Of a DNA stretch of 64,000 nt, positions 1-64,000 are shown piece after piece. How positions within the stretch are numbered: position 1 is the first letter of the stretch; every line of letters begins with the position of its first letter. The position numbers and the translations under genes are program-made. The stretch is from Melioribacteraceae bacterium. Lineage in GTDB: Bacteria; Bacteroidota; Ignavibacteria; Ignavibacteriales; Melioribacteraceae. The DNA lies in NCBI GenBank assembly GCA_027030245.1, contig JALVFE010000009.1, forward strand, positions 1-64,000, written 5' to 3'. The notes beneath the pieces are model-generated. The model had not been told where the DNA came from and ran no database searches. It saw only the letters and a program-made list of their open reading frames with translations.

Positions 1-639
1 TTTAGTCCCTATGCTTATGCGTTGGATAACCCGTTGAAATATTTTGACCTGGATGGACGCGCACCAAGCGGGGGATTTGAGATGAGGGCTATGTGGGCTA
101 TGAAAGCAAATATGAACTCAAGACAATGGGATGCATTTATTAATTCACAAATAGAGTTTAGCCAAAAATATGGTCCTTATATAATTGGAATTCCTAGTTT
201 GTCAATCGGGGCAATTTACGGTGGTCCAATTCTTTATTCAGCTTTACTGGATGCAAAAGCTTTTATCGTTACTTCTTTTTATTATGGTCTTGCAAATGGT
301 TACCAAATTTTTCGATTTTTAAAAACAAATTATCAACAATTTGAAAATTATTTAAATAGAATAAACAAACTAAATTTTGGAAAATATGAAGTTTCGTATG
401 CAATAAGAGATATTTTTGAAATTTACCGTGGGATTAACACTATTCTATTACCACCTTATTCTTCTCAACTATTACCTTTTTTTGATCCGAGTCGAACCGA
501 GTTGGCTCGGACTTTTTACTATTCTGGAGTGATAATAGGTATATTTGGTTACGATTCATTTTATTGGTCTGAAGAGGAAAAGACTGGTGAAGTAATCGTT
601 GAAGGTATTTTCCCAGTAAATCAGGATGAGCAGGAATAA
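1..639 (+). CDS. Rhs repeat-associated core protein, C-terminal end (5'-partial)
   Basis: The reading frame is open from base 1, so the gene starts outside the window. The first residues, SPYAYALDNPLKYFDLDGR, match the conserved end of the Rhs/YD-repeat core (the usual form is NPYxYxxNNPLxxxDPxGR). About 195 residues follow that I do not recognise. In Rhs proteins this variable tip is normally the toxin domain, released inside the shell formed by the repeats. The tip has hydrophobic stretches around IIGIPSLSIGAIYGGP and a second near the end, so a membrane-active toxin is possible, but no catalytic motif is visible. Two small membrane-anchored genes follow at once and could be immunity proteins. 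The Rhs identity is secure; the toxin role is inference. Confidence 0.8.
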   Translation, partial: FSPYAYALDNPLKYFDLDGRAPSGGFEMRAMWAMKANMNSRQWDAFINSQIEFSQKYGPYIIGIPSLSIGAIYGGPILYSALLDAKAFIVTSFYYGLANGYQIFRFLKTNYQQFENYLNRINKLNFGKYEVSYAIRDIFEIYRGINTILLPPYSSQLLPFFDPSRTELARTFYYSGVIIGIFGYDSFYWSEEEKTGEVIVEGIFPVNQDEQE

Positions 640-641
640 AA

Positions 642-1124
642 ATGGAAAAACTAAATTATTTGTTAATAGTTTGTATAGTATTGCTATTTCTTTATGATTT
701 AAGTTTAAATAAAAAATTAAGTATCATAAAAAAATATAAAATTAAAAACATAGATTTTTTGTTAATAATGCTCAAAAAACTGGGAAAATGTATGAATGGG
801 CAGGTACTTACAATAGAATATAATAATGTAAAAATAATGGATTTTATCAAATATCAAAAAGATAATCTATGGGGGATAGAATTGATTTATGATTTATCAA
901 ATAAAAAAAATGAATACTTCGTGTTAAAAAATTGGTTAATTGAAAAAGAAATACCATTTAAACATAAAATGTTTAATAAAGATATTGAAGGACTTGTTAT
1001 AGATTGTAAAAATAACTTAAATAAATTAACTGAAATTTTTGAGTTTATAGTGTATGATATAGAACATTTATCTTCAAATGCAAAACTTGTATGTTACTTT
1101 TTGAAAACCAGTATTGAATATTAA
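642..1124 (+). CDS. Small membrane-anchored protein, possible Rhs immunity protein
   Basis: No family recognised. The 160-residue product has one N-terminal membrane segment (YLLIVCIVLLFLYDL) followed by a lysine-rich soluble domain, probably cytoplasmic under the positive-inside rule. It starts 2 bases after the Rhs stop codon and is very AT-rich, unlike the core genes further right. The position directly behind a polymorphic-toxin C-terminus is where immunity genes normally sit. The next gene has the same layout (membrane segment, aromatic-rich middle, C-terminal helix-strand), so the two may be distant duplicates. The function is inferred from context only. Confidence 0.6.
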   Translation: MEKLNYLLIVCIVLLFLYDLSLNKKLSIIKKYKIKNIDFLLIMLKKLGKCMNGQVLTIEYNNVKIMDFIKYQKDNLWGIELIYDLSNKKNEYFVLKNWLIEKEIPFKHKMFNKDIEGLVIDCKNNLNKLTEIFEFIVYDIEHLSSNAKLVCYFLKTSIEY

Positions 1125-1140
1125 AATATTAGTAATATAG

Positions 1141-1644
1141 ATGTTATTAACAATAATTCTAATATTAATTCTCCTATTTATAATATACAATATAAGAATT
1201 CATATTAAATGGGGAAAAATATATTATACGAATCATATATTGACATTCAACGAAATTAGCTATTGTTTGAAATTATTAAGAGATGCAAATGTTGGTGCTA
1301 TTGCATCAATTATTTTTCCTAAAGCACAATTAAAATTTGAAATAGTAAAAACCCAAAATGAAAAAGAATGGTGGTTTGAACTACAGGTAAAAAAAAGCAA
1401 AAGAAATCTTTTTGATAAAACTTATGCGAAGTATTTTAAAAATGAAATAATTAACAAGAAGAGGAAAGTAACATATAATATTGGGCATGATGTTAACAAA
1501 ATATATTCATTTTTAGAAGAAGTTTTTATTAAGAATTTGAAAGTAAATGAAAATATGAAAATATCCATAAGTTTTAATAATACAAGTGTATTAAACGGTA
1601 TTGATTATTATAAGAAAAATTCTATTGTTACTAATAATAACTAA
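1141..1644 (+). CDS. Small membrane-anchored protein, possible second immunity protein
   Basis: No family recognised. The 167-residue product opens with a strong membrane segment (LLTIILILILLFIIYNI) and continues as a basic soluble domain with a central EKEWWFEL stretch and a DVNKIYSFLEEVF helix. The preceding protein has comparable features in the same order (DNLWGIELIYDL, then NKLTEIFEFIVYDI), so I suspect a diverged tandem duplication. The gene starts 16 bases after its neighbour and ends 17 bases before the first copy of the double-hairpin repeat. It is very AT-rich. A role as an immunity protein for the Rhs toxin is plausible but unproven. Confidence 0.58.
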   Translation: MLLTIILILILLFIIYNIRIHIKWGKIYYTNHILTFNEISYCLKLLRDANVGAIASIIFPKAQLKFEIVKTQNEKEWWFELQVKKSKRNLFDKTYAKYFKNEIINKKRKVTYNIGHDVNKIYSFLEEVFIKNLKVNENMKISISFNNTSVLNGIDYYKKNSIVTNNN

Positions 1645-1660
1645 AAATAAAGCTAAAGTA

Positions 1661-1730
1661 TTTCCCCTGCCGTCGAGGCCCATGCCTCGACGGTTTTTTC
1701 TACTCTGCCGAGGTGTGGACCTCGGCAGCC
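1661..1730. repeat. 70-bp double-hairpin repeat, copy 1
   Basis: This stretch is repeated at 2211-2280 with one difference in 70 bases (C at 1670, T at 2220). It contains two adjacent perfect 10-bp stems with 4-base loops. The first is CCGTCGAGGC/GCCTCGACGG at 1670-1693; the second is CTGCCGAGGT/ACCTCGGCAG at 1705-1728. Both stems share the core CGAGGY-N4-RCCTCG, so the unit looks like two related palindromes joined by TTTTTTCTACT. It resembles a REP/BIME-type extragenic element. The T-run after the first stem could also end transcription of the Rhs gene group. Confidence 0.85.
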
Positions 1731-1813
1731 ATGAGAATAGATAAGTTAATTAAAAGATTAAACGATGCTGGCTTTAAAGTCCCGAAACACAAGTAAAACA
1801 AGGAGAAATTAAA

Positions 1814-2119
1814 GTGAATGTTGAAAAGTTAAAAAAGCTAAAAGAAGAATGGGAAAAGAAAGGTATATTAACAACGAAGGAAATTAATCGACTCTATTTT
1901 TTCTTGTTTGAAATTACTGAATCATGTGAAAAAATAAGTAACCGTATAAATAAGGATATTAAAAATGCATCAAAATCTTCCGATTCTTTAAATTTAGCTA
2001 ATGAACTTATTGATTTTGATATTGAGTTAGGTATTGCAATTGATTATTTCAAAGATGCGAGAAAGTTTCTTAATAAAGTTACAGATAGACTTTATAAAAA
2101 ATACTCAGAAGAATCATGA
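1814..2119 (+). CDS. Small helical protein of unknown function
   Basis: The 101-residue product is almost entirely helical by composition, rich in Lys and Glu (EKLKKLKEEWEKKG at the start), with no membrane segment or signal peptide. The GTG start is supported by a strong AAGGAG ribosome-binding site at 1800-1805. The gene lies alone between the two copies of the 70-bp double-hairpin repeat, so it may have arrived or been duplicated with that segment. I do not recognise the family. It could be a cytoplasmic immunity or antitoxin-type protein linked to the Rhs locus, but nothing in the sequence proves this. Confidence 0.55.
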   Translation: MNVEKLKKLKEEWEKKGILTTKEINRLYFFLFEITESCEKISNRINKDIKNASKSSDSLNLANELIDFDIELGIAIDYFKDARKFLNKVTDRLYKKYSEES

Positions 2120-2210
2120 TTTTTTGTTAACAATGTTGTTGTCGTCTAACCCATACTCCCACTGCAAAAGCCAAGGGGACGTAAATATTGCACTCCAAAA
2201 ATATATTTGA

Positions 2211-2280
2211 TTTCCCCTGTCGTCGAGGCCCATGCCTCGACGGTTTTTTCTACTCTGCCGAGGTGTGGACCTCGGCAGCC
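2211..2280. repeat. 70-bp double-hairpin repeat, copy 2
   Basis: Second copy of the element at 1661-1730, in the same orientation. The single change (T at 2220) turns the outermost pair of the first stem into a T-G pair, so folding is kept. The second stem (2255-2278) is perfect. The copy lies 94 bases before the RidA gene and marks the border between the AT-rich Rhs segment and the core chromosome. Confidence 0.85.
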
Positions 2281-2374
2281 GTGAGCCAGGGTGTTGACCT
2301 ACCGGCAAGAAAATTTCCCTATTTAACGAATTTATTTTATATTAAAACATTGTTAAATCAATTTTTGGAAAGAT

Positions 2375-2833
2375 ATGTCCGTCGAAGAAAAAATAAGAGA
2401 ATTTGGTTACGAGCTTAAAGAACCCCCGAAACCGTTGGCATCTTATATCCCGGTGATAAAAACCGGAAATCTTGTTTTTACCGCAGGTCAAATTCCCATG
2501 AGCGGGGGAAAGCTGCTCTTTTCCGGGAAAGTGGGGAAAGACTTGAGTTTGGAAGAGGGAAGAAAAGCCGCGGAACTCTGTGCGGTTAACTGCTTGAACG
2601 TAATAAAGTCTGAGATAGGAAGTCTCGACAATATCGAAAGAATAATTAAAGTAACGGTGTTTGTTAATTCAGCCGACGGTTTTACGGATCAACCGAAAGT
2701 TGCTAACGGCGCATCCGATTTTCTGGTAAAAATTTTCGGGGAGAATGGAAAGCACGTTAGAAGCGCCGTAGGTGTAAACGAATTGCCGGTTGATTCCGCC
2801 GTGGAAATCGAAATGATTGCAGAGGTAAAATAG
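2375..2833 (+). CDS. RidA family protein (YjgF/YER057c/UK114), long form
   Basis: The 152-residue product belongs to the RidA family, whose founding member hydrolyses reactive enamine/imine intermediates such as 2-aminoacrylate formed by PLP enzymes. Visible family features are the GNLVFTAGQIP strand, the NIERIIKVTVFVNSA segment and the C-terminal HVRSAVGVNELP block. In that block Arg129 corresponds to the conserved catalytic arginine, followed by a glutamate in VEIEMIAEV. At about 150 residues it is the longer subgroup (TM0215/YjgH-like) rather than the 125-residue RidA type, so the substrate may differ. The start follows a GGAAAG site. The gene stands alone. Confidence 0.88.
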   Translation: MSVEEKIREFGYELKEPPKPLASYIPVIKTGNLVFTAGQIPMSGGKLLFSGKVGKDLSLEEGRKAAELCAVNCLNVIKSEIGSLDNIERIIKVTVFVNSADGFTDQPKVANGASDFLVKIFGENGKHVRSAVGVNELPVDSAVEIEMIAEVK

Positions 2834-2905
2834 TAAAGTAAATCTGAAACATTTGACCGGTTCGGATGTCAAATTAACATAAATACCAAACTTGAAGGTG
2901 AAACA

Positions 2906-3400
2906 ATGAAAAAGGTTTTTATAATTTTTTTGATAGCGTTTACCGCTGCCAATGCCCAATTTAAAAGCGAAGGCAACAAACCCGTCGATATTAAAAGTAA
3001 ATTGGTAAACAACAATCCGTCAAGTTTTTTGTTAAGTTTTATCAATCCGCAAAATTTCAGCATGCGGCACTCCTTTAGTTTATCATACTCGGCATTCGGC
3101 GGAAACGGTGTGGCATTGGGAATTTACACAAACAGAATGGCTTACAAATTCAGCGATAATTTGAATCTAGAAGTGGATGCGAGCATAGTCAATTCGCCTT
3201 ACAGCACTTTCGGTAAAAAATTTTCCGATAGAATAAACGGCATATACCTTACGCGCGCGCAATTAAATTATAAACCTTCCGAAGATTTCCAAATTTCTAT
3301 TCAATACAGAAATTCTCCGTTCGGATATTACGGATATCCGGGATATTCGCGCTATCCGTATTATAATCCGTTCTATAACGACTTTGACGATGAGAATTAA
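2906..3400 (+). CDS. Secreted protein of unknown function with Tyr/Pro-rich tail
   Basis: The 164-residue product has a clear signal peptide (MKKVFIIFLIAFTAANA, cleavage expected before QF). The mature part has alternating strands such as SFSLSYSAFGGNGVALGIYTN and EDFQISIQYRNSPF, as in outer-membrane or periplasmic beta proteins. The end is unusual: a run of Tyr, Gly and Pro (GYYGYPGYSRYPYYNPFYND) and then acidic residues. No known domain is recognised. The AAGGTG site at 2896 supports the start. A likely terminator follows the stop codon, so the gene is probably transcribed separately from the next one. Confidence 0.65.
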   Translation: MKKVFIIFLIAFTAANAQFKSEGNKPVDIKSKLVNNNPSSFLLSFINPQNFSMRHSFSLSYSAFGGNGVALGIYTNRMAYKFSDNLNLEVDASIVNSPYSTFGKKFSDRINGIYLTRAQLNYKPSEDFQISIQYRNSPFGYYGYPGYSRYPYYNPFYNDFDDEN

Positions 3401-3424
3401 AAAGTTAATTTTATTAAATTTGCT

Positions 3425-3451
3425 AACCGGGTTCAGCTCGGTTATTTTTTT
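3425..3451 (+). terminator. Probable rho-independent terminator
   Basis: AACCG at 3425-3429 can pair with CGGTT at 3439-3443, followed at once by ATTTTTTTATTT. It lies 25 bases after the stop of the secreted-protein gene and just before the next start. The stem is short. Confidence 0.5.
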
Positions 3452-3468
3452 ATTTAAACAGATGTAAA

Positions 3469-3963
3469 GTGAAAAAGAAAAAGTCTGTAGCAAAAAAAAA
3501 TAAGCAAAACCCGAAAGAGACATCGGTAAATTTGTTTTTGAATCTTATTATTTTTGCGCTCGTTGCCATAATAATTTTTATGTCTTATTCGCTTTTTCTT
3601 AAATTTTCCGATAGATTCGGGTTTAACGGCAAGCAAGGAAAAAAACAAGTCGCATCCGAAATTATTCAACTCGAGGTGCTCAACGGTTGCGGAGTTTCCG
3701 GGGTTGCCGACAGGTTTACCGATTTTCTGCGCGAACATAAATTCGATGTGGTGAACGTTGGGAATTATGTTTCGTTTAACGTGGACGAAACTTTGGTAAT
3801 CGACCGGATTGGAAATATGGCAAACGCCAAAAAAGTGGCGGAAGAATTGGGTGTTCCGCGCACTAACGTAATTCAACAGCTTAACGATAATTATTTCCTT
3901 GACGTTTCCGTGATTATCGGTAAAGATTATTATAAACTGAAACCCATAAAAGGAGAAGAATAA
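3469..3963 (+). CDS. Membrane-anchored LytR_C-domain protein
   Basis: The 164-residue product has a lysine-rich N-terminus, one membrane segment at about residues 24-45 (LIIFALVAIIIFMSYSLFL) and a C-terminal domain of the LytR_C type. The sign is QLEVLNGCGVSGVADRFTDFL followed by GFDVVNVGN-like and VIDRIGN segments, matching the VEVLNGTGVSGLA pattern of that family. In LytR-CpsA-Psr proteins the domain accompanies cell-wall ligases, but here it stands alone without the catalytic domain. The start is GTG at 3469. It lies 5 bases before rsfS, an arrangement I recall from other Bacteroidota-lineage genomes. The function is unknown. Confidence 0.72.
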   Translation: MKKKKSVAKKNKQNPKETSVNLFLNLIIFALVAIIIFMSYSLFLKFSDRFGFNGKQGKKQVASEIIQLEVLNGCGVSGVADRFTDFLREHKFDVVNVGNYVSFNVDETLVIDRIGNMANAKKVAEELGVPRTNVIQQLNDNYFLDVSVIIGKDYYKLKPIKGEE

Positions 3964-3968
3964 AATTA

Positions 3969-4334
3969 ATGGATAAGTTCACAACCAAAGTAGCGGATAT
4001 AATTCTATCCAAAAAAGGTTACGATATAAAAATTCTGGATTTGCGCGGGTTGACGACTATCGCCGATTATTTCGTGATTTGTTCGGCGGATTCCGATGTC
4101 CAAGTGAAAAGTATTGCGGATGAGATAGACGACAAACTGAGGGAAGAAGGAATAAAGTGTTACCACAAAGAAGGCTACGAATCTCTTAATTGGGTTCTGC
4201 TCGATTATTTCGATGTTGTAGTTCATGTATTCAGAAAAGAAGCCAGAGAGTTTTATAACTTGGAAAAATTATGGCTGGATGCACCCGCCGAATCGGTGGA
4301 AGATAACATTAAACCGTTAATTGATAATGACTAA
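3969..4334 (+). CDS. rsfS: Ribosomal silencing factor RsfS
   Basis: The 121-residue product matches the RsfS/YbeB/Iojap family, which binds ribosomal protein uL14 on the large subunit and blocks joining of the small subunit when nutrients are scarce. Family marks include KKGYDIKILDLRGLTTIADYFVI near the N-terminus, SADSDVQVKSIADEI, and the WVLLDYFDVVVHVF segment with the conserved acidic and aromatic residues. Length is normal for the family. It is the middle gene of a likely operon with the LytR_C-domain gene (5 bases upstream) and argS (15 bases downstream). Confidence 0.93.
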   Translation: MDKFTTKVADIILSKKGYDIKILDLRGLTTIADYFVICSADSDVQVKSIADEIDDKLREEGIKCYHKEGYESLNWVLLDYFDVVVHVFRKEAREFYNLEKLWLDAPAESVEDNIKPLIDND

Positions 4335-4349
4335 ATCCAAGGTGGAATT

Positions 4350-5978
4350 TTGAAAGAATATCTTGCACGACTGTTCGAACAACTGAAAAACAATTTAAAT
4401 TATCTTGAAGAAGTCGAAATAAGTTTTAACGTTCCGCAAAATTCCGTTAACGGCGATTATTCAACAAACGTTGCAATGATGCTTGCCAAAAAATTGAAAC
4501 GTGCGCCGAGGGAAATTGCTTCGGAGATAGTGGAAAATTTGCAAATTGATAAAAATATTTTGGAAAAGGTTGAAATTGCCGGTGCCGGATTCATCAATTT
4601 CTTTTTTACGCCTTCCTTTGTTGCCGGTATAACCAAAACGATACTCGAAAAGGGTGAATCGTTCGGAAGGTTTGATACTTATAAAGGTAAAAAAGCCAAT
4701 GTGGAATTTGTATCCGCCAATCCTACCGGACCGTTAACAGTCGGGCACGGAAGAAATGCCGTTCTCGGCGATACGATAGCCAATTTGCTGGAATGGATTG
4801 GTTACGAAGTTGACCGCGAATATTATTTTAACAATGCGGGCAGACAAATGCGGGTTTTGGGCGAATCGGTTAAAGCCCGTTATTTGCAACTTCTCGGCAA
4901 AGAAATTGATTTTAAAGAAGAATATTATCAAGGCGAATACATAATCGATATTGCTAAAAATTTGTTCGAAAAACACGGCGATAAACTTATTGATGAACCG
5001 GCTGAAGGAATTTTTAAAGACGAAGCGGAAAAAGAAATTTTCGAAAACATAAAAAATACGCTCCGGAAAATTAATATTGAGTTCGATACGTTTTTTAACG
5101 AAAAGTCTTTATACGACAGCGGAAAGATCGATTCCGTGTTGAAAATCTTCAAGGAAAAAAAATTATCGTATGAAAAAGACGGCGCCACTTGGCTTAAATT
5201 AACCGAATTGGGTCAAGAACAAGATAAAGTAATAATAAAATCTACCGGCGAACCGACTTACAGATTGCCCGACATAGCTTATCACTCAACTAAATTCGAG
5301 CGCGGTTATGATTTGATGGTCGATATTTTCGGCTCCGACCACATGGCTACATACCCCGATGTGCTTGCCGGAATCGAAGCACTCGGTTTCGATAAAAACA
5401 AAGTGAAAGTAATTATTCACCAATTCGTTACCATAATGGAAAACGGTGAAATTATTAAAATGTCTACCCGCAAAGCTAATTTTGTTACGCTCGATGAATT
5501 GATTGACGAAGTCGGGAAAGATGTTGTCCGGTATTTTTTCAATATGAGAAGTTACTCGAGCCACATGAATTTTGATTTGACTCTTGCAAAAAAACAATCG
5601 GATGAAAATCCGGTATTTTACTTGCAATATGCACACGCTCGAATCAGTTCTATTTTACGCACGGTTAAAGATGAAGGCTTGCAAAGTTCCGTTGAAAATT
5701 TGGAATTGTTAAACAGTGAAAGCGAGCAAAACCTTTTGAAGCATTTGCACAGATTTCCCGACGAAGTTTTTTATGCCGCGGTGAATTACGAACCGCATAA
5801 AATCGCAAATTATCTCGAACAGCTTGCGGCGTTGTTTCATAAATTTTATACGGAATGCAGAATTATCGGTTCGGAGAAAAAATTAGCAGAGGCAAGGTTG
5901 GCGTTAATTATTGCAACGCAAACAGTTTTGAAGAAGGGACTTTCCATACTTGGTGTTTCCGCTCCGGAGAGAATGTAA
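4350..5978 (+). CDS. argS: Arginyl-tRNA synthetase
   Basis: The 542-residue product is a class I arginyl-tRNA synthetase, which charges tRNA-Arg with arginine in the cytoplasm. The N-terminal Add-1 domain is present (NGDYSTNVAMMLAKKL). The HIGH signature appears within ANPTGPLTVGHGRNAVLGD, and the KMSKS-like loop as KMSTRKANFVTLDEL. The C-terminal DALR anticodon-binding domain includes PVFYLQYAHARI. The start is TTG at 4350, preceded by an AAGGTGG site. It is the last gene of the rsfS group and converges directly on comF with no gap. Confidence 0.96.
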   Translation: MKEYLARLFEQLKNNLNYLEEVEISFNVPQNSVNGDYSTNVAMMLAKKLKRAPREIASEIVENLQIDKNILEKVEIAGAGFINFFFTPSFVAGITKTILEKGESFGRFDTYKGKKANVEFVSANPTGPLTVGHGRNAVLGDTIANLLEWIGYEVDREYYFNNAGRQMRVLGESVKARYLQLLGKEIDFKEEYYQGEYIIDIAKNLFEKHGDKLIDEPAEGIFKDEAEKEIFENIKNTLRKINIEFDTFFNEKSLYDSGKIDSVLKIFKEKKLSYEKDGATWLKLTELGQEQDKVIIKSTGEPTYRLPDIAYHSTKFERGYDLMVDIFGSDHMATYPDVLAGIEALGFDKNKVKVIIHQFVTIMENGEIIKMSTRKANFVTLDELIDEVGKDVVRYFFNMRSYSSHMNFDLTLAKKQSDENPVFYLQYAHARISSILRTVKDEGLQSSVENLELLNSESEQNLLKHLHRFPDEVFYAAVNYEPHKIANYLEQLAALFHKFYTECRIIGSEKKLAEARLALIIATQTVLKKGLSILGVSAPERM

Positions 5979-6668
5979 CTATTCGGCAATAGCCGTTGAA
6001 ACCGCGTAAACCTTTTGTGCGCCGTGTGATTTCAATATTTTTCCGCATTCGGTTACCGTTGAGCCGGTGGTTATTACATCGTCTATCAAAATTATTTTCT
6101 TTCCCTTAATTTCTTTGGCGTTTTTAATTGCGAATGCGTTTGCCATATTTTCTTTTCGTTCTTCCAAATTTAATTTTGTTTGAGTTTCCGTATAGCGCGC
6201 GCGTTTAATAAGATTGTTTTTAACGGGAATGTTAAGAACTTTTGAAAATCCTTTTGCTATGTAAAACGATTGATTGTAGCCCCTTTCCGCTTTTTTAAGA
6301 TGAAACAGAGGAACGGGCAAAAGCAAATCCGCATTCCAGTTTCTGATTTTTTCTTTTAATAAACCGGCAGCGGTTTCCCCGATGAATACTCCGATCCGGA
6401 ATCTCCCGTTGTATTTCAAAGAATGGATTAACGATTGAAACGGTGAATCTTCCGTGAAAATAAAAGCGGAATAAAATCCGTCTATAATTTTATCGTAAGA
6501 AAATTTCCTTTCGTATTCGTGTATAATTAATTCTTCGGATGCGGTTTTAAGTTGAGCAAAACAATTATCGCATAAGATTGATTCGGTTGCAGTTAGCTTG
6601 TCTCCGCAATGTTCGCATAATCGCGGCAGAAAAAAATCGAAGACCGGTGTTAATTTAATTGCAAGCAA
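5979..6668 (-). CDS. ComF family phosphoribosyltransferase-like protein
   Basis: The 229-residue product has an N-terminal zinc-ribbon with Cys18, Cys21, Cys33 and Cys36. A type I phosphoribosyltransferase fold follows, with the PRPP loop KIILIDDVITTGSTV near the C-terminus. That is the layout of ComF/GntX, needed for DNA uptake in competent bacteria and otherwise of uncertain activity. The LIHSLKYNGRF and LLPVPLFHLKKAERGYNQS segments are also typical. The start is TTG, placed 3 bases after the stop of the hemerythrin gene, so the two are probably co-transcribed. No weak or missing key residue is seen. Confidence 0.88.
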   Translation of the reverse strand: MLAIKLTPVFDFFLPRLCEHCGDKLTATESILCDNCFAQLKTASEELIIHEYERKFSYDKIIDGFYSAFIFTEDSPFQSLIHSLKYNGRFRIGVFIGETAAGLLKEKIRNWNADLLLPVPLFHLKKAERGYNQSFYIAKGFSKVLNIPVKNNLIKRARYTETQTKLNLEERKENMANAFAIKNAKEIKGKKIILIDDVITTGSTVTECGKILKSHGAQKVYAVSTAIAE

Positions 6669-6671
6669 AAA

Positions 6672-7070
6672 TTATTTGTTAGATAAAAACATACCGAGTT
6701 TACTGTCTTGAAAATTATGATGATTTTCGAACCATCTTTTATAAGAAGCGAAAAAGTCTTTATCGAGTTCTAGTTTCTTTTTCTTTAACATCGAATCGAC
6801 CCAAGACGAATATTTTCTAAGCGCCCGTTCGTGTTCCAGTTTATGAGAGAAAAACCCCGGAAAGTCCGATTCTTTCATTAAATTATTTTCCGTGTCGAAA
6901 TGTTCTTCCAACTTATCGACAAAATCGTTTAACAGCTTGCGTATTTGTTTGGAATCTTTTTCCGGATCGAGTTCGTATAATTGGTTAATTATTTCGTTAA
7001 GTTCTTTGTGTTGGGAATCGATGAGTTTGTTTTTTACCGAATAGTCGCTTTTCCACCGTATAAATTTCAT
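6672..7070 (-). CDS. Bacteriohemerythrin
   Basis: The 132-residue product is a stand-alone hemerythrin, a four-helix protein binding O2 at a di-iron centre. The full ligand set can be placed: His21 in DSQHKEL, His57 and Glu61 (H-x3-E), His76 and His80 (H-x3-H), and His117 with Asp122 (H-x4-D). The WKSDYSV opening is characteristic. Such proteins store or sense oxygen in microaerophiles and anaerobes. ComF starts immediately downstream; upstream is an unrelated membrane VWA gene on the same strand. Confidence 0.92.
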   Translation of the reverse strand: MKFIRWKSDYSVKNKLIDSQHKELNEIINQLYELDPEKDSKQIRKLLNDFVDKLEEHFDTENNLMKESDFPGFFSHKLEHERALRKYSSWVDSMLKKKKLELDKDFFASYKRWFENHHNFQDSKLGMFLSNK

Positions 7071-7099
7071 TTCACACCTATTAATTTATGGTAAAATAA

Positions 7100-9238
7100 T
7101 TAAAGCATTCCCGTTATTTTTCTAATTAACCATTCGAACGCAAATAACAAAATTAAAGATATTAATATCCAGTAATTCGACCAAATTTTAATTTCTTTAA
7201 TTTCCGTCTTATAAATTAAATTATTTTCCCGGATGTTTTCAAGCAAATCGTTGATATTCGTTTCGTCCGTTAAATAAAAATATTTTCCGCCGGTAATATT
7301 TGCAAGCAGTTTTAAATATTCCGAATTTAATTTTGTATTTGTCAATTCCGGATTTAGTTCCCCAACGTTAAAAAGTCCGGAAGCTTTCCCCATAATTTGG
7401 TTATCAATTTTAGCCATTGCGGAAAACGAATAATCGCCGCTTCCGGAAGGTTCAAACGAGCCTTCGTAAAGTCCGTTGCCAAGTGAATTCAAACGTAAAT
7501 CGGTTACGTTGCCGTTTATCCGGATTTTAACGGAGATATCGGCATTGTCAACAGGTGTAAGGGTTTCGTCGTATAGCTGGGCGGAAAACGTAACCTTTTC
7601 CCCTTGAGCGTATAGCTTTTTATTTGTATTAATCTTAAATAATTTGTTTTTTAAGTCTGTTCTTAGCCACTTTACCGCGTTTGCTAAAAAATTTTCGAAA
7701 AGGGGAATGTTCTTATCGGGAATTTGTAATTTCCATTTCCAAAAATTCTTTCCGAGCAGTGAAATCGATTTGTTGCTTCCCTTCACTTGTGAAATTAAAA
7801 ACGGTTTGTCGAGTTCAATGTTATTGATTTTTACGTTAGCTAAAACTTTCGCGCCGGGTTTGGGTTTTATATCCGATTGTGTAATATTCACCGGGGGAAG
7901 CGAATTCCAAGTTTTAATGTAATTGGCTGACGAATGTTTGAATAAAGGATTATTTTCGTCAACGATTTGTATTTGCCCGGTAAGATATTTATCGCTTGAA
8001 TTAACAATATTAAAATTCAAAATATCATCAAGGCTTTTCAATTTATCAAAATCGATAGCGCCTGAAAGTGAAATGAAGAAAGGTTTCTTATCGTTTAATA
8101 TTGCCGAACTTATCTTACTCATTAAACTTACGGGAGTAAACTTTCCCGGAAAGCCGGTTAAAAACATAACGTCGCTGCTATCGATTAACGAATAATTGTT
8201 ACCGGAAGGTAAAAATTTATTCCGCGCGATTTGGATTAACTTATTTACTTCCAAATCGGTATTGCGTTTCAACCCGTTGATTACGAAAGAAACATCGGGC
8301 GAAGGGCTGGATGAAACCACCAAAACTTTTATTTTGCTTTTCAAAACTTTTACATAAACTATTTTTCTGTTGTTTCCGTAATTGTCTTCGCCTTTAAGTT
8401 TGCTTACTTCCACGGTAATTTTCTGCTCACCCGCTTTTTCCGGTTTGTATTCGAATTCTACATTCTTTATTCCGCTGTTTTCAAAATCAATTATTTTTTT
8501 GGAAACAATCTTTGAATTTTCTTTTAGTGTAATTGCGGTTTTCGTTTTCCCGAAGTTTTTATTCGAGACAATAATTTTTATCGTGGTTGGTTTTTTCTGA
8601 TAAATGTAAGAGTTATACAAGACTTTGGATATTGTAATGTCCTTTGGCTTGGTTGTGTCTCCGGTTCCCAAAACAAAAAACGGAACGTTTAACTTTTCAA
8701 ATTTATTCAACGGGTTTTCGCCTTCGTTGATATTGCCATCCGAAATTACGGTAACCGAAGCAACAGGCTTTTCAAAATCATTAAAAGTCTTATAAATTAA
8801 ACTAAAATTTGTAGCCGGTTCGTTGAATTTTAACTTCTGTAAGCTGTCAATCGGAATTTCCCGGGCAGACTGACCGAACGAAAAAATCAATGGTTTCTCA
8901 TCCAAATCCGCAAGCCTTGAAATAAAATTCTTAATTCTTCGGGCGCGTTGCAGACTGTCTTTGCTTACAATTGATTGTGAATTATCAACAAATACCAAAT
9001 TTACGGGTCGGACGGTAATATTTTTTTTAACGCTTATTACGGGTTCAAAAATCAGAACGGCTAGTAAAATTAAAATCAGTGTTCTTAATGAAATTAAAAA
9101 CCATCGTTTTAATCCCGAAACTACGGGCAAAGTGTTTTTATAAATATAGAAAGCATAAAAGAAAACAAGAACGGCAAAAATCAGCAGGTAATACCAATCA
9201 ACAGAAAACCGGACATTTATTTTATCGAAGTCAAACAT
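7100..9238 (-). CDS. Membrane protein with VWA-like domain (BatA/GATase-like type)
   Basis: The 712-residue product starts with two membrane segments (YLLIFAVLVFFYAFYIY and FLISLRTLILILLAVLIF). A von Willebrand A-like domain follows, whose metal site begins VNLVFVDNSQSI (DxSxS) and continues with ASVTVISDG. The middle contains CARDB-like beta modules and a glutamine-amidotransferase-like Rossmann segment (KIKVLVVSSSPSPDVSF). The last membrane segment ends the protein (YWILISLILLFAFEWLIRK). This is the layout of membrane VWA proteins that usually accompany MoxR ATPases, although the MoxR gene here is about 25 kb away. It lies 5 bases after surE on the same strand. The function is not established. 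Confidence 0.75.
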   Translation of the reverse strand: MFDFDKINVRFSVDWYYLLIFAVLVFFYAFYIYKNTLPVVSGLKRWFLISLRTLILILLAVLIFEPVISVKKNITVRPVNLVFVDNSQSIVSKDSLQRARRIKNFISRLADLDEKPLIFSFGQSAREIPIDSLQKLKFNEPATNFSLIYKTFNDFEKPVASVTVISDGNINEGENPLNKFEKLNVPFFVLGTGDTTKPKDITISKVLYNSYIYQKKPTTIKIIVSNKNFGKTKTAITLKENSKIVSKKIIDFENSGIKNVEFEYKPEKAGEQKITVEVSKLKGEDNYGNNRKIVYVKVLKSKIKVLVVSSSPSPDVSFVINGLKRNTDLEVNKLIQIARNKFLPSGNNYSLIDSSDVMFLTGFPGKFTPVSLMSKISSAILNDKKPFFISLSGAIDFDKLKSLDDILNFNIVNSSDKYLTGQIQIVDENNPLFKHSSANYIKTWNSLPPVNITQSDIKPKPGAKVLANVKINNIELDKPFLISQVKGSNKSISLLGKNFWKWKLQIPDKNIPLFENFLANAVKWLRTDLKNKLFKINTNKKLYAQGEKVTFSAQLYDETLTPVDNADISVKIRINGNVTDLRLNSLGNGLYEGSFEPSGSGDYSFSAMAKIDNQIMGKASGLFNVGELNPELTNTKLNSEYLKLLANITGGKYFYLTDETNINDLLENIRENNLIYKTEIKEIKIWSNYWILISLILLFAFEWLIRKITGML

Positions 9239-9243
9239 CTAAA

Positions 9244-10020
9244 TTATTTAAGAATCTCTTTTATTTTATTTACACCCCAATTTTGAATTTGGTCATAAGC
9301 TGAATAATCAGTCAGATCGAAATGCACGGGAGTAATCGCTACATAATTATTTTTAACCGCAAAATGATCTTTATCCAATTCGAAATCCATTTCTTTCGGT
9401 TGCCCGGTTAGCCAATAATACTTTTTGCCGTAAGGATCAATTCTCTCTTCGTAAACATCATCCCATTTGGTTTTCCCTTGTTTGGTCGGCAGAATCCCGG
9501 CTATTTCGTTTTCGGGAACATCGGGAACGTTAACGTTCAACAGTGTGCCGGTCGGTAGTTTATGTTCGCAAACAAGTTTTACCAATTCTTGCGCAACCTT
9601 TCCCGCAACTTCAAAATGTTGGGGGTTGTGACTGTTAAGCGAAATGGCAATGGCCGGAATGTCCATTATCGCCGCTTCTCTTGCCGCCGAAACCGTTCCC
9701 GAATACACAATGTTAATAGCCGTGTTAGCGCCGTGGTTAATTCCGGATACAACAATGTCGGGAGTTTCTTTCAAAATGTTCGTTATCCCGATTTTAACAC
9801 AATCGGCGGGCGTTCCGTCTACGGCATAACCGAAAAATTCTCCGTTTTTGTAATATTCGTTTACTCTTAAAGGAATACTCATTGTTATAGCATGCCCGAC
9901 CGCGCTTTGTTCCGTTCGAGGCGCAATTATCGTTACATCTCCTACATCTTTTAAATATTTTGCGAGTTCGTTAATTCCGCGTGCGTCAATTCCGTCGTCG
10001 TTGCTAATTAGAATTTTCAT
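9244..10020 (-). CDS. surE: 5'/3'-nucleotidase SurE
   Basis: The 258-residue product is SurE, a metal-dependent nucleoside monophosphate phosphatase of the stationary-phase survival family. The metal site ISNDDGIDARGI is at the N-terminus (Asp8, Asp9). It is followed by IIAPRTEQSAVGHAIT, the VDGTPADCVKIGI stretch and SGINHGANTAINIVYSGTVSAAREA, all diagnostic. Length is typical. It heads a minus-strand pair with the membrane VWA gene. The ATG at 10020 sits next to a divergent intergenic stretch before the barrel gene at 10181. Confidence 0.95.
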   Translation of the reverse strand: MKILISNDDGIDARGINELAKYLKDVGDVTIIAPRTEQSAVGHAITMSIPLRVNEYYKNGEFFGYAVDGTPADCVKIGITNILKETPDIVVSGINHGANTAINIVYSGTVSAAREAAIMDIPAIAISLNSHNPQHFEVAGKVAQELVKLVCEHKLPTGTLLNVNVPDVPENEIAGILPTKQGKTKWDDVYEERIDPYGKKYYWLTGQPKEMDFELDKDHFAVKNNYVAITPVHFDLTDYSAYDQIQNWGVNKIKEILK

Positions 10021-10180
10021 TACTTCTCCGTGTTTACCAGATTTTTTGAAAATAAAAAATAAAATATACTAAACTGTTTGCTCAATATTTTATTCCGTTA
10101 AATTATAAGTTACTTCTAAGAAATAAGTAAATTTGGTTTGGAAAAAACTTAATTTTAAAAACCAAAGCCGGATTGTATTC

Positions 10181-11011
10181 ATGAAACACTTTTTGATAAT
10201 ATTTTTAGCCTTTCAGTTTTTTACGGCCATCGTCTCTGCGCAAGACGAAAACAAAACGGAAGTATTTTTAATTGATGCTTACGCAACTCCTGAACCGCCG
10301 CATAAATTTATCTTGTCGTTTTTTACAAGCGATAGCGTAAAATCGAAAGTTGTAATTAATAATAAATTTGAATTTACCGTATCGGAAAATTTTAACGAAG
10401 ATCATAAAACCGAAATTGATTTATCGGGTTTTGAGTTCGATTCCGCATCCGTTCCTTTCTATATTGTTGTTACAGACAAAAACGGAAAGGAAAGCAGAAG
10501 CGAAGACTTTGAATTATTATTGCCATATAATAACGAAATGGCACATAGGGAAGTTGCCAGTCCTTTTTCGCAACTTTGCATCGGCGGTGTTCTTTTTCTT
10601 ATGCCTTCGCCGGGATTGGTTTGGGAAAACGGAAATTCCAATTTCTCTCTTTCCAAGGAAATTCCTTTGTTAACTTTTTACGGCGGCGGTTACAATTATC
10701 CTTCGGGTTATGTTTCGCTTGAGTATTCCTACGTATTTAATGCGGAAAAGAGAAATTACTTAAGACTCGGTTACAATCATATGTTCCCTACGAAGTATAT
10801 AGAGTTTGTTTCCCCGGCTTTGAAAGGATACACGGATTTTCAAGGGAACAACGGAATAAGCGGAGAAATAAGTTTCGGGCTGTTCAAATTTTATAAAGTT
10901 TATGCCGTTTATTTAAGGTATCGTTATAATTATCAACCCGTTGAACCATTTAAAAGTTTTCAGGAAATATCAATCGGTTTGTTTTCGTCATTCTTTTCAA
11001 TAAATTTTTAA
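10181..11011 (+). CDS. Predicted outer-membrane beta-barrel protein, unknown function
   Basis: The 276-residue product begins with a signal peptide (MKHFLIIFLAFQFFTAIVSA, then QDENK). I chose this ATG rather than a TTG 48 bases upstream because it places the signal peptide at the very N-terminus. An N-terminal Ig-like beta domain runs to about residue 115. After that come alternating strands with Gly and aromatic residues (GGGYNYPSGYVSLEYSYVF, NYLRLGYNHMF, YAVYLRYRYNYQ), ending IGLFSSFFSINF with a terminal Phe, as in outer-membrane barrels. No specific family is recognised. The next gene starts 4 bases later. Confidence 0.68.
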   Translation: MKHFLIIFLAFQFFTAIVSAQDENKTEVFLIDAYATPEPPHKFILSFFTSDSVKSKVVINNKFEFTVSENFNEDHKTEIDLSGFEFDSASVPFYIVVTDKNGKESRSEDFELLLPYNNEMAHREVASPFSQLCIGGVLFLMPSPGLVWENGNSNFSLSKEIPLLTFYGGGYNYPSGYVSLEYSYVFNAEKRNYLRLGYNHMFPTKYIEFVSPALKGYTDFQGNNGISGEISFGLFKFYKVYAVYLRYRYNYQPVEPFKSFQEISIGLFSSFFSINF

Positions 11012-11015
11012 TACC

Positions 11016-11924
11016 ATGAAACTTGTAACATATTCAACCGGACTTTTTAATATAGCTTACTACGTTTGCAAACACGGAATGGAATTGGATAATATTACCA
11101 AAGATTTGCTGCGTCAAAAAATAGAAGAAGATCCCGATTTTGAACCCGGACTTACCCTTCTTGCGGTCGATGAAAAAGATAAACCGCTAGGTTTTATAAT
11201 GGGAGTAATCCGTAAAAGGAAAAACGGGAAGACCGGTTATATTAAACTTCTCGCAGTTTTAAAAAATTTCAGAAGGCGCGGAATTGCTACGCAACTTTAC
11301 TCTGCAATCGAAAAAGAAATGAGAAAGAGAAAGGTTAAAGTAATCAGAGTTTACGAATCCTATCCGAATTATTTTATGCCCGGGGTCGATCCTTTTTACA
11401 CCGAAGCCGTTTGTTTTTTTGAGAGAAACGGGTTTACCAAATTCAACGATTGCTCAAACCTTAAAGCCGATTTGGTTAAGCAAGATTTCAATACGGAAAA
11501 AGAAGAAAGAAAATTGAGAGCCGGCGGAATTTCAATTAAAAGGGCAACGAAAAAAGATTTTGAACCAATGATTAAATGGATACGAAGAAACTTTGCGGCA
11601 TGGGAACCGGAAGTAAGAGCCGCTTTTGAAAATAAACCGATATCTCTTCACATTGCAAAAAAGGACGGGAAAATAATCGCGTTCTCGGCTCACGAAACCA
11701 ATAACCGCGGAACCGGTTGGTTCGGACCGATGGGCACGAGCAAAGCCGCAAGGGGAAAGGGAATCGGCGGAGTTTTGTTGAAAAGGTGTTTGAAGGATTT
11801 GAAAAATGCCGGTTTTAAATCTTCGATTATTCCTTGGGTTGGACCCATACCCTTTTATATGCATTACGTGAATTCAAAAGTGGAGAGAGTATTTTGGCGA
11901 TACCAGAAAGTTCTCAAAAATTAA
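11016..11924 (+). CDS. Tandem-domain GNAT acetyltransferase
   Basis: The 302-residue product contains two GNAT folds. The first has its acetyl-CoA loop at FRRRGIATQLYSAIEKE (about residues 88-104). The second has ARGKGIGGVLLKRCLKDL (about 244-261). Both match the R/Q-x2-G-x-G/A pattern. GNAT enzymes transfer acetyl groups to amines of small molecules or proteins; the substrate cannot be read from the sequence. Tandem GNATs often keep activity in one half only. It is tightly spaced behind the barrel gene and 19 bases before the methyltransferase, which suggests one transcript. Confidence 0.85.
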   Translation: MKLVTYSTGLFNIAYYVCKHGMELDNITKDLLRQKIEEDPDFEPGLTLLAVDEKDKPLGFIMGVIRKRKNGKTGYIKLLAVLKNFRRRGIATQLYSAIEKEMRKRKVKVIRVYESYPNYFMPGVDPFYTEAVCFFERNGFTKFNDCSNLKADLVKQDFNTEKEERKLRAGGISIKRATKKDFEPMIKWIRRNFAAWEPEVRAAFENKPISLHIAKKDGKIIAFSAHETNNRGTGWFGPMGTSKAARGKGIGGVLLKRCLKDLKNAGFKSSIIPWVGPIPFYMHYVNSKVERVFWRYQKVLKN

Positions 11925-11943
11925 TTTACTTCATAAAGCAAAT

Positions 11944-12813
11944 ATGAATAAAAAAACAGAATTTATCGATTTGGGTGAACGGGGTAGATATAATCCCAAA
12001 AACAAACTTAACGATTTAACGGGAAAGGAATGGATCAAGTTTACAAAGTCTTGGTTTATTCACCGACCGAAAAAAAGGAATGATGACGAAATTCTGCATC
12101 CGGCAAAATTTCCGGAATCTCTTGTAAAAGATTTTATAGAATTTTTCACTAAAACAAACGGTTGGGTTCTCGATCCCTTTTCGGGAACCGGAAGCGCGTT
12201 AATTGCCGCCGGCGAGTTAAACAGAAATGCCGTTGGAATAGAACTGCAAAAAAAATATCATTCGATTTCTGAAAAAAGGATTGCCGCAAGTAATTTTAGG
12301 TCTTCCGTTAAATCTGTTATGGGCTCTGCGTTTAATCTCAAAAAGGTGCTTGAGCAAAACGGCTTCGGTGAAATAAAATTCGATTACGTGATAACTTCGC
12401 CGCCGTATTGGAATCAGCTTGAAAGAAACAACATCAGACAAAAAGACAGAAAGGAAAAAGGATTGGATACGTTTTACTCAGCCGAGCCGGAAGATATTGG
12501 AAATGTTAAGGAATACGAAGAATTTATAGAAAAGCAAGCGCAAATATTCGATCAAGTTTACGGCGTTTTGAAGAATCGCGGTTACTTGACAATCATTACA
12601 AATAACATTTACTTTAACGGCAGACTTTATCCTTTGGCTTACGATACGGCAATTTCGTTAACGCGCCGGGGGAAGAAAAGCTGGATATTAAAAGATGAAA
12701 AAATCTGGCTGCAAGACGATAAACCGCTGATTGCGCTCGGAATCAATAACGCTTGGGTTGGAAACCGGCATCATCAATATTGTTTGATTTTCAGAAAGGA
12801 AGAGAATGAGTGA
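11944..12813 (+). CDS. Solitary DNA methyltransferase (N4-cytosine/N6-adenine type, SPPY motif)
   Basis: The 289-residue product is an amino-methyltransferase of DNA. The AdoMet motif is DPFSGTG at 77-83, preceded by HPAKFP at 52-57. The catalytic motif is TSPPYW at 151-156. SPPY, rather than DPPY, is common in N4-cytosine enzymes. The order (HPAxFP, FxGxG, then SPPY) is the permuted form. There is no obvious target-recognition insert and no nuclease gene nearby, so it is probably an orphan methylase used for regulation or protection. It overlaps xseA by 8 bases. The target sequence is unknown. Confidence 0.85.
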   Translation: MNKKTEFIDLGERGRYNPKNKLNDLTGKEWIKFTKSWFIHRPKKRNDDEILHPAKFPESLVKDFIEFFTKTNGWVLDPFSGTGSALIAAGELNRNAVGIELQKKYHSISEKRIAASNFRSSVKSVMGSAFNLKKVLEQNGFGEIKFDYVITSPPYWNQLERNNIRQKDRKEKGLDTFYSAEPEDIGNVKEYEEFIEKQAQIFDQVYGVLKNRGYLTIITNNIYFNGRLYPLAYDTAISLTRRGKKSWILKDEKIWLQDDKPLIALGINNAWVGNRHHQYCLIFRKEENE

Positions 12814-13990
12814 AGCTTTATACACCGTAAGCGAATTAACTTCGGAAATAAAATTTACACTCGAAGAGCATTTTGCTTCGTTAAATGTGATTGGTGAAAT
12901 TTCGAATTTTAAAGCTCACGTTTCAGGGCATTGGTATTTTACGTTAAAAGACAACAATGCACAAATTAGCTGCACAATGTGGCGGGGAATTAACAATTAT
13001 GTTTTCTTTACTCCGCAAGACGGAATGAAGGTAATTGTGAAGGGAAGATTAACCGTGTATCCGCCGCGCGGATCATACCAGATTGATGTCCGTTCGATGC
13101 AGCCTGCCGGCGAAGGCGAGCTCCAAGCGGCATTCGAAAGGCTTAAGAAAAAATTGAAAGAAGAAGGTTTGTTCGATCAGGATTTGAAAAAACCCATACC
13201 GCAATTCCCGCAGAAAATAGGAATAGTAACCGGACCGGGCACCGCGGCATTGCGCGATATGATAAGTGTCGCGAAAAGACGCTATCCGGTTGTTGAATTA
13301 ATTATAGCCGGGGCGCGGGTTCAGGGCGAAGGAGCTGCGGAAGAAATTACGAGTGCGATTAAAGAGCTTAACAAATTTAAAGATATCGATTTGATAATTG
13401 TCGCAAGGGGCGGTGGATCGCTCGAAGACCTTTGGGCTTTTAACGAAGAGATTGTAGCCCGCGCTATTTTTGAATCGGAAATACCGGTAATCAGCGGTGT
13501 AGGTCACGAAATAGATTTTACGATTGCGGATTTTGTTGCCGATTACCGTGCTCCCACTCCTTCGGCGGCAATGGAAATTGCCACGCCCGATATTAATGAA
13601 ATCTTTGCCTTTCTTAACGAATTTTCATATAATACAACGATTAATATTTTTGATAAAATTAATAATTATAAATCGGTCGTCGAGCAAATTACAGGTTCTT
13701 ACGGATTTAGAAATCCTTACAACAGAATCAAAAATTATTATCAGTATCTGGACAATTTGATTTATAAACTTGAAGGCTTAACGACTAACAAACTGAAACA
13801 CTTGAATAATGTTTTGAATTTAAAAAATCAAATTATCAAATCTCATAGTATTGAGAGAACGCTTAAAAAAGGATTCACGTTGGTAAAACAAAACGGAAAA
13901 TATATCCCACGCGCAAATTTGTTGAATCCCCAAGAAAATTTCTCTATTAAATTTTTCGATAACGAAGTGAAGATAGGTGAAGATGCCTAA
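12806..13990 (+). CDS. xseA: Exodeoxyribonuclease VII large subunit
   Basis: The 394-residue product is the catalytic subunit of exonuclease VII, which degrades single-stranded DNA from both ends with XseB. An N-terminal OB-fold (GEISNFKAHVSGHWYFTLKD) leads to the nuclease core. Family motifs are IGIVTGPGTAALRDM, ARGGGSLEDLWAFNEE, VISGVGHEIDFTIADFVAD and RAPTPSAA. A long helical stalk and a short C-terminal domain (KKGFTLVKQNGKYI) follow. It overlaps the methyltransferase upstream and xseB downstream by 8 bases each, a compact operon. Confidence 0.95.
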   Translation: MSEALYTVSELTSEIKFTLEEHFASLNVIGEISNFKAHVSGHWYFTLKDNNAQISCTMWRGINNYVFFTPQDGMKVIVKGRLTVYPPRGSYQIDVRSMQPAGEGELQAAFERLKKKLKEEGLFDQDLKKPIPQFPQKIGIVTGPGTAALRDMISVAKRRYPVVELIIAGARVQGEGAAEEITSAIKELNKFKDIDLIIVARGGGSLEDLWAFNEEIVARAIFESEIPVISGVGHEIDFTIADFVADYRAPTPSAAMEIATPDINEIFAFLNEFSYNTTINIFDKINNYKSVVEQITGSYGFRNPYNRIKNYYQYLDNLIYKLEGLTTNKLKHLNNVLNLKNQIIKSHSIERTLKKGFTLVKQNGKYIPRANLLNPQENFSIKFFDNEVKIGEDA

Positions 13991-14207
13991 AAAGAAAAAA
14001 GAAAATTTTGAAGAACTTCTGCAAAGACTGGATGAAATTTCGCAATTGCTCGAGAACGACGATGTCGGTTTGGAAGAATCGATTGAATTATATGAAGAAG
14101 GAATCAAGCTTTCCGAAAAATGTTATTCTATTTTAAGGGATGCGGAATTGAAAGTTACCGAATTAAAATCAAAATTTGACGAATCAATCAATAAAAATTC
14201 AGAATAA
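13983..14207 (+). CDS. xseB: Exodeoxyribonuclease VII small subunit
   Basis: The 74-residue helical product matches XseB: FEELLQRLDEISQLLEND, LEESIELYEEGIKLSEKC and a C-terminal helix (LRDAELKV). XseB binds the stalk of XseA and is needed for activity. I chose the ATG at 13983, since AGGTGAAG lies directly before it; a GTG 6 bases upstream would overlap that site. It overlaps xseA by 8 bases and precedes dxs by 18 bases, the same order as in many bacteria. Confidence 0.93.
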   Translation: MPKKKKENFEELLQRLDEISQLLENDDVGLEESIELYEEGIKLSEKCYSILRDAELKVTELKSKFDESINKNSE

Positions 14208-14225
14208 ATACGAAGGGAATAAATC

Positions 14226-16148
14226 GTGGCAGAACAAAGTAAATACCAATTGTTATTCAATGTAAACGATCCGAAAGACATAAGGGATTTTTCTCCCAAG
14301 CAACTAAAACAATTAAGCAGCGAAATCCGGGAATACATGATCGATGTTATATCGCAAGTCGGAGGGCATTTCGGCGGCGGTTTGGGAGCCGTGGAACTCA
14401 CGCTCGCGCTTCATAAAGTTTTCAATACACCCGAAGACAAAATTGTTTGGGATACCGGACATCAAGCATATCCGCATAAAATAATTACCGGCCGAAGAGA
14501 TAAATTAAAAACTATAAGGCAATTGCACGGGATTAGCGGATTTCTGAAAAGGTCCGAAAGCGAATATGACGTTTTCGGCGCCGGACACGCTTCAACGTCA
14601 ATATCGGCAGCCTTGGGTATTGCCGCGGCAAACGATTTGCAACAAAACAAACAAAAAGTCATTGCCGTTATCGGAGACGGAGCGATGACCGGCGGAATGG
14701 CTTACGAAGCAATGAATAACAGCGGTATTCTTAAAAAAGATTTGGTTGTTGTGCTTAACGATAACAGAATGTCTATCGCGCCTAACGTTTGGCAAATATC
14801 GAACTATTTTAATGAAATTATTTCCCACCCAGATTATAATAAATTCAAAGGCGCTATTTGGGATTTAACAGGAAAGCTTGATCAGTTCGGCGACAGGTTA
14901 AGAACCGTAGCATCGAGATTGGAAACCGGGGTGAAAGCGGTTATTACGCCCGGAATGCTTTTCGAAGCGTTGGGCTTCAGGTATTTCGGTCCGATTAACG
15001 GACACAATATTTCCAAACTGGTAAAACTTTTCGAGCATATTAAAAATTTGCAAGGACCGATACTTGTTCACGTTGTTACCCAAAAAGGGAAAGGATATAA
15101 ACCGGCAGAAGGAGACAAACCCAAATTCCACGGCATTTCTCCTTTTGATAAAGTAACCGGAAAAGTTCTGAAAAAAGCGGGCGGACCACCGTCGTACACA
15201 TCGGTTTTCGGAAACACGCTGGCTAAATTGATGGAAGCAAACGAAAAAATTGTTGGAATTACCGCCGCAATGCCGGACGGTACCGGTCTTAATAAAATAG
15301 TAGATAAGTTCCCGAACAGATATTTCGACGTGGGAATTGCCGAAGAACACGGCGTAACTTTTGCCGCCGGTTTGGCAACTCAGGGAATAATTCCGGTTGT
15401 TGCAATTTACTCCACATTTCTACAGCGCGCAATCGATCAAATAATTCACGATGTGGCTTTGCAAAAATTACACGTTGTGTTTGCATTAGACCGAGCAGGT
15501 TTGGTTGGTGCAGACGGACCGACGCATCACGGAACATTCGACCTTACGTATTTACGTATGATTCCCGGCATGGTTGTTATGGCTCCCAAAGATGAAGACG
15601 AATTGAAAAATATGCTTTACACTGCCGTTAATTATAAAGGCGGACCTATCGCATTGCGTTATCCGCGTGGCAGCGCTCTGGGTGTGGAAATTAAAGAAGA
15701 GTTCGAAACCATTCCGATAGGCAAAGCCGAATTGTTACACGAAGGCGATAATGTTGCAATGCTTGCCGTCGGGAAAATGGTGGAATACGCACAAAAAGCG
15801 GTTGACCAACTTCACTCCTTGGGCATAAGTTGCAGACTTTACAATATGCGTTTTATTAAACCGCTCGATACCGGCGTTATTGACGAAGTGGTTGAGAAAT
15901 TTGATAAAATTGTTACGTTGGAAGAAAGCGTTCTCACCGGCGGATTCGGTAGCGGCGTTTTGGAATATATGAATTCGAAAAATTATAAAAACGATGTTCT
16001 CAGAATCGGTTTACCCGATGATTTTGTTGAACACGGTACTCAAGCCGAGTTGCACAAAATGTTGGGAATTGATGCCGACGGTATAACTAAACAAGTAGAA
16101 GCTTTCGTTCACGGTAATAAGAAAATTGCTCCCGGAGTTGTTGCTTAA
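14226..16148 (+). CDS. dxs: 1-deoxy-D-xylulose-5-phosphate synthase
   Basis: The 640-residue product is Dxs, the thiamine-diphosphate enzyme that condenses pyruvate and glyceraldehyde 3-phosphate, the first step of the MEP route to isoprenoids. The ThDP motif is GDGAMTGGMAYEAMNN, the active-site stretch HVVTQKGKGY, and the transketolase pyrimidine domain has DVGIAEEHGVTFAAGLA. The C-terminal domain ends normally. The start is GTG at 14226 after an AAGGGAAT site. Its place behind xseA-xseB fits co-transcription, and the next gene overlaps by one base. Confidence 0.96.
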   Translation: MAEQSKYQLLFNVNDPKDIRDFSPKQLKQLSSEIREYMIDVISQVGGHFGGGLGAVELTLALHKVFNTPEDKIVWDTGHQAYPHKIITGRRDKLKTIRQLHGISGFLKRSESEYDVFGAGHASTSISAALGIAAANDLQQNKQKVIAVIGDGAMTGGMAYEAMNNSGILKKDLVVVLNDNRMSIAPNVWQISNYFNEIISHPDYNKFKGAIWDLTGKLDQFGDRLRTVASRLETGVKAVITPGMLFEALGFRYFGPINGHNISKLVKLFEHIKNLQGPILVHVVTQKGKGYKPAEGDKPKFHGISPFDKVTGKVLKKAGGPPSYTSVFGNTLAKLMEANEKIVGITAAMPDGTGLNKIVDKFPNRYFDVGIAEEHGVTFAAGLATQGIIPVVAIYSTFLQRAIDQIIHDVALQKLHVVFALDRAGLVGADGPTHHGTFDLTYLRMIPGMVVMAPKDEDELKNMLYTAVNYKGGPIALRYPRGSALGVEIKEEFETIPIGKAELLHEGDNVAMLAVGKMVEYAQKAVDQLHSLGISCRLYNMRFIKPLDTGVIDEVVEKFDKIVTLEESVLTGGFGSGVLEYMNSKNYKNDVLRIGLPDDFVEHGTQAELHKMLGIDADGITKQVEAFVHGNKKIAPGVVA

Positions 16149-17152
16149 TGAAAGAAACAAAAATCGGTATTATCGGTTTGGGCGGCGTCGCTCAGTTGGT
16201 TCATCTTCCAATTTTAACCAAATTAAAAAACGTTAAAGTAGAAGCTGTAGCCGAAGTAAATAAAAACAGATTGAAAACCGTTGCGGAAAATTTCCACATA
16301 AAAAACCGGTTCACCGATTATAAAAAAATGCTTAACGAAATTGAACTGGATGCCGTAATAGTTGCAACTCCCACCAAATCACACTCCGAGATTGCAATTG
16401 AAGTGATGAAAAACGGACTTGATGTAATGATTGAAAAACCGATTGCCGTTAATTATCTGGAAGCAAAGAAGATAGACGATGCGGCAAAAAAATATAAACG
16501 TAAAGCGATTGTGGGAATGAATTTTAGATACCGCCCCGATGCAATGTTGTTAAAAAGTTTGATTAATTCCGGTGAAATAGGCGAGCCGTTTTATGTACGC
16601 TGCGGTTGGACGCGCAAGCAGAGCAGTTCGCAAAAGTGGATACAAAGAAGAAAAGAAGCAGGCGGCGGAGTTCTGTTCGATTTAGGAATCGTTCTGCTGG
16701 ATTTGGGAATTTGGTTGATTGATTACCCACCGATTAAAAGTGTTTCGGCTCAAACTTTTTCCCATAAAGTTAAAGGCGTCGAAGATTCGGCGGTCGGGTT
16801 TATCCGGTTTAAAAATTCTGCCGTAATGAATTTTGAAGTAAGTTGGTCGCTTCACTCGGAAAAAGACAGTTTTAATCTCACCGTTTTCGGAACCGAAGGC
16901 ACAGGCCATCTCAATCCTTTCAGGGCATATAAGAAAATCGAATCCACGCGAATCGATTATACACCTTCCAGTACTGCAAATTCCAAAAATCTATTCAAAA
17001 AATCTTACGAAAATGAGTTAAAATATTTCATAAGTGTAATTCAAGGTAGCGCTAATATTCTTTCTTCAAGTTCGGAAGCGTTAACCCGTATGAAACTACT
17101 CGAATCATTATACGAATCGGCCGCGAGTCAAAAAGAAATAAAAATCGGTTGA
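16148..17152 (+). CDS. Gfo/Idh/MocA family oxidoreductase
   Basis: The 334-residue product has an N-terminal NAD(P) Rossmann domain (IGIIGLGGVAQLVHLPIL), the ATPTKSHSEIAIEVM segment and the EKPIAVN motif containing the conserved Lys of this family. A C-terminal substrate domain begins near KAIVGMNFRYRPDAM and includes GGGVLFDLGIVLLDL. Family members oxidise or reduce sugars, inositols or related compounds; the usual Asp/His in the GGGxLxDxGxHxxD motif is partly changed here (LDLGIW, with no His), so the exact reaction is unclear. It overlaps dxs by one base and is the last gene before a long repeat-filled gap. Confidence 0.87.
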   Translation: MKETKIGIIGLGGVAQLVHLPILTKLKNVKVEAVAEVNKNRLKTVAENFHIKNRFTDYKKMLNEIELDAVIVATPTKSHSEIAIEVMKNGLDVMIEKPIAVNYLEAKKIDDAAKKYKRKAIVGMNFRYRPDAMLLKSLINSGEIGEPFYVRCGWTRKQSSSQKWIQRRKEAGGGVLFDLGIVLLDLGIWLIDYPPIKSVSAQTFSHKVKGVEDSAVGFIRFKNSAVMNFEVSWSLHSEKDSFNLTVFGTEGTGHLNPFRAYKKIESTRIDYTPSSTANSKNLFKKSYENELKYFISVIQGSANILSSSSEALTRMKLLESLYESAASQKEIKIG

Positions 17153-17470
17153 ATTGCAGAATCAGATTTATAGCGAGCTAACATCCGGAAAAATTTACCA
17201 AAAGCGTTTCAGCCTTGATTTTTTCTTTGGTTCGTTAATGCTTGTCCCGATTTATCGGGAACAAAACAAATGAACATTCCGTTTCACTCCGCTGGAGTTT
17301 TGGTTTTATGTTAGGAATGATTGTTCTATAAATATTTCACGCCATACGGCGTTTTCTGGTTGAAATAGAGAGTTCATTTTAGATACCGAAACAAGTTCGG
17401 GATCATTCTGTTATGGCATTTTTAAAACACGTCATGCCGAACTCGGTTCGGCATCTGTTTGTTTTTTTTC

Positions 17471-17680
17471 AGATCCCGAAACCATCCGCCACGGCGGACG
17501 GAATGACAAGTTTTTCTTGCTGTCATGCTGTTCGCCGCAAACGAACTGGATGATAAGGTATCATCTATGACATGCTGACCTAAAACCATGTCATGCTGTT
17601 CGCCGAAGGCGAATTGTTTCAGCATCTCATTATTCTTCTATAGATCCCGAAACCATCCGCCACCAGCGGACGGGATGACA
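17471..17680. repeat. Tandem-like copies of an extragenic palindromic unit
   Basis: AGATCCCGAAACCATCCGCC occurs at 17471-17490 and again at 17642-17661, each time followed by a GCGGACGG half-palindrome and ATGACAA. Between them TGTCATGCTGTTCGCCG occurs at 17521-17537 and 17590-17606. The blocks alternate, so a composite unit has been duplicated and diverged. The second block includes the stem TTCGCC-GAA-GGCGAA nested between TGCTG and CAGCA. Confidence 0.7.
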
Positions 17681-17806
17681 AACAAGAACTTCCAAATAAC
17701 AAACACCAAAATCCAAACCGTAAATTGTAGGGGACGCAAATTTAGCGTCCCGTATAATAATTTTTAATTTGTATATTCGTTGCAATTTTCCAACATCGAA
17801 ACCGAC

Positions 17807-17881
17807 CGAACCCCGTAGGGGTGGCATATTTATAATAATCAAATCCCCCTTAACGTTAGAACCCCAGCGGGGTGACATATT
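17807..17881. repeat. Pair of CCCC/GGGG palindromic repeats
   Basis: GAACCCCGTAGGGGTGGCAT near 17808 and GAACCCCAGCGGGGTGACAT near 17859 are two copies of a short repeat with a 4-bp GC stem, a 3-base loop and a common GTGRCATATT tail. They differ in sequence from the units at 17471-17680, so a second repeat family is present in this gap. Confidence 0.65.
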
Positions 17882-18050
17882 GAATTCCAAACAACAAATT
17901 ATAAAATGTTTCCCTCCGCCTGAGGCAAGCGGTATGACGATTTTAGATTTTGAGACAGTTTCTTGATTTTTAATCCGCCCCGTAATCATTTTCCCGCATT
18001 TTGAACAAATGTTATTGTTTTGAAATAATAATCCTGGGAATGAGAAATAA

Positions 18051-18081
18051 TTGACATAATTCCATTATTTTCATAACTTTA
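18051..18081 (+). promoter_or_regulatory. Probable rplU-rpmA promoter
   Basis: TTGACA at 18051-18056 is followed, 20 bases after the TTG, by TAACTTTA at 18074-18081. This matches the Bacteroidota-type vegetative pattern TTG-N(about 20)-TAnnTTTG. It lies about 32 bases before the rplU start, and an AGGAGAAA ribosome-binding site is at 18102. The same TTG-N20-TA spacing is seen before tRNA-Leu and the PPIase operon. Confidence 0.6.
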
Positions 18082-18112
18082 AGGCTCGAAATTAAAAGAG
18101 TAGGAGAAATAT

Positions 18113-18469
18113 ATGTTTGCCGTTGTAGATATCGCTGGCTCTCAGTTTAAAGTTGAAGAAAACGGAAAATATTACGTTCCAAAATTAAACGTTGAAGCGG
18201 ATAAATCCGTTACTTTCGAAGATGTTTTGCTTTATTCGGATGATAAACAAACATTGGTTGGCGCACCCGTGGTAAAAGGTGTAAAAGTTAAAGCAAAAGT
18301 GTTGGAACACGTAAAAGATGATAAAGTAATTGTATTCAAAAAGAAAAGAAGAAAGTCCTATAAAGTGAAAAAAGGGCACCGCCAACAACTTACAAGAATA
18401 GAAGTTCTCTCGATAAGTAAAGCAAAAGCTTCGAAACCGAAGGAAAAAGTAGAAGAGGAGGGTAAATAA
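18113..18469 (+). CDS. rplU: 50S ribosomal protein L21
   Basis: The 118-residue product is bL21 of the large ribosomal subunit. The N-terminal [20 protein letters not shown] and the C-terminal [23 protein letters not shown] are diagnostic. A short acidic-basic tail (KEKVEEEGK) extends beyond the usual end. It overlaps rpmA by one base, in the universal rplU-rpmA order, and has its own promoter upstream and a terminator after rpmA. Confidence 0.96.
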
Positions 18470-18729
18470 TGGCTCATAAGAAAGGTCAAGGTTCATCCAG
18501 AAACGGACGCGACAGTAATCCACAATATCTTGGAGTGAAAAGGTTCGGCGGTGAAAAAGTTAAAGCCGGAACCATTTTAGTAAGACAAAGAGGAACAAAA
18601 TTTCATCCCGGTAAAAATGTAATGCGCGGAGGAGACGATACTTTATTTGCCGTAGCCGATGGTTTTGTTAAATTCGAAAGAAAAAGAAACAACAGAAGAT
18701 TCGTTAGTGTTTATGAAAGTTTGGGATAA
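18469..18729 (+). CDS. rpmA: 50S ribosomal protein L27
   Basis: The 86-residue product is bL27, whose N-terminal tail reaches the peptidyl-transferase centre. [36 protein letters not shown] and [14 protein letters not shown] are the usual blocks. The N-terminus begins directly with AHKKG, so the cleavable N-terminal extension found in Firmicutes is absent. It is the second gene of the rplU operon and is followed by a strong terminator. Confidence 0.97.
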
Positions 18730-18750
18730 AATTAATAATTAATATAAATG

Positions 18751-18783
18751 AAAAAAGCCCGGTTTTAAGCCGGGCTTTTTTTT
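18751..18783 (+). terminator. Rho-independent terminator after rpmA
   Basis: A 12-bp stem, AAAAAAGCCCGG at 18751-18762 with CCGGGCTTTTTT at 18770-18781, encloses a 7-base loop and ends in a T-run. The A and T runs on both sides mean it can also stop the convergent mdh transcript. Confidence 0.92.
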
Positions 18784-18795
18784 GTATCTCTATCC

Positions 18796-19761
18796 TTAGT
18801 ATCCTAATCGTTTCATATCTTCAACCAAACCTTCCACCGCTTTAATCGATTTATCAAGTGCCGCTCTTTCTTCTTCGTTTAGCGAGAGTTCCACAACCCG
18901 TTCAACACCGTTTTCGCCGAGAACTACCGGAACTCCAACGTAATAACCGTTAACACCGAATTCACCTTGCAAGTAAGCGCTTGCGGGCATTAATCTTTTT
19001 TGGTCTTTTAGAATCGAAGTAGCCATAGAAACGGCTGCAGCTGCGGGGGAATAGAATGCGGAACCCGTTTTCAATAATTTAACAACTTCACCGCCTGCCA
19101 TTTTGGTTCTTTGTACCATTGCATCCATTACTTCTTTTGCTTTTGCGGGATCGCCATATTTTCTTTCCAGCATTTCCATAACGGGAATTCCGTTAACATT
19201 AGCGTATCTGGTAAGGGGAACCATAGTGTCGCCGTGACCGCCGAGAACCATTGCGTTTACGTCTTGTACGGAAACATCCAATTCCCATGCGATGAAAGTT
19301 GCGAATCTTGACGAATCCAAAACTCCCGCTTGACCCATTACACGGTTGTGTGGGAATCCGGTAACTTTTTGGAATAAAGTAACCATTGCATCCAAGGGAT
19401 TGGAGATAATAATAACAATTGAATTCGGTGCGTGTTCTTTAACTCCCTCGGCTACGGATTTCATAATTTTGGCGTTTGTATCCAACAAGTCGTCCCTGCT
19501 CATTCCGGGTTTACGGGGAACTCCGGCAGTGATTATGACCAAATCGGCTCCGTCAATATCTTTATATTCGTTGGTTCCTTTTAATACTACATCCGTTCTG
19601 TCAATTCTGGATGCTTCGGCTATATCAAGCGTTTTGCCTTGAGGTAAATCTTCCACGATATCGAACATTACGACGTCTGCTAATTCTTTTTGTGCAATCA
19701 ATTGGGCTAATACGCCCCCGATTTGTCCGCCGCCTATTAATGCAATTTTTTTCCGTGCCAT
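18796..19761 (-). CDS. mdh: Malate dehydrogenase
   Basis: The 321-residue product is an NAD-dependent malate dehydrogenase of the LDH-like type. The nucleotide loop is [17 protein letters not shown], with the adenine-ribose Asp in VVMFDIVED. The substrate motif IDRTDVV, the IISNPLDAM block, and the catalytic His in [10 protein letters not shown] with the Asp/Arg pair upstream in DSSRF are all visible. It interconverts malate and oxaloacetate in the TCA cycle. It stands alone, convergent with rpmA. The ATG is preceded by AGGAGTGAG. Confidence 0.94.
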
Positions 19762-19903
19762 AACTCACTCCTCTGAATTTTATTTTTTAAAATATTTTAG
19801 GATTCCAATGTATTAATATATGAAGATTTCAAGGAATTATCATTTTTTAGTGTAAAATAATTTTAGAAAAAAGGATTTATGCGGAAAAACCGGCGGGGGA
19901 AAA

Positions 19904-20332
19904 TTAATTTTTACCAAAATTCATTGTAAGAATAACTTCGGTTCCGGAAGGCGTAAAATTGAATTCCAGTTTATCCGAAAAAGATTTCATTATATAAATT
20001 CCGCGACCGCTGTCTTTTAATAAATTTTCGGGTAAAGTCGGATCGGGAACGTCTTTCAAAATAAAGCCGGAACCTTCGTCTTTCAAAGTTATAACAATTC
20101 TGTCGGAATAAATCTTAACCGTAACGTGTACTTTTTTATTTTTATCCGATTTATTCCCGTGCTTTATTGCATTGGAAGCCGCTTCGGCAATCGAAAGGGA
20201 CAAGTCGTTAATTTTTTTATTGTCTAAACTTGTTTCCTTCGCATGCTCGATTACAAAATTTTCTATATCGGGTAAAAGCTCGGGATCGCTCTTGAATGTT
20301 TTGTTGTATGTTTTTATCGGTTTATCTTTCAT
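19904..20332 (-). CDS. RsbW/SpoIIAB-like ATP-binding anti-sigma regulatory protein
   Basis: The 142-residue product is a GHKL-fold ATPase of the serine-kinase/anti-sigma type. The N-box is AEAASNAIKHGN, the G1 box LKDEGSGF and the G2 region DSGRGIYIMKSFSD. In partner-switching systems such proteins bind a sigma factor or phosphorylate an anti-anti-sigma factor. No STAS antagonist, PP2C phosphatase or sigma gene lies next to it, so its partner is elsewhere. It is downstream of the large barrel gene on the same strand, with an 80-base gap. Confidence 0.85.
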   Translation of the reverse strand: MKDKPIKTYNKTFKSDPELLPDIENFVIEHAKETSLDNKKINDLSLSIAEAASNAIKHGNKSDKNKKVHVTVKIYSDRIVITLKDEGSGFILKDVPDPTLPENLLKDSGRGIYIMKSFSDKLEFNFTPSGTEVILTMNFGKN

Positions 20333-20412
20333 TAATTTTTACGACAAGTATAATTATTTACATCCAATCAAATTAATTTATATAATACCGGAAATCAACT
20401 TATTTTTAACGG

Positions 20413-22320
20413 CTATAAATTCCAATCGACCGTAAGATTTAAATTTGCAATTTCTTTTTTTATATCTGTTTCGGTATTGATGAATTCGTACCATCCGTAA
20501 ACCGCAATATTCAAATTATCGATAATTTTGTAACCCATTTTAGTTACGGGTCCGATGCTGAAATAATTGCTGCTCTTGTACTTTACGTTATTCTCGTTGT
20601 ATTTGAATGTAGTTAGGGAAAATAATCTAAGTCCGGCTCCCAACTCAATATTGTTTTTTCGTATAACTAATTGCGGCAGTGCGAAATATTCAGCTAAAAA
20701 CCTTTCCGGTTTGCTTGAAAAACTTGTCCATTTGAAACTGCCTTGTTCCGATAATTTGGCGTAACCTTCGAATTCTAATGAAAAATCACGCATTAAATTA
20801 ATTTTTGAAGAATCGCGGAATGCAAATTGTCTAAATACGAAACTTCTTACATTTGGAATTATATCTTCAAAATCGTAAACCGTATAATTAGCCGATACTT
20901 CAAAAATATTTTCCGATGACAAGAAACCGTTATCGTAATTTCCACCGGACGAGAGCTTGAGAACCCTTCTTATATTATTATTCGAACTTCTTTCCGCAAA
21001 AATATAAACGATATGATTCAAGCTCCCTTCCAAATTTATGAACCACGTGAAAACCGGATTTAATTTTCTCATATAGCGCAATCTTAAAATAGTTAAAAGT
21101 TCGTCGCGGTCGTCGAAATTCGATTCGCTCGGAGTATCGTAAACCAATTTTCTGTGCAACAGGCTAAAATTAATTTTATCTTTTTCGGTCAATTTATAAC
21201 TTACGGATGTAGCCAAAACGGTAAGCTGCGATTTGTTATTCTTGTTGTTTTCCAGCTCTTGCCGTTTTTCGAAGAAAATTGAATTTGCTTCTTTTATGTT
21301 TTTCGCTTTATGTTTTTCTTCCCGTTCTGAATATTCAAGTTTAAGCATTCCGTTGAAATTTTTACTCTTGTAAATTACGTTACCGTCAAAGTTCAACTTG
21401 AATTCTTCGATTTTGGAATCGAATGAAGAAGGGGAAATTTTGGAAAGCAAAACGTACCGGGTATTTCTGTCAATTTCCCTCCAAAACACTCTGCCGTTTA
21501 AGTTTACGGATAAGTTGGATGATAAAGGAGCAATAAAAATTCTGTCCGATATGAGATAACTGGTTTCGGTTCTGCTTTGAATGTTGTGGTTAATGTTAAA
21601 TGCGGAAAGCAGCAGGGAATCGCTGTCGAAGTAAAAGTCTTTTCTCACTTCAGAATATTTCGCCAAAATTTTATTTGAAAAATTTTTGCCAACATTGTTG
21701 ACAAGGGAAGCATTAACAAAACGCAAAGTATTTTTTCTCGGGGAAATATCTTCGTTTTGCAATTTCAAATTTGCGTTTAATTCCAATTCGTTCTTGGAAA
21801 AATAATCGAATGTAGCCTCGCTGCCGTAAATAAAACCGCGGTCGTCTTCGCCGACCTGTTTGTTTATCGAGAATCCGCCGTAAGGTATAATTTTAATGTT
21901 TTCCTGAAAATTAAGTTTTGTGTAAATGGAAGAGTTAAGAATTGATGCTTCGTTAATACCTATTTTTCTGTCGTCCGAATAAATATTGTTATTTGTTAAA
22001 ACTCCGAATTTAACGTAAGGGGAAAACGAGTATTCCCCGAAAAGCGAAAAATTTTGTTCGTCCCGAATATTTTTAGATTTAAGCTTTATGACGGTTGATT
22101 TGTATAATTCGTTAACTCCGACAAAGAATTTATCCGACCGGTAACCGTAACGAAATGCCGAACTCAAATTAGTAGTGTTCAGTTGCTTATCTAATTTTGT
22201 GGAAAGAATCTTATTTGCATAGTTGGAAGACAAAAAACTTAAACTGTCGCTTTGGGTTTGTGCGCAGAGCAAAACCGGAGTTGTAATCCAGAAAAATATT
22301 TTAGCGATAATCTTTATCAT
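20413..22320 (-). CDS. Predicted outer-membrane beta-barrel protein, unknown function
   Basis: The 635-residue product starts with a signal peptide (IIAKIFFWITTPVLLCAQTQ). The rest is a long series of alternating strands, such as NLSSAFRYGYRSDKFFVGVN, SPYVKFGVLTNNN and KMGYKIIDNLNIAVYGWYEF. It ends NLNLTVDWNL, with a C-terminal hydrophobic pattern as in barrels exported by the BAM pathway. There is no plug domain or other named family. It overlaps the FN3 lipoprotein gene by 4 bases (ATGA), so the two are translated together and may form a surface complex. The function is unknown. Confidence 0.7.
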   Translation of the reverse strand: MIKIIAKIFFWITTPVLLCAQTQSDSLSFLSSNYANKILSTKLDKQLNTTNLSSAFRYGYRSDKFFVGVNELYKSTVIKLKSKNIRDEQNFSLFGEYSFSPYVKFGVLTNNNIYSDDRKIGINEASILNSSIYTKLNFQENIKIIPYGGFSINKQVGEDDRGFIYGSEATFDYFSKNELELNANLKLQNEDISPRKNTLRFVNASLVNNVGKNFSNKILAKYSEVRKDFYFDSDSLLLSAFNINHNIQSRTETSYLISDRIFIAPLSSNLSVNLNGRVFWREIDRNTRYVLLSKISPSSFDSKIEEFKLNFDGNVIYKSKNFNGMLKLEYSEREEKHKAKNIKEANSIFFEKRQELENNKNNKSQLTVLATSVSYKLTEKDKINFSLLHRKLVYDTPSESNFDDRDELLTILRLRYMRKLNPVFTWFINLEGSLNHIVYIFAERSSNNNIRRVLKLSSGGNYDNGFLSSENIFEVSANYTVYDFEDIIPNVRSFVFRQFAFRDSSKINLMRDFSLEFEGYAKLSEQGSFKWTSFSSKPERFLAEYFALPQLVIRKNNIELGAGLRLFSLTTFKYNENNVKYKSSNYFSIGPVTKMGYKIIDNLNIAVYGWYEFINTETDIKKEIANLNLTVDWNL

Positions 22321-23327
22321 AAATCCGGAATAATTGTAAAACTGACTTGCTTGCTAATGCTGTTCGGTTCGTCGGAACTTTTCGTAAACGTGTGAATTTT
22401 CCAATAATAAGTTTTATAAACTTCAAAAACAAGGGAAGTAGGCGGAACGGAAACCGTATCGGAGATTGCTTCCGACCGGAAACCTATTTCGCCGACGGTC
22501 TCACCTACAGGGCTGGAAGAAATTATAATCTTGTATCTTGCGGGATAAGATGCCGATATCAATTTGAACTCGGTAAAATAAGGTGTATTTGAACTGTCCG
22601 GCGGAAATACGGGAGTTGGTTTATCCAATATAATATCGTAATCGGTGTTGCTTGGTTTGCCTTTCAATCCGCCTTTATCCACTGCTACAATTCTGTAATA
22701 ATATTTAGTTAAAATTTTTAAGTTGGTCGTATCGGTAAAAGTAAAACTTTTGGAAGTATCGATAAAAGTGGAATCGGAAGGAATTACCTTTCCGGATAAC
22801 GAACGGTAAATTTCATAATGCGAAATATCCGTCTCCCTGTTTGGAATCCATCTTAATTTGATTTCCGGCTTGCTTGTCCAATTATGAGCGTGGACTTGCA
22901 AACTCCAAATCCGCAAAGGGTGGAAACGGTTTACCGGTTTAGCGGAGACCGTATCGGAAGGTTCGCTTTCCCTGTCGAAAATATCGACTGCAGTTATGCG
23001 GTAAATGTAAAGCGAATCGTATTCCAAACCTGTATCCCGGTAGAAAATGTCTTCCGTAAAACCTATTCCATCAAATTTTGCGGTGGAATTTACTGCCCGG
23101 TAAATTTTGTAACCCGCAATTCCTTCTTCGCGGTTGGCAAACCATTCCAAACCGATTTCTCCGTCATAAGCAAATAAAATTTTTAAACCAGCCGGTTTTC
23201 TCGGGGGAGTCCCGTCATCGATAATTTCGGTTATTCTTTCCCTTTGGCATCCGAACATTAAAAAAATACTAAATAGAAAAAACGTCGCCTCTTTCGGGAA
23301 TCGTAACTTTCTTAAAACCGTTTTCAT
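22317..23327 (-). CDS. Fibronectin type III domain lipoprotein
   Basis: About 336 residues. The N-terminus has basic residues and a hydrophobic run ending in LMFGC, a likely lipobox with acylated Cys. Two fibronectin type III domains follow: the first around PAGLKILFAYDGEIGLEWF to YRITAVDIFDRESEPS, the second around WTSKPEIKLRWIPNRETDI to YYRIVAVDKGG. A third Ig-like module ends the protein. I placed the start at ATG 23327; another ATG at 23360, with GGTG just upstream, is also possible. Either choice overlaps the upstream MBL gene by 59 or 92 bases, which is unusual. It is coupled to the barrel gene downstream. Confidence 0.72.
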   Translation of the reverse strand: MKTVLRKLRFPKEATFFLFSIFLMFGCQRERITEIIDDGTPPRKPAGLKILFAYDGEIGLEWFANREEGIAGYKIYRAVNSTAKFDGIGFTEDIFYRDTGLEYDSLYIYRITAVDIFDRESEPSDTVSAKPVNRFHPLRIWSLQVHAHNWTSKPEIKLRWIPNRETDISHYEIYRSLSGKVIPSDSTFIDTSKSFTFTDTTNLKILTKYYYRIVAVDKGGLKGKPSNTDYDIILDKPTPVFPPDSSNTPYFTEFKLISASYPARYKIIISSSPVGETVGEIGFRSEAISDTVSVPPTSLVFEVYKTYYWKIHTFTKSSDEPNSISKQVSFTIIPDL

Positions 23328-24666
23328 ATAATCTTGTTTGGAAAATTTCCTGTTGGTCATAATCACCGTGCACGAGAAAGATATTTTGCAATCTGCTTTT
23401 ATCGAACTGATTTACATAACCGATTAGTTCGTCGGAATCGGCATGGGCGCTGAACGAATCAAATACCAGTACTTCCGCCCGCAATTGATATTCTTCACCG
23501 AAAATTTTTACGAACGGACTTTTTTCCATAATTCTTCTTCCGAGTGTATTTTGTGCGGAGTACCCGACCATTAAAATAATATTGTTCGGATTTTCTATAT
23601 TGTTTTTCAAGTGATGTAAAATTCTTCCCGATTCGCACATTCCCGAGCTGGAAATTATTATGTGCGGACCTTTAAGCGAATTCAACTTTTTCGATTCTTC
23701 AACGTCTCTGATGTATGTAAGTTGATTAAAACCAAACGGGTCTTCGTTCCTAATCAGAAAATCAGCGGTCTCGTCGTCAAAGCACTCGGGATGAAGTCTG
23801 AAAACCTCTGTGGCATTAACCGAAAGCGGACTATCGACGTAAACCGGAATTCTGGGAGCTTCGTTTCTTTCGAAAATTTTATGAAGAGCATAAACTAATT
23901 CTTGCGTTCTGCCCACGCTGAAAGCAGGAATAATAATTTTAGCTCCCCGTTTGTAAGCCCTTTTTACCGCGCGCGCTAAATGGTGTTCGGAGTTTTGCGG
24001 GTTTTCGTGTTTCCTTCCGCCGTATGTGCTTTCGCATATAAAATAGTCCACGTCCGGAATTTTTTCGGGGTCGCGCAAAATCGGTAAATTCGGTCTGCCG
24101 ATATCTCCGGAAAAACCTATTGTTGTTACTTTTCCGTTTTCGTTTATGGTTAAATGCGTTATTGCGGAACCGAGAATATGCCCTGCATCCGCAAACATAA
24201 TTTTGATACCGTCGCCAATTACAAATTCATGATGATAGTTTAACCCAACGAATAAATCGATGGTCCGTCGTGCATCGGCTTGTGTGTATAAAGGTTCGAA
24301 AGGTTTTTTGCCTTTCCTGATTCTTTTTTTGTTAACGTATTCAACGTCTTTTTCTTGAATGTGCGCGCTGTCCCTTAACATAATGCTTGCTAAATCGCGG
24401 GTTGCAAAAGTGGAAAATATGTGACCTTTAAATCCGTTTTTAACCAAAGTGGGTAAATTGCCCGAGTGATCGATATGTGCATGGGTTAAAATAACAAAAT
24501 CGATTTCCGCAGGATCAAAAAAATCGAAGGTTCTGTTTAATTCAAACGCTTCTTTTCTTTTACCTTGATATAAACCGCAATCTACTAAAAATTTCAGACC
24601 GTTTACTTGAACGTAGTGCATTGAGCCGGTTACGGTTCTCGCGGCTCCGATAAATTGAATATCCAT
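23269..24666 (-). CDS. MBL-fold beta-CASP RNA nuclease-like hydrolase
   Basis: The 465-residue product is a metallo-beta-lactamase fold protein with a beta-CASP insertion and C-terminal RMMBL domain, as in CPSF73/YsnA-type RNA nucleases. The first Zn motif is LTHAHIDHSGNLP, further ligands are in ADAGHILGSA and GFSGDIGR, and the beta-CASP motifs include PAFSVGRTQEL, ISSSGMCESGR and the C-terminal SFSAHAD. The predicted role is processing or decay of RNA. Its final 59 bases overlap the start of the FN3 lipoprotein gene. The AI-2E transporter gene lies 41 bases upstream. Confidence 0.9.
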   Translation of the reverse strand: MDIQFIGAARTVTGSMHYVQVNGLKFLVDCGLYQGKRKEAFELNRTFDFFDPAEIDFVILTHAHIDHSGNLPTLVKNGFKGHIFSTFATRDLASIMLRDSAHIQEKDVEYVNKKRIRKGKKPFEPLYTQADARRTIDLFVGLNYHHEFVIGDGIKIMFADAGHILGSAITHLTINENGKVTTIGFSGDIGRPNLPILRDPEKIPDVDYFICESTYGGRKHENPQNSEHHLARAVKRAYKRGAKIIIPAFSVGRTQELVYALHKIFERNEAPRIPVYVDSPLSVNATEVFRLHPECFDDETADFLIRNEDPFGFNQLTYIRDVEESKKLNSLKGPHIIISSSGMCESGRILHHLKNNIENPNNIILMVGYSAQNTLGRRIMEKSPFVKIFGEEYQLRAEVLVFDSFSAHADSDELIGYVNQFDKSRLQNIFLVHGDYDQQEIFQTRLYENGFKKVTIPERGDVFSI

Positions 24667-24707
24667 ATATTTCCCGGTTTATGTGAGTATAATGACAAAC
24701 CATTTGT

Positions 24708-25766
24708 TTACAATTTGATAATCTTATATTGTTTGAACGCGAAGTAAATTTCACGGGTTGCGGTTTTAATTACCGTTGCGGTCGGTACCGCAAGCAACAT
24801 TCCGAGTACTCCGAGAAGTTGCCCGCCCATTAAAATCAAAATTATAATTGCCAACGGATGAAAATCGGTTGACATGGAAAAAACTTTGGGTTGAACGTAT
24901 CCGTTATCGAATGAATAAATTATTAAAAACAAAAGCGCAATACTCGGAAATCTGGAAAAATCGCCGAATTGAATAAGCGAAATTGTAATTGCCGGAATTC
25001 CGCCTATTACCGGTCCGAAATATGGAATTAAATGACCTATTCCTGCAATCAATCCGATTGTAATCGAATTTTTGATTCCCAATATTGTTAAACCGATTGC
25101 AACTGCGGAACCGACTATGAAGGCATCCAGAATCCAGCCGCTTACGTATCTTCCCAATTGTGTAGCTACTTTTCTTATAACCCAGTAGGACATTTCGAAA
25201 TATTTGTTGGGTACCAGATTAATTATACCTTTAATAATTTGTGTTTTATCCTTTAAGAGAAAAAACGTCATAAACGGAACGATAATCGATATCGCAAGTA
25301 TTGAGAAAATGCTTGTAAGAATTGAGCTGAGATTGTTTAAAGAACCTAAAACAAACGACGAAATTACTTCGTTTACTTTTTTTACTAAATTTCCGGTATC
25401 CAAAAACGGAATGTAATTATGAATTTCGTTTTGAACTTCCAGAAAAAATTGATTGATGTCTTCTCGGTTCAAACTTGCCGAAATGGCATTCATTTGCGCA
25501 ACCACTTTCGGAATCAATACAGACAATGCTGTTAAAATAATTAGTGTAGTACCGAGCAAAACCACCAAAACAGCAACCAGTCGCGGCATTCCTCTCTTTT
25601 CGAAAAAAGATACGACCGGATTGAAAATCAATGCAATTAATAAAGAAATAATTAGCATCACTACGAGATCGAAAAACAAAAATAAGATGTACACAGTGAG
25701 TGCAATAAGAAATGCGATTGAGATAATTCGCAGACTTTTCCGTAATGATAATTCGGATATATTCAT
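24708..25766 (-). CDS. AI-2E family transporter-like membrane protein
   Basis: The 352-residue product has about seven or eight membrane segments and the family signature region (GLIAGIGHLIPYFGPVIGGIPA, then IIYSFDNGYVQPKVF). This is PF01594, whose members include TqsA/YdgG (autoinducer-2 export) and a Na+/H+ antiporter group. There is no sign of AI-2 synthesis in the window, so the substrate is open. It appears to head a minus-strand group with the MBL nuclease, FN3 lipoprotein and barrel genes. Confidence 0.88.
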   Translation of the reverse strand: MNISELSLRKSLRIISIAFLIALTVYILFLFFDLVVMLIISLLIALIFNPVVSFFEKRGMPRLVAVLVVLLGTTLIILTALSVLIPKVVAQMNAISASLNREDINQFFLEVQNEIHNYIPFLDTGNLVKKVNEVISSFVLGSLNNLSSILTSIFSILAISIIVPFMTFFLLKDKTQIIKGIINLVPNKYFEMSYWVIRKVATQLGRYVSGWILDAFIVGSAVAIGLTILGIKNSITIGLIAGIGHLIPYFGPVIGGIPAITISLIQFGDFSRFPSIALLFLIIYSFDNGYVQPKVFSMSTDFHPLAIIILILMGGQLLGVLGMLLAVPTATVIKTATREIYFAFKQYKIIKL

Positions 25767-25896
25767 ATAAAGTTTGTCATTGTTTAATTCTCATCTTAAA
25801 TATAACAGAAAAGTTCAGAAAATTCATAAGTTGAAATATTTTGATTAGATTTACGACAAATAAATCCGAAATTTTGAAAAAATATTGAGGTGGAAA

Positions 25897-26880
25897 ATGA
25901 CGGGCAACAATTTAATAGAGCAAATCAAAACGAAAGCTGCCGGACTTAAAAAAACAATCGTGTTACCGGAATCGAACGACGAAAGAGTGTTAAAAGCCGC
26001 AGAAAAAATTATAAAAGAAGGCATAGCAAAAGTTATTGTGTTGGGTAACGAAGACGAAATTCGTGCAAAGGCATCCGAATTGAATCTCAATTTACAAGGT
26101 GTACGGATTATCGATCCGCAAAAATCGGAGATGAGTTCCGATTTCGCAAACATATTTTTTAATCTGAGAAAAAGTAAAGGAATTACGATTGAAGAAGCGC
26201 GGGAAACCGTTAAAAGAAATTTATATTTCGGCGCCATGTTGGTTCGCGAAGGTATGGCAGACGGTTCGGTTGCCGGTTCCGCTTCTCCCACCGCGGATGT
26301 TTTAAGAGCCGCCATTCAGTGTGTAGGTATGCCCGAAGGCATTTCGATTGTGTCGAGTCTTTTTCTTATGATTTTTCCCGAAAGGGTATTCAGTTTTGCC
26401 GATTGCGCCGTTGTGCCTAATCCGGATGCAGCACAATTAGCCGATATTGCAATTTCAACTGCCGGTAATCATAAAAGGTTAACCGGCGAAGAGCCGTATG
26501 TGGCAATGCTTTCGTTCTCCACCAAGGGAAGCGCAAAACACGAATTAATAGATAAAGTTGTTGAAGCTACTAAAATAGCTAAGGAAAAACGTCCCGATTT
26601 GAATATTGACGGTGAACTCCAATTCGATGCCGCAATCGTCGATTCGGTTGCGCAAAAAAAAGCACCAGGCAGCCCCGTTGCCGGCAGGGCAAACGTACTG
26701 ATTTTCCCCGATCTGCAAGCCGGAAACATTGGATATAAAATAGCTCAAAGGTTGGGCGGAGCGGAAGCTATCGGTCCGATTGTTCAAGGTTTGAAAAAAC
26801 CGCTCTTCGATTTGAGTCGGGGTTGCAGCGTGGATGATATTGTAAATACGTCCGCAATCGCGGTATTGATGGCTGATTGA
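25897..26880 (+). CDS. pta: Phosphate acetyltransferase
   Basis: The 327-residue product is a single-domain phosphotransacetylase, converting acetyl-CoA and phosphate to acetyl phosphate. KKTIVLPESNDERVLKAAEKI opens the protein. GMADGSVAGSASPTADVLRAAIQ, the FADCAVVPNPDAAQLADIAI block and SPVAGRANVLIFPDLQAGNIGYKI are diagnostic. I chose ATG 25897, preceded by GAGGTGG, over a TTG 12 bases upstream. Acetate kinase is not adjacent. The metG gene follows after 63 bases. Confidence 0.93.
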   Translation: MTGNNLIEQIKTKAAGLKKTIVLPESNDERVLKAAEKIIKEGIAKVIVLGNEDEIRAKASELNLNLQGVRIIDPQKSEMSSDFANIFFNLRKSKGITIEEARETVKRNLYFGAMLVREGMADGSVAGSASPTADVLRAAIQCVGMPEGISIVSSLFLMIFPERVFSFADCAVVPNPDAAQLADIAISTAGNHKRLTGEEPYVAMLSFSTKGSAKHELIDKVVEATKIAKEKRPDLNIDGELQFDAAIVDSVAQKKAPGSPVAGRANVLIFPDLQAGNIGYKIAQRLGGAEAIGPIVQGLKKPLFDLSRGCSVDDIVNTSAIAVLMAD

Positions 26881-26943
26881 GTGGTTTTTACGGTTTAAGC
26901 TAAAATTACTATATTTAATTTTCAAAAAAATTACGGAAAACAA

Positions 26944-28980
26944 GTGGAAAAAGAAAAAGTATTAGTCACGTCGGCTTTACCTTATGCTAACGGTCCAATT
27001 CATTTGGGTCATCTCAGCGGCGCTTACTTGCCCGCAGATATTTATGTAAGATATAAAAGGTTAAAAGGTGACGATATAATTTATGTTTGCGGTTCCGATG
27101 AACATGGCGTGCCGATTACGATTACCGCCGATAAAGAAAAAGTATCGCCCAAAGTTATAATCGACCGTTACCACGAAATGAATAAAAAAGCTTTCGAAAT
27201 GTTCGGTATGGATTTCGATATTTATTCCAGAACAAGTTTACCGTTACATCACGAAACCGCCCAAACATTCTTCAAAAGTTTTTATGATCAAGGAATTCTG
27301 AAAGAGAAGAAAACCCTCCAATTTTACGATGAAAAGGCAAAGATGTTTTTGCCCGATAGATATGTTGAAGGCACATGTCCGCGCTGCGGATACGAAGAAG
27401 CAAGAAGCGACGAATGTGAAAACTGCAGCGCACATTATGAACCGACCGAACTCATAAACCCGAAAAGTAAAATTACGGGGGAAACGCCTGTACTTAAAGA
27501 AACATCCCACTGGTTTTTCCCGCTCGGTAATTACCAGCAATGGCTTGAAAATTATATCGAAGAAATGGATAAAAAATACGGTTGGAAGGATAACGTATTA
27601 CAGCAATGCCGCAGCTGGTTTAAAGACGGATTAAAAGACAGAGCGGTAACAAGGGATTTGGATTGGGGTGTTAAAGTTCCGTTACCCGACAGCGAAGGGA
27701 AAGTATTATACGTTTGGTTCGAAGCCGTTTTGGGTTATATCTCCGCAACTAAAGAGTTGGGTTTGCAAAGGAACAATCCGGATTTGTGGAAAGACTATTG
27801 GCAAAATCCCGGAACAAAATACATAGCTTTCATCGGAAAGGATAACATTGTTTTTCATGCGATAATGTTTCCGGCAATGTTAAAAGCTTGGAACGACGGT
27901 AACGACGACAAGTATATTTATCCGCAAAACGTTCCCGCTAACGAGTTTCTGAATTTCGAAGGGAAAAAATTTTCCAAATCGCGCGGATGGGGAATCGATG
28001 TAATTGAATTTCTTAATTTATTCCCTGCCGATCCGCTTCGCTATACCCTTGCGGCAAATCTTCCCGAAAACAAAGACACAGATTTTTACTGGAAAGAATT
28101 TCAAGCGCGGAACAATAACGAGCTTGCGGATATTTTGGGAAATTTTGTTAACCGCACTTTTACTTTTGCCCATAAGCATTTTAACGGCGAAGTTCCACCG
28201 AAAGGAAAGTTGGAAGAAATCGATATTCAAATGTTAAAAGCAAATGAAGAATATCCCGTTAAAATTTCCGCACTTCTTGAAAAATTTAAAATCAAAGATG
28301 CGGTTCTTGAAATGATGAATCTTGCGCGGGCGGCAAATAAATATTTCAACGATACAGAACCCTGGAAAACAGTGAAATCGGACAAAGAAAGATGCGGGAC
28401 AACGATTAACATTAGTCTGCAAACGGTTTATACTCTAGCCGAAATGTTTTCCCCCGTAATACCGTTTACTGCGGAAAAGATGTTTAAAATGTTAAATACG
28501 GAAAAACGCGGATGGTTCGATGCGGGGAAAGAAAATTTACCTCCCGGTCATAAACTTAACAAAGCCGAAATATTGTTCGTCAAAATTGAAGATAAAACAA
28601 TCGAAGAACAAATAGCCAAATTACCACAAAGCGAAGAAACCGAAGAGAAGAAGAAAGAAATTTCATACGAACAGTTTTCGGAAATCGATTTGCGCGTTGC
28701 AAAAATTATCTCCGCCGAAAGAATTCCCAAAGCCGAAAAACTGCTTAAGCTGCAAGTCGATTTAGGTTATGAAAAAAGGCAAATTATTGCCGGCGTTGCG
28801 AAATTTTATTCTCCCGAAGATTTGATTAACAAGAGAGTAATTGTTGTTGCCAATTTAAAACCGGCTAAATTATTCGGTTTGAAATCGGAAGGAATGCTTC
28901 TTGCCTCGGAAAACAATGACGGAAAACTTAAAATTGTGGAAATTGATAACTCGGTTGAAATTGGTGCAAAAGTTAAGTAA
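26944..28980 (+). CDS. metG: Methionyl-tRNA synthetase
   Basis: The 678-residue product charges both initiator and elongator tRNA-Met. ALPYANGPIHLGHLSGAYLP holds the HIGH motif (HLGH). The zinc knuckle is CPRCGYEEARSDECENC, and the KMSKS loop is KFSKSRGWGID. The C-terminus carries an extra tRNA-binding OB domain (DLRVAKIISAERIPKAEKLL), as in long bacterial MetRS that dimerise. The start is GTG. It is followed after 27 bases by the solitary methyltransferase. Confidence 0.96.
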   Translation: MEKEKVLVTSALPYANGPIHLGHLSGAYLPADIYVRYKRLKGDDIIYVCGSDEHGVPITITADKEKVSPKVIIDRYHEMNKKAFEMFGMDFDIYSRTSLPLHHETAQTFFKSFYDQGILKEKKTLQFYDEKAKMFLPDRYVEGTCPRCGYEEARSDECENCSAHYEPTELINPKSKITGETPVLKETSHWFFPLGNYQQWLENYIEEMDKKYGWKDNVLQQCRSWFKDGLKDRAVTRDLDWGVKVPLPDSEGKVLYVWFEAVLGYISATKELGLQRNNPDLWKDYWQNPGTKYIAFIGKDNIVFHAIMFPAMLKAWNDGNDDKYIYPQNVPANEFLNFEGKKFSKSRGWGIDVIEFLNLFPADPLRYTLAANLPENKDTDFYWKEFQARNNNELADILGNFVNRTFTFAHKHFNGEVPPKGKLEEIDIQMLKANEEYPVKISALLEKFKIKDAVLEMMNLARAANKYFNDTEPWKTVKSDKERCGTTINISLQTVYTLAEMFSPVIPFTAEKMFKMLNTEKRGWFDAGKENLPPGHKLNKAEILFVKIEDKTIEEQIAKLPQSEETEEKKKEISYEQFSEIDLRVAKIISAERIPKAEKLLKLQVDLGYEKRQIIAGVAKFYSPEDLINKRVIVVANLKPAKLFGLKSEGMLLASENNDGKLKIVEIDNSVEIGAKVK

Positions 28981-29007
28981 AATTTAAGAACTTAAAAATT
29001 TTACTTT

Positions 29008-29949
29008 ATGAAGAAAAAATCACCGAGAAATCAAACAATCGAACTTTCCGAATCCGAGATCGATTATTTTTCAAATAAATTGATTAAGGTTAACGGTCCT
29101 GTTTCGGTTAGCGAAATATTGAATAAAACCATTAATCAAGATTTATTGGAAGTTCTCGATTATTTACCCGAATCTTTTGTGGATTTGCTGATAGTTGATC
29201 CGCCGTATAATTTAACCAAATCGTTTAATAATAGTTTATTCAGCAGAAAATCGATAGAAGAATATGCGGAATGGATTGACGGTTTCCTTTCTAAGCTGAG
29301 AAAAGTTTTAAAACCTACTGCCACGGTTTACCTTTGCAGCGATTGGCATTCGTCAACCTCAGTTCATCTTGTGTTGAGCAAGTATTTTATCGTACGTAAC
29401 AGAATAACCTGGGAAAGGGAAAAGGGAAGGGGTGCAAAAACAAATTGGAAAAACAGTTCGGAAGATATTTGGTTCTGTACGGTATCCGATGATTATTCTT
29501 TTTATCCTGAACGCGTAAAACTAAAAAGAAAAGTTCTGGCGCCTTACAAACAAAACGGAAAACCGAAAGACTGGATAATAGAAAACGGGAAAAGTTTCAG
29601 ACTGACTTATCCGTCGAATATTTGGACGGATATATCAATCCCGTTTTGGTCAATGCCGGAAAATACCGAGCATCCTACACAAAAACCCGAAAAACTGATT
29701 GCAAAATTGATACTGGCCAGTTCGGATGAAGGCGATATTGTTTTTGATCCGTTTCTCGGTTCGGGTACAACTTCCGTTGTGGCGAAAAAACTGAAACGTA
29801 ACTATATCGGAGTTGAAAGGGAGAAAATTTATGCATGCCTTGCGGAAAAAAGACTTGAGCTGGCTGAGAAAGATTCTTCCATCCAAGGATTCCGGGACGG
29901 AGTTTTTTGGGAAAGAAATACTCTCAATAAAATTCATACCTCCAAATAA
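29008..29949 (+). CDS. Solitary DNA N6-adenine-type methyltransferase (beta class order)
   Basis: The 313-residue product is a DNA amino-methyltransferase. The catalytic motif is VDPPYNLT at 63-70, HPTQKPEKL is at 222-230, and the AdoMet loop DPFLGSGTT is at 247-255. DPPY first and FxGxG last is the beta-class arrangement, shared with CcrM/HinfI-type adenine methylases. No nuclease lies nearby. It differs from the methyltransferase at 11944 in motif order and catalytic motif, so the two probably mark different sites. The C-terminal region after motif I is short and lacks the extra domain of CcrM. The recognition site is unknown. Confidence 0.87.
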   Translation: MKKKSPRNQTIELSESEIDYFSNKLIKVNGPVSVSEILNKTINQDLLEVLDYLPESFVDLLIVDPPYNLTKSFNNSLFSRKSIEEYAEWIDGFLSKLRKVLKPTATVYLCSDWHSSTSVHLVLSKYFIVRNRITWEREKGRGAKTNWKNSSEDIWFCTVSDDYSFYPERVKLKRKVLAPYKQNGKPKDWIIENGKSFRLTYPSNIWTDISIPFWSMPENTEHPTQKPEKLIAKLILASSDEGDIVFDPFLGSGTTSVVAKKLKRNYIGVEREKIYACLAEKRLELAEKDSSIQGFRDGVFWERNTLNKIHTSK

Positions 29950-30015
29950 AAGAAACTAAAAAGAATTGTCATTGTAAAACATTTTATTATTATAAAAATA
30001 AGCGAATAACTTACC

Positions 30016-30047
30016 TTGATTTTGAAGTAACCTATAAGTAAACTTTG
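30016..30047 (+). promoter_or_regulatory. Possible promoter of the PPIase operon
   Basis: TTG at 30016-30018 is followed after 20 bases by TAAACTTTG at 30039-30047, one base longer than the TAnnTTTG consensus. It is about 33 bases before the operon's first start codon, which carries an AAGGAG site. The spacing is the same as for rplU and tRNA-Leu. Confidence 0.4.
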
Positions 30048-30079
30048 AAGTTAAGTTTTAATGAATAAGGAGAAACCAG

Positions 30080-32071
30080 ATGATTAATCGCAAATTGCTG
30101 CTCACATTACTTTTGGCCGTTACTTTCGGATTGTTTTCTTGCACACCCGAACATTCTAAAATAATTGTTGCTGAATACGACGATGCCGAAATTACAATGG
30201 GTGATTTTGAAAATGCCTACGTTAAAAATGTTGGAAGCATCGAAAAAGCCCGCAAAGATTCTTTGGAAGATTATAAAAACTTTCTCGATTTGCTCGTTAA
30301 CTATAAAATGAAATTGAAAGACGCTTATGTAAGAGGTCTCGATAAAGATCCCGATTTAAACAACGAGATGGAACAATACCGTAAAAATATTGCAGTTACG
30401 TGGTTCCTTGATAAAAATTTAGTTGAGAAAGGAATTAAAGATTTATACGAAAAACGTAAAAATGAACTTAGGGTCAGTCATATCATGATAAAGACTGACA
30501 CTTTATCGGATGAAGAAGCAAAACGCAGAGCGGAAGAAGTAATAGCACGAATTAAAAAAGGCGAAAAGTTCGAAGATCTGGTCAAAGAATATTCGGATGA
30601 CAAATATTCCGTAAATCAAGGCGGGGATGTTTATTATTTTGTTGCCGGAGAAATTTTAGCCGACTTTGAAGATGCGGCTTACGCTACGCCGGTCGATTCC
30701 ATTTATCCCGAACCGGTAAAAACCCGTTTCGGTTATCACATCATAAAAGTAACAGATAGAAAACCTTATCGACCGCAAATCAGAGCTAAGCACATATTAC
30801 TGGCATTCAAAGATAAAAACGGTAAAATGCGGAATAAAGACTCCCTCCTAACTTTGATAGAAGATATCCGTAAAAGAATTGCAAACGGCGAAAAATTCGC
30901 CGATCTTGCAAAGAAATATTCCGATGATACAATGAGTAAATCTTTAGGAGGCGATCTCGGATATTTCGAACGAAGAAAATTTGTTAAACCTTTCGATGAA
31001 GCCGCCTTTAATCTTAAAAAAGGTGAAGTTTCCGGTGTAGTTAAAACCCGTTACGGTTACCACTTGATTAAATTGGTCGATGAAGTACCTTATCCCCAGT
31101 TTTTCAGAGTGAAATCTTCATTGAAAAATATTTATAAACGTACAAGATATAAACGGGATTTGGATAAACTGGTAAACAAACTTGCCAAACAATACAATTT
31201 GCAAACAGTTGAATCTACCGTCAATTATATTTTAAGTATGGCTGATACACTTAAATTTCCGGAATATTTTGACAGCCAGCTCAGAGAGAAAGTTAAAGAT
31301 AAAGTATTGTTTACATTTGCTGGAAATAAAGTTATTTGCGATACGGTGTTCAATCGTCTGAAAGAAGATAAATCTTATAACAATTGGAAAATAAATAAAA
31401 GATTTCTCGATGCTGCAATTAAAAAGGTAAGTAAAGATTTAATGCTCGAAGAAAGAGTTAAAAATTTGGAGAACGAAGATCCCGAATTTGCAAAACTGAT
31501 GGACGATTACAGGGAAGGCTTATACATTTTCGAACTGCAGAAAAAAGAAGTATGGGATAAGCTGAAGATCGACAGCACTGATATTTATAATTATTATCAA
31601 AATCACAAAGATAAATATTTCACAACCGAGAAAGTCGATTTCAGTGAAATATTCTCGCGTAATGATTCCCTGATTAATCTTTATTACGATAAATTGAAAA
31701 GCGGCGCCGATTTCGATTCGTTAGCCGAAAAAGTTACCGAACGCGTGGGATATAAAAGAAAAAAAGGTCACTTCGGCGAAATGGAAATAATGAAAAACGA
31801 ATTGGCTATGAAAGCCGCATCGTTGGAAAAACCCGGTGAGTTTACACGCCCGTTTAAATACGGTAACGGCTGGTCCATTGTTAAATTAAATAAACACGAG
31901 AAACCGCGACAAAAAACGTTCGAAGAAGCAAAGGCCGAAGCCGCCAGTGACTTTCAAGATATGGAAAGCAAAAGACTCGAAAACGAATATATTGAAAAAT
32001 TAAAAGCAATCTATCATCCGGTTTACTATTACGATAGACTAAAAGATGCATTTAAATCGCAAACTAAATAG
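30080..32071 (+). CDS. Multi-domain parvulin-type peptidyl-prolyl isomerase lipoprotein
   Basis: The 663-residue product begins with a lipoprotein signal (LLAVTFGLFSC, Cys21). Two complete parvulin domains follow a SurA-like N-terminal helical region. The first runs from about ELRVSHIMIKTD to RFGYHIIKVTD. The second runs from RAKHILLAFKD to RYGYHLIKLVD with GGDLGYFERRKF inside. A degenerate third copy lies near the C-terminus (KVDFSEIFSRND to GWSIVKLNKH). It should act in the periplasm on folding of outer-membrane or secreted proteins. It overlaps the next gene by 26 bases and heads a three-gene folding operon. Confidence 0.88.
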   Translation: MINRKLLLTLLLAVTFGLFSCTPEHSKIIVAEYDDAEITMGDFENAYVKNVGSIEKARKDSLEDYKNFLDLLVNYKMKLKDAYVRGLDKDPDLNNEMEQYRKNIAVTWFLDKNLVEKGIKDLYEKRKNELRVSHIMIKTDTLSDEEAKRRAEEVIARIKKGEKFEDLVKEYSDDKYSVNQGGDVYYFVAGEILADFEDAAYATPVDSIYPEPVKTRFGYHIIKVTDRKPYRPQIRAKHILLAFKDKNGKMRNKDSLLTLIEDIRKRIANGEKFADLAKKYSDDTMSKSLGGDLGYFERRKFVKPFDEAAFNLKKGEVSGVVKTRYGYHLIKLVDEVPYPQFFRVKSSLKNIYKRTRYKRDLDKLVNKLAKQYNLQTVESTVNYILSMADTLKFPEYFDSQLREKVKDKVLFTFAGNKVICDTVFNRLKEDKSYNNWKINKRFLDAAIKKVSKDLMLEERVKNLENEDPEFAKLMDDYREGLYIFELQKKEVWDKLKIDSTDIYNYYQNHKDKYFTTEKVDFSEIFSRNDSLINLYYDKLKSGADFDSLAEKVTERVGYKRKKGHFGEMEIMKNELAMKAASLEKPGEFTRPFKYGNGWSIVKLNKHEKPRQKTFEEAKAEAASDFQDMESKRLENEYIEKLKAIYHPVYYYDRLKDAFKSQTK

Positions 32072-32873
32072 CGTTTTAATTATTCTTGGGTTTTTATCTC
32101 TTGTTTCTTGCGGCGAGAATAAAAAGTCCGAAATAATTATTGCTCGGGTTGGCGATGCGGTATTAACCAAATCCCAACTCGAGAAAGCTTTGGCGTCGGA
32201 TAGATACAAGCGAAAATATAAAGAAGAATTTATCCGCCAGTGGATTGAAACCGAACTGTTGTTCAAAAAAGCCATTGATGAGAATATTCTTTCCGATTCT
32301 TTATTTAATGAAATTTTATCCGAATCTAAAAAAGAACTGGCCGGGGCACTTCTGATTACCAAAAAGTTAAATGAAAAAACTTTCCGGTTTACTGAAAAAG
32401 AACTGCGGGATTATTACAAAAAAAACAGAAGTGAATTTTTAGCCCCGTACGACGGATATGTTTTGAACATTGCCAAATTTAATTCCCAGAACGATGCCAT
32501 TAATTTCAGAAAAGAAGTTTTGAAAAACAAATGGAAATATGCCGGCGAAAAATTTAAGGATAAAAATTCGCTTATAAACATTGTTGAGAATAAGTTAATC
32601 TACAAATATGAAATTCAACCCGTACATTTGCTTCGCGTTATCGAAAAATTAGCTCCCGATGTGGTTAGTATAATTATTAAAACAGACGAAAACGAATTTA
32701 CCGTAGTTCAAATGATTGATAATATTAAACAAAACAAACCGGTACCGGCAAAATATATTTGGGATGAAATAAGCGAACGGTTGAAAATATTTAAACAAAA
32801 ACAATTCTATAATAAGTTTTTGGAAAGCTTATACGAAGAATACAGCGTACAACTAAAAAGAGATTCATTATGA
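32046..32873 (+). CDS. SurA/PrsA-like lipoprotein without a clear PPIase domain
   Basis: The 275-residue product has a lipoprotein signal (IILGFLSLVSC, Cys22) and a SurA-type helical domain. The sign is ARVGDAVLTKSQLEKAL, then EEFIRQWIETELLFKKAI and EKELRDYYKKNRSEF, the pattern found before parvulin domains. The expected parvulin core is degenerate: YDGYVLNIAKFNSQNDAI replaces the usual xxAxHIL strand, and no GGDLG motif is found. It is probably a pure chaperone, or an isomerase that lost activity. It overlaps both neighbours (26 bases and 4 bases) and so is translationally coupled to them. Confidence 0.75.
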   Translation: MHLNRKLNSVLIILGFLSLVSCGENKKSEIIIARVGDAVLTKSQLEKALASDRYKRKYKEEFIRQWIETELLFKKAIDENILSDSLFNEILSESKKELAGALLITKKLNEKTFRFTEKELRDYYKKNRSEFLAPYDGYVLNIAKFNSQNDAINFRKEVLKNKWKYAGEKFKDKNSLINIVENKLIYKYEIQPVHLLRVIEKLAPDVVSIIIKTDENEFTVVQMIDNIKQNKPVPAKYIWDEISERLKIFKQKQFYNKFLESLYEEYSVQLKRDSL

Positions 32874-34138
32874 AGAAATTAATTTTATTTCTGTTACTTC
32901 TTGCGCCGTCACTGTTTGCCCAGGAAGTAATAGATAAAATAGTAGCGGTAGTTGATGATGAAGTAATACTCAAATCCGAATTGGATTTTCAAACATTTAT
33001 ATTTGCTTCACAAAGAAGATTAGACCCCAATAATCCAAAATTAAGAAAGCAAATTCTAAACAAAATGATTGAAGATAAATTGGTTTATGCCGAAGCCGTT
33101 TTGGATTCGGTTGAAGTATCTGACGATGAAGTAAAAGCCCAGATCGAGAGGTTGGTGAATTTTTATATTCAACAATACGGTTCCAAAGAAAAATTGGAAG
33201 AAGCCTATGGAATGAGTCTTGAGAAAATTAAAAGGGAAATGCGCGACGATACGAAAAAAAATCTGATGGCCGAACAATTAAAAAATAAAAAGTTTGCAAG
33301 CGTAACTGTTTCCAGAAGGGAAGTGGAAGAGTTTTTCGAGACGTATAAAGATTCGCTTGGTCAGATCCCGGAAAAATTTAAAATTGCTCATATCTTTATC
33401 AATCCCAAAGCAGGCGAACGGTTGAAGAAAAAAGCGAAAGAATTTGCTGAAGCATTACTCGATTCGCTTAAGAATGGCGCGGATTTCGCAAAACTGGCTA
33501 AAAAATATTCGGACGATCCGGGAAGCGCTTCTGCGGGCGGTGATTTGGGATATGTTAAACGCGGAGTGTTTTATCCCGAATTCGAATCGGTGGCGTTTGC
33601 CCTGAAGAAAAATGAAATTTCGGGAATTGTGGAATCGCCCGTGGGATTTCATATTATTCAATTGCTCGACAGAAGAGGCGAGACAATTCATACAAGACAT
33701 ATTTTAATTAAACCCAAAAGTGATGCGCAAGCGGATATTAAAGCTATTGAACTTTTAACGGAAATACGCGACAGCATAGTGAACGGAGTAAACTCATTTT
33801 GTTATTATGCTAAAAAATACAGCGACGATAAACAAACCGCCGTCAATTGCGGTGTGCTTGGTACTTTCGAAACGGGACAGCTTGATAAACCTTTGCTCGA
33901 CCAAATCTATAAATTGAAAGAAGGTGAAATCGGCTTTCCGAAAAGATTGAATTTGGGTCCCGGCGAATACGGATTTCACATAGTAAAATTAATTAAGCAT
34001 ATTCCGGCGCACGCACCCGATTTGAATAAAGACTACGATGAACTTAAAAAACTTGCGGAATTTAAAAAGAGGGAAGAGCTATTTAAAAAATGGATTAAAG
34101 AACTCAAAGAAAAAATTTATTGGGAAATTAGAGTTTAA
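32870..34138 (+). CDS. SurA-like peptidyl-prolyl cis-trans isomerase
   Basis: The 422-residue product has a signal peptide (LILFLLLLAPSLFAQ) and the SurA N-terminal domain (DKIVAVVDDEVILKSELDF). Two parvulin domains follow: one from FKIAHIFINPKAG to VGFHIIQLLD with SAGGDLGYVKRG, the other from HTRHILIKPKSD to EYGFHIVKLIK. This is the layout of SurA, the periplasmic chaperone for outer-membrane proteins. ATGA couples it to the lipoprotein upstream. The abundance of barrel proteins in this window fits the need for it. I withhold the symbol because paralogues lie next to it. Confidence 0.9.
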   Translation: MKKLILFLLLLAPSLFAQEVIDKIVAVVDDEVILKSELDFQTFIFASQRRLDPNNPKLRKQILNKMIEDKLVYAEAVLDSVEVSDDEVKAQIERLVNFYIQQYGSKEKLEEAYGMSLEKIKREMRDDTKKNLMAEQLKNKKFASVTVSRREVEEFFETYKDSLGQIPEKFKIAHIFINPKAGERLKKKAKEFAEALLDSLKNGADFAKLAKKYSDDPGSASAGGDLGYVKRGVFYPEFESVAFALKKNEISGIVESPVGFHIIQLLDRRGETIHTRHILIKPKSDAQADIKAIELLTEIRDSIVNGVNSFCYYAKKYSDDKQTAVNCGVLGTFETGQLDKPLLDQIYKLKEGEIGFPKRLNLGPGEYGFHIVKLIKHIPAHAPDLNKDYDELKKLAEFKKREELFKKWIKELKEKIYWEIRV

Positions 34139-34147
34139 GGAATAAGT

Positions 34148-35146
34148 GTGGAAAATATCAATCAAAACCAAAACGATGCCAAACTTGTTGAACAGTTAAG
34201 CGGTAAAGTAAAAGAACTGAAAAAAGAAATTGCAAAAGTTATTGTCGGGCAAGAGGAGATTATAGATAAACTGCTTTTAAGTTTATTGGCGCGCGGTCAT
34301 TGTTTGTTGGTGGGTGTTCCGGGATTGGCAAAAACATTATTGATTAAAACCCTTGCCGAAGTACTGGATTTATCTTTCAGCAGAATTCAATTTACTCCCG
34401 ATTTAATGCCGAGCGATATTACCGGAACGGAAATAATCGAAGAAGATCAAACTACAAAGAAAAGAACATTCCGGTTTGTTAAAGGTCCCGTTTTTGCTAA
34501 CATTATTCTTGCCGACGAAATTAACCGTACGCCGCCCAAAACGCAATCCGCTCTTCTCGAAGCAATGCAAGAGCATAAAGTTACTGCTGCAGGCGTGACT
34601 TACGCTTTGCCGGAACCGTTTTTCGTATTGGCAACTCAAAATCCTATTGAGCAAGAAGGAACTTATCCGTTGCCCGAAGCGCAACTGGATAGATTTATGT
34701 TTAACCTTTGGCTCGATTATCCTTCGTTCGATGAGGAAATTGAAATTATCAGAACGACCACGGCGGAAAGCAATTATAAATTGAACAAAGTAATTTCGGG
34801 GGAAGAAATTACGCTGTATCAAGATTTGGTGAAACGTGTTCCGGTTGCGGAAAACGTAATTGAATTTGCAGTTAAAATTGTTAATTCAACGCGACCCGGA
34901 AATAACGAACTTAAATTTATCAATGAATGGGTAAGTTGGGGCGCAGGTCCGCGCGCTTCGCAATATTTAATTCTTGCCGCAAAAACAAAAGCAATTGTTG
35001 AAGGCAGATTTACACCGAATATCGATGATGTTAAAGCGGCGCTTGTTCCCGTTTTGCGACATAGAATCATACCGAGTTTTAACGCCGAAGCCGACGGACT
35101 TTCGAGTCTCGATATTATCGATAAATTAATTAGTCAGTTTTCTTAA
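34148..35146 (+). CDS. MoxR family AAA+ ATPase
   Basis: The 332-residue product is a MoxR-type AAA+ ATPase. Walker A is GVPGLAKTLL, Walker B is ILADEINRTPPKTQSALLEAMQE, and sensor 1 lies in FVLATQNPIEQEGTYPLPEAQLDRF. MoxR proteins act as chaperones, usually with VWA-domain proteins. The membrane VWA protein at 7100-9238 could be a partner, but no VWA or DUF58 gene lies next to it here. The start is GTG 9 bases after the SurA-like gene, so it may share the folding operon's transcript. Confidence 0.93.
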   Translation: MENINQNQNDAKLVEQLSGKVKELKKEIAKVIVGQEEIIDKLLLSLLARGHCLLVGVPGLAKTLLIKTLAEVLDLSFSRIQFTPDLMPSDITGTEIIEEDQTTKKRTFRFVKGPVFANIILADEINRTPPKTQSALLEAMQEHKVTAAGVTYALPEPFFVLATQNPIEQEGTYPLPEAQLDRFMFNLWLDYPSFDEEIEIIRTTTAESNYKLNKVISGEEITLYQDLVKRVPVAENVIEFAVKIVNSTRPGNNELKFINEWVSWGAGPRASQYLILAAKTKAIVEGRFTPNIDDVKAALVPVLRHRIIPSFNAEADGLSSLDIIDKLISQFS

Positions 35147-35166
35147 TTTGATTTTGCGGTATTAAA

Positions 35167-36420
35167 GTGATTTATCGTGTTGCCCGGTTATTTATTTTAA
35201 TTTTAATATTTCAAATAGCATCATCTTGCTCTTCCGGTGTAAAGCAACCCGCCACGCCGGTAATAAAGCCCGTTAACCATAATGACGAATACGGAATCGA
35301 TACAACGAAATATAGCATTTCCGTTGACAAAGTAAACAGAAATGAAACTTTGGCCGATATTCTTCTGAAGTACGATATTCCGTATGCGAGAATTACAAAA
35401 ATTGCAGAAGTTTCCAAACCCGAATTTAACGTAAGGAAAATTAAATCCGGAAACACTTACCGCGCATATGTTGCGGACGATTCTGCCAAAACGCTTGCTT
35501 ATTTTATTTACGATAAGGATAAGATAAATTACATAAAGTATTTTTTGAAAGACACCATTATTGTTTCGAACGGAAGTAAAAAAGTTAATAAGAAAATAAA
35601 TTACGCAAGCGGTGTGATTAATTCTTCGTTGTATGAAACATTGCAAAACGAAAACTTGAGTCCTTTACTAGCAGTTGAGCTTGCCGATGTTTACGCTTGG
35701 CAAATAGATTTTTACACAATTCAACGGAGAGATAGATTTAAAGTAATTTACGAAGAAAAATATATTGGCGACCGATTCATCGGCATTGGGGAAATCCTTG
35801 CGGCAGAATTTGTTCACATGGGAAATAAATTTTATGCTTTCCGGTTTGAACAAGACGGCAAAACGGAATATTTCGACGAAGAAGGGAAAAGTCTTCAAAA
35901 AGAGTTTTTAAAAGCACCGTTAAAATACAGGAGAATCAGCTCACGTTTTTCCAGGAGAAGATTTCATCCGATTTTAAGAATTTACCGTCCGCACTTGGGA
36001 ATAGATTATGCAGCTGCGATAGGAACTCCCGTTCAAGCCGTTGGCGATGGAGTTGTGGTGGAAGTTAAGTACAAGGGGCAAGCCGGCAGATTTGTTAAGA
36101 TAAGACATAACAGCGTTTACACTTCAGGTTATTTGCATTTATCGAGATATGGCAAAGGAATAAAACGGGGAGTGAAAGTCAAACAAGGGCAAGTTATCGG
36201 TTATGTAGGAAGTTCGGGTTTATCAACAGGACCGCATCTTGATTTCCGGTTTTGGAAAAACGGAAGATTGGTTAATTATATGACGCAGCATTTTCCTTCT
36301 TCGCAGTCCGTTAAAAAAGAAAACATGGAAAGATTTAATCAAATTAAAGATGAGTACATTAAAAAGTTAAATGCCATTAACTACAACATGCCGGAAGAAA
36401 ATGTTTTGGGAACAAAATAA
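35167..36420 (+). CDS. M23 family metallopeptidase lipoprotein with altered zinc motif
   Basis: The 417-residue product has a lipobox (QIASSC, Cys21). A LysM/OapA-like region (NRNETLADILLKYDIPYARI) is followed by a C-terminal LytM domain (about 265-372). Metal and active-site residues are His276 and Asp280 (HLGIDY), His324 (YLHLS) and His357. The second His of the usual HxH motif is Asp359 (GPHLDFR instead of GPHLHFE). I recall HLD variants in Bacteroidota, so Asp may serve as ligand. It should cut or regulate cutting of peptidoglycan. The start is GTG 20 bases after the MoxR gene. Confidence 0.87.
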   Translation: MIYRVARLFILILIFQIASSCSSGVKQPATPVIKPVNHNDEYGIDTTKYSISVDKVNRNETLADILLKYDIPYARITKIAEVSKPEFNVRKIKSGNTYRAYVADDSAKTLAYFIYDKDKINYIKYFLKDTIIVSNGSKKVNKKINYASGVINSSLYETLQNENLSPLLAVELADVYAWQIDFYTIQRRDRFKVIYEEKYIGDRFIGIGEILAAEFVHMGNKFYAFRFEQDGKTEYFDEEGKSLQKEFLKAPLKYRRISSRFSRRRFHPILRIYRPHLGIDYAAAIGTPVQAVGDGVVVEVKYKGQAGRFVKIRHNSVYTSGYLHLSRYGKGIKRGVKVKQGQVIGYVGSSGLSTGPHLDFRFWKNGRLVNYMTQHFPSSQSVKKENMERFNQIKDEYIKKLNAINYNMPEENVLGTK

Positions 36421-36422
36421 AA

Positions 36423-37142
36423 TTAATCCGGTACGTGAACCAGAAAATACTCTTCAGCCGTTTTACCTATTTCGCTTGCTTGCTCAATCGTCATATGTAA
36501 ATCCGTAGAACTTTCATCTTCCGCACCCGCTTCAATGATTGCCAAATCCGAACCTTTCGCCATTTTAACCAGAGTTTCCGTGTATGCGGTATCGCCGCCG
36601 TAGCAAATCGATTTTCCGTTATATGTAAATTTAAAACCTAGCGAAGGAACGGCAACGGGATTCCCGTCGTCGTCAATTTCTTTATGATTAACCTTAAAAG
36701 GTTTAATTTTAACCGATTTTCTTGTGAAACTTTTGCTGTTGTTAATCGGGTGAAGATTAATTTTGTAAGTAAGTTCATCCGCATAAACCTGAAGAAATGC
36801 ATTATGAATACTTTCGATTTCCACGCATCCTTCGGGATAAAAAATATTTAGCGGGGTTCTCTTTTTCATTACCGAAAGGTATGTTAGCAGTGACCAAACT
36901 CCGCCGACATGGTCATGATGACCGTGTGAAATGAAAATATCGGAAATACTTAAAATTTCCGGAGCGGATTTGTCGCGGTTTAAATCCCGCAGAATGCCGT
37001 CTCCCGGATCAATTACAAAAGCGGATTTTTTTGTTGTTAAAATTATCCCGGTAGCAATATTCGGAATGGAACAATATATTTTTATAAAAAAATCGTCTTT
37101 TTGCCATACCAATGGGTATTTAGGTTTATATTTTTTCTTCAT
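36423..37142 (-). CDS. MBL-fold metallo-hydrolase (RNase Z-like)
   Basis: The 239-residue product is a metallo-beta-lactamase fold hydrolase. The zinc site is ISHGHHDHVGG, further ligands are in CYGGDTAYTE (Asp) and the C-terminal HVPD, and His in DLHMTIEQASEI fits the tRNase Z-like pattern. It lacks the exosite of true RNase Z, so the substrate is uncertain. It follows the Fur-family gene by 15 bases on the same strand and converges on the M23 gene with a 2-base gap. Confidence 0.82.
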   Translation of the reverse strand: MKKKYKPKYPLVWQKDDFFIKIYCSIPNIATGIILTTKKSAFVIDPGDGILRDLNRDKSAPEILSISDIFISHGHHDHVGGVWSLLTYLSVMKKRTPLNIFYPEGCVEIESIHNAFLQVYADELTYKINLHPINNSKSFTRKSVKIKPFKVNHKEIDDDGNPVAVPSLGFKFTYNGKSICYGGDTAYTETLVKMAKGSDLAIIEAGAEDESSTDLHMTIEQASEIGKTAEEYFLVHVPD

Positions 37143-37157
37143 CCGCTTTGTCTTTCT

Positions 37158-37628
37158 CTATTTGTTTTTGGCTTTGTTGTGTTTGAAGTGCTTACAGTTT
37201 TCCGGGTCTTTGCATTTACCGAAAATATTGAACGAATAACCCGCTTCTTCGTAGCCGAGCGTTTCGCAGATTTCTTCAACTATTTCTTGTATTTTCGGAC
37301 TTGTAAATTCTTTAATTTCCCCGCAATTTATGCAAATAAGATGATCGTGGTTTTTCCGGTTGAAACTCGATTCGTATCTCGTTTTTCCGTCCCCGAAATT
37401 TCTTTTTGCCAGCAGATTACATTGAACGAGCAATTCCAAAGTACTGTAAACCGTGGCTCTTGAAATTTGGGAATCTTTATTTTTCATCTCAATGTACAGA
37501 TCATCCGCCCCGAAATGACCTTTGTAATCGAGAGCAAAATCAAGCACTTCGAACCTTTCCGAAGTTATGCGGTGGTTTTTCTCTTTAAGAAATTCCCTTA
37601 ATTTTTCGTGTGCTTTTTCTTTGTTCAC
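37158..37628 (-). CDS. Fur family metal-dependent transcriptional regulator
   Basis: About 156 residues. An N-terminal winged helix (HRITSERFEVLDFAL, then ISRATVYSTLELLVQ) precedes the dimer domain with NHDHLICINCGEIKEF (HxH and CxxC). A second Cys pair is in CKDPENC. It is Fur, Zur or PerR; the sequence does not decide which. I chose the GTG at 37628, since the upstream TTG would add residues unlike the family and run into the divergent promoter. It faces the dodecin-peroxiredoxin operon, which suggests peroxide or iron control. No clear Fur/PerR box was found in the gap. Confidence 0.86.
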   Translation of the reverse strand: MNKEKAHEKLREFLKEKNHRITSERFEVLDFALDYKGHFGADDLYIEMKNKDSQISRATVYSTLELLVQCNLLAKRNFGDGKTRYESSFNRKNHDHLICINCGEIKEFTSPKIQEIVEEICETLGYEEAGYSFNIFGKCKDPENCKHFKHNKAKNK

Positions 37629-37733
37629 TTTTAAACGGCTTATTTTTTTTCTAAAACTAATCACAAAATTTAGAATTGTCAAATATCGGAACTAATGTCG
37701 TTTGGTTAACAGTTTAGTTTCAAAAAGATTTGT

Positions 37734-37741
37734 TAAATTTG
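37734..37741 (+). promoter_or_regulatory. Probable -7 element of the dodecin promoter
   Basis: TAAATTTG at 37734-37741 is a perfect TAnnTTTG match, 26 bases before the dodecin start, with AAAGGAGG directly ahead of that ATG. The -33 element is poor (GTTTAG about 18 bases upstream), so an activator or derepression may be needed. Confidence 0.4.
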
Positions 37742-37767
37742 TATCTCGAAAATAAAAGGAGGATATC

Positions 37768-37971
37768 ATGAGCAAAACATACGAATTAACGGACAGAGTT
37801 GGGATTTCCACAATCAGTTTATCCGATGCCATTCAATCGGTAGTAAAAGAAGCCAACGAGGAAAAGCGTGTTTCATGGTTCGAAGTACTTGAACAAAGAG
37901 GACGCGTTACTTCCGAAGGGGAAGTGGAATTCCAAGTAACGGTAAGAATAGGAAGAAGATTAAAAGATTAA
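37768..37971 (+). CDS. Dodecin family flavin-binding protein
   Basis: The 67-residue product matches dodecin, a small protein forming dodecamers that bind riboflavin or FMN pairs. Family signs are an N-terminal Y-E-L-T strand, helix SLSDAIQSVVKEANEE, the flavin-stacking Trp37 in WFEVLEQRGRV, and a final VEFQVTVRIGRRL strand. It may buffer free flavin and limit photo-oxidative damage. It has an excellent AAAGGAGG site, precedes the peroxiredoxin gene by 26 bases, and is divergent from a Fur-family regulator. Confidence 0.9.
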   Translation: MSKTYELTDRVGISTISLSDAIQSVVKEANEEKRVSWFEVLEQRGRVTSEGEVEFQVTVRIGRRLKD

Positions 37972-37997
37972 TTCAAAAAAGAAGAAAGGAAAAAATC

Positions 37998-38462
37998 TTG
38001 ATAGAAGAAAATAAAAAAGCCCCGCAGTTTACGTTACCGGATCAAACCGGAAAGAAAATTTCCTTGAAGGATTTTAAAGGGAAAAAAGTAGTTTTATACT
38101 TTTACCCGAAGGATAATACGCCCGGGTGCACAAAAGAAGCTTGCGATTTCAGAGATTCAATCGAAGATTTTAAAAAAATAAAAGCTGTTGTTTTAGGGGT
38201 AAGCCCCGATTCGATTGAGTCCCATAAAAAATTTGCCGAAAAATACGATTTACCTTTTCCGCTTTTAAGCGATCCGGAAAAGAAAGTGCTGAACAAATAC
38301 GGAGTGTGGAAAGAGAAAAGCATGTACGGCAGAAAATATATGGGAGTTGAACGAACCACCGTTGTTATTGATGAAAACGGGAAGATTATGAAAATATTTC
38401 CCAAAGTTAAAGTTAAAGGTCATGTCGACCAGGTAAAAAAAATATTGGAAGGCAATGAATAA
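37998..38462 (+). CDS. bcp: Thioredoxin-dependent peroxiredoxin (Bcp/PrxQ type)
   Basis: The 154-residue product is an atypical 2-Cys peroxiredoxin reducing hydroperoxides with thioredoxin. The peroxidatic Cys44 and resolving Cys49 are in PKDNTPGCTKEACDF, five residues apart as in Bcp. GVSPDSIESHKKFAEKY and the ERTTVVIDENG strand are also typical. The start is TTG with an AAAGGAAAAA site. It is the second gene after dodecin and overlaps the PTPS gene by 8 bases. Confidence 0.94.
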   Translation: MIEENKKAPQFTLPDQTGKKISLKDFKGKKVVLYFYPKDNTPGCTKEACDFRDSIEDFKKIKAVVLGVSPDSIESHKKFAEKYDLPFPLLSDPEKKVLNKYGVWKEKSMYGRKYMGVERTTVVIDENGKIMKIFPKVKVKGHVDQVKKILEGNE

Positions 38463-38871
38463 CAAATTGGTTTATGTAACCCGGCGTGAAGTGTTCAGCG
38501 CTTCGCACAGATTATATAATAAAAAATGGACCGAAGAACGTAACGTGGAAATTTTCGGTAAATGCAGTAACGTTTACGGTCACGGTCACAATTACGTTTT
38601 AGAGGTAACCGTTGCCGGAACCGTAGACCCGGAGACAGGCTACGTTATTGATACGAAAGAGCTGAAAAAAATTATCAGAGAAAATGTTGTTGATAAAATG
38701 GATCATAAAAACTTGAATATGGATGTGGATTTTATGACCGATGTTATTCCCACGGCTGAAAACATTGCGATAAAAGTTTGGGAACAGCTTGAAGATAAAA
38801 TTACAAACGGAAAACTGTATTCGGTTAAAATTTACGAAACGGAAAATAATTATTTTGAATTTAAAGGTTAG
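38455..38871 (+). CDS. 6-pyruvoyl-tetrahydropterin synthase (PTPS) family enzyme
   Basis: The 138-residue product is a PTPS/QueD-fold enzyme. Zinc ligands are His18 (SASHRL), His43 and His45 (YGHGHNY). The catalytic triad of animal PTPS can be placed as Cys37 (FGKCSN), Asp83 and His84 (MDHKNLNMD), with pterin-anchoring Glu128 (YETENN). The FGKCSN...GHGHNY and DHKNLNMD blocks resemble eukaryotic PTPS more than QueD, whose motif is shorter. With folE and an SDR gene directly downstream it probably makes 6-pyruvoyl-tetrahydropterin for tetrahydrobiopterin; a queuosine role is the alternative. Confidence 0.85.
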   Translation: MNNKLVYVTRREVFSASHRLYNKKWTEERNVEIFGKCSNVYGHGHNYVLEVTVAGTVDPETGYVIDTKELKKIIRENVVDKMDHKNLNMDVDFMTDVIPTAENIAIKVWEQLEDKITNGKLYSVKIYETENNYFEFKG

Positions 38872-38874
38872 GAA

Positions 38875-39441
38875 ATGGATTTAAAAAAAGTTGAAAAAAA
38901 TATTGAATCGATACTTTTGGAAATCGGAGAAGATCCTAAACGACAAGGATTGTTAAAAACTCCGGAAAGAGTTGCTAAAGCTTACGAGTTTTTAATGCAA
39001 GGTTACAATCAAAATATCGATGAAGTATTAAACGGCGCTATCTTCGATGAAAAATATGATGAGATGGTGATCGTGAAAGATATAGACTTCTACAGTATGT
39101 GCGAACATCATATGATACCGTTTTACGGGAAAGTGCATGTAGCTTACATTCCCAACGGAAAGATAGTCGGATTAAGTAAAATTCCGAGAATAGTGGATGT
39201 ATTTGCGCGCAGGTTACAAGTTCAGGAAAGAATGACACAACAAATTGCCGATACTTTGCAAAAATATTTAAATCCGCTTGGTGTGGCCGTGGTTGTGGAA
39301 GGTTACCACATGTGCATGATGATGCGCGGGGTGGAAAAACAAAATTCGTATTCCATTACCAGCGCCGTCCACGGGGATTTCAAAGAAGATGCAAGAACCA
39401 GAAGCGAATTTATGGAATTGATTTCACATAAAAGAATTTGA
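38875..39441 (+). CDS. folE: GTP cyclohydrolase I
   Basis: The 188-residue product converts GTP to 7,8-dihydroneopterin triphosphate. Zinc ligands are Cys76 and His79 ([10 protein letters not shown]) and Cys147 ([15 protein letters not shown]). The [20 protein letters not shown] block and [12 protein letters not shown] are diagnostic. It feeds folate, queuosine or biopterin synthesis. Here it is 3 bases after the PTPS gene and 1 base before an SDR gene, which favours biopterin. Confidence 0.96.
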
Positions 39442-39442
39442 T

Positions 39443-40156
39443 ATGAAAAAGAAAAATCCTGCAGTATTGCTAACCGGCGCTTCTTCGGGAATAGGAGCCG
39501 AAATTGTTAAAGCTTTTACCGCGAACGGAATTAACGTGGTGGGGATTTCGAGGAAAATCGGGAAATTGAATTCGCTTCGCAAATCCTTGCCGCAAAATTC
39601 TTCCGATTTTTTTCCCTTCAAGTGCGATGTGGGAAATTTAACAGAGCTGAAATCCGTTATTAAAGAAATAAAAAAATCACATGACATAACGGCATTAATA
39701 AACAATGCCGGAATAACGGCGTTCAAGCCTGCAGTTAAACATTCCGAGAAAGAAATTGAAAATATTATAAGCGTTAATTTGCTCGGAGCCATTCACTTAT
39801 CGAAAATGATTTTACCCGGAATGTTAAAAAACAATAAGGGTATAGTTATAAATATTTTGTCGGTTGCGGCAAAAGATATTTTCGCCAATAGCAGTGTTTA
39901 CTCCGCATCCAAAGCCGGTTTGTTGGCTTTTATGAACGTACTCCGGAAAGAAGTTAAAGATACAAATATCAAAATTATAAATATTCTTCCCGGAGCAACT
40001 GCCACACCCATTTGGCCTGAGAAAGCTCTCAAGAATTTCGGGGAACAAATGATGACGTCGAAGGATGTCGGCAAATTTATTTATCAAATTTATAATCTCG
40101 ATTCCACCGTTGTTCCCGAAGAAATCATTATCCGTCCAGTTCACGGGGATTTATAA
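39443..40156 (+). CDS. Short-chain dehydrogenase, sepiapterin reductase-like
   Basis: The 237-residue product is a classical SDR. The NADP loop is TGASSGIG (11-18), NNAG is at 87-90, and the catalytic Ser140, Tyr153 and Lys157 (YSASK) are present. The C-terminal end (TVVPEEIIIRPVHGDL) and the PGATATPIW segment resemble, from memory, the sepiapterin reductase of Chlorobium tepidum. Its position directly after PTPS and folE supports the last reduction step to tetrahydrobiopterin. Another SDR activity remains possible. No phenylalanine hydroxylase is in the window. Confidence 0.8.
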   Translation: MKKKNPAVLLTGASSGIGAEIVKAFTANGINVVGISRKIGKLNSLRKSLPQNSSDFFPFKCDVGNLTELKSVIKEIKKSHDITALINNAGITAFKPAVKHSEKEIENIISVNLLGAIHLSKMILPGMLKNNKGIVINILSVAAKDIFANSSVYSASKAGLLAFMNVLRKEVKDTNIKIINILPGATATPIWPEKALKNFGEQMMTSKDVGKFIYQIYNLDSTVVPEEIIIRPVHGDL

Positions 40157-40272
40157 TTTTTATACGTTTATCGAAAAATTGTTTGATTTATTGTATAAAT
40201 TTTATAAATTCACTATAAACTGATAATTGAATAAAAGTAGAAACTTTAACAAATAGATTGAAAGGAGAACTC

Positions 40273-41232
40273 ATGAGAAAATCCCTACTTTTGGTTTTCT
40301 TAATTATTTCGGTTGTTTCACTTTTTTCGGCAAATCTTTTTGCACAAGAAGACCAAGCGAACAAAGTTGATTATACGTTTACGTTAAAATCCGATTGTCT
40401 TCCCGAACCGGTTGAAATTACTTCCGGCTCTTTTATGGAGGGAGAAGTCTTCACATTGCCCCCGTTCGATTTCCCAGAATATATTCCTAATTGGCAGCAG
40501 CTATATAATGCGCTTGTTGGCACAACATTCGGCCTGGAAAGCGGGGCAATTAACGAAAATATTCATCTTGATATTCAACTCCAGCAACTCGATTGCAACG
40601 GAGGCGGATTTGTAGATCCGACGGGTGAAGGTAACCCGTTCTTTGTTTTCCTCGGTATTAAAGTAACAGGCGAGCAAAGCGGCGAAACTGCATTGGAAGA
40701 TTTTTATTACTTCAACGAAGGGAAATATGCAACAATTTGTTTCCCGATGACCCCGGAATTTTTGGCTTTTCTCGAATCCATGGGCATAGATCCTAACGAT
40801 ATCAGTTTCGCATATTTCTTAGGAGGCGAATACTTTACCGAAGGAATGACATGGGAGGTTGTGGAAGGAAACCCCGATAAATTGTGCTTGTACCTTAGTC
40901 ACTTTTCGCAAATCGTTGGCGGAAACGGAAAACTGGTGGGCATTGCAGGTAAAGACAAAAATATTCCCAAGGATTATTTCTTAGACCAAAATTATCCGAA
41001 CCCGTTTAATCCGTCGACGGTTATAAAATTCGGTTTGCCGAATGCTGAAAACGTAAAATTGGAAATCTATAATTTGTTAGGTCAGAAAGTTGACGAACTG
41101 ATTAACGCAAAACTTTCGGCAGGCGTACACGAAGTTACATTTAATGCGGATAATCTGCCTTCCGGTATTTATCTGTATAAATTGACAACCGATAAATTCT
41201 CGGAAATTAAAAAGATGATGTTGATGAAGTAA
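40273..41232 (+). CDS. Secreted protein with type IX secretion sorting domain
   Basis: About 319 residues. A signal peptide (SLLLVFLIISVVSLFSANLFA, then QED) is followed by a beta-rich region with several Cys and many acidic residues. The last ~80 residues are a type A sorting domain: FLDQNYPNPFNPSTVIKFGL, LEIYNLLGQKV and SGIYLYKLTT. This tag sends proteins through the type IX system and is removed during surface attachment. I chose the ATG at 40273, with AAAGGAGAA upstream, rather than the TTG at 40258. The passenger part has no known family. A strong terminator follows. Confidence 0.88.
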   Translation: MRKSLLLVFLIISVVSLFSANLFAQEDQANKVDYTFTLKSDCLPEPVEITSGSFMEGEVFTLPPFDFPEYIPNWQQLYNALVGTTFGLESGAINENIHLDIQLQQLDCNGGGFVDPTGEGNPFFVFLGIKVTGEQSGETALEDFYYFNEGKYATICFPMTPEFLAFLESMGIDPNDISFAYFLGGEYFTEGMTWEVVEGNPDKLCLYLSHFSQIVGGNGKLVGIAGKDKNIPKDYFLDQNYPNPFNPSTVIKFGLPNAENVKLEIYNLLGQKVDELINAKLSAGVHEVTFNADNLPSGIYLYKLTTDKFSEIKKMMLMK

Positions 41233-41264
41233 AAAATATTTTACTTTAGTGAAATAATTTTAAG

Positions 41265-41286
41265 GGGCTCGAAAGAGCCCTTTTTT
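41265..41286 (+). terminator. Rho-independent terminator
   Basis: GGGCTC at 41265-41270, loop GAAA, GAGCCC at 41275-41280, then six T. It ends the transcript of the secreted sorting-domain protein. Confidence 0.9.
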
Positions 41287-41461
41287 ATTTTCATTGATAA
41301 CTTTAAATCATACCATGCCCCCTTTTGGGATATTAAAATATTAGAATGATTTTAGCACTGGAAAAAAATTATAATCCCCAAATAAACACTAAACATTTTC
41401 TCCGTTAAACCGATAATGAAAATGGGAAAGTGTACCTTGTCAAAAAAAAATAAAGAAACGC

Positions 41462-42286
41462 ATGAATATTTACGAACTGAATTACCATAAAATTAAATTT
41501 GCATTGGAGTTAATTTCCTCACCCGAAGAGAAGCTTAGTTATCTCTATCAAATAAAAATAGAGATAAACCGTGTAATTCAGTGCTTCACTAAAAAAAAGT
41601 TTTTACCCTTGCGCAAATATGCTATGGATAACATTTTTTTGGAAGACGGATGCCCCGAATTAAACAAATTTATGAAACAACTTTTGGCATTTTACGATTC
41701 GCGCCCCAACGAACAACGATACCCGAACGAAGATATTCTGTTAAGGCACATAAAAAAGGAAATTAAGAAATATGAACGGCTGGGAAAATTAATAGATGCC
41801 GAAATCGATTATTTTACTAAAAGAAGGGATCAAAAGATAAATATTTCCCAGAATGAATCGAATATAAAACAAGGAAATAAAAATATTTCGGAAAAATTAA
41901 AATTATCGGAAACAGAAACCATGGAAGAACTTGAAAAGAAAAATAAAGTTGACCAAGCCAGAAAAGAGGTTGCGAAAAATACCACTTCAATTCGCGAATT
42001 AAAAGAACAACAGAAAAAAATTGTTTGGCAAGGTTCGCAAACGGAATTGATTTATTTTTTCGATCAACTGTACGACATGGATTTCATGTCCATTAAAAGT
42101 TATGACGAAATTTTCGCAATTATCTCAAAGTTTTTTGTAGACAAAGACGGGCAACCGTTTCGTACAGATAAAGTTGCCGAAATGAAACTACAGCAGAGAA
42201 AAAGCAGCATGCCGAAAGGTTATGCGCGGTATATGAAAGTAATAGATAAATTAAAAGCCAAGGGCAGCGGTAATCCTAATTTATAA
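41462..42286 (+). CDS. Uncharacterised protein, possibly RteC-like
   Basis: The 274-residue product is hydrophilic, with a coiled-coil middle (EELEKKNKVDQARKEVAKN). The C-terminal block, IVWQGSQTELIYFFDQLYD followed by EIFAIISKFF and a K/R-rich helix, resembles the C-terminus of RteC, a regulator of conjugative transposons in Bacteroides, but I cannot confirm this. There are no transposon genes around it. It stands alone after a terminator, with a 228-base gap upstream, and converges on a Spy-like gene across a long hairpin. It could be a domesticated regulator. Confidence 0.55.
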   Translation: MNIYELNYHKIKFALELISSPEEKLSYLYQIKIEINRVIQCFTKKKFLPLRKYAMDNIFLEDGCPELNKFMKQLLAFYDSRPNEQRYPNEDILLRHIKKEIKKYERLGKLIDAEIDYFTKRRDQKINISQNESNIKQGNKNISEKLKLSETETMEELEKKNKVDQARKEVAKNTTSIRELKEQQKKIVWQGSQTELIYFFDQLYDMDFMSIKSYDEIFAIISKFFVDKDGQPFRTDKVAEMKLQQRKSSMPKGYARYMKVIDKLKAKGSGNPNL

Positions 42287-42319
42287 AAGAGGAAGCGTGC
42301 CGTTGACACGCAACCTCTT
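42287..42319. terminator. Two-tier hairpin between convergent genes
   Basis: AAGAGG at 42287-42292 pairs with CCTCTT at 42314-42319, and inside it GCGTG pairs with CACGC, separated by AA bulges on both sides. It starts directly after one stop codon and ends before the opposite one. It has no T-run, so the role as a bidirectional terminator is plausible but not certain. Confidence 0.5.
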
Positions 42320-42327
42320 AATGTTCG

Positions 42328-42831
42328 TTAAAATTTTGGTTTAAAGAAATTTCCGAACTTTCCTCTCATTCCCATTCGGTGATGTTCGAACTTTCCGGGT
42401 CTATGCATTTCAACAAATCTTTTGAAATTGGAAATCCAAATTTTTTGCTGCTCCGGTTTTAAAATTTTATAAACCGCAAACCATGTATTCAATTTCGATC
42501 GCATAATCTTTCCTTGTAAATCATCTATCTTATCCGAAAGCGAAAGGATTTTATCTTCATCAATATTTCCTGTGTTCATCATTTTGTTTATTTCCAATTT
42601 GGTTTTCCGGATTTCCGCTCTCAAATCTATAGCTTTTTTTCTGTGCCCGTATGTTATTTCGTAAAATTGATTTTTTTGGGATTCGTCCAGATTCAACTTA
42701 TTGATTATTTTTCCGTGTTTGAAATTCGCATCGACCGGCGGTTTGGGTCGCGGCTGAGCAATTACACTTGCGGTTAGAATTATTAATAAAAATAAGAAAG
42801 ACGGGACAAAATTCTTAACTTGAACTTTCAT
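42328..42831 (-). CDS. Spy/CpxP-like periplasmic protein
   Basis: The 167-residue product has a signal peptide (FLFLLIILTASVIAQ) and a helical mature part of the Spy/CpxP/CnrX class. It shows LNLDESQKNQFYEI and, further on, LKPEQQKIWISNF, the LTxxQ-type pairs of this fold, plus a His/Met/Arg-rich tail (MHRPGKFEHHRMGMRG) that could bind metal. Such proteins are periplasmic chaperones or metal sensors. It diverges from an ECF sigma gene. The same promoter-like motif is found on its side of the shared region, so it is a likely target of that sigma factor. Confidence 0.75.
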   Translation of the reverse strand: MKVQVKNFVPSFLFLLIILTASVIAQPRPKPPVDANFKHGKIINKLNLDESQKNQFYEITYGHRKKAIDLRAEIRKTKLEINKMMNTGNIDEDKILSLSDKIDDLQGKIMRSKLNTWFAVYKILKPEQQKIWISNFKRFVEMHRPGKFEHHRMGMRGKFGNFFKPKF

Positions 42832-42872
42832 TTTTTCCTCCTTTAATGAATGATGATTTTGGTATTTTTACC

Positions 42873-42934
42873 GTTAGACAAACCCATTAAAGTAAAGGTT
42901 TAATTAAACCTTTCCGGCGCGGGAGTTGTCTAAC
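42873..42934. promoter_or_regulatory. Symmetric divergent ECF-type promoter region
   Basis: The 62 bases are a mirrored unit. GTTAGACAA at 42873-42881 and TTGTCTAAC at 42926-42934 are perfect inverted copies. A perfect 20-bp palindrome (AAAGGTTTAA/TTAAACCTTT) lies at 42894-42913, exactly 12 bases from each. Read outward in either direction it gives AAACCTTT-N12-TTGTCTAAC, which fits the AACC(TTT)...GTCTAA pattern I associate with ECF promoters in Bacteroidota. One promoter would serve the ECF sigma gene, the other the Spy-like gene. Confidence 0.7.
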
Positions 42935-42954
42935 TATTTCAAAGGACGGAGAAT

Positions 42955-43503
42955 ATGGCGGAAGAGAAAGACGAAATTCTTGTTCGGAAATTTTTGGATG
43001 GTGATGAACGTGCTTTCAACGAAATTGTTATCCGTTATAGGAAAAAAATCTATTGGCATGCAAGAAGAATGCTGGGTAATCATCCCGATGCGGACGATGT
43101 AACGCAAGATGTATTGGTTCAAGTTTACAAAAAATTAAAAACATTTAAGTTTAATTCGTCGTTATATACATGGATTTTCCAAATAACGAGCAGAAGATGT
43201 TTGAACAAAATAAAGAAAAACAATATTAAAAAGTTTTTATCGTTGGATAATGAACATGAAAATTTTTTACGCAATAACGACGATATTATAAAATCTTATG
43301 AAGATAAAGAAAAATTGGAAAAGCTAAACAAAATATTGAACGGAATTCCCGCCAGACAAAAGGAAGTATTTTTGCTTAAACGGTTTGAAGGACTTACATA
43401 TAAAGAGATTTCCGGAATAACCGGCAAGAGTATCGGTTCGTTGAAGGCAAGTTATCATTTGGCTTTACAAAAAATTTTAGAGAGAATGAGCAATGAAGAA
43501 TAA
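42955..43503 (+). CDS. ECF RNA polymerase sigma factor
   Basis: The 182-residue product has sigma region 2 (FLDGDERAFNEIVIRYRKKIY, then ADDVTQDVLVQVYKKL) and region 4 (GIPARQKEVFLLKRFEGLTYKEISGITGKSIGSLKASYHLA), with a short linker and no region 3, which is the ECF layout. It is the first gene of an operon with a membrane anti-sigma-like gene (11-base overlap) and a Spy-like periplasmic gene. The mirrored promoter region upstream suggests that it controls itself and the divergent Spy-like gene. The signal may be envelope stress or metal. Confidence 0.93.
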   Translation: MAEEKDEILVRKFLDGDERAFNEIVIRYRKKIYWHARRMLGNHPDADDVTQDVLVQVYKKLKTFKFNSSLYTWIFQITSRRCLNKIKKNNIKKFLSLDNEHENFLRNNDDIIKSYEDKEKLEKLNKILNGIPARQKEVFLLKRFEGLTYKEISGITGKSIGSLKASYHLALQKILERMSNEE

Positions 43504-44050
43504 AGAGAAAATATTAAAATATTTAAGTTACCGGATGAACGAAGTTGAGAAAGAGAAATTCGAGAAAGATTTGCAAAGTTCGGAATCTTTAAAAAGAGAA
43601 TACAACGAAACTGTCAAACGTCTGAAAAACCTTGAGGCTTTGGGTAATGTTGAAACCCGTGAAGATTATTTTTCTTCGCTGTTACCAAAAATTCGTGAAA
43701 AATCGGAAAAACAAAAGAAAAGGGTCTATACAATTTCGTATGGCTTGGCAATAGTGCTGAGCGTATTTGTTATTATCTTTTATTTCGTCGGACAAGGTAA
43801 TAAATCTTTTCTTACCGATTCCGATTTCGATAAAATATTCGACGATACTACGTCCGTAACTCTTGTTTCGGATATTATTGATAATGAACAAATCGACTTG
43901 GATGATTCCTATTTCCGGTTGAACGATTTCGATTTGACTGCGGAATATTTCCGGAATTTACCTGAAAGCGATTTAATGTTAATACTTAACTCTCTCAACG
44001 AGGAAGAGTTAACCGAATTGGAAAAAGAAATTTCAGTAAAAAAATTATAG
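43493..44050 (+). CDS. Membrane anti-sigma factor-like protein
   Basis: The 185-residue product has a cytoplasmic N-terminal helical part (KYLSYRMNEVEKEKFEKDL, similar to zinc-free anti-sigma domains), one membrane segment (YGLAIVLSVFVIIFYFVGQ, about residues 83-101) and an acidic periplasmic tail. It overlaps the ECF sigma gene by 11 bases, which is the usual place of the anti-sigma partner. It would hold the sigma factor at the membrane until a periplasmic signal arrives. There is no recognised named domain, so the call rests on topology and context. Confidence 0.7.
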   Translation: MKNKEKILKYLSYRMNEVEKEKFEKDLQSSESLKREYNETVKRLKNLEALGNVETREDYFSSLLPKIREKSEKQKKRVYTISYGLAIVLSVFVIIFYFVGQGNKSFLTDSDFDKIFDDTTSVTLVSDIIDNEQIDLDDSYFRLNDFDLTAEYFRNLPESDLMLILNSLNEEELTELEKEISVKKL

Positions 44051-44058
44051 GTGAAACA

Positions 44059-44529
44059 ATGAAAAAAATTGCGATGACCGTATTTATTCTGATATTGTTT
44101 ACAATAGTCAGTAACGCACAAATTGAACACAGGCGACCGCACCATTTCGGTAAAGGATGGGCAAAAATAGAACAGCTTGAGAAATTAAAACTTTTGGAAA
44201 TACTTGACTTGGACGAAGAAACTTCCGTGCGTTTTTTTGCAAGAAAAAATAAACATCATAAACTTCAGAAAAAATTAATGGAGCGGAAAGACAGCTTGAT
44301 TTCGGTTTTGGAAAATTACGTTGATGATTCCGCAGGGCAAAATAAAATAATGTCGTTGGTAAACGAAATTAACGGAATTGAAATACAACTTGCGAAAAAC
44401 AAAAAAGAATTTATAGCTTCTCTCACAGATATTTTAATTCCCGAACAAATTGCAAAAATGGTAATTTTCGAATCCCGGTTCAGACGAAAAATTGCCGATT
44501 TCCTCGTTAAGAAACGGAAGAGAAAATAA
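44059..44529 (+). CDS. Spy/CpxP/CnrX-like periplasmic protein
   Basis: The 156-residue product has a signal peptide (MTVFILILFTIVSNA) and a highly helical, basic mature part. LEILDLDEETSVRFFARKNKH and LTDILIPEQIAKMVIFESRF correspond to the paired LTxxQ-like helices of Spy and CnrX. His clusters (HRRPHHFGKG, KNKHHKL) could bind metal. It is the third gene of the ECF operon. By analogy with CnrYXH of Cupriavidus, where CnrX is the periplasmic metal sensor, it may detect the signal. It resembles the divergent gene at 42328. Confidence 0.72.
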   Translation: MKKIAMTVFILILFTIVSNAQIEHRRPHHFGKGWAKIEQLEKLKLLEILDLDEETSVRFFARKNKHHKLQKKLMERKDSLISVLENYVDDSAGQNKIMSLVNEINGIEIQLAKNKKEFIASLTDILIPEQIAKMVIFESRFRRKIADFLVKKRKRK

Positions 44530-44670
44530 TTAGCGGTAATCAATTTCTTTAGACCATAAAAGATATTTTGTCACATTTATTGTGAATCTTTGAAAAATTG
44601 GAACTTCAAAGGAAAATTTCTGTTAAAGAATTGATTGCGGTACTAAACTTTCAGGTGGCAAAATAAAGTA

Positions 44671-44701
44671 TTGATTTTTTACTTTCGATAATTTATCTTT
44701 C
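44671..44701 (+). promoter_or_regulatory. Probable tRNA-Leu promoter
   Basis: TTG at 44671-44673 is followed after 20 bases by TATCTTTC at 44694-44701, seven of eight positions of TAnnTTTG. The tRNA begins 12 bases later. The spacing is the same as at rplU. Confidence 0.55.
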
Positions 44702-44713
44702 AAGTTCGATTAT

Positions 44714-44797
44714 GCGGAAGTGGTGAAATTGGTATACACGCTACTTTGAGGGGGTAGTGCCCGCAAGGGCGTACGGGTTCAAGTCCCGTCTTCCGCA
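44714..44797 (+). tRNA. tRNA-Leu (anticodon GAG)
   Basis: The acceptor stem GCGGAAG at 44714-44720 pairs with CTTCCGC at 44790-44796, with A as discriminator base. The anticodon arm CTACT-TTGAGGG-GGTAG gives GAG at loop positions 3-5, reading CUC/CUU. A long variable arm (TGCCCGCAAGGGCGT region) marks a class II tRNA such as Leu. The T-arm is ACGGG-TTCAAGT-CCCGT. CCA is not encoded; ACTA follows. Confidence 0.95.
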
Positions 44798-44829
44798 CTA
44801 GTCATCTAAATTAAAAAAAAGGGGAAAGT

Positions 44830-45603
44830 ATGAAGAAGGTTGTTTTTTTAATACTTAGTCTGCTTTTGTTATCGGTCGGTTTTGTCTCCGCGCAGAATAA
44901 GGAAATGGATCCGGAAGCGGCAAAATTATATAATTCCGGCAACAAAATGTTGAAATCGGGAAATTATGAAGGCGCAATTGAAGATTATTCCAAGGCGCTT
45001 GAAATTTCGCAAGATTACAGAATTTACTACCAGCAAGGTATTGCATATAAAAAACTCCGTAAGTTCGATAAAGCTCTCGAATCCTTCCATAAATGTTTGG
45101 AAGCTAATCCCGAATTTACAATTGTTTATAACAGTTTGGGTACAACGTATTATGCCAAAGGCGATTACTTAAAAGCCATCGAATATTTTACAAAATTCGA
45201 GGAATCGGTTAAAAAGCCCAAACTTAAAAAACGCGCTAAAAAATATATCAGTCTTGCTTATACCAAATTAGGCGATAAGGAAGCAAGGGATAAAAATTAC
45301 AAAAAAGCCATCGAATATTTGGAAAAAGCGGTTGAAGCTTATAATTACGATGCCGCTTACTTAAAACTTGCCGATGCTTACATTGAAATGGGTGAATATC
45401 AAAAAGCTTTGGAAGCCGCTGACAATGCAATTAAATATCGAAGTAAAAAATCCAAAGTTCCGAAAGGCGCACCTTATTTCTATAAAGGCTTGGCGTACAA
45501 GGGTCTCAAAGACAAAGCAAACGCTAAACAAAATTTTGTTATTGCTTCCAAAGATAAATTATACAGAGACAGAAGTAAACACGAATTAAAATACTTGAAT
45601 TAA
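44830..45603 (+). CDS. Secreted tetratricopeptide-repeat protein
   Basis: The 257-residue product has a signal peptide (VVFLILSLLLLSVGFVSA) followed by about six TPR units, for example AAKLYNSGNKMLKSGNYEGAI, YYQQGIAYKKLRKFDKALE and YNSLGTTYYAKGDYLKAIE. TPRs form a superhelical surface for protein binding, here in the periplasm. The gene begins 33 bases after tRNA-Leu and ends before a clear terminator, so it may share the tRNA transcript or have its own promoter. Its partner is not evident. Confidence 0.82.
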   Translation: MKKVVFLILSLLLLSVGFVSAQNKEMDPEAAKLYNSGNKMLKSGNYEGAIEDYSKALEISQDYRIYYQQGIAYKKLRKFDKALESFHKCLEANPEFTIVYNSLGTTYYAKGDYLKAIEYFTKFEESVKKPKLKKRAKKYISLAYTKLGDKEARDKNYKKAIEYLEKAVEAYNYDAAYLKLADAYIEMGEYQKALEAADNAIKYRSKKSKVPKGAPYFYKGLAYKGLKDKANAKQNFVIASKDKLYRDRSKHELKYLN

Positions 45604-45630
45604 TATTTAATTTTATGCTAAATATAAAAG

Positions 45631-45652
45631 CCCTCGTTCGCGAGGGTTTTTT
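45631..45652 (+). terminator. Rho-independent terminator
   Basis: CCCTCG at 45631-45636, loop TTCG, CGAGGG at 45641-45646, then TTTTTT. It ends the TPR gene transcript. Confidence 0.92.
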
Positions 45653-45820
45653 ATTTTAAAATTTATTTGAATTTTTTCCCGCCTGAAAACTGTGCGAATC
45701 TTTCTTTTTGATTTTGCCGCAACCACATTAACTCGTTGAATAATAAGGAATTATAACAATTAGCAGAGAAAATATTTTAACTTATCCATATATTTTTATA
45801 TATTATAAGAAAATATAAAA

Positions 45821-46621
45821 ATGTTTTCTGAACCGGTAAATTTAATTTTAGCTGTAACATTAGCGTTCTTTATTTCGTCTTTAGCTTATAAGAAAGAATC
45901 GCTTAGTAAAGACGGAGCCGTTGCCGCATTTTTGCTGGGCAGTTTAATATTCGGTTTGGGGGGAATAAAATGGAGCGTTCCGCTTTTAACGTTTTTTATT
46001 ACGTCCAGTTTTTTCTCGAATTTGAGGAAAAAAAGAACAAACCGGATGGATGAAGTTTTTGAAAAAACCGGTAAAAGGGATTTTTGGCAAGTTGTTGCAA
46101 ACGGCGGATTCGGCGGAATACTTGTTATGGTGAACTTTTTTTATCCCAACGAAATATGGTTTTTGTTATACACGGTTTATTTGGCGGTCATGACAGCAGA
46201 TACTTGGGCAACCGAATTAGGAACACTTAAGATGAGGAAAACGTATAACATTACAACGTTCCGCCAGGTAGAACAAGGGGTTTCCGGCGGAGTTTCTGTT
46301 GCAGGCATGTTAGCGGCTCTTATCGGCGCAGCGGTTATAGGGCTGAGTTCCGCTCCGTGGCTTAGCAATTTAATATTTCTCATTCCGGCGATTACATTTA
46401 CCGGTTTTGGGGGAAGTATAATCGATAGTTTCCTTGGCGCAACTGTTCAAGTGCAATACGGTTGTAGGGTCTGCGGGAAGGTGACGGAGAGAAAAAGTCA
46501 TTGCGGTTCAAAAACCGTTAGAGTGAAAGGACTAAGTTGGTTTAATAACGACTGGGTTAACTTCGTTTCCGGAATGGCGGGCGTGTTTATTTTTTACATA
46601 ATATTTTCGGCAATAGCTTAG
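45821..46621 (+). CDS. DUF92 family membrane protein
   Basis: The 266-residue product has about six membrane segments. Family signs are YKKESLSKDGAVAAFLLGSLIFGLGG near the N-terminus, GKRDFWQVVANGGFGG, the TADTWATELGTL stretch, and GSIIDSFLGATVQ followed by a small Cys site (CRVCGKVTERKSHCG). This is PF01940, which includes plant phytyl-phosphate/farnesyl-phosphate kinases (VTE6) and many bacterial proteins of uncertain role. It overlaps the large TPR gene by one base. A CTP-dependent polyprenyl-phosphate kinase role is possible. Confidence 0.87.
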   Translation: MFSEPVNLILAVTLAFFISSLAYKKESLSKDGAVAAFLLGSLIFGLGGIKWSVPLLTFFITSSFFSNLRKKRTNRMDEVFEKTGKRDFWQVVANGGFGGILVMVNFFYPNEIWFLLYTVYLAVMTADTWATELGTLKMRKTYNITTFRQVEQGVSGGVSVAGMLAALIGAAVIGLSSAPWLSNLIFLIPAITFTGFGGSIIDSFLGATVQVQYGCRVCGKVTERKSHCGSKTVRVKGLSWFNNDWVNFVSGMAGVFIFYIIFSAIA

Positions 46622-49593
46622 TGGTTAAATATATCCGGCATATAGTAATTATTGCGATTTTGACTTTTGGAATTATCCGGGGTCAATCTTCCCGTAATTA
46701 TTACGATGAAGCCCTGACTTCGTTCGGTAAAAAAGATTACGCAAAAGCATACGAATTATTTACAGCATTTATAAAAAATAATCCGCGAAGCGATTTAATT
46801 GCTTCTGCTAAATACTATTCTGCGGAAAGCCTGATTGCAATTAACGATTTTGAAGGCGCCATCCAAGAACTCACTTCACTCGTTAGCGATTATAAATATT
46901 CGGTAATCCGACCCCAAGCATTATACAAACTCGGTGAATTGTTTTTCGAGTTGGCTGAATATGATAATGCCCGTCAAAAACTTGAACTTTATCTTTTACA
47001 ATATCCGTACGGTTCGTTTACAGGTTCCGTTTATTATTTAATCGGGGAAAGTTATGTAAGGCAAGAACGTTTCGATGAAGCAATTGATTTTCTGAAAAAT
47101 GCGATAGAAATCAAACGCAAGAACGAATTTATGGATCAAACCGTTTTTTCGCTCGCCAATATTTACGAAAGGAAAGGCGATTACGAAAAAGCCGTTGAAT
47201 ATTACGATAAACTTTTGGCATTTTACAGAAAAAGTAATTTATTGCCTTACGCGCAATTGCGTATCGGAGTTTGTTATTACAATCTTGGCGAATATGAAAG
47301 TGCGATACTCGAATTGACCGACCCTTTAATTGACCGTTTGCCGGAAGATTCCCGGAAAGAAGCTATGTTTGTTTTGGGGCGGACGTATTATGCTCAAAAT
47401 AATTTCGCAAAAGCTTCGGAAATATTTTCGGAGCTGCTCTCGGGCAATATCGATAAACAATTCAGAAATAAAATCAGTTACAGTTTGGCTTGGGTGCACT
47501 TCGGGAACAAGAATTACGACGATGCATTCAAAATTTTTAGTAATATCGCAAAACTTAAAACCGATACGCTTGCTGCTAATGCGTTGTTCTGGGCTGCGGA
47601 ATGCAAAAGATTAAGCGGTAAGCGGGATGAAGCGGTCGGGATTTTCAACCGTTTTTTGGAAAAGTATCCGCAACATAAATTATCTGCTAAAGCCAAATTG
47701 AATTTGGGTTTGGCAAAATTGGACGATAACAATTTTTCCCTTTCGGAACGCGATTTAATTTCCGCTACTAATTCCCCCGATATTAAAACAAAAGCCAAAG
47801 CGTTTCTACTTTTGGGAAATATCAGTCTTGAGAAAAAAGATTATAAATCGGCAGAGAAGTATTTTCGTGATTGCATTGAGCTTAATCCTTCGGCGGAAAT
47901 ACAAAACAAGGGATTGCTCGGTTTGGGGATTGCGCAGTTTTATTTGAATAAACCGTCGAAAGCAATCAAGCGATTTAAAAAAATAATTTCCGGTCTAAAT
48001 CCCGAAGAGAAAAGCAGAAAATATTTTTATTTAGCCGAATCCTGTTTTGCGTTAAAGAAATACAAACTGGCAATCTCAAACTACAATAACGTTAAAACTA
48101 AGAACAAAAATTTATTGAAAGAAACTTTGTACGGAAAAGCTTACTCTTATTTCAACTCCAAAGATTTCGCAAATGCCGCTTATCTCTTTCGTAAATATTT
48201 GAACCGGTTTAACAAAGATAAAAGGTTGCTTGAAATTAAAACAAGGTTGGCAGAATCTTATTTCGGAGTGAAAGATTTTCAAAAGGCGGCTAAGTTATAC
48301 AATGAACTGATTTTCAAAAATAAACGGCTTGCCGGTTCGGATGAAGCTTATTACAGATACGGACAAGCCTTGTTTCAAGCCGGAAATTCAAATCAAGCCA
48401 TTACTGTTTTCCGGGAATTGCAGAAGAAATTTCCCCGTTCACAATACGGCGACGAAGCTCAATATTTAATCGGTTGGGTTAATTTCCAGCAAGGAAATTT
48501 TGAAGAAGCGATTACGAGTTACGAAAGTGTAATAGAAAAATATCCGAGATCTAAAATTATACCAATAGCTATTTACTCCATCGGCGATTCGTATTTTAAT
48601 CTCGGTCAATATGAAAAAGCCATAAGAAAATATATGGAATTAATTAAACGCTTCCCGAACACAAAATATGTTTTCGATGCAATTAACGGAATAATTTATT
48701 GTTACGAAGTAACCGACCGGACTAACGATGCGGTTAAATTTATTGACAATATAATTCAAACTAATTCGCAACCCGAATTTAACGACAAGATATTTTTCAA
48801 AAAAGGGGAAATATTTTACAGCATTGCCAACTATAAAGAAGCAATCAACAGTTACAAAGAATTTATTGTAAAATTTCCGGCGAGTAAACTTGTGCCGAAC
48901 GCTTATTATTGGATTGGGAAAAGTGCATCGAACTTGGGAAGTTACGACGAAGCTTTAATTAACTTCCACAAAGTGATTAATAATTACATTCAATCCGATA
49001 TCGCAGTGCAAGCGGTGATTGAAGCAGGCGCCATTTACGATAAACGCGAAAACTATGACGGGGAAATTGAGCTTTACGAATCGACTTTCGATAAGTTGAA
49101 AAACAAAGAAGGTGCCGCCGAAATTGCTTTTAAAAAAGCCGAGGTTTTTATCAAGAAAGATGAAATTCCCAAAGCATATAACTCGCTGTTAACGGTTTTG
49201 GAAATTTACCCAGGAACAATCTTTTCCGATAAAGCTAAAATTGAACTTGGCATAATTGAACTTGCGAGAAAGAATTATAAAAAAGCGGAAGAATTGTTCA
49301 GGGAAGTTGCGGGCTCACGAAAAGACGATGTTGGTGCAAAAGCCCAATATTATTACGGAGAAGCGTTATTCGATCAAAACAAAACGGAAGACGCAATTGC
49401 CGCTTTTGTGAGAGTGCGCTCGATTTTTTCCGGATACGACGAATGGTACACACGGTCGTTAATCAGATTGGGCGATTGTTACGTAAAACTTAACGATAAG
49501 AAAAACGCCAAGGAAATGTATTCGGCGGTTTTGAAAAAACACCGTACCGATAAATACGGTGCCGAAGCCAAATCAAAATTGAAAAAGTTATGA
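46621..49593 (+). CDS. Large periplasmic TPR protein
   Basis: The 990-residue product has a signal sequence (HIVIIAILTFGIIRG) and more than twenty TPR units along its full length (for example SSRNYYDEALTSFGKKDYAK and ARQKLELYLLQYPYG, repeated with GDSYFNLGQYEKAI-type units). Many have the spacing of the YbgF/CpoB and BamD class, with YPxS/Y turns. The start is GTG, overlapping DUF92. It is followed by a barrel gene (ATGA overlap), a HU-SPOR gene and ExbB-ExbD-TonB, so a scaffold for an envelope machine is likely. The exact role is unknown. Confidence 0.85.
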   Translation: MVKYIRHIVIIAILTFGIIRGQSSRNYYDEALTSFGKKDYAKAYELFTAFIKNNPRSDLIASAKYYSAESLIAINDFEGAIQELTSLVSDYKYSVIRPQALYKLGELFFELAEYDNARQKLELYLLQYPYGSFTGSVYYLIGESYVRQERFDEAIDFLKNAIEIKRKNEFMDQTVFSLANIYERKGDYEKAVEYYDKLLAFYRKSNLLPYAQLRIGVCYYNLGEYESAILELTDPLIDRLPEDSRKEAMFVLGRTYYAQNNFAKASEIFSELLSGNIDKQFRNKISYSLAWVHFGNKNYDDAFKIFSNIAKLKTDTLAANALFWAAECKRLSGKRDEAVGIFNRFLEKYPQHKLSAKAKLNLGLAKLDDNNFSLSERDLISATNSPDIKTKAKAFLLLGNISLEKKDYKSAEKYFRDCIELNPSAEIQNKGLLGLGIAQFYLNKPSKAIKRFKKIISGLNPEEKSRKYFYLAESCFALKKYKLAISNYNNVKTKNKNLLKETLYGKAYSYFNSKDFANAAYLFRKYLNRFNKDKRLLEIKTRLAESYFGVKDFQKAAKLYNELIFKNKRLAGSDEAYYRYGQALFQAGNSNQAITVFRELQKKFPRSQYGDEAQYLIGWVNFQQGNFEEAITSYESVIEKYPRSKIIPIAIYSIGDSYFNLGQYEKAIRKYMELIKRFPNTKYVFDAINGIIYCYEVTDRTNDAVKFIDNIIQTNSQPEFNDKIFFKKGEIFYSIANYKEAINSYKEFIVKFPASKLVPNAYYWIGKSASNLGSYDEALINFHKVINNYIQSDIAVQAVIEAGAIYDKRENYDGEIELYESTFDKLKNKEGAAEIAFKKAEVFIKKDEIPKAYNSLLTVLEIYPGTIFSDKAKIELGIIELARKNYKKAEELFREVAGSRKDDVGAKAQYYYGEALFDQNKTEDAIAAFVRVRSIFSGYDEWYTRSLIRLGDCYVKLNDKKNAKEMYSAVLKKHRTDKYGAEAKSKLKKL

Positions 49594-51176
49594 AAGTATT
49601 AATTAAAATATTTGCAACATTAATTTTTGCGGGTTCCGTTATTGCACAGCAATCGGGAGAAGGGCAAAGCGTGGAATTGCCGGAATTTGTTATTACCGGC
49701 GTCAGGAAAATTAATATTCCCGAAGTTAAAAAACAGAAACCGCCCTATATTCCGATGAACATAAAAAAATACATTTCACAATCCGAAACTCCGGAAAACT
49801 TAACTCCGGTAGAAGTTTCCAATCCGGCGTTTATTGTTGGACCGGAAAACAAAATATCGGAATACAATGCACTTTTAACCGGCGCTGTTGGAACGGTAAC
49901 GTTTCCGAGAGGTGAATTTTTCTATAATAATCAATACGGCGGACTTTTTCTAAATGCCGATATTTGGGGAATGAGCGAAAGGGAATTTGTTAAAGATGCC
50001 GGCTTTAATCAAACCGGGGCAAAATTAAATTTGGGATATTCGTTTGATCACAATGAAAAAACTCTCGGCGGATTAAGATTAGGTTTATCCGGTGAATATT
50101 TTGTGAACTCTTATAATTTGTACGGTTCCGCCGTAAATTTAACCCGTGTAACCCGCAACGGAAATATCGGATTAAGTATTTCGAATAATTTTTCTTCCGT
50201 GAGATACGGAATAGGAATTTCCGGTGAATTGATTAAGTTCGACGAAAATAAATTAACGCAAACATTAACAACCGCCGGGGCATTCGTAAAATTTCCGGTG
50301 GGACTTCTTACGTTCGGGCTTACCGGTTCGGTACAAAATCAAAGTTTGGTCAATAATTTAAGCAGAAAAAGTTCTTATGATTATTTTACCATAAAACCTG
50401 AAGTGCGTCTGAAAATTTTTAAAAGGATGGAATTGATAGCCGGATTGTTCTTTTCGCAACGGGATAACAGCGGATTCTTTTCGCCGCATATAAAAGTCGG
50501 AACGAAAATAACCAAAAGGCTTTCCGCATTTGCCGAATTTGCGCCGCGCACGGAATTTTTAACTGTTTCCGATTTTATCAATCGAAACCGGTTCTACAAA
50601 CTTAATAGCATTGAAAATGTTTACATGAAGAGAAATAATAATATAAAATTTTCGTTAGCTTACGGTTACTTGCAATATTTTGAGATTGACGCTGATTTGG
50701 AATTCAACCGTTACGATAATTTACCTTATTTCGAAAGACCGGATACTTCGGGTAATTTTATTCTTGCCGAACTCGACGGGGTGAATGATTTTGCGTTTAA
50801 TACTAACGCATTCTTCGATTTCTTCAAGTACGGAAAACTATCAGCCGGTTTGAAATATCAAATTATAACCAAAGGCGGAAATCAAATTCCGTATTATCCG
50901 TTGTTGACGAGTGAATTTACATATTGGTACGGTTTTAACGACCGGCTTGATGCGACTCTCCGGTTGAATTACTCGGCGAAAATTTATGCCGATTTGCAAA
51001 ATACAAAAACGGTTCCCGACTATTTAACTTTCGGATTCTCGGTAGGTTACGAATTATTCGAAAATTTCAAAATAACTTTCGATGCGGAGAATCTGTTCAA
51101 CAGAAAAAATTATTTGTTTGAAAATTACCGCGCGAAAACATTGGATGTTATCGCGGGTTTTGAATACAGATGGTAA
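49590..51176 (+). CDS. Predicted outer-membrane barrel, TonB-receptor-like
   Basis: The 528-residue product has a signal peptide (IKIFATLIFAGSVIA, then QQSGEG). An early QSVELPEFVITGVRKINIPEV segment is similar to the TonB-box region of receptors. A long barrel follows, ending IAGFEYRW with terminal aromatic Trp, as in proteins inserted by BAM. The C-terminal strands (ENFKITFDAENLFNRKNYLFE) look like the last strands of TonB-dependent receptors, but the plug domain is missing or very short. It is coupled to the TPR gene by ATGA and close to ExbB-ExbD-TonB. Confidence 0.78.
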   Translation: MKVLIKIFATLIFAGSVIAQQSGEGQSVELPEFVITGVRKINIPEVKKQKPPYIPMNIKKYISQSETPENLTPVEVSNPAFIVGPENKISEYNALLTGAVGTVTFPRGEFFYNNQYGGLFLNADIWGMSEREFVKDAGFNQTGAKLNLGYSFDHNEKTLGGLRLGLSGEYFVNSYNLYGSAVNLTRVTRNGNIGLSISNNFSSVRYGIGISGELIKFDENKLTQTLTTAGAFVKFPVGLLTFGLTGSVQNQSLVNNLSRKSSYDYFTIKPEVRLKIFKRMELIAGLFFSQRDNSGFFSPHIKVGTKITKRLSAFAEFAPRTEFLTVSDFINRNRFYKLNSIENVYMKRNNNIKFSLAYGYLQYFEIDADLEFNRYDNLPYFERPDTSGNFILAELDGVNDFAFNTNAFFDFFKYGKLSAGLKYQIITKGGNQIPYYPLLTSEFTYWYGFNDRLDATLRLNYSAKIYADLQNTKTVPDYLTFGFSVGYELFENFKITFDAENLFNRKNYLFENYRAKTLDVIAGFEYRW

Positions 51177-51211
51177 AATTTTAATTTGGTTCATAACATT
51201 AGAGGGCTAAC

Positions 51212-52840
51212 ATGAACAAACAAAACCTTATTTTGAAAATGGCGGAAAACCTTGGTGTTTCCAGAACGCAGAAAGACCTTGCTTTCAAAATTTTTATCGA
51301 TAAAGTAACGAGTCTGCTGAATTACGGCGAAGCGATAAAAATTCCTGAAATAGGAGTTTTCCAGTTGAAAAAAGAACCCGTTGTTGCCGGAAATTCGGGA
51401 CACAACGTTGGCAGCAGAATAATTTTTTCGCCTGCTTATTCTGCATCCGAAGACGAAAAACTCTCGCTCTTTTTAACTATCGACGTAGAGGAATACAACC
51501 GGGTGGGAAGGGAATATACCGACAAAATTTTCAGTCTAGGAATCGGTAAACCCCTTATCCCCGTTAGCAATACAGCGCAAGGGAATGTCGCCACCGAAGA
51601 GCTTTATATTCAAAAATCCATTCAAGAAAGAATAAACGATTTGTTAGCCCGTTCGGAAAAATTGGAGAAGTTCGATTTGTGGGATGATTACCTGAGCGAA
51701 AAAACAGTGAACGAAGCCCCGACGTTTGAACCGGATTTAAGCGAAAGCATTTCGAATGAGAAAATGGATAAAACGGACGAAGAAATTATCGACAAAATTC
51801 TTGATGCGGAAAACGAAAATAATATTGAGCCCTTGAAAGATTATAATGAAAAGGAAAATGAAAAGGAAAATGAAAATCACAATCACAATGAGAACTTAAA
51901 AGATTTCGATGAGATTCAGGCGGAGACGGAAAACGAAAAACTTATTTTCGACGAAAGTAATTTGTTGGTCGATATAGAACAAACCGATTTACAGAAGGAA
52001 TACAATGAATTAATTAAAAAAGCGGAAGAAGAAAAGGGGAGCGCGGAAAAAGAAATAACGGCGGAAGATAAAATTACTAACGATGAATCAGATGAATTTT
52101 TTGAAAATAAAACACTCGATGAAGAAACCGCAAGTACAGACGATGAAAAAGTAGAAAGCGAAAAACCGGAAGCGGAGCAAGAAGAATTGAACACGCCGGA
52201 AAAAGAATTCCGCCCGGAACGGCAAGCCGAAGTTCAACAGGAGTTTGAAGAACGTGGTTATTCCCGGTCTAATCAGAAAAACGATAATACCTTTTGGTAT
52301 ATTCTCGGAGCTTTTATTTTTGTAACGCTTGCCGGACTGTACTATTTTGTAATTGATACGGGTAATAACGTTAGCAAACAAGTTGCGGGCGATGTTACGA
52401 ACGAGAGAACCGTTACCAATAATACAACGGCGAACGGAAAGCAACCGGCGGAAAAACCACCTGTGGTTAAGCAACAAAATACAACGGTCAACCCGACCCC
52501 TGAGAAAAGCGTCCCCGTGAAAAAAGCGGAAATAACTCCGCCTGCCGAAACTAAAGCTAAAAAAAATGTTGCGGTTAACGGGAACAATTCTCCGGTTGGA
52601 AAGGAACAAGAAGTAGAAGATTTGATTTTTTACAACGGAAAGTATTACGCAGTGCAAGTTTCCTCTTGGAAAAATAAAAATTCGGCTGAGAAAGCAGCCG
52701 GAAAATTCCGCAATCGCGGTTACGAAACGGAAGTTGTTTCCGCCGATTTAGGTCCGCGGGGAACATGGTACCGTGTAAGAATTACAAAAATCAATTCTTT
52801 GGATAAAGCAAGGAAAATTAAAAAATCATTTATTAGATAA
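51212..52840 (+). CDS. HU-domain and SPOR-domain membrane protein
   Basis: The 542-residue product joins two unexpected modules. Residues 1-90 form a HU/IHF-like DNA-binding fold (LGVSRTQKDLAFKIFIDKV, then GEAIKIPEIGVFQLKKEP). About 250 acidic, low-complexity residues follow (including NEKENEKENENHNHNEN), then one membrane segment (361-380), a Pro/Thr/Lys periplasmic linker, and a SPOR domain at 470-542 (YAVQVSSWKNKNSAEKAAGKF). SPOR domains bind stripped septal peptidoglycan. The protein could thus link nucleoid or its own HU multimers to the division site. It lies directly ahead of ExbB-ExbD-TonB. Confidence 0.88.
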   Translation: MNKQNLILKMAENLGVSRTQKDLAFKIFIDKVTSLLNYGEAIKIPEIGVFQLKKEPVVAGNSGHNVGSRIIFSPAYSASEDEKLSLFLTIDVEEYNRVGREYTDKIFSLGIGKPLIPVSNTAQGNVATEELYIQKSIQERINDLLARSEKLEKFDLWDDYLSEKTVNEAPTFEPDLSESISNEKMDKTDEEIIDKILDAENENNIEPLKDYNEKENEKENENHNHNENLKDFDEIQAETENEKLIFDESNLLVDIEQTDLQKEYNELIKKAEEEKGSAEKEITAEDKITNDESDEFFENKTLDEETASTDDEKVESEKPEAEQEELNTPEKEFRPERQAEVQQEFEERGYSRSNQKNDNTFWYILGAFIFVTLAGLYYFVIDTGNNVSKQVAGDVTNERTVTNNTTANGKQPAEKPPVVKQQNTTVNPTPEKSVPVKKAEITPPAETKAKKNVAVNGNNSPVGKEQEVEDLIFYNGKYYAVQVSSWKNKNSAEKAAGKFRNRGYETEVVSADLGPRGTWYRVRITKINSLDKARKIKKSFIR

Positions 52841-52852
52841 GGAAGGAAATAT

Positions 52853-53512
52853 ATGAGTGTTCTGGAAATTTTTATGAAAGGCGGCTGGATAATGCTGCTT
52901 ATTCTTATTTCTTCTATTATTGCCGTTGCTATTATAATCGACAGATACATTGTAATAAGAAAATCCAAAATGAACGTTCCGGCGTTCCTTGTAAAAATAA
53001 GGGGAATGGTAAAACGCAAAGATATTTCCGGTGCAATAAGTTATTGCATTGAAGAAAATTCCGCTGCGGCAAATATCGTAAAACAAGGACTGAAAAAATA
53101 CCACCTCGGCAGGGAAAGGGTTAAAGAGGCAATTGAAAACGCAGGCAAGCAAGAAATAAGTAAATTGGAAAAAGGACTTTCGGTTCTGGCAACAATTTCC
53201 GGTGTGGCGCCGCTGCTCGGATTTTTAGGCACCGTAACGGGTATGATAGCCGCATTTATGAAAATTCAAGATTTACAAGGCGCGGCAAATCCTAACGACC
53301 TTGCCGGAGGAATTTGGGAAGCGTTATTAACTACGGCATTCGGTCTTGCGGTTGGTATAATTGCTTACACGTTTTACAATTTCCTTGTTTCCGCAATTAA
53401 AAAACTTGTGTTGCAAATGGAAGTAGTATCGAACGATGTTGTGGATATACTCGACGAAGTTACTTCGGGACACGAAAGAGCCGAAGAAGAAGATATTGAA
53501 ATTGAACTTTAG
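52853..53512 (+). CDS. MotA/TolQ/ExbB proton channel protein
   Basis: The 219-residue product has three membrane segments (GWIMLLILISSIIAVAIIIDRYI, then GLSVLATISGVAPLLGFLGTVTGMIAAF and LTTAFGLAVGIIAYTFYNFL). The GLLGTVxGM and AL..TA.GL motifs of the ExbB/TolQ family are seen. It forms the proton-driven motor with the ExbD-like protein encoded next. The ATG follows an AAGGAAGG site 12 bases after the HU-SPOR stop. The sequence alone does not separate ExbB from TolQ. Confidence 0.92.
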   Translation: MSVLEIFMKGGWIMLLILISSIIAVAIIIDRYIVIRKSKMNVPAFLVKIRGMVKRKDISGAISYCIEENSAAANIVKQGLKKYHLGRERVKEAIENAGKQEISKLEKGLSVLATISGVAPLLGFLGTVTGMIAAFMKIQDLQGAANPNDLAGGIWEALLTTAFGLAVGIIAYTFYNFLVSAIKKLVLQMEVVSNDVVDILDEVTSGHERAEEEDIEIEL

Positions 53513-53521
53513 GGTGAAATT

Positions 53522-53926
53522 ATGAAATTCGAAATGAGTCAAAAACCGCTTACTATTTTCAGCTTTTCCTCCTTAACGGATATTGTTTTGTTGCTGTTGA
53601 TATTTTTTCTTCTTACTTCACAGTTTGTGGTGCAAACGGGAGTTAAAGTAAAACTTCCGGCGGCAAAAAATATGGAACAATCGTTACCTACAAAACTGGT
53701 TGTTTCGATTACGGAAGAAGGAAAAGTTTTTCTCGGTTCCAAGGCTGTCGATATTGCTTCGCTACCGGCCGAACTCGAAGAATTGAAACGCCAAAGCGCC
53801 GAAGATAATTTGATTATCCGAGCGGATAAGTCTGTAAACATTGAAACCGTTATTAAAGTTATCGATGCTTCGAAAAGTGTTGGAATAGATAAATTTACAA
53901 TCGAAACGGAAAAAGAAGTCTTTTAG
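53522..53926 (+). CDS. ExbD/TolR family biopolymer transport protein
   Basis: The 134-residue product has one membrane segment close to the N-terminus containing the proton-carrying Asp: SSLTDIVLLLLIFFLLTSQFV. The periplasmic domain follows (VKVKLPAAKNMEQ, then VFLGSKAVDIASLPAELEEL, and NLIIRADKSVNIETVIKVID), as in ExbD/TolR. It partners the ExbB-like protein 9 bases upstream and precedes the TonB-family gene by 2 bases. Only one ExbD copy is present, where many Bacteroidota have two. Confidence 0.92.
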   Translation: MKFEMSQKPLTIFSFSSLTDIVLLLLIFFLLTSQFVVQTGVKVKLPAAKNMEQSLPTKLVVSITEEGKVFLGSKAVDIASLPAELEELKRQSAEDNLIIRADKSVNIETVIKVIDASKSVGIDKFTIETEKEVF

Positions 53927-53928
53927 TT

Positions 53929-54621
53929 ATGTCGAAAAAAGATTCGATAAAATCTTATTTGTATTCCGTCGGTATTCATTTACTGCTTGCTTTGGTATTT
54001 CTGTTTCTCAGTTTTACTCCCGAAGTCAATAACGACGAATATGTTACAATCGGTTTCGGAACGGTTGGGGAATTAAGCTCGCCCGGTCCTTTGGGAAACG
54101 CGAAAAAAAACGAAACCAAAGTTGTTAAACCCGAAAAACAAAAGAAGAAAAAGAAAACCGAAATAAAAAAAGTCAACGTTCCCAAAACAAAAAATACCGA
54201 TGAGAAAAATAAAGTAGTGGTTGCAGCCAAAGAGAAAAAGAAAACAGAGAACGAATCGAAAAAGACTAATCCCGTTGTTAAAGACGAAACAAAAGATACG
54301 AAAGGCAAAGAATTAAGCGGGGAAGGCGAAGGTAATTTCGGATTCGAAATCGATTTCGGTGGAAAGGGGAAAAGGAAAATTTACAGTTATAAACTTCCGG
54401 AATATCCCGCGGGAGTTTCCAAAGAGATTGACGTAAAATTAAAATTCACAATTCTGCCGGATGGAACGGTAGGCCGAATAATTCCGCTTATTAAAGCCGA
54501 TACGCGTTTGGAAATGGCTGCAATTAATTCATTACGCAAATGGAGATTTGAACCTTTACCCGAAACACAAAACCAAGCAGTTCAGACTGCGGTTATTGTT
54601 TTTCCTTTCCGTTTGAGGTAA
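53929..54621 (+). CDS. TonB-family energy transducer
   Basis: The 230-residue product has one N-terminal membrane segment (VGIHLLLALVFLFLSFTPEV), a long Lys/Glu-rich stalk (EKQKKKKKTEIKKVNVPKTK, then EKKKTENESKKTN) and a C-terminal TonB domain. That domain has VSKEIDVKLKFTILPDGTVG, AAINSLRKWRFEPLP and a final hydrophobic strand. It should pass motor energy from ExbB/ExbD to outer-membrane partners, such as the barrel at 49590. The last 29 bases overlap the convergent gene at 54593. Confidence 0.9.
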   Translation: MSKKDSIKSYLYSVGIHLLLALVFLFLSFTPEVNNDEYVTIGFGTVGELSSPGPLGNAKKNETKVVKPEKQKKKKKTEIKKVNVPKTKNTDEKNKVVVAAKEKKKTENESKKTNPVVKDETKDTKGKELSGEGEGNFGFEIDFGGKGKRKIYSYKLPEYPAGVSKEIDVKLKFTILPDGTVGRIIPLIKADTRLEMAAINSLRKWRFEPLPETQNQAVQTAVIVFPFRLR

Positions 54622-54892
54622 AAACATCCTGGTAATAAAACCTGTAGAAGAAAAACTCGGCAATAGTTAACAAAATAAGGGAAAGCGTATCCAAGTTTAG
54701 TTCTTTGCCGAAGCCTTCCGCCGGAAAAATTATTTTTGCAATCATTGCGGAAAGCGACCACCCGACGGCAAACAAAACAATTATTAAAATTGCATTCATC
54801 ATTCCCGCTGAGGCGGATTCTTCTTTCCATTTTTTATAAACAATGAAAACAAGGAAAATGAAATGGAGCAAGAATATTCCGGCGCTTATCAT
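54593..54892 (-). CDS. Small membrane protein of unknown function
   Basis: The 99-residue product has three hydrophobic segments (MISAGIFLLHFIFLVFIVYKKW, MMNAILIIVLFAVGWSLSAMIAKIIF and LSLILLTIAEFFFYRFYY). No family recognised. It is the last of a four-gene minus-strand group (NHL, DUF2085, a membrane protein and this gene), 2 bases after the preceding gene. Its 3' end overlaps the convergent TonB gene by 29 bases. Confidence 0.6.
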   Translation of the reverse strand: MISAGIFLLHFIFLVFIVYKKWKEESASAGMMNAILIIVLFAVGWSLSAMIAKIIFPAEGFGKELNLDTLSLILLTIAEFFFYRFYYQDVFTSNGKEKQ

Positions 54893-54894
54893 TT

Positions 54895-55398
54895 TCAGTT
54901 GTTCCGGATTTTTGAATTGATGAATTTCAAACCGATCAAAGCGCCTATCATTGCAAAAACCGGATTGATAATTAAATTGTTTACGAGAACCGACATTGAG
55001 TAAAGAAAAGAAAATCCGGTTGTTTTAATTGAGTTTACCACATCTTCGGTCAGTGCGATAACTTGCGATTTTACCGTTTCGTCCACCGGAAAACTTTCGA
55101 TGAACGCATACAAATCGTTAACAACGTAAACCAAGTCGTTCGTTTTGGTAATAAGCGTAATTATTATTTCGAAAAACGTGCCGAACAATGCGGCAAACAA
55201 GCCTGTCATTAAACCTGTTATAACGGCTGTTTTGGTATCTATCGGTGTGAAAATTTTATTGGATTTTTGATAAAGGCTGAGCGCAAAGATTCCTGCAAGC
55301 GGTAAAATAATTAAGCACGAAAAACTTTTAATTACCGGAACTACTTGTAACACTCCGGCGGCAAAACCGGCAACAAGTGCGGGTAGATTCTTTTTCAA
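54895..55398 (-). CDS. Integral membrane protein, DUF4199-like
   Basis: The 167-residue product has about four membrane segments (ALVAGFAAGVLQVVPVIKSF, LIILPLAGIFALSLYQ, GLMTGLFAALFGTFFEIIITL and the C-terminal LIINPVFAMIGALIGLKF). The arrangement and Gly-rich helices recall DUF4199/YIP1-type membrane proteins, but no decisive motif is visible. It lies 1 base after the DUF2085 gene and 2 bases before the small membrane gene, so it belongs to one operon. The function is unknown. Confidence 0.62.
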   Translation of the reverse strand: MKKNLPALVAGFAAGVLQVVPVIKSFSCLIILPLAGIFALSLYQKSNKIFTPIDTKTAVITGLMTGLFAALFGTFFEIIITLITKTNDLVYVVNDLYAFIESFPVDETVKSQVIALTEDVVNSIKTTGFSFLYSMSVLVNNLIINPVFAMIGALIGLKFINSKIRNN

Positions 55399-55399
55399 A

Positions 55400-55852
55400 T
55401 TAGTTCCTTTTATTAGTTTGTTTTAATAAATTCATAATTCCCTCGTGAATATATAAAAATCCCACCGAACCTAAAAGGAATCCGGTAACTGCGGCAACCG
55501 TTTTGGAATAAGGGTAAACCCCGAGCGAATAGAGTAAAACGTCTCCGGCAAGCGGAACGGCGGCGATTAACAAATATTTTAAGTTCAAATTATTTTTTAT
55601 CTTCAAAAATAAAACTGCAAAGGAAGAAATAAACGCACCCAAATAAATTCCCGTGCACCTTGCGCAAACAAGTGTATGGAATCCGTTGACCGTAATTAAT
55701 TTTTCCGGCTGTTGATGGCAGACCGTGGCATAAGTCCTTTCCACAAACGGCAAAGCATAAAATAATTCGTTTACTCCGGGAATAAAAAACTGAATGAAAA
55801 TGCCTGCCGTCCACAATAAAATTAAAAAGAAGAGAAAAATTTTAATCTTCAT
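55400..55852 (-). CDS. DUF2085 family membrane protein
   Basis: The 150-residue product has four membrane segments and the hallmark Cys pattern of DUF2085: TVCHQQPEKLITVNGFHTLVCARCTGIYLGAF. The CHQ...CARCTGIY residues could bind a metal or form a redox site at the membrane surface. The family's role is unknown. It overlaps the NHL-repeat gene by 11 bases and is coupled to the genes downstream. Confidence 0.88.
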   Translation of the reverse strand: MKIKIFLFFLILLWTAGIFIQFFIPGVNELFYALPFVERTYATVCHQQPEKLITVNGFHTLVCARCTGIYLGAFISSFAVLFLKIKNNLNLKYLLIAAVPLAGDVLLYSLGVYPYSKTVAAVTGFLLGSVGFLYIHEGIMNLLKQTNKRN

Positions 55853-56711
55853 TTTCCGGGGAAGAATTAATGAACTTAAAAATTTTAATATCCGTTCGGG
55901 TAAGCAGGTAAAGATTGTTATTGCTTATTGCAACTTCAACAATATTTACGTTTTCCGGAAGGTTCAATTCGGTTTTCGTTAAAACGGTTATCCGGTTTGC
56001 AGTTAAATCGGTTATGGTTACTTTCGAACCGTTGTTCACGGAAAGAAAATTATTGGAAAGGTTAATATTTTCCGCTTTGAAACCGGTATTGATTTTAAAC
56101 AAACCGTTGCCGTAATAATCGAATACAAGGATTCTGTTTTCGTCGAGCACAAAAATTTTCCCGTCGTTTGAAACGGCAAATTTTTGCGGGGCGGTAACGG
56201 AAAAGTCGCCTGCATCAAGTCCGCCGATTTCCTGCAGGAAATTTCCGTTCAAATCGAATTTAAGAATCCGCGAATTATCGGAATCGAGCACGAACAAATC
56301 CCCTTGGGTTGAAACGGCGCAGCTCGTTGGATAGGCAAATCCCAAATTGTTTTCATCGTTGGGTTGATTTTTAAAATCCGATAAAAAATTCAAATCCTTA
56401 TCGAAAATTTGTATGCGGTTGTTGTTTTTATCCGCCACGTAAACGTTTAACGTATTGGCGAAAATATCTGCGGGCTCATCGAACTGCGATTCTTCCCAAC
56501 CGTATCCGCCGATGAATCTTATTAAATTACCGAGCGTATCGAATTTGAAAATTTCGTTCGAGTAAGAATCGGCAACGAATATAAAGCCGTTGTCCGTTAC
56601 GGAAAAAGCCGAAGCATTCTCGAACTTCCCGAACTCCGATGTTGGCAACAAAGAAGTTTGCGCATTTAATCCGCCGCAGAAAAATAATATGAAAATCAAA
56701 ATTTTCTTCAT
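55842..56711 (-). CDS. Secreted NHL-repeat six-bladed beta-propeller protein
   Basis: The 289-residue product has a signal peptide (MKKILIFILFFCGGLNAQT) and NHL/6-bladed propeller repeats. These show the pattern of GFIFVADSYSNEIFKFDTLGN, VYVADKNNNRIQIFDKDLN and LFVLDSDNSRILKFDLNGN. Such propellers bind proteins or ligands in the periplasm or on the surface. It heads the four-gene minus-strand operon with DUF2085 and two small membrane proteins. The specific function is unknown. Confidence 0.82.
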   Translation of the reverse strand: MKKILIFILFFCGGLNAQTSLLPTSEFGKFENASAFSVTDNGFIFVADSYSNEIFKFDTLGNLIRFIGGYGWEESQFDEPADIFANTLNVYVADKNNNRIQIFDKDLNFLSDFKNQPNDENNLGFAYPTSCAVSTQGDLFVLDSDNSRILKFDLNGNFLQEIGGLDAGDFSVTAPQKFAVSNDGKIFVLDENRILVFDYYGNGLFKINTGFKAENINLSNNFLSVNNGSKVTITDLTANRITVLTKTELNLPENVNIVEVAISNNNLYLLTRTDIKIFKFINSSPENED

Positions 56712-56886
56712 AACATAAATTTATCGAATAAGAAGCGGATAGGAAAGGGAAATGTTTTGCGGGTAAATGTTAAAAAATGGTTATTATTTTTATAAAAAAA
56801 TTAGCGAAGTTATTTTCAATTTGAATTTCTAAAAAATTTCGCGACCAATTACTTTCTATAGTTTCTTTATATAAAAATTAGCTCCT

Positions 56887-57084
56887 TTATACGCTAATAG
56901 TTTTTATATTATATCTATATGGAATTTGTGCAACGAGTTGTTGCACTTTTTCAAAATCGCATTTGTAGAAATTATAAAATTTCTTCATATAAAAGAGATT
57001 TCTTCTGGAAAATCCTTTTGTTTTTGGAAATTCAGCCTTTAAATCCTTTGATAAATTTTCAACAATAGAATTTCCCCAACCTTT
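56887..57084 (-). pseudogene. Remnant of a second DUF1016 (YhcG-like) gene
   Basis: In a frame shifted relative to the gene at 57059, the sequence reads KGWGNSIVENLSKDLKAEFP, then KTKGFSRRNLFYMKKFYNFY and FEKVQQLVAQIPY, and stops at 56887. This is the middle of a DUF1016 N-terminal domain (the usual form is GWGxKVIexLSxDLkxeFPexKGFSxRNLkYM). The expected continuation after IPW is missing. It overlaps the 3' end of the first DUF1016 fragment by 26 bases. The two pieces look like the remains of tandem homologues joined by deletion. Confidence 0.75.
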
Positions 57085-57511
57085 TAATTCTTTTTAGTTC
57101 TCTTACCGTCCAATTTTCAATTTCTGCTTGTTTCTGATAAAATTTTCTTTCCAAATCATCACTTATTGTCAATAATTCTACATAATGTGACCAACTCAAT
57201 TTGCCAGACACTGTCTGGCGAATTGGATAGTGCAAATAAAAAAGTCGCATATATTGTAAATTGCTACGGCTAAAACCTTTGCCATATTTTGCTGACAAAT
57301 CTTTGTATAAGTTTATTAGCAATTTTTTTCCATATTCTGCTTTTAATTTTCCTTTTTGTTCAAATTCAACTATATTTTTACCAATATTCCAATAAGCATC
57401 AAGCATTTCTACATTAATAGTAGAAATGATTTTGTTTTTCGCTTTGTTATAAACAGAACCAATATTTTCTACCAGTTCATTATATTCCTTATTTTTAATT
57501 AATTCATTCAT
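57059..57511 (-). CDS. DUF1016 N-terminal domain protein, truncated (YhcG-like)
   Basis: The 150-residue product matches the N-terminal half of DUF1016/YhcG proteins: AYWNIGKNIVEFEQKGKLKA, YGKKLLINLYKDLSAKYGKGFSRSNLQYMRLFYLHYP, LSWSHYVELLTISD and ENWTVRELKR. The full family, about 350 residues, carries a PD-(D/E)xK nuclease domain after this point. Here the frame ends in IKRLGKFYC, and a shifted frame carries part of a second homologue. It is probably a pseudogene, though the N-terminal domain alone could still be made. Such genes are common in defence islands and near mobile DNA. Confidence 0.75.
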   Translation of the reverse strand: MNELIKNKEYNELVENIGSVYNKAKNKIISTINVEMLDAYWNIGKNIVEFEQKGKLKAEYGKKLLINLYKDLSAKYGKGFSRSNLQYMRLFYLHYPIRQTVSGKLSWSHYVELLTISDDLERKFYQKQAEIENWTVRELKRIKRLGKFYC

Positions 57512-57598
57512 ATTTCTCCATTTTTGGTATAACGTCTCACATTTTCACAAATAATTTGTATCATAATTTTGATGATTTTATCTTACTTTTATTGGCTA

Positions 57599-57665
57599 TA
57601 ACATTCGTGTGAAAAAGTAGGTGCTGTTTTTTTCGCGCTTTCTTTCATTTTTGCACTTTGCTAGC
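57599..57665. repeat. Imperfect intergenic palindrome, copy E1
   Basis: It begins TAACATTCGTGTGAAAAAGT and contains TCGCGCTTTCTTTCATTT at 57633-57650, which matches E2 at 58489-58506 in 17 of 18 bases. GTGTGAAAAAGT on the left pairs imperfectly with CTTTCATTTTTGCAC on the right, the latter with extra bases. It lies between the DUF1016 gene and the gene at 57684. The form recalls cassette recombination sites; see the findings. Confidence 0.55.
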
Positions 57666-57683
57666 AATTACTTATACACAATG

Positions 57684-58427
57684 TTAACGGTTTGCTATTT
57701 CTTCTATAAGTCTTTTTTTTAAGTCCTTGAATTTCTTTTTTTCCTTTTCTTTAAATTTTTTTAATATACTTTCTAAAAGGCTTCTATCAACAGACCTGTC
57801 ATTAATCAAAGTCTCAATTTCGTGATAATAAAAATAAACGGGTTTAGAATTATCATTAATTATTTCATTAACGAGTTCTGTACTTGATAGTTTCGCCAAT
57901 TCTAATCTTCTTTTTAAGGTTCTTATTTCTTTTTCCTTTTGAGATAGTGTTCTTTTCAATCCTTCAATTTTTTTTTGTAGCAACCTTTTCTCTTTTTCTA
58001 TTTTCTCAACTTTCATTTGATACGAGAATGCAATATCATTTTGAATAAATTCATATGCATTTTTTGATATTGCTCTAATATTTCCATTTGAATCGAAAGG
58101 AATATACCCATTACTTGTATTAATATAAGCCCAATTTGCAATTTCCAAATTTTCATCAAGATTTCTATTTTGAATTTCTTTATATAAAAACTTACCAATA
58201 GTAGCAGAACCACATAATTGAGTAAAACATTGTTCGGCAATGATAAGTCCTTTGAAAATATTTATCAATTCAACATTTGTAAAAGATTTTATATTATTCT
58301 CCTTCCAATTCACAGAACAATTAATGTAATATCCATCATCAATATTTGTTAATATATTTTTACTTTCTTTGTCAAGAGTCAATGACTCCCCTATTTTGAA
58401 TAAAATATCAATATATTTCTTTTCCAT
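57684..58427 (-). CDS. Unknown coiled-coil protein in the defence island
   Basis: The 247-residue product has a globular N-terminal half with several aromatic and Cys residues (DDGYYINCSVNW, EQCFTQLCGSATIGKFLY). A long, highly charged coiled coil follows (EKIEKEKRLLQKKIEGLKRT, then LSQKEKEIRTLKRRLEL). The end is a basic helical tail. No family, signal peptide or membrane segment is seen. AGGAA lies 7 bases before the ATG. It is framed by two palindromes (E1 and E2), as a stand-alone cassette would be. It is AT-rich like the rest of the island. Function unknown. Confidence 0.6.
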   Translation of the reverse strand: MEKKYIDILFKIGESLTLDKESKNILTNIDDGYYINCSVNWKENNIKSFTNVELINIFKGLIIAEQCFTQLCGSATIGKFLYKEIQNRNLDENLEIANWAYINTSNGYIPFDSNGNIRAISKNAYEFIQNDIAFSYQMKVEKIEKEKRLLQKKIEGLKRTLSQKEKEIRTLKRRLELAKLSSTELVNEIINDNSKPVYFYYHEIETLINDRSVDRSLLESILKKFKEKEKKKFKDLKKRLIEEIANR

Positions 58428-58454
58428 TCTTTAATTCCTGTTTTGTAATTATAA

Positions 58455-58523
58455 TAACGGTTATGTGTATGAGTAGTAGCGGGATTTTTCGCGCTTACTT
58501 TCATTTATACGCATTGTTGAACC
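58455..58523. repeat. Imperfect intergenic palindrome, copy E2
   Basis: It runs from TAACGGTTATGTGTATGAGT to CATTTATACGCATTGTTGAACC. The left arm ATGTGTAT..GTAGTAGCG pairs with the right arm CGCGCTTAC..ATACGCAT, in which several bases are extrahelical. On the minus strand the first bases read GTTCAAC, a match to the RYYYAAC box of integron attC sites. The far end does not match the partner box well. It shares its core with E1 and the TAACGGTT...TATGAG...TTTCATTTA frame with E3. Confidence 0.55.
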
Positions 58524-58528
58524 GGCGC

Positions 58529-58927
58529 TTATTTATTATAAATCAAATTCACTTCGGATAATTCTCGCCCAATTTGTTGAATGCCTGCTAATATTTTTTC
58601 GGTCTGGGTTGCAGACGGTTTTTTTCTGCCTTGAATGTATTGTGATAATAAAGTCGGATTCATTCCTATTTTTTCCGCGAGAAATTTCGAATTTAAAACT
58701 TTATAATATTTGAAAAATTGTTGGAAGTCTATTTCAAACTTTATGTTATCATGGGTGATTTTTTTATTGCTGTCTTCAAAAAATAGTTGGACTGCTTCAT
58801 AAACATTATTTATTAATTCGGGTATTGTTTTCCCGGTTGTGAAAATCGGGTATACTTCGGAATATGCCGAAAATCCCGTATCTGTTTTTTCAACTATCAT
58901 CTTTATTTTTTTCCTCATAGTTTTCAT
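58529..58927 (-). CDS. Orphan HicB-like antitoxin with HTH domain
   Basis: The 132-residue product combines a HicB-like partial RNase H fold (KIKMIVEKTDTGFSAYSEVY, then GKTIPELINNVYEAVQLFFED) with a C-terminal helix-turn-helix (NSKFLAEKIGMNPTLLSQYIQGRKKPS). HicB proteins neutralise the mRNA-cutting toxin HicA and repress their own operon. No HicA-like gene is seen on either side, so it is an orphan here, perhaps acting as a regulator. The ATG follows an excellent AGGAGGAAAG site. It lies beside palindrome E2. Confidence 0.82.
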   Translation of the reverse strand: MKTMRKKIKMIVEKTDTGFSAYSEVYPIFTTGKTIPELINNVYEAVQLFFEDSNKKITHDNIKFEIDFQQFFKYYKVLNSKFLAEKIGMNPTLLSQYIQGRKKPSATQTEKILAGIQQIGRELSEVNLIYNK

Positions 58928-59032
58928 GACTCTTTCCTCCTATCTTTTAATTCCGGCGGCTTTGAACGCTTGTTAGCAGAACCGAAGGGCGAGCCACGAA
59001 AGCGGCGAGAGTACCGCACGCTACGGTAAATA

Positions 59033-60538
59033 TCATTTTATTACCTCGAAATCTATTTGTACTTCTTCATCCATTACAATTTTATGTATAACTTCGTTAA
59101 GTCTTTCTTTTAGTTTTTTAGCTGATAAGTCAAGTTGTAAAATACCTGCTTTCTTGTTCCATTTAGTATCCTCTTCTAAGAAATTATTAAGGTTTAAATT
59201 AGTAGGATAATCAACAGAATTATAGTAAAGCTCAGCAATTTCTTTTTGTTTTGATTCAGGGAAGTTTGGGAAAGGAATCATATACCAATATTTTTGAGCT
59301 AAACTTCCTCCATTGCCTCCGACGGCGTAAATATCAATTAATCCTTTTTTTCTCAAATAATCTAAAAAACATTTCACAAAAATTGAGATTGTTAAATCTC
59401 CTTCTTGAAGATTTAAAGTCATTCCGTGAATATTCGTTATCGTCCTCGTTAGCTCCTTAGTTACAACAATTGAACGCCCTTTCTCAAAACCTTCTGCACC
59501 AAAAACAATATCCCCTTTTTTTAATGTTTTTAATTTATTTTTATTTCCCAAAAATTCATACTTAATTATAGTACCATAGTAAGATAAATTCTTAGGCAAT
59601 ATTAAAGTATAGAATCCATTTTTTCTAGCTTTCGAATAAATACTTTTACCAATCGCTGAAACTTGAAGGTTTTGTCCTCTTGAGATATCAAATCCTAAAT
59701 CATATATGTTTTTAACCCCATGAATATAATTTTTTATAAGAAATTCTTCTTTCTTAAAATAGGTATCATAAATAGTAGCATTTATTCTTGATAAACTTTT
59801 TAGCTCTTTTAGAGTAGGTCTTTTATACTCAAATTCACTTGGCTTTTGATTTTCTAAAAGTTCTTTTTCTATCTTTTCAAGAATTAATTTATGCTTTTTT
59901 CTGATTTCTTTTTCTTTGTTTATTATTGCTTTTGTTAAAAATTCGATATAGTTTATTATATTATTTGAGTTTTCTTGATTTGGAAATGGAATTAAGCAAT
60001 CTAAAAATAATGTTTTTGCATGTCTTATAGTAGCACCACGAGAAACTAAAAAATTTAATTGTGTTTTAAAGAAATCATTCTTTATAAATGCCAATAAATA
60101 ATATTTCCAATTAGAAACAAGTAACCTATAAATACCGCCTGAAGGCATATAAGTAGGTAAATCTTTATCTAAGATTACGACTTCTCCTATATTAGAATCT
60201 TTAGATATTAAAATATCTCCTTCTTTTAAATTGTAATTCTTAAAACTTTGAGGTAATATCGGGACAATACTTTCTCTATCATAATTTGGTAAAAAAGATG
60301 TTGGTTGTAAAGCTTTTGTTCTAATAAAGAAATATTTTGAGTTATAAATATATGATTTTGAACCAACTTCAAATCCTTTATCTTTTGGTTTCAACGCTCT
60401 GTCTAATAAATCCTTAACTTTCTTAACATTTTGATTCTTAATCTCTACACTTTTAAACAATGAAGGAGATAACGCAAACCCTTTATTTTCAATTTCATTT
60501 ATATTCAAAGTTTTTGGAACAACAACATACGATGCCAT
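59033..60538 (-). CDS. Restriction-modification specificity subunit (HsdS-like)
   Basis: The 501-residue product has two target-recognition regions separated by helical spacers. The first half ends with LFLDCLIPFPNQENSNNIINYI and a coiled coil (LTKAIINKEKEIRKKHKLIL). The second half ends with KYWYMIPFPNFPESKQKEIAEL. The GDILISKDSNIGEVVI and GDIVFGAEGFEKGRSIVV strands are typical of type I S subunits. It would guide the fused nuclease-methyltransferase to a split DNA site. It begins 1 base after the methyltransferase stop (TAACATG), so the two are coupled. Confidence 0.88.
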   Translation of the reverse strand: MASYVVVPKTLNINEIENKGFALSPSLFKSVEIKNQNVKKVKDLLDRALKPKDKGFEVGSKSYIYNSKYFFIRTKALQPTSFLPNYDRESIVPILPQSFKNYNLKEGDILISKDSNIGEVVILDKDLPTYMPSGGIYRLLVSNWKYYLLAFIKNDFFKTQLNFLVSRGATIRHAKTLFLDCLIPFPNQENSNNIINYIEFLTKAIINKEKEIRKKHKLILEKIEKELLENQKPSEFEYKRPTLKELKSLSRINATIYDTYFKKEEFLIKNYIHGVKNIYDLGFDISRGQNLQVSAIGKSIYSKARKNGFYTLILPKNLSYYGTIIKYEFLGNKNKLKTLKKGDIVFGAEGFEKGRSIVVTKELTRTITNIHGMTLNLQEGDLTISIFVKCFLDYLRKKGLIDIYAVGGNGGSLAQKYWYMIPFPNFPESKQKEIAELYYNSVDYPTNLNLNNFLEEDTKWNKKAGILQLDLSAKKLKERLNEVIHKIVMDEEVQIDFEVIK

Positions 60539-60539
60539 G

Positions 60540-62666
60540 TTACTTCTCCTTTAAGAATAAATCTTTCAATGTTTCCTCTTGAGTAAAAGCCCATTCCCTA
60601 AATTCCTTAATGGTTTGTGTAAACTCTTCATCTAAAACAGGCCTTCCTTCCTCATCTTGCACAACCTCAAAAGTTTCTTCATCTATTTTGTAAATTGGCT
60701 CAAAGTATTTTACTCTCTTTTTTGTTTTTACTTCATAACCTACTTTTTGAATATCTTTAATAAAGACCTCATAATTTTGCTCTTTTAATCTCTTTAGTTC
60801 CCTAGGTTTTGGTTTGTAAGCAATTATCAAAGTCGTATTGACTCCAGTATCTGCAAAAACATTTGCAGGTAAATCAAACAAAGCAACAATCCTCATTTTA
60901 GCTATTAACCATTTTCTTGCTTTTTCCCATCTGTCTATAGAAGCAATAGAATTGGATAAAACGATCCCCAATCTTCCATTTTCTTTTAAGATTCTATATG
61001 CATTCTCCAAAAAGACAAGTCCCAAATCTATCCAATTTCCGGCTCTTGCAATATGCCATAACTCATAAAGCTCAGCTAATTTCTTTTCTTCTAATGTTTT
61101 AGGTTCCCACTTCCTATCTTCTCCAAAAGGAGGGTTTGTTAATACAACATCAAACTTCATTAACTTAGTATCGTCTCTCCAATTATCCCAATTTCCTTTA
61201 TTATGTAAATCTGGAATCAGTTCCACTGGCTCATTTATTATAGTTATTTTATGGGTTATTGAACCTTTATCTGGAATATGATATAACTTAGCATTTCCGT
61301 CTCCATTAAGAAGCATATTCAACTGAGCAAGCATAATCATTTGTTCATCATTATCAACTCCATAAATGTTATTATCATCCAGTTTACTATTTGAATTCAC
61401 ATAAGAAACAGATAAAAAGTCTGCAATTCCTGCAGTAGGATCAATTACAGTTTCCCCGTTTCTTGGATTTACAATTTCAACTAAAAAATCAATTAAAGGC
61501 AAAGGCGTGACAAATTGTCCTTTTTGTTCTTTTGAAAAGGCACTTGCAAAACGATAAAATATTAATTGGTACAAATCGGTTTTATGTGATTTTACAAAAG
61601 AGAAATCTTGAAATTGCTTTACGGTTTTTACTAATACTTTTACATGTGCATTATTTCTAAGATTTATTTTTTGTTCTTTTAAAATTGTATAGTATGTGCT
61701 TTGTGCATCGTCAAATAGTTGCTGTATTCTTTTTAGGAAAGGTTCAATTCTTTTATCATTTAAATTAGAGTAATTAGCTTCTTCGTTTGTTATATAGAAT
61801 TTTAATTTTTCTCTATTATTTTTTTCATTTCTTTTTTCATCAAATATCTTTAAAGCAAGAATCTGTATAAGTAACTCATAACCATTTTGATCAACCATGC
61901 TTACTTTGTCCATCGTTCTCAAAATATTAGACATTGCATCATTAAGTTGGGTAGAATGAACGCCAGAAATCTTCCCGAGATCATCTATACTTCGATTAGT
62001 TCTATTTAGTTCTAATGGTTTATTGACTTGATTAATAAGCTCTTCAAACGAAGGAATATTGTAATATGGATCAGTTAAATGTAATGATAAATCTTTAGTT
62101 GCACTTTTTTCAGCTTTTTGATTATAAGATTCATCATATCTCAGTATTTTACCATTCTTATTTTGAAAAATATACAGTCTTTCTGTATCATATAAATACC
62201 CTATACAGAAGTCGGCTTCAGACTCTTTCATATATGCTTTCAATTGTTGATTAAAAACAGTTTCAATATCTTTACTATCTTCTTTCTTGAATTCTATTAC
62301 TCCGACTAAATTTTTTCTTAACCAATCTAAATCGTCCTGTTTTCTTTCGTTCCAAAATCTTTTGTATTTTTCAAACCAATCTTTATCGTCGAAAATTGCT
62401 CCATCTAATTTGATTGGTATAGAATTTTTATTTCCTTTAGGAAGATGAATTTCACAACCTAAATAATCTTTAGAGTATAACCCAGCATTAACTAATGCAT
62501 AAAAGAATTGCCACTTATAATATTCTTCATTTGGTTCTCCTTTTGAATTTTTAATAGAGAATTCTTTATCAAGCTCAAAATGAACAGGTATAAATGATTT
62601 GAACTTGTCTTTTGCAGAATATTTTCTATTGAACTTGTTTTTTTGTTCTAAGAATGTTCCATTCAT
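60540..62666 (-). CDS. Restriction nuclease-methyltransferase fusion (N6-adenine, type I-like core)
   Basis: The 708-residue product has an HsdR-N-like PD-(D/E)xK region at about 45-170, with Asp88 (KLDGAIFD) and Glu125/Lys127 (VIEFKKE). A helical linker follows, then a HsdM-type N6-adenine methyltransferase with QFVTP at 384-388, motif I as DPTAGIADFL (409-418) and NPPF at 511-514. Motif I departs from the usual DPACGTGGFL. A nuclease on the methyltransferase with a separate S subunit is the layout of BcgI-type (IIB/IIG) systems, which need no HsdR. None is present here. GGTGAAG precedes the ATG. Confidence 0.85.
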   Translation of the reverse strand: MNGTFLEQKNKFNRKYSAKDKFKSFIPVHFELDKEFSIKNSKGEPNEEYYKWQFFYALVNAGLYSKDYLGCEIHLPKGNKNSIPIKLDGAIFDDKDWFEKYKRFWNERKQDDLDWLRKNLVGVIEFKKEDSKDIETVFNQQLKAYMKESEADFCIGYLYDTERLYIFQNKNGKILRYDESYNQKAEKSATKDLSLHLTDPYYNIPSFEELINQVNKPLELNRTNRSIDDLGKISGVHSTQLNDAMSNILRTMDKVSMVDQNGYELLIQILALKIFDEKRNEKNNREKLKFYITNEEANYSNLNDKRIEPFLKRIQQLFDDAQSTYYTILKEQKINLRNNAHVKVLVKTVKQFQDFSFVKSHKTDLYQLIFYRFASAFSKEQKGQFVTPLPLIDFLVEIVNPRNGETVIDPTAGIADFLSVSYVNSNSKLDDNNIYGVDNDEQMIMLAQLNMLLNGDGNAKLYHIPDKGSITHKITIINEPVELIPDLHNKGNWDNWRDDTKLMKFDVVLTNPPFGEDRKWEPKTLEEKKLAELYELWHIARAGNWIDLGLVFLENAYRILKENGRLGIVLSNSIASIDRWEKARKWLIAKMRIVALFDLPANVFADTGVNTTLIIAYKPKPRELKRLKEQNYEVFIKDIQKVGYEVKTKKRVKYFEPIYKIDEETFEVVQDEEGRPVLDEEFTQTIKEFREWAFTQEETLKDLFLKEK

Positions 62667-62717
62667 TTTTCTTCACCTTTTTCTTGTTGTATTATACACG
62701 GTGTGCGGAATTTCTGC

Positions 62718-62775
62718 TAACGGTTCCGGCTATGAGCATGCGGGTTTTATTGCATTTCATTTACAAATCACTATG
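62718..62775. repeat. Imperfect intergenic palindrome, copy E3
   Basis: It begins TAACGGTTCCGGCTATGAGC and continues GCGGGTTTTATTGCATTTCATTTACA. The order TAACGGTT, TATGAG, GCGGG, TTTCATTTA is the same as in E2, with a shorter right arm. It sits between the nuclease-methyltransferase and the HerA-type ATPase gene. It is the most diverged of the three copies. Confidence 0.45.
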
Positions 62776-62779
62776 TTTT

Positions 62780-64000
62780 TTATTTATACTTATTATTTTC
62801 AATTCTATCATTTTCACCTGCTTTGCTTATAGCCTTTGTTGAGCGTTCGTTATTATCTTCTTTTGGTTTATCTTCTGGTTCCTTAATTTCAGGAACTTCA
62901 AAAATCATCGGAACACTTGATTTTAAAGCTTTTCCAGCGGCTATTGCTTGTTTAAATTTTAAGTTAGGTAATACTTTTGATATTTCTTGACCAAAATAAT
63001 TTGCCAAGAAATCACTACTCGTTTTGTCAAATTCTTGAAAAGAAATCACTGTGTTGCATTGCGTTAAAATTGTTTTAGAAACATTTGCTGTTCTTTGGGC
63101 GATTACTAATAAACCTACATTATATTTTCTACCTTGTAATGCTATTTGAGCAATACTGTTTAGCAATGGTTGTGAAATTTTATCTGAAACACCAGAAAAA
63201 TTCCATTCTGGTATTACTGTATGTGCTTCTTCTAGAACAATACATATCCGCTTTCCAAAATTTTTTTCTGTTTTTGCAATATGAAATAAAATTCTGAAAA
63301 ATGTTTTTGTATAAGTAAGAACGCCAGATGTATTTGCAACTTCTGGTAATTCAAATATAGAAATACTATTATTACCGTTTAAAAATGTTTTTATTTCTTG
63401 ATAGATACTCTTTGAAACTTCTTCCTTTAATTTTTTGGATTCATCATTATCTCTATTGAAATTGTTCCCAATTATGGTTTCTATATCATCGATTTTTTTA
63501 AAAAGACCTTTTGCTGTTTCTTCATTTATTGTTTTTACAGGATTTATATCTGAAAATTTGTTTAGATATTCCCCGGTAAAATCAATACAAATAACTTTTG
63601 TGTTTTCATCTTTTAGATATTGGCGAATTAGATTACGTGAAAAAATTGATTTTCCAGTTCCAGTTACGCCAATCACGGCAAGGTGGTGAGAAAGAGCAGT
63701 ATCTTTGTTAATAATTATTGGATAATTAGTATTTGGGATTTTTCCAATTATATATTCATTGTCTTTAATTTTTGGCTCATCAATTTTAGAAGCAATATAT
63801 ACGGGTGTATTAATTGAAGGAACCCAGCCAAATTGTTCAAATTGAAATTTTTCATTGTTCCAAGTTCCTAATTGAATAGCTTCACCGATAATTAAACCGG
63901 TTTGATTTTTTTGTTCTAATGTTTCAATTTTTGTTACACCCTCAATAATTTGATACAATACTTTTATTCCTTGAATATTTACTTCCAATAATTGACCTTC
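62780..64000 (-). CDS. HerA-type ATPase (DUF87), 5'-partial
   Basis: The frame is open to base 64000, so the N-terminus lies outside the window. A small beta-barrel domain (about the first 90 residues seen) precedes the ATPase. Counting from the TTG codon at 63988, Walker A is GVTGTGKS at 107-114, Walker B is ICIVLEEAH at 248-256, and the arginine-finger region is GRKYNVGLLVIAQR. HerA hexamers move along DNA; with NurA they resect ends, and with SIR2, DUF4297 or other nucleases they form phage-defence complexes. The effector gene would be expected upstream, beyond the edge. The C-terminal tail is charged and low-complexity. Confidence 0.85.
   Translation of the reverse strand, partial: EGQLLEVNIQGIKVLYQIIEGVTKIETLEQKNQTGLIIGEAIQLGTWNNEKFQFEQFGWVPSINTPVYIASKIDEPKIKDNEYIIGKIPNTNYPIIINKDTALSHHLAVIGVTGTGKSIFSRNLIRQYLKDENTKVICIDFTGEYLNKFSDINPVKTINEETAKGLFKKIDDIETIIGNNFNRDNDESKKLKEEVSKSIYQEIKTFLNGNNSISIFELPEVANTSGVLTYTKTFFRILFHIAKTEKNFGKRICIVLEEAHTVIPEWNFSGVSDKISQPLLNSIAQIALQGRKYNVGLLVIAQRTANVSKTILTQCNTVISFQEFDKTSSDFLANYFGQEISKVLPNLKFKQAIAAGKALKSSVPMIFEVPEIKEPEDKPKEDNNERSTKAISKAGENDRIENNKYK

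Follow-up and report, generated by a model that had tools for sequence, protein, structure and literature searches.

ECF sigma factors are generally regarded as readers of isolated promoters. In the CnrYXH system of Cupriavidus metallidurans, the ECF sigma factor CnrH is accompanied by a membrane anti-sigma factor and the periplasmic helical protein CnrX; this system is not known to have a divergent Spy gene or mirror promoters. Divergent arrangements have been described elsewhere. At the EcfG/NepR-PhyR locus of Alphaproteobacteria, an ECF sigma operon lies divergently to another gene, and both have promoters belonging to the same response, as at the locus described here, but that locus relies on a partner-switching anti-sigma system (PMC8103513, available part of the text); the same part contains no statement on mirror phasing of the EcfG/PhyR promoters. 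In published bidirectional promoters, both directions use one -10 element, and the distance between start sites is most often 18, 10, or 23 bp; those of E. coli resemble the present locus in divergent transcription, symmetric sequence, and possible polymerase competition (PMC12825309, available part). Unlike in E. coli, however, each promoter here has a -10 box of its own, and the -35 boxes are central. Finally, the ThnR-activated tetralin promoters form a close divergent pair showing a mutual boost in activity that depends on helical alignment (PMC4834489, available part). There, contact is made by a LysR-type activator, whereas here no activator was seen and the repeats are the boxes of the sigma factor.

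The nearest precedents are thus EcfG, for same-response divergence at an ECF locus, and ThnR, for phase-dependent cooperation with an activator. Divergence and activator-based phasing are already known; the new element would be a phased ECF promoter pair without an activator. No description of phased divergent promoters read by the same sigma factor, or of the arrangement in Ignavibacteria, was found in the open-access literature, and an envelope-stress module of Ignavibacteriales was likewise not described in the open-access literature searched.

Anatomy of the divergent promoter pair

The locus belongs to a Melioribacteraceae bacterium (GCA_027030245.1; whole genome, 3.8 Mb). The window, that is, the whole stretch of DNA analyzed, comprises positions 1 to 64,000 of the forward strand of contig JALVFE010000009.1 and contains the following features.

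42328..42831, minus strand: gene of a Spy/LTXXQ-type secreted protein, behind the divergent promoter
42874..42880, minus strand: -10 box TGTCTAA of the divergent promoter
42894..42913, no strand: 20-bp palindrome
42897..42903, minus strand: -35 box TTAAACC of the divergent promoter, adjoining the other -35 box without an intervening base
42904..42910, plus strand: -35 box TTAAACC of the sigma operon promoter
42927..42933, plus strand: -10 box TGTCTAA of the sigma operon promoter, 16 bp downstream of its -35 box
42955..43503, plus strand: ECF sigma factor gene
43493..44050, plus strand: candidate membrane anti-sigma gene
44059..44529, plus strand: gene of a small secreted helical protein, distantly Spy/CnrX/ZraP-like and third of the operon

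Read directly, the letters at 42873-42934 are GTTAGACAA-N12-AAAGGTTTAATTAAACCTTT-N12-TTGTCTAAC, matching letter for letter the layout given by an earlier, sequence-only reading of this DNA, in which two -35 boxes stand back to back inside a palindrome. The boxes named in that reading, AAACCTTT and TTGTCTAAC, did not prove to be the conserved units; relatives keep TTAAACC and TGTCnAA, 16 bp apart. In these terms, the stretch holds an outward-facing pair of TTAAACC-N16-TGTCTAA copies, with the -35 boxes abutting (gap 0) and with 46 bp (42881-42926) between the two -10 boxes. The perfect 20-bp palindrome is indeed present in this genome, but only its inner 14 bp, which are the two -35 boxes, are conserved: the outer 3 bp of each arm differ already in the nearest relative (G003, with AAACCAAT and AAACCCTT) and match here by chance. 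Few genomes besides this one have the perfect symmetry, the gap being 0 in 3 of 128 loci and 0-2 in 7.

The sigma operon and the divergent gene

The sigma gene starts 21 bp past the right-hand -10 box, with the Shine-Dalgarno-like GGACGGAG in between. Its assignment to an ECF sigma factor in the sequence-only reading is confirmed by Pfam: the 182-aa product contains Sigma70_r2 (residues 25-89, 54.1 bits) and Sigma70_r4_2 (residues 122-174, 49.7 bits), both above cut-off, and has the sigma2 and sigma4 domains only, which is the domain composition of ECF (group IV) sigma factors. Its solved relatives are SigH, SigE, SigW, and CnrH (E 2.9e-08 for CnrH), and its close matches in named genomes come from Melioribacteraceae, Ignavibacteriaceae, other Ignavibacteriales, or bins assigned to the phylum only. 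The original definition of ECF sigma factors, which was relaxed later, included autoregulation from a promoter whose -35 box holds AAC and whose -10 box holds CGT (PMC8103513, available part). Compared with that definition, TTAAACC contains AAC, whereas the -10 box is TGTCnAA and not CGT.

The second gene overlaps the sigma gene by 11 bases, and its product (structural model, mean pLDDT 78.5) has an N-terminal helical domain, one hydrophobic segment, and a C-terminal tail. An ORF occupies this place in all 131 loci with enough sequence, and has the hydrophobic segment in 129 of them. No anti-sigma family matched the product above cut-off in Pfam or NCBIfam (best NCBIfam E 0.038). Given its usual place and its hydrophobic segment, the product is a candidate anti-sigma factor. 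The family alignment shows a conserved C-terminal tail, EExxxIYxxLxxKK, which is perhaps a docking site for the secreted third protein.

An ORF in the third place of the operon is found in 128 of the 131 loci. In contrast to CnrYXH, the third protein here reaches the cut-off of no Pfam or NCBIfam model; among 36 homologues, with E up to 0.1, Metal_resist was matched by 6, the copy of this genome not being one of these, and LTXXQ by 5. Its structural model (mean pLDDT 92) has CnrX and ZraP among its fold matches. CnrX was matched with a Foldseek probability of 1.00 and a TM of about 0.65 on the target, but at an E of 0.07; in a further fold comparison, ZraP reached a Z of 10.7 over 78 residues and CnrX a Z of 9.2 over 104 residues, scores that unrelated helical bundles reach similarly. 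Neither the anti-sigma candidate nor the third protein obtained a useful match when solved structures were searched by profile. The mean column identity of the third-gene family is 41%, versus 27% for the anti-sigma candidate family, and the former carries the motif LEKIKLIExLNLDEETxxKFFARR. Downstream of the operon, a tRNA-Leu (gag) is located at 44714-44798.

On the opposite side, the Spy-like gene recognized from the letters also holds up in Pfam, the product of 42328..42831 scoring 43.1 bits for Metal_resist (cut-off 29.2) and 25.1 bits for LTXXQ (cut-off 24.3). For the Spy equivalog of NCBIfam (NF007769), it scores 36.7 bits against a curated cut-off of 174. On these profile scores, it is best regarded as a relative of Spy and not as Spy itself. 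The gene behind the mirror promoter is of the Spy/LTXXQ type in all 128 loci that have this promoter, being recognized in 124 by an LxLTxxQ-like motif and in the other 4 by a slightly different form of that motif, judged by eye. Taken together, the promoter pair and its genes very probably form a small, self-contained module for envelope stress, with the pair as its control region.

Conservation of the promoters among relatives

Within the 64-kb window, nothing but the pair matches AACCTT-N16-TCTAAC when one mismatch is tolerated, but 9 of 100 shuffles likewise yield two matches to this loose, short pattern. The strong evidence for the promoter pair is its conservation in relatives rather than its rarity. 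Sigma orthologues with their surroundings were collected from the order Ignavibacteriales (141 loci in 140 genomes; G103 and G104 were left out, with matches at a contig end or containing a stop). The motif was found upstream of the sigma gene in 136 of the 141 loci, and its mirror copy in 128. Dinucleotide shuffles of the 400-bp upstream regions gave means of only 0.22 (sigma-side) and 0.34 (mirror) per 139 loci, L108 and L109 being left out as contig ends without an upstream region. Because the loci were found with a pattern, the invariance of the boxes is partly by construction; in a pattern-free count of the region 25-75 bp upstream of the sigma gene, TTAAACC is the commonest 7-mer, occurring in 119 of 139 loci. 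The spacer between the -35 and -10 boxes is 16 bp in 132 of 136 sigma-side promoters and in 113 of 128 mirror promoters, and its letters vary among relatives. Thus, the proposal that the boxes are kept and the spacers are not, for which loss of the boxes in relatives had been named as a refutation, survived the comparison. In two species of one genus (L195 in G137 and L220 in G135), the sigma-side -10 box is TTGTTTAA, and not TTGTCTAA or TTGTCAAA, with the -35 box kept.

Outside the order, 27 of the 28 matches listed were taken (G505 was left out). A similar promoter precedes the sigma gene in 9 of 13 relatives from the same class, with TTAAACT as the -35 box in all nine, and the mirror copy—sought only where a sigma-side promoter was present—was found in none of these nine. 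Elsewhere in the phylum, none of 14 loci has the sigma-side promoter. As the class relatives outside the order have the sigma-side promoter without its mirror, autoregulation looks older than the mirror arrangement.

Spacing and helical phase of the -35 boxes

The 13 loci without a mirror promoter, L108 and L109 among them, were omitted from all gap counts. Over the remaining 128 loci, the gap between the two -35 boxes ranges from 0 to 245 bp: it is 8-13 bp in most relatives (75 loci, these gaps being 78% A+T), 0-2 in the 7 loci mentioned above, 20-23 in 2, 24-29 in 1, 30-34 in 8, 39-42 in 7, and more than 48 in 28. No gap of 3-7, 14-19, 35-38, or 43-48 bp occurs among these loci. When 164 genomes were scanned for the double site, with gaps of 0-30 allowed, 76 of them matched in one place each, and the gaps were 0-2, 8-13, 22, and 30 only, with zero control matches. 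In the genus of the window itself, the gap is 0 and 1 in two species and 12 in two others, with all four boxes recognizable. One genome, G144, has two sigma loci (L180 and L217), with gaps of 86 and 11.

For a test of phase, departures from the 10-11 state were collapsed by hand on a sigma tree with many weak forks, giving 17 independent gaps up to 45 and 17 from 46 to 95, with the limit of 45 set post hoc. Within that limit, 16 of the 17 gaps lie within 2.6 bp of a whole 10.5-bp turn (Rayleigh p 0.0015; 0.0026 under an integer null), and 27 is the sole near gap out of phase. Of the gaps from 46 to 95, 7 of 17 lie as close, which is unphased (p 0.67). The p value becomes 0.011 when the limit is left free, 0.008 when the period (9.5-11.5) is freed as well, and 0.076 when the period may range from 5 to 20, for which the best period is 10.0. 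For derived gaps up to 95 deduplicated by genus, p is 0.057. Four genera have moved to a gap of 0-2, and others to 22, 30-34, or 39-42, values near whole turns. The evidence for close promoter pairs being kept on a single DNA face is good, if not overwhelming, and this helical quantization offers initial evidence that each of the two sites matters to the other. Close coupling would nevertheless be dispensable, since 28 of 128 gaps exceed 48 bp, gaps of 46-95 are unphased, and no mirror was found in 13 of 141 loci (two of them contig ends).

A second divergent pair with the same motif was observed in G084 (L311, at about 2044 on the minus strand and 2109 on the plus strand), away from the sigma gene and between genes for a 641-aa secreted protein and a lipoprotein-like protein; its gap is 50, out of phase.

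Regulon

A search with AAACCTTT-N11-13-TTGTCTAAC, which had been suggested as a way to define the regulon, was set aside for that purpose: in the whole 3.8-Mb genome, it matches this locus only, once on each strand. With no other full-motif site beyond the divergent pair in this genome, the core regulon would be the pair itself. When two mismatches were allowed, AACCTTT-N12-TTGTCTAAC matched one additional place in the genome, with 17 matches for the reversed control. A looser pattern (TTAAACY, N15-17) gave two extra sites in the same genome versus four control matches, and these were not counted as regulon.

Across the 85 genomes of the order Ignavibacteriales that are at least 95% complete, TTAAACC-N16-TGTCnAA has 193 sites, versus 37 for the reversed pattern, and 104 of the 193 are at sigma loci. 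In 37 of these genomes, no site lies away from the sigma locus, and beyond the pair there is about one site per genome, partly by chance. Seventeen additional loci were examined, in which several sites lie 29-57 bp upstream of genes for secreted proteins or lipoproteins; furthermore, two Spy-like genes outside the mirror position have the same promoter (G067, L312:278; G120, L313:1963). These isolated sites before Spy-like, secreted-protein, and lipoprotein genes indicate that each box can serve alone. Judging from the genes so marked, the sigma factor seems to act for the cell envelope and to have a single constant partner, a Spy-like gene.

Proposed mechanism

The motif, its conservation, the gene order, and the distribution of gaps are read in the sequences themselves, and the following model builds on them. 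The ECF sigma factor encoded from 42955 would recognize TTAAACC-N16-TGTCnAA, with start sites predicted from the positions of the boxes. The sigma-side copy would drive its own operon—the sigma factor, the putative membrane anti-sigma factor, and the secreted CnrX/Spy-like protein—resulting in positive autoregulation, and the mirror copy would drive the Spy-like periplasmic chaperone. Under envelope stress, the putative anti-sigma factor would free the sigma factor, so that both promoters fire in step, and the secreted third protein probably senses or damps the periplasmic signal, as CnrX or CpxP do.

When the -35 boxes are near each other and separated by about whole turns, both holoenzymes would be on the same face of the DNA, where they may touch or share an alpha-CTD platform, the occupancy of one promoter then affecting the other. 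By arithmetic, a gap of 0 would put the contact points of the two sigma-4 domains about 9-10 bp from each other, and a gap of 10-11 would put them 19-21 bp from each other, on the same side. A gap of 10-11 may permit co-binding of two holoenzymes. At gap 0, simultaneous occupancy is doubtful, and this genome may show alternating use. That two holoenzymes with the same sigma factor sit back to back on a single DNA face and regulate each other directly, without an activator, is a tentative reading, to which we assign a probability of roughly 0.3. The pair would then be a co-binding unit with whole-turn spacing across the order, contact being made through sigma-4 domains or alpha-CTDs.

Alternative explanations

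The distribution of gaps bears chiefly on two alternatives to direct coupling. The two ECF promoters might be independent, lying close together in a compact intergenic region, with the gap of 10-11 inherited, other gaps drifting, and the polymerases not interacting. The module persists with gaps of more than 48 bp in 28 loci, the gaps of 46-95 show no phase, the period-free test is at p 0.076, and isolated copies of the promoter exist, all of which fit independence; against it stand the four empty classes of gap and the shifts away from 10-11 that fall near whole turns. We put independence at a little below even odds. Another explanation of the phase is alpha-CTD placement, the AT-rich -35 box of the opposite promoter acting as an UP-like site at about -41, -51, -62, -72, or -82, where the alpha-CTD is favored, without contact between holoenzymes. 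At the observed gaps, the center of the opposite box computes to about -(41 + gap); the A+T content of the 8-13 bp gaps also agrees with such a site. The entire region is AT-rich, however, so the exact position of one AT-rich stretch should be unnecessary, and we consider this explanation improbable.

Two further alternatives concern the symmetric sequence. GGTTTAA-N-TTAAACC might be the operator of a dimeric DNA-binding regulator, its likeness to -35 boxes being secondary. The dyad is perfect in this genome, and two bound sites would give phasing, as ThnR does elsewhere (PMC4834489, available part). This operator was rejected on spacing: each half-site is at a nearly fixed 16 bp from its own TGTCnAA, whereas the distance between half-sites varies over the whole range of gaps. 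Single half-sites with TGTCnAA also precede other genes, a slightly changed single half-site precedes the sigma gene in the nine class relatives outside the order, and of the module's four proteins and the product of the ORF at 41462, the sigma factor alone shows a DNA-binding domain in Pfam. Such an operator is very unlikely. A bidirectional promoter with a shared symmetric -10 element would likewise account for the divergent symmetric arrangement, but the -10 boxes are separate (42874-42880 and 42927-42933) and the center is the -35 region. This candidate was rejected on that anatomy and has next to no chance of being correct.

Implications

For an envelope-stress module in a mostly uncultured order, the locus supplies a well-defined promoter motif, together with a core regulon that is very small. 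If the holoenzymes are indeed coupled directly, this phased and conserved back-to-back pair would provide a natural example of polymerase–polymerase coupling, with 128 natural spacing variants. Such coupling would set the ratio of self-amplification of the sigma operon to chaperone output.

Follow-up and report, generated by a model that had tools for sequence, protein, structure and literature searches.

The palindromes between the accessory genes of this Melioribacteraceae contig are probably attC-like cassette sites, and the window (the whole analysed stretch of 64,000 nucleotides, from contig C9 of the genome) would carry most of an orphan array of an integron class whose recombinase lacks the IntI-specific patch. 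What can be read from the sequences themselves is a site family, covariation of its arms, an array order, complementarity of cassette ends, an insertion polymorphism and the adjacency of a recombinase in relatives. The initial annotation had proposed both attC-like sites and a defence-type cargo. The former is supported by arm covariation, arrays elsewhere, the integron end rule and insertion polymorphism, and the latter by Pfam and PADLOC matches (Table 1).

Three related palindromes, E1, E2 and E3, had been described at the outset. E1 and E2 are real as claimed, with 21 of 22 bases common to both (TTTTTCGCGCTT[T/A]CTTTCATTT), and they are confirmed as non-random, since the window contains 2 matches to this core against 0.04 expected from shuffling. 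A third copy of the core is absent from the 3.8-Mb genome in a search with up to 3 mismatches. E2 folds well on the opposite strand from the genes (-13.5 with DNA parameters, z -5.2), while the fold of E1 is moderate (-9.6, z -2.3). E3 is a relative in sequence, but it is degenerate and folds no better than shuffled sequence (z about 0), and its covariance-model score of 53 bits is that of a member of the training set. The palindromes had been placed correctly, but only their inner part had been recognised and the true sites are longer. Every site falls into a gap that separates minus-strand genes, in agreement with the initial annotation, which had missed a fourth site, E4. A core lying inside genes, a lack of conserved folding or genes that never vary had been named as findings against cassette sites; the core has no recurrence within genes of its own genome, the fold is conserved, and congeners differ in genes while the flanks stay constant. 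We also searched the exact core in GTDB contigs, and the inspected contexts of the 17 matches were apparently coding or unrelated DNA without a hairpin site. In viral contigs the exact core had no match, and a looser version gave one chance match, which was terminator-like.

Table 1. Cassette sites and genes of the array, with positions in the window
Feature	Position	Strand	Evidence or boxes
DUF1016 (YhcG-type nuclease) N-terminal fragment, truncated	57059..57511	-	Pfam PF17761 1.1e-41; PADLOC PDC-S02
E1, full attC-like site, 94 bp	57596..57689 (about)	-	R'' CGTTAAC, R' GTTATAG
Protein with coiled coil	57684..58427	-	no confident family (Pfam, PADLOC, NCBIfam)
E2, attC-like site, 71 bp	58452..58522 (about)	-	R'' GTTCAAC, R' GTTATTA; left L-type arm deleted
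HicB-like protein with HTH	58529..58927	-	HTH_3 match weak, below cut-off
E4, hairpin-less remnant site	58958..58981 (about)	-	TTCTGCTAAC AAGC GTTCAAAGCC; end of HsdM-HsdS cassette
Type I specificity (HsdS-like) protein	59033..60538	-	Methylase_S 1.7e-06; PADLOC Specificity_I
N6 adenine methylase (HsdM-like)	60540..62666	-	N6_Mtase 7.6e-32; PADLOC mad2, MTase_I
E3, degenerate cassette site	62712..62781	-	R' GTTAGCAGAA, start of HsdM-HsdS cassette
HerA-like ATPase, first gene of the array	62780..64000, on to C9:64942	-	DUF87/HerA 1e-14; PADLOC HerA

E1 and E2 as first described are parts of a larger site, a long imperfect hairpin with a putative role in recombination, which reads YTAACATTGTGTATAAGTAATGGCGGGC...loop...CCCGCCACTRCTCATACACATAACCGTTR in gene direction with the ends YTAAC...CCGTTR, and which is 71-94 bp long here and usually about 90-135 bp elsewhere. 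The left half of E1 (TAACATTGTGTATAAGTAAT) is perfect and identical to sites of other arrays, and the right half of E2 (ACTACTCATACACATAACCGTTA) is perfect and identical to the site family, so that two independent stretches, one per site, link E1 and E2 to the family. Unpaired bases are present in the folds of both, and the constant marks across the family are two A.C mismatches. E1 overlaps the stop codon of the coiled-coil gene, while E2 and the stop codon of the HicB-like gene are 7 nt apart. In E4 the outer boxes are separated by 4 nt only. Its box TTCTGCTAAC lies between the HsdS-like and HicB-like genes (58928-59032) and complements GTTAGCAGAA, which follows E3, in every base (10/10 from E3 to E4); by this complementarity E4 was identified and the HsdM-HsdS pair recognised as one cassette. 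From E2 to E1 such a cassette-end match is absent, and this break of the end rule counts against the cassette reading, as does the degeneracy of E3 and E4.

To describe the family, we used a covariance model built from E1-E3 and one relative, whose E-values are rough. It had matches in 25 of 79 same-family genomes (E up to 0.1), often in same-strand clusters, and the same site was found in arrays between same-direction genes in the genome itself (contigs C3 and C30), in relatives and in a complete Persicobacter plasmid. In other families of the phylum, the right-half pattern had 16 matches, several of which recur unchanged in different genomes, against 9 in the control, and it occurs in at least 120 viral contigs, chance matches included. 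Both variable arms of the site covary far beyond chance. With sites taken by exact anchors and no pairing filter, Watson-Crick pairing in stem B reaches 113 of 130 (70.1, sd 4.5, with shuffled partners), and pairing in stem A reaches 68 of 78 (30.6, sd 4.5).

Pairing partly guided the choice of sites for the counts of mismatches, gene direction and viral polarity that follow. Of 34 sites in a wider set, partly picked for pairing, 33 retain both internal A.C mismatches. They become T.G on the complementary strand, so that one strand folds better, and a preferred strand was found in 16 of 23 sites from genomes and in 57 of 61 from viral contigs. Gene and site are co-directional in 17 of 18 genome cases, with the gene stop at a median of 9 nt upstream of the site. 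The viral contigs (L169-L288) carry the same sites between phage genes; a blastn search of a viral-type site against named phages gave nothing beyond chance. In 37 of 50 viral cases the site has a polarity opposite to both adjoining genes, which counts against the simple model, as this model leaves the polarity unexplained.

The block of defence-type genes is an insertion missing from three congeners. The flanking genes, encoding an NHL-type lipoprotein and endonuclease III, are adjacent there (101-121 bp apart), and about 8.5 kb lie between them at the same locus in the present genome. The window holds most of the array. Its head, which lies outside the window at about C9:64970-65008, has a palindrome like the attI-like sites. 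A CALIN is an attC cluster lacking an integrase (IntegronFinder, PMC9024848), and under the rule of at least 2 sites within 4 kb with no integrase beside them, the present array is one, E1, E2 and E4 lying within 1.4 kb. No recombinase was found among the ORFs of the block and its flanks, and none of the genome's tyrosine recombinases is on C9. The claim that an integrase is missing therefore stands for the surroundings of the array but not for the genome, which encodes two intact IntI elsewhere (C4:46228-47217 and C37:28780-29736), besides one internally deleted copy (C22:2936-3484). On C4 and C22, intI is followed past its 3' end by an attI-like sequence and genes resembling cassettes.

Concerning the cargo, the array tail (56880-57511) contains a tandem pair of partial DUF1016 (YhcG-type) N-terminal regions. 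The HerA-like ATPase, methylase and specificity protein (59033-64000) weakly match mad8, mad2 and mad5 of the MADS system, with matches far under the NCBIfam cut-offs for MAD2 and MAD5. Cassettes in two other contigs of the genome (C3:1925-5288 and C30:129346-131028) have PADLOC matches to AbiEi, SoFic, PDC-S09 (a candidate nucleotidyltransferase defence family) and HEC-06, indicating that defence-type cargo is common. Besides, C30 contains an attI-like site which obeys the end rule and has no recombinase.

In integrons, the exchange point leaves the 5' end of a cassette at the upstream site, and the outer box of the cassette's own site is the complement of this end. The cassettes of the present family obey this rule, in that their start is complementary to the outer box of their own site. 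Across 29 consecutive site pairs, whose sites were partly chosen by pairing, 114 of 203 positions are complementary against 80.2 (sd 6.3), and 0 of 5000 shuffles were as high; same-site and wrong-way pairs, taken as controls, score lower. In plasmid pPP2 (Persicobacter psychrovividus, NZ_AP025294.1), 20 of 31 genes of one stretch reach at least 9/10 (GTT and the next 7 bases against the outer end of the own site), while shuffling gave a mean of 1.6 and a maximum of 5, and in an adjoining stretch the complementarity is 126 against 93.7 (sd 5.3). CCGTTG occurs 142 times on one strand of pPP2 and 71 times on the other, with 90 and 87 in controls, and this one-strand enrichment is a hint only.

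The initial annotation had suggested looking for an IntI-type or other tyrosine recombinase. A candidate cognate enzyme was indeed found in relatives, but it is likely not IntI itself. It is a tyrosine recombinase of 270-300 aa with PF13495 and PF00589, present in 21 of 79 genomes, and 6 sites lie in 167 kb near its genes while reversed-sequence controls gave none. From GLR to HxxR, the array-linked recombinase has 91 residues versus 133 in IntI, and a 42-residue patch, regarded as a defining part of integron integrases, is missing; two distant homologues deviate with spans of 92 and 153, the latter possibly counted from another GLR. Its best NCBIfam match is NF040815 (site-specific tyrosine recombinase/integron integrase, XerA type; 195-233 bits, cut-off 220), a name which also covers archaeal dimer-resolution enzymes and whose definition holds no cassette array. 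Against the IntI model TIGR02249 it reaches 172-216 bits, under the cut-off of 265, with the first part of the model matched. In the tree, IntI form one clade, around which the patch-less proteins are placed, closer to it than to the genome's two Xer proteins, with the branching among the patch-less proteins not fully resolved.

The patch-less recombinase stands at array heads in the relatives G263, G302, G199 and G313, and in the attI-like gap of these four genomes, the bases behind GTT match 9-10/10 with the outer box of the first site (windows read by eye). Several recombinase copies are located at contig ends. In pPP2, a recombinase of the patch-less type, unannotated, spans the record start and heads a very large array, in which about 60 kb of small same-direction cassette genes follow (342000-404592 and across the record start). 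Related recombinases are also encoded by Chryseobacterium and Flagellimonas plasmids. Among Acinetobacter plasmids, 48 records have a recombinase that shares 51% identity with the Persicobacter enzyme across two thirds of its length, for instance NZ_CP104735.1 (1489-2220), with annotation as TnpF or tyrosine-type recombinase. A close copy of the patch-less recombinase was not found in the present genome, and this counts against our main reading, together with the intact IntI encoded there.

The intact IntI speak for another explanation, in which the palindromes belong to canonical IntI integrons as ordinary attC sites and the array is a common CALIN moved in trans by the genome's own IntI. The high variability of attC sequences speaks for it as well, and in a study on phage CALINs (PMC9892861), one Bacteroidota-phage site, from Polaribacter phage P12002L, is reported as recombined by IntI1; sites with similar ends occur in that phage, maybe not the same one. 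Against this, no site of the present family was found in 353 kb around IntI genes. IntI is present in 33 of 79 genomes of the family, and the IntI array of G113 has an attC of another kind, about 230 bp long, while G263 is rich in the present sites and has no IntI at 1e-60. Moreover, it is another recombinase that heads such arrays. We therefore consider the movement by IntI unlikely. The G113 locus (C1:1507444-1522000; L068, L069) is a textbook IntI integron with many cassettes.

Two explanations without any cassette were also considered. Hairpins that directly follow stop codons and are conserved might act at the RNA level, as terminators or regulatory elements of transcripts; yet both orientations relative to genes occur, an Rfam search of the sites gave no family match of use, and the complementarity of cassette ends between adjoining sites has no role in such elements, whose nature the end rule contradicts, which makes this reading highly improbable. 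Repeated intergenic palindromes could likewise be small transposon-like repeats (MITE or REP) dispersed between genes, and a gene similar to REP-type (IS200-like) transposases, recognised by eye, lies beside a second attI-like palindrome (C30:133319-133885). However, the core is not dispersed in the genome, the sites form same-direction arrays, the matching ends bound gene plus site rather than the palindrome, and empty sites missing only the palindrome, with target duplications, were not seen, so there is very little room for dispersed repeats.

Returning to the attC-like sites and a patch-less enzyme, the cassettes would move as follows. The predicted catalyst is a relative of IntI without the IntI-specific patch, which in other genomes is encoded next to a small attI-like site where the array begins, and which was presumably lost from the locus in the window. 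This tyrosine recombinase would cut at GTT, the exact cut point being our deduction; the cassette would then leave and enter as a circle, and its 5' end would stay beside the upstream site. The IntI-specific patch corresponds to the I2 region. IntI is described as requiring the I2 helix for cassette capture, with I2 docking extrahelical bases of the single-stranded attC, and the I2 domain is described as unknown in other proteins (PMC7790495). This requirement counts against cassette capture by a patch-less enzyme. An enzyme without I2 may use a double-stranded form of the site, or may read the fixed mismatches in another way.

Compared with known systems, the arrays resemble integron arrays and CALINs in having genes of one direction with a hairpin site, marked by AAC/GTT boxes, behind each, in cassette ends complementary to the own site, in the attI-like site heading the arrays of relatives, in accessory and defence cargo, and in the existence of orphan arrays without integrase. 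They differ in that the sites here belong to a conserved family with two fixed A.C mismatches, the attI-like site is a partial palindrome, and the IntI patch is missing from the linked recombinase. Phage CALINs (PMC9892861) are similar too, as attC-like sites there separate phage genes, those for DNA methyltransferases among them, but the available text of that study treats them as IntI sites and names neither the present family nor a patch-less recombinase. With IntegronFinder 2.0, integrons that are complete were reported from Chlorobi, Ignavibacteriae and a single Salinibacter of the group (PMC9024848), archaeal IntI retain the patch (PMC9668308), and a survey of tyrosine recombinases describes an integron-like subgroup with incomplete conservation of the insertion (PMC8138268). 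In the open-access literature, preprints aside, we found no paper linking patch-less enzymes to cassette arrays, and priority is accordingly not firm.

In conclusion, we lean towards the view that Bacteroidota, and some linked plasmids and viruses, have a second class of integrons, in which the cassette sites are hairpins, attI is in part a palindrome and the integrase is related to IntI but has no I2. If this is true, cassette capture predates I2 or arose without it, and the origin of integrons could be tested directly on IntI relatives that head real arrays without I2. Such a class would also account for the accessory and defence arrays of Bacteroidota left integrase-less by searches demanding a patch-bearing IntI, and would offer a route of gene exchange among chromosomes, plasmids and phages.
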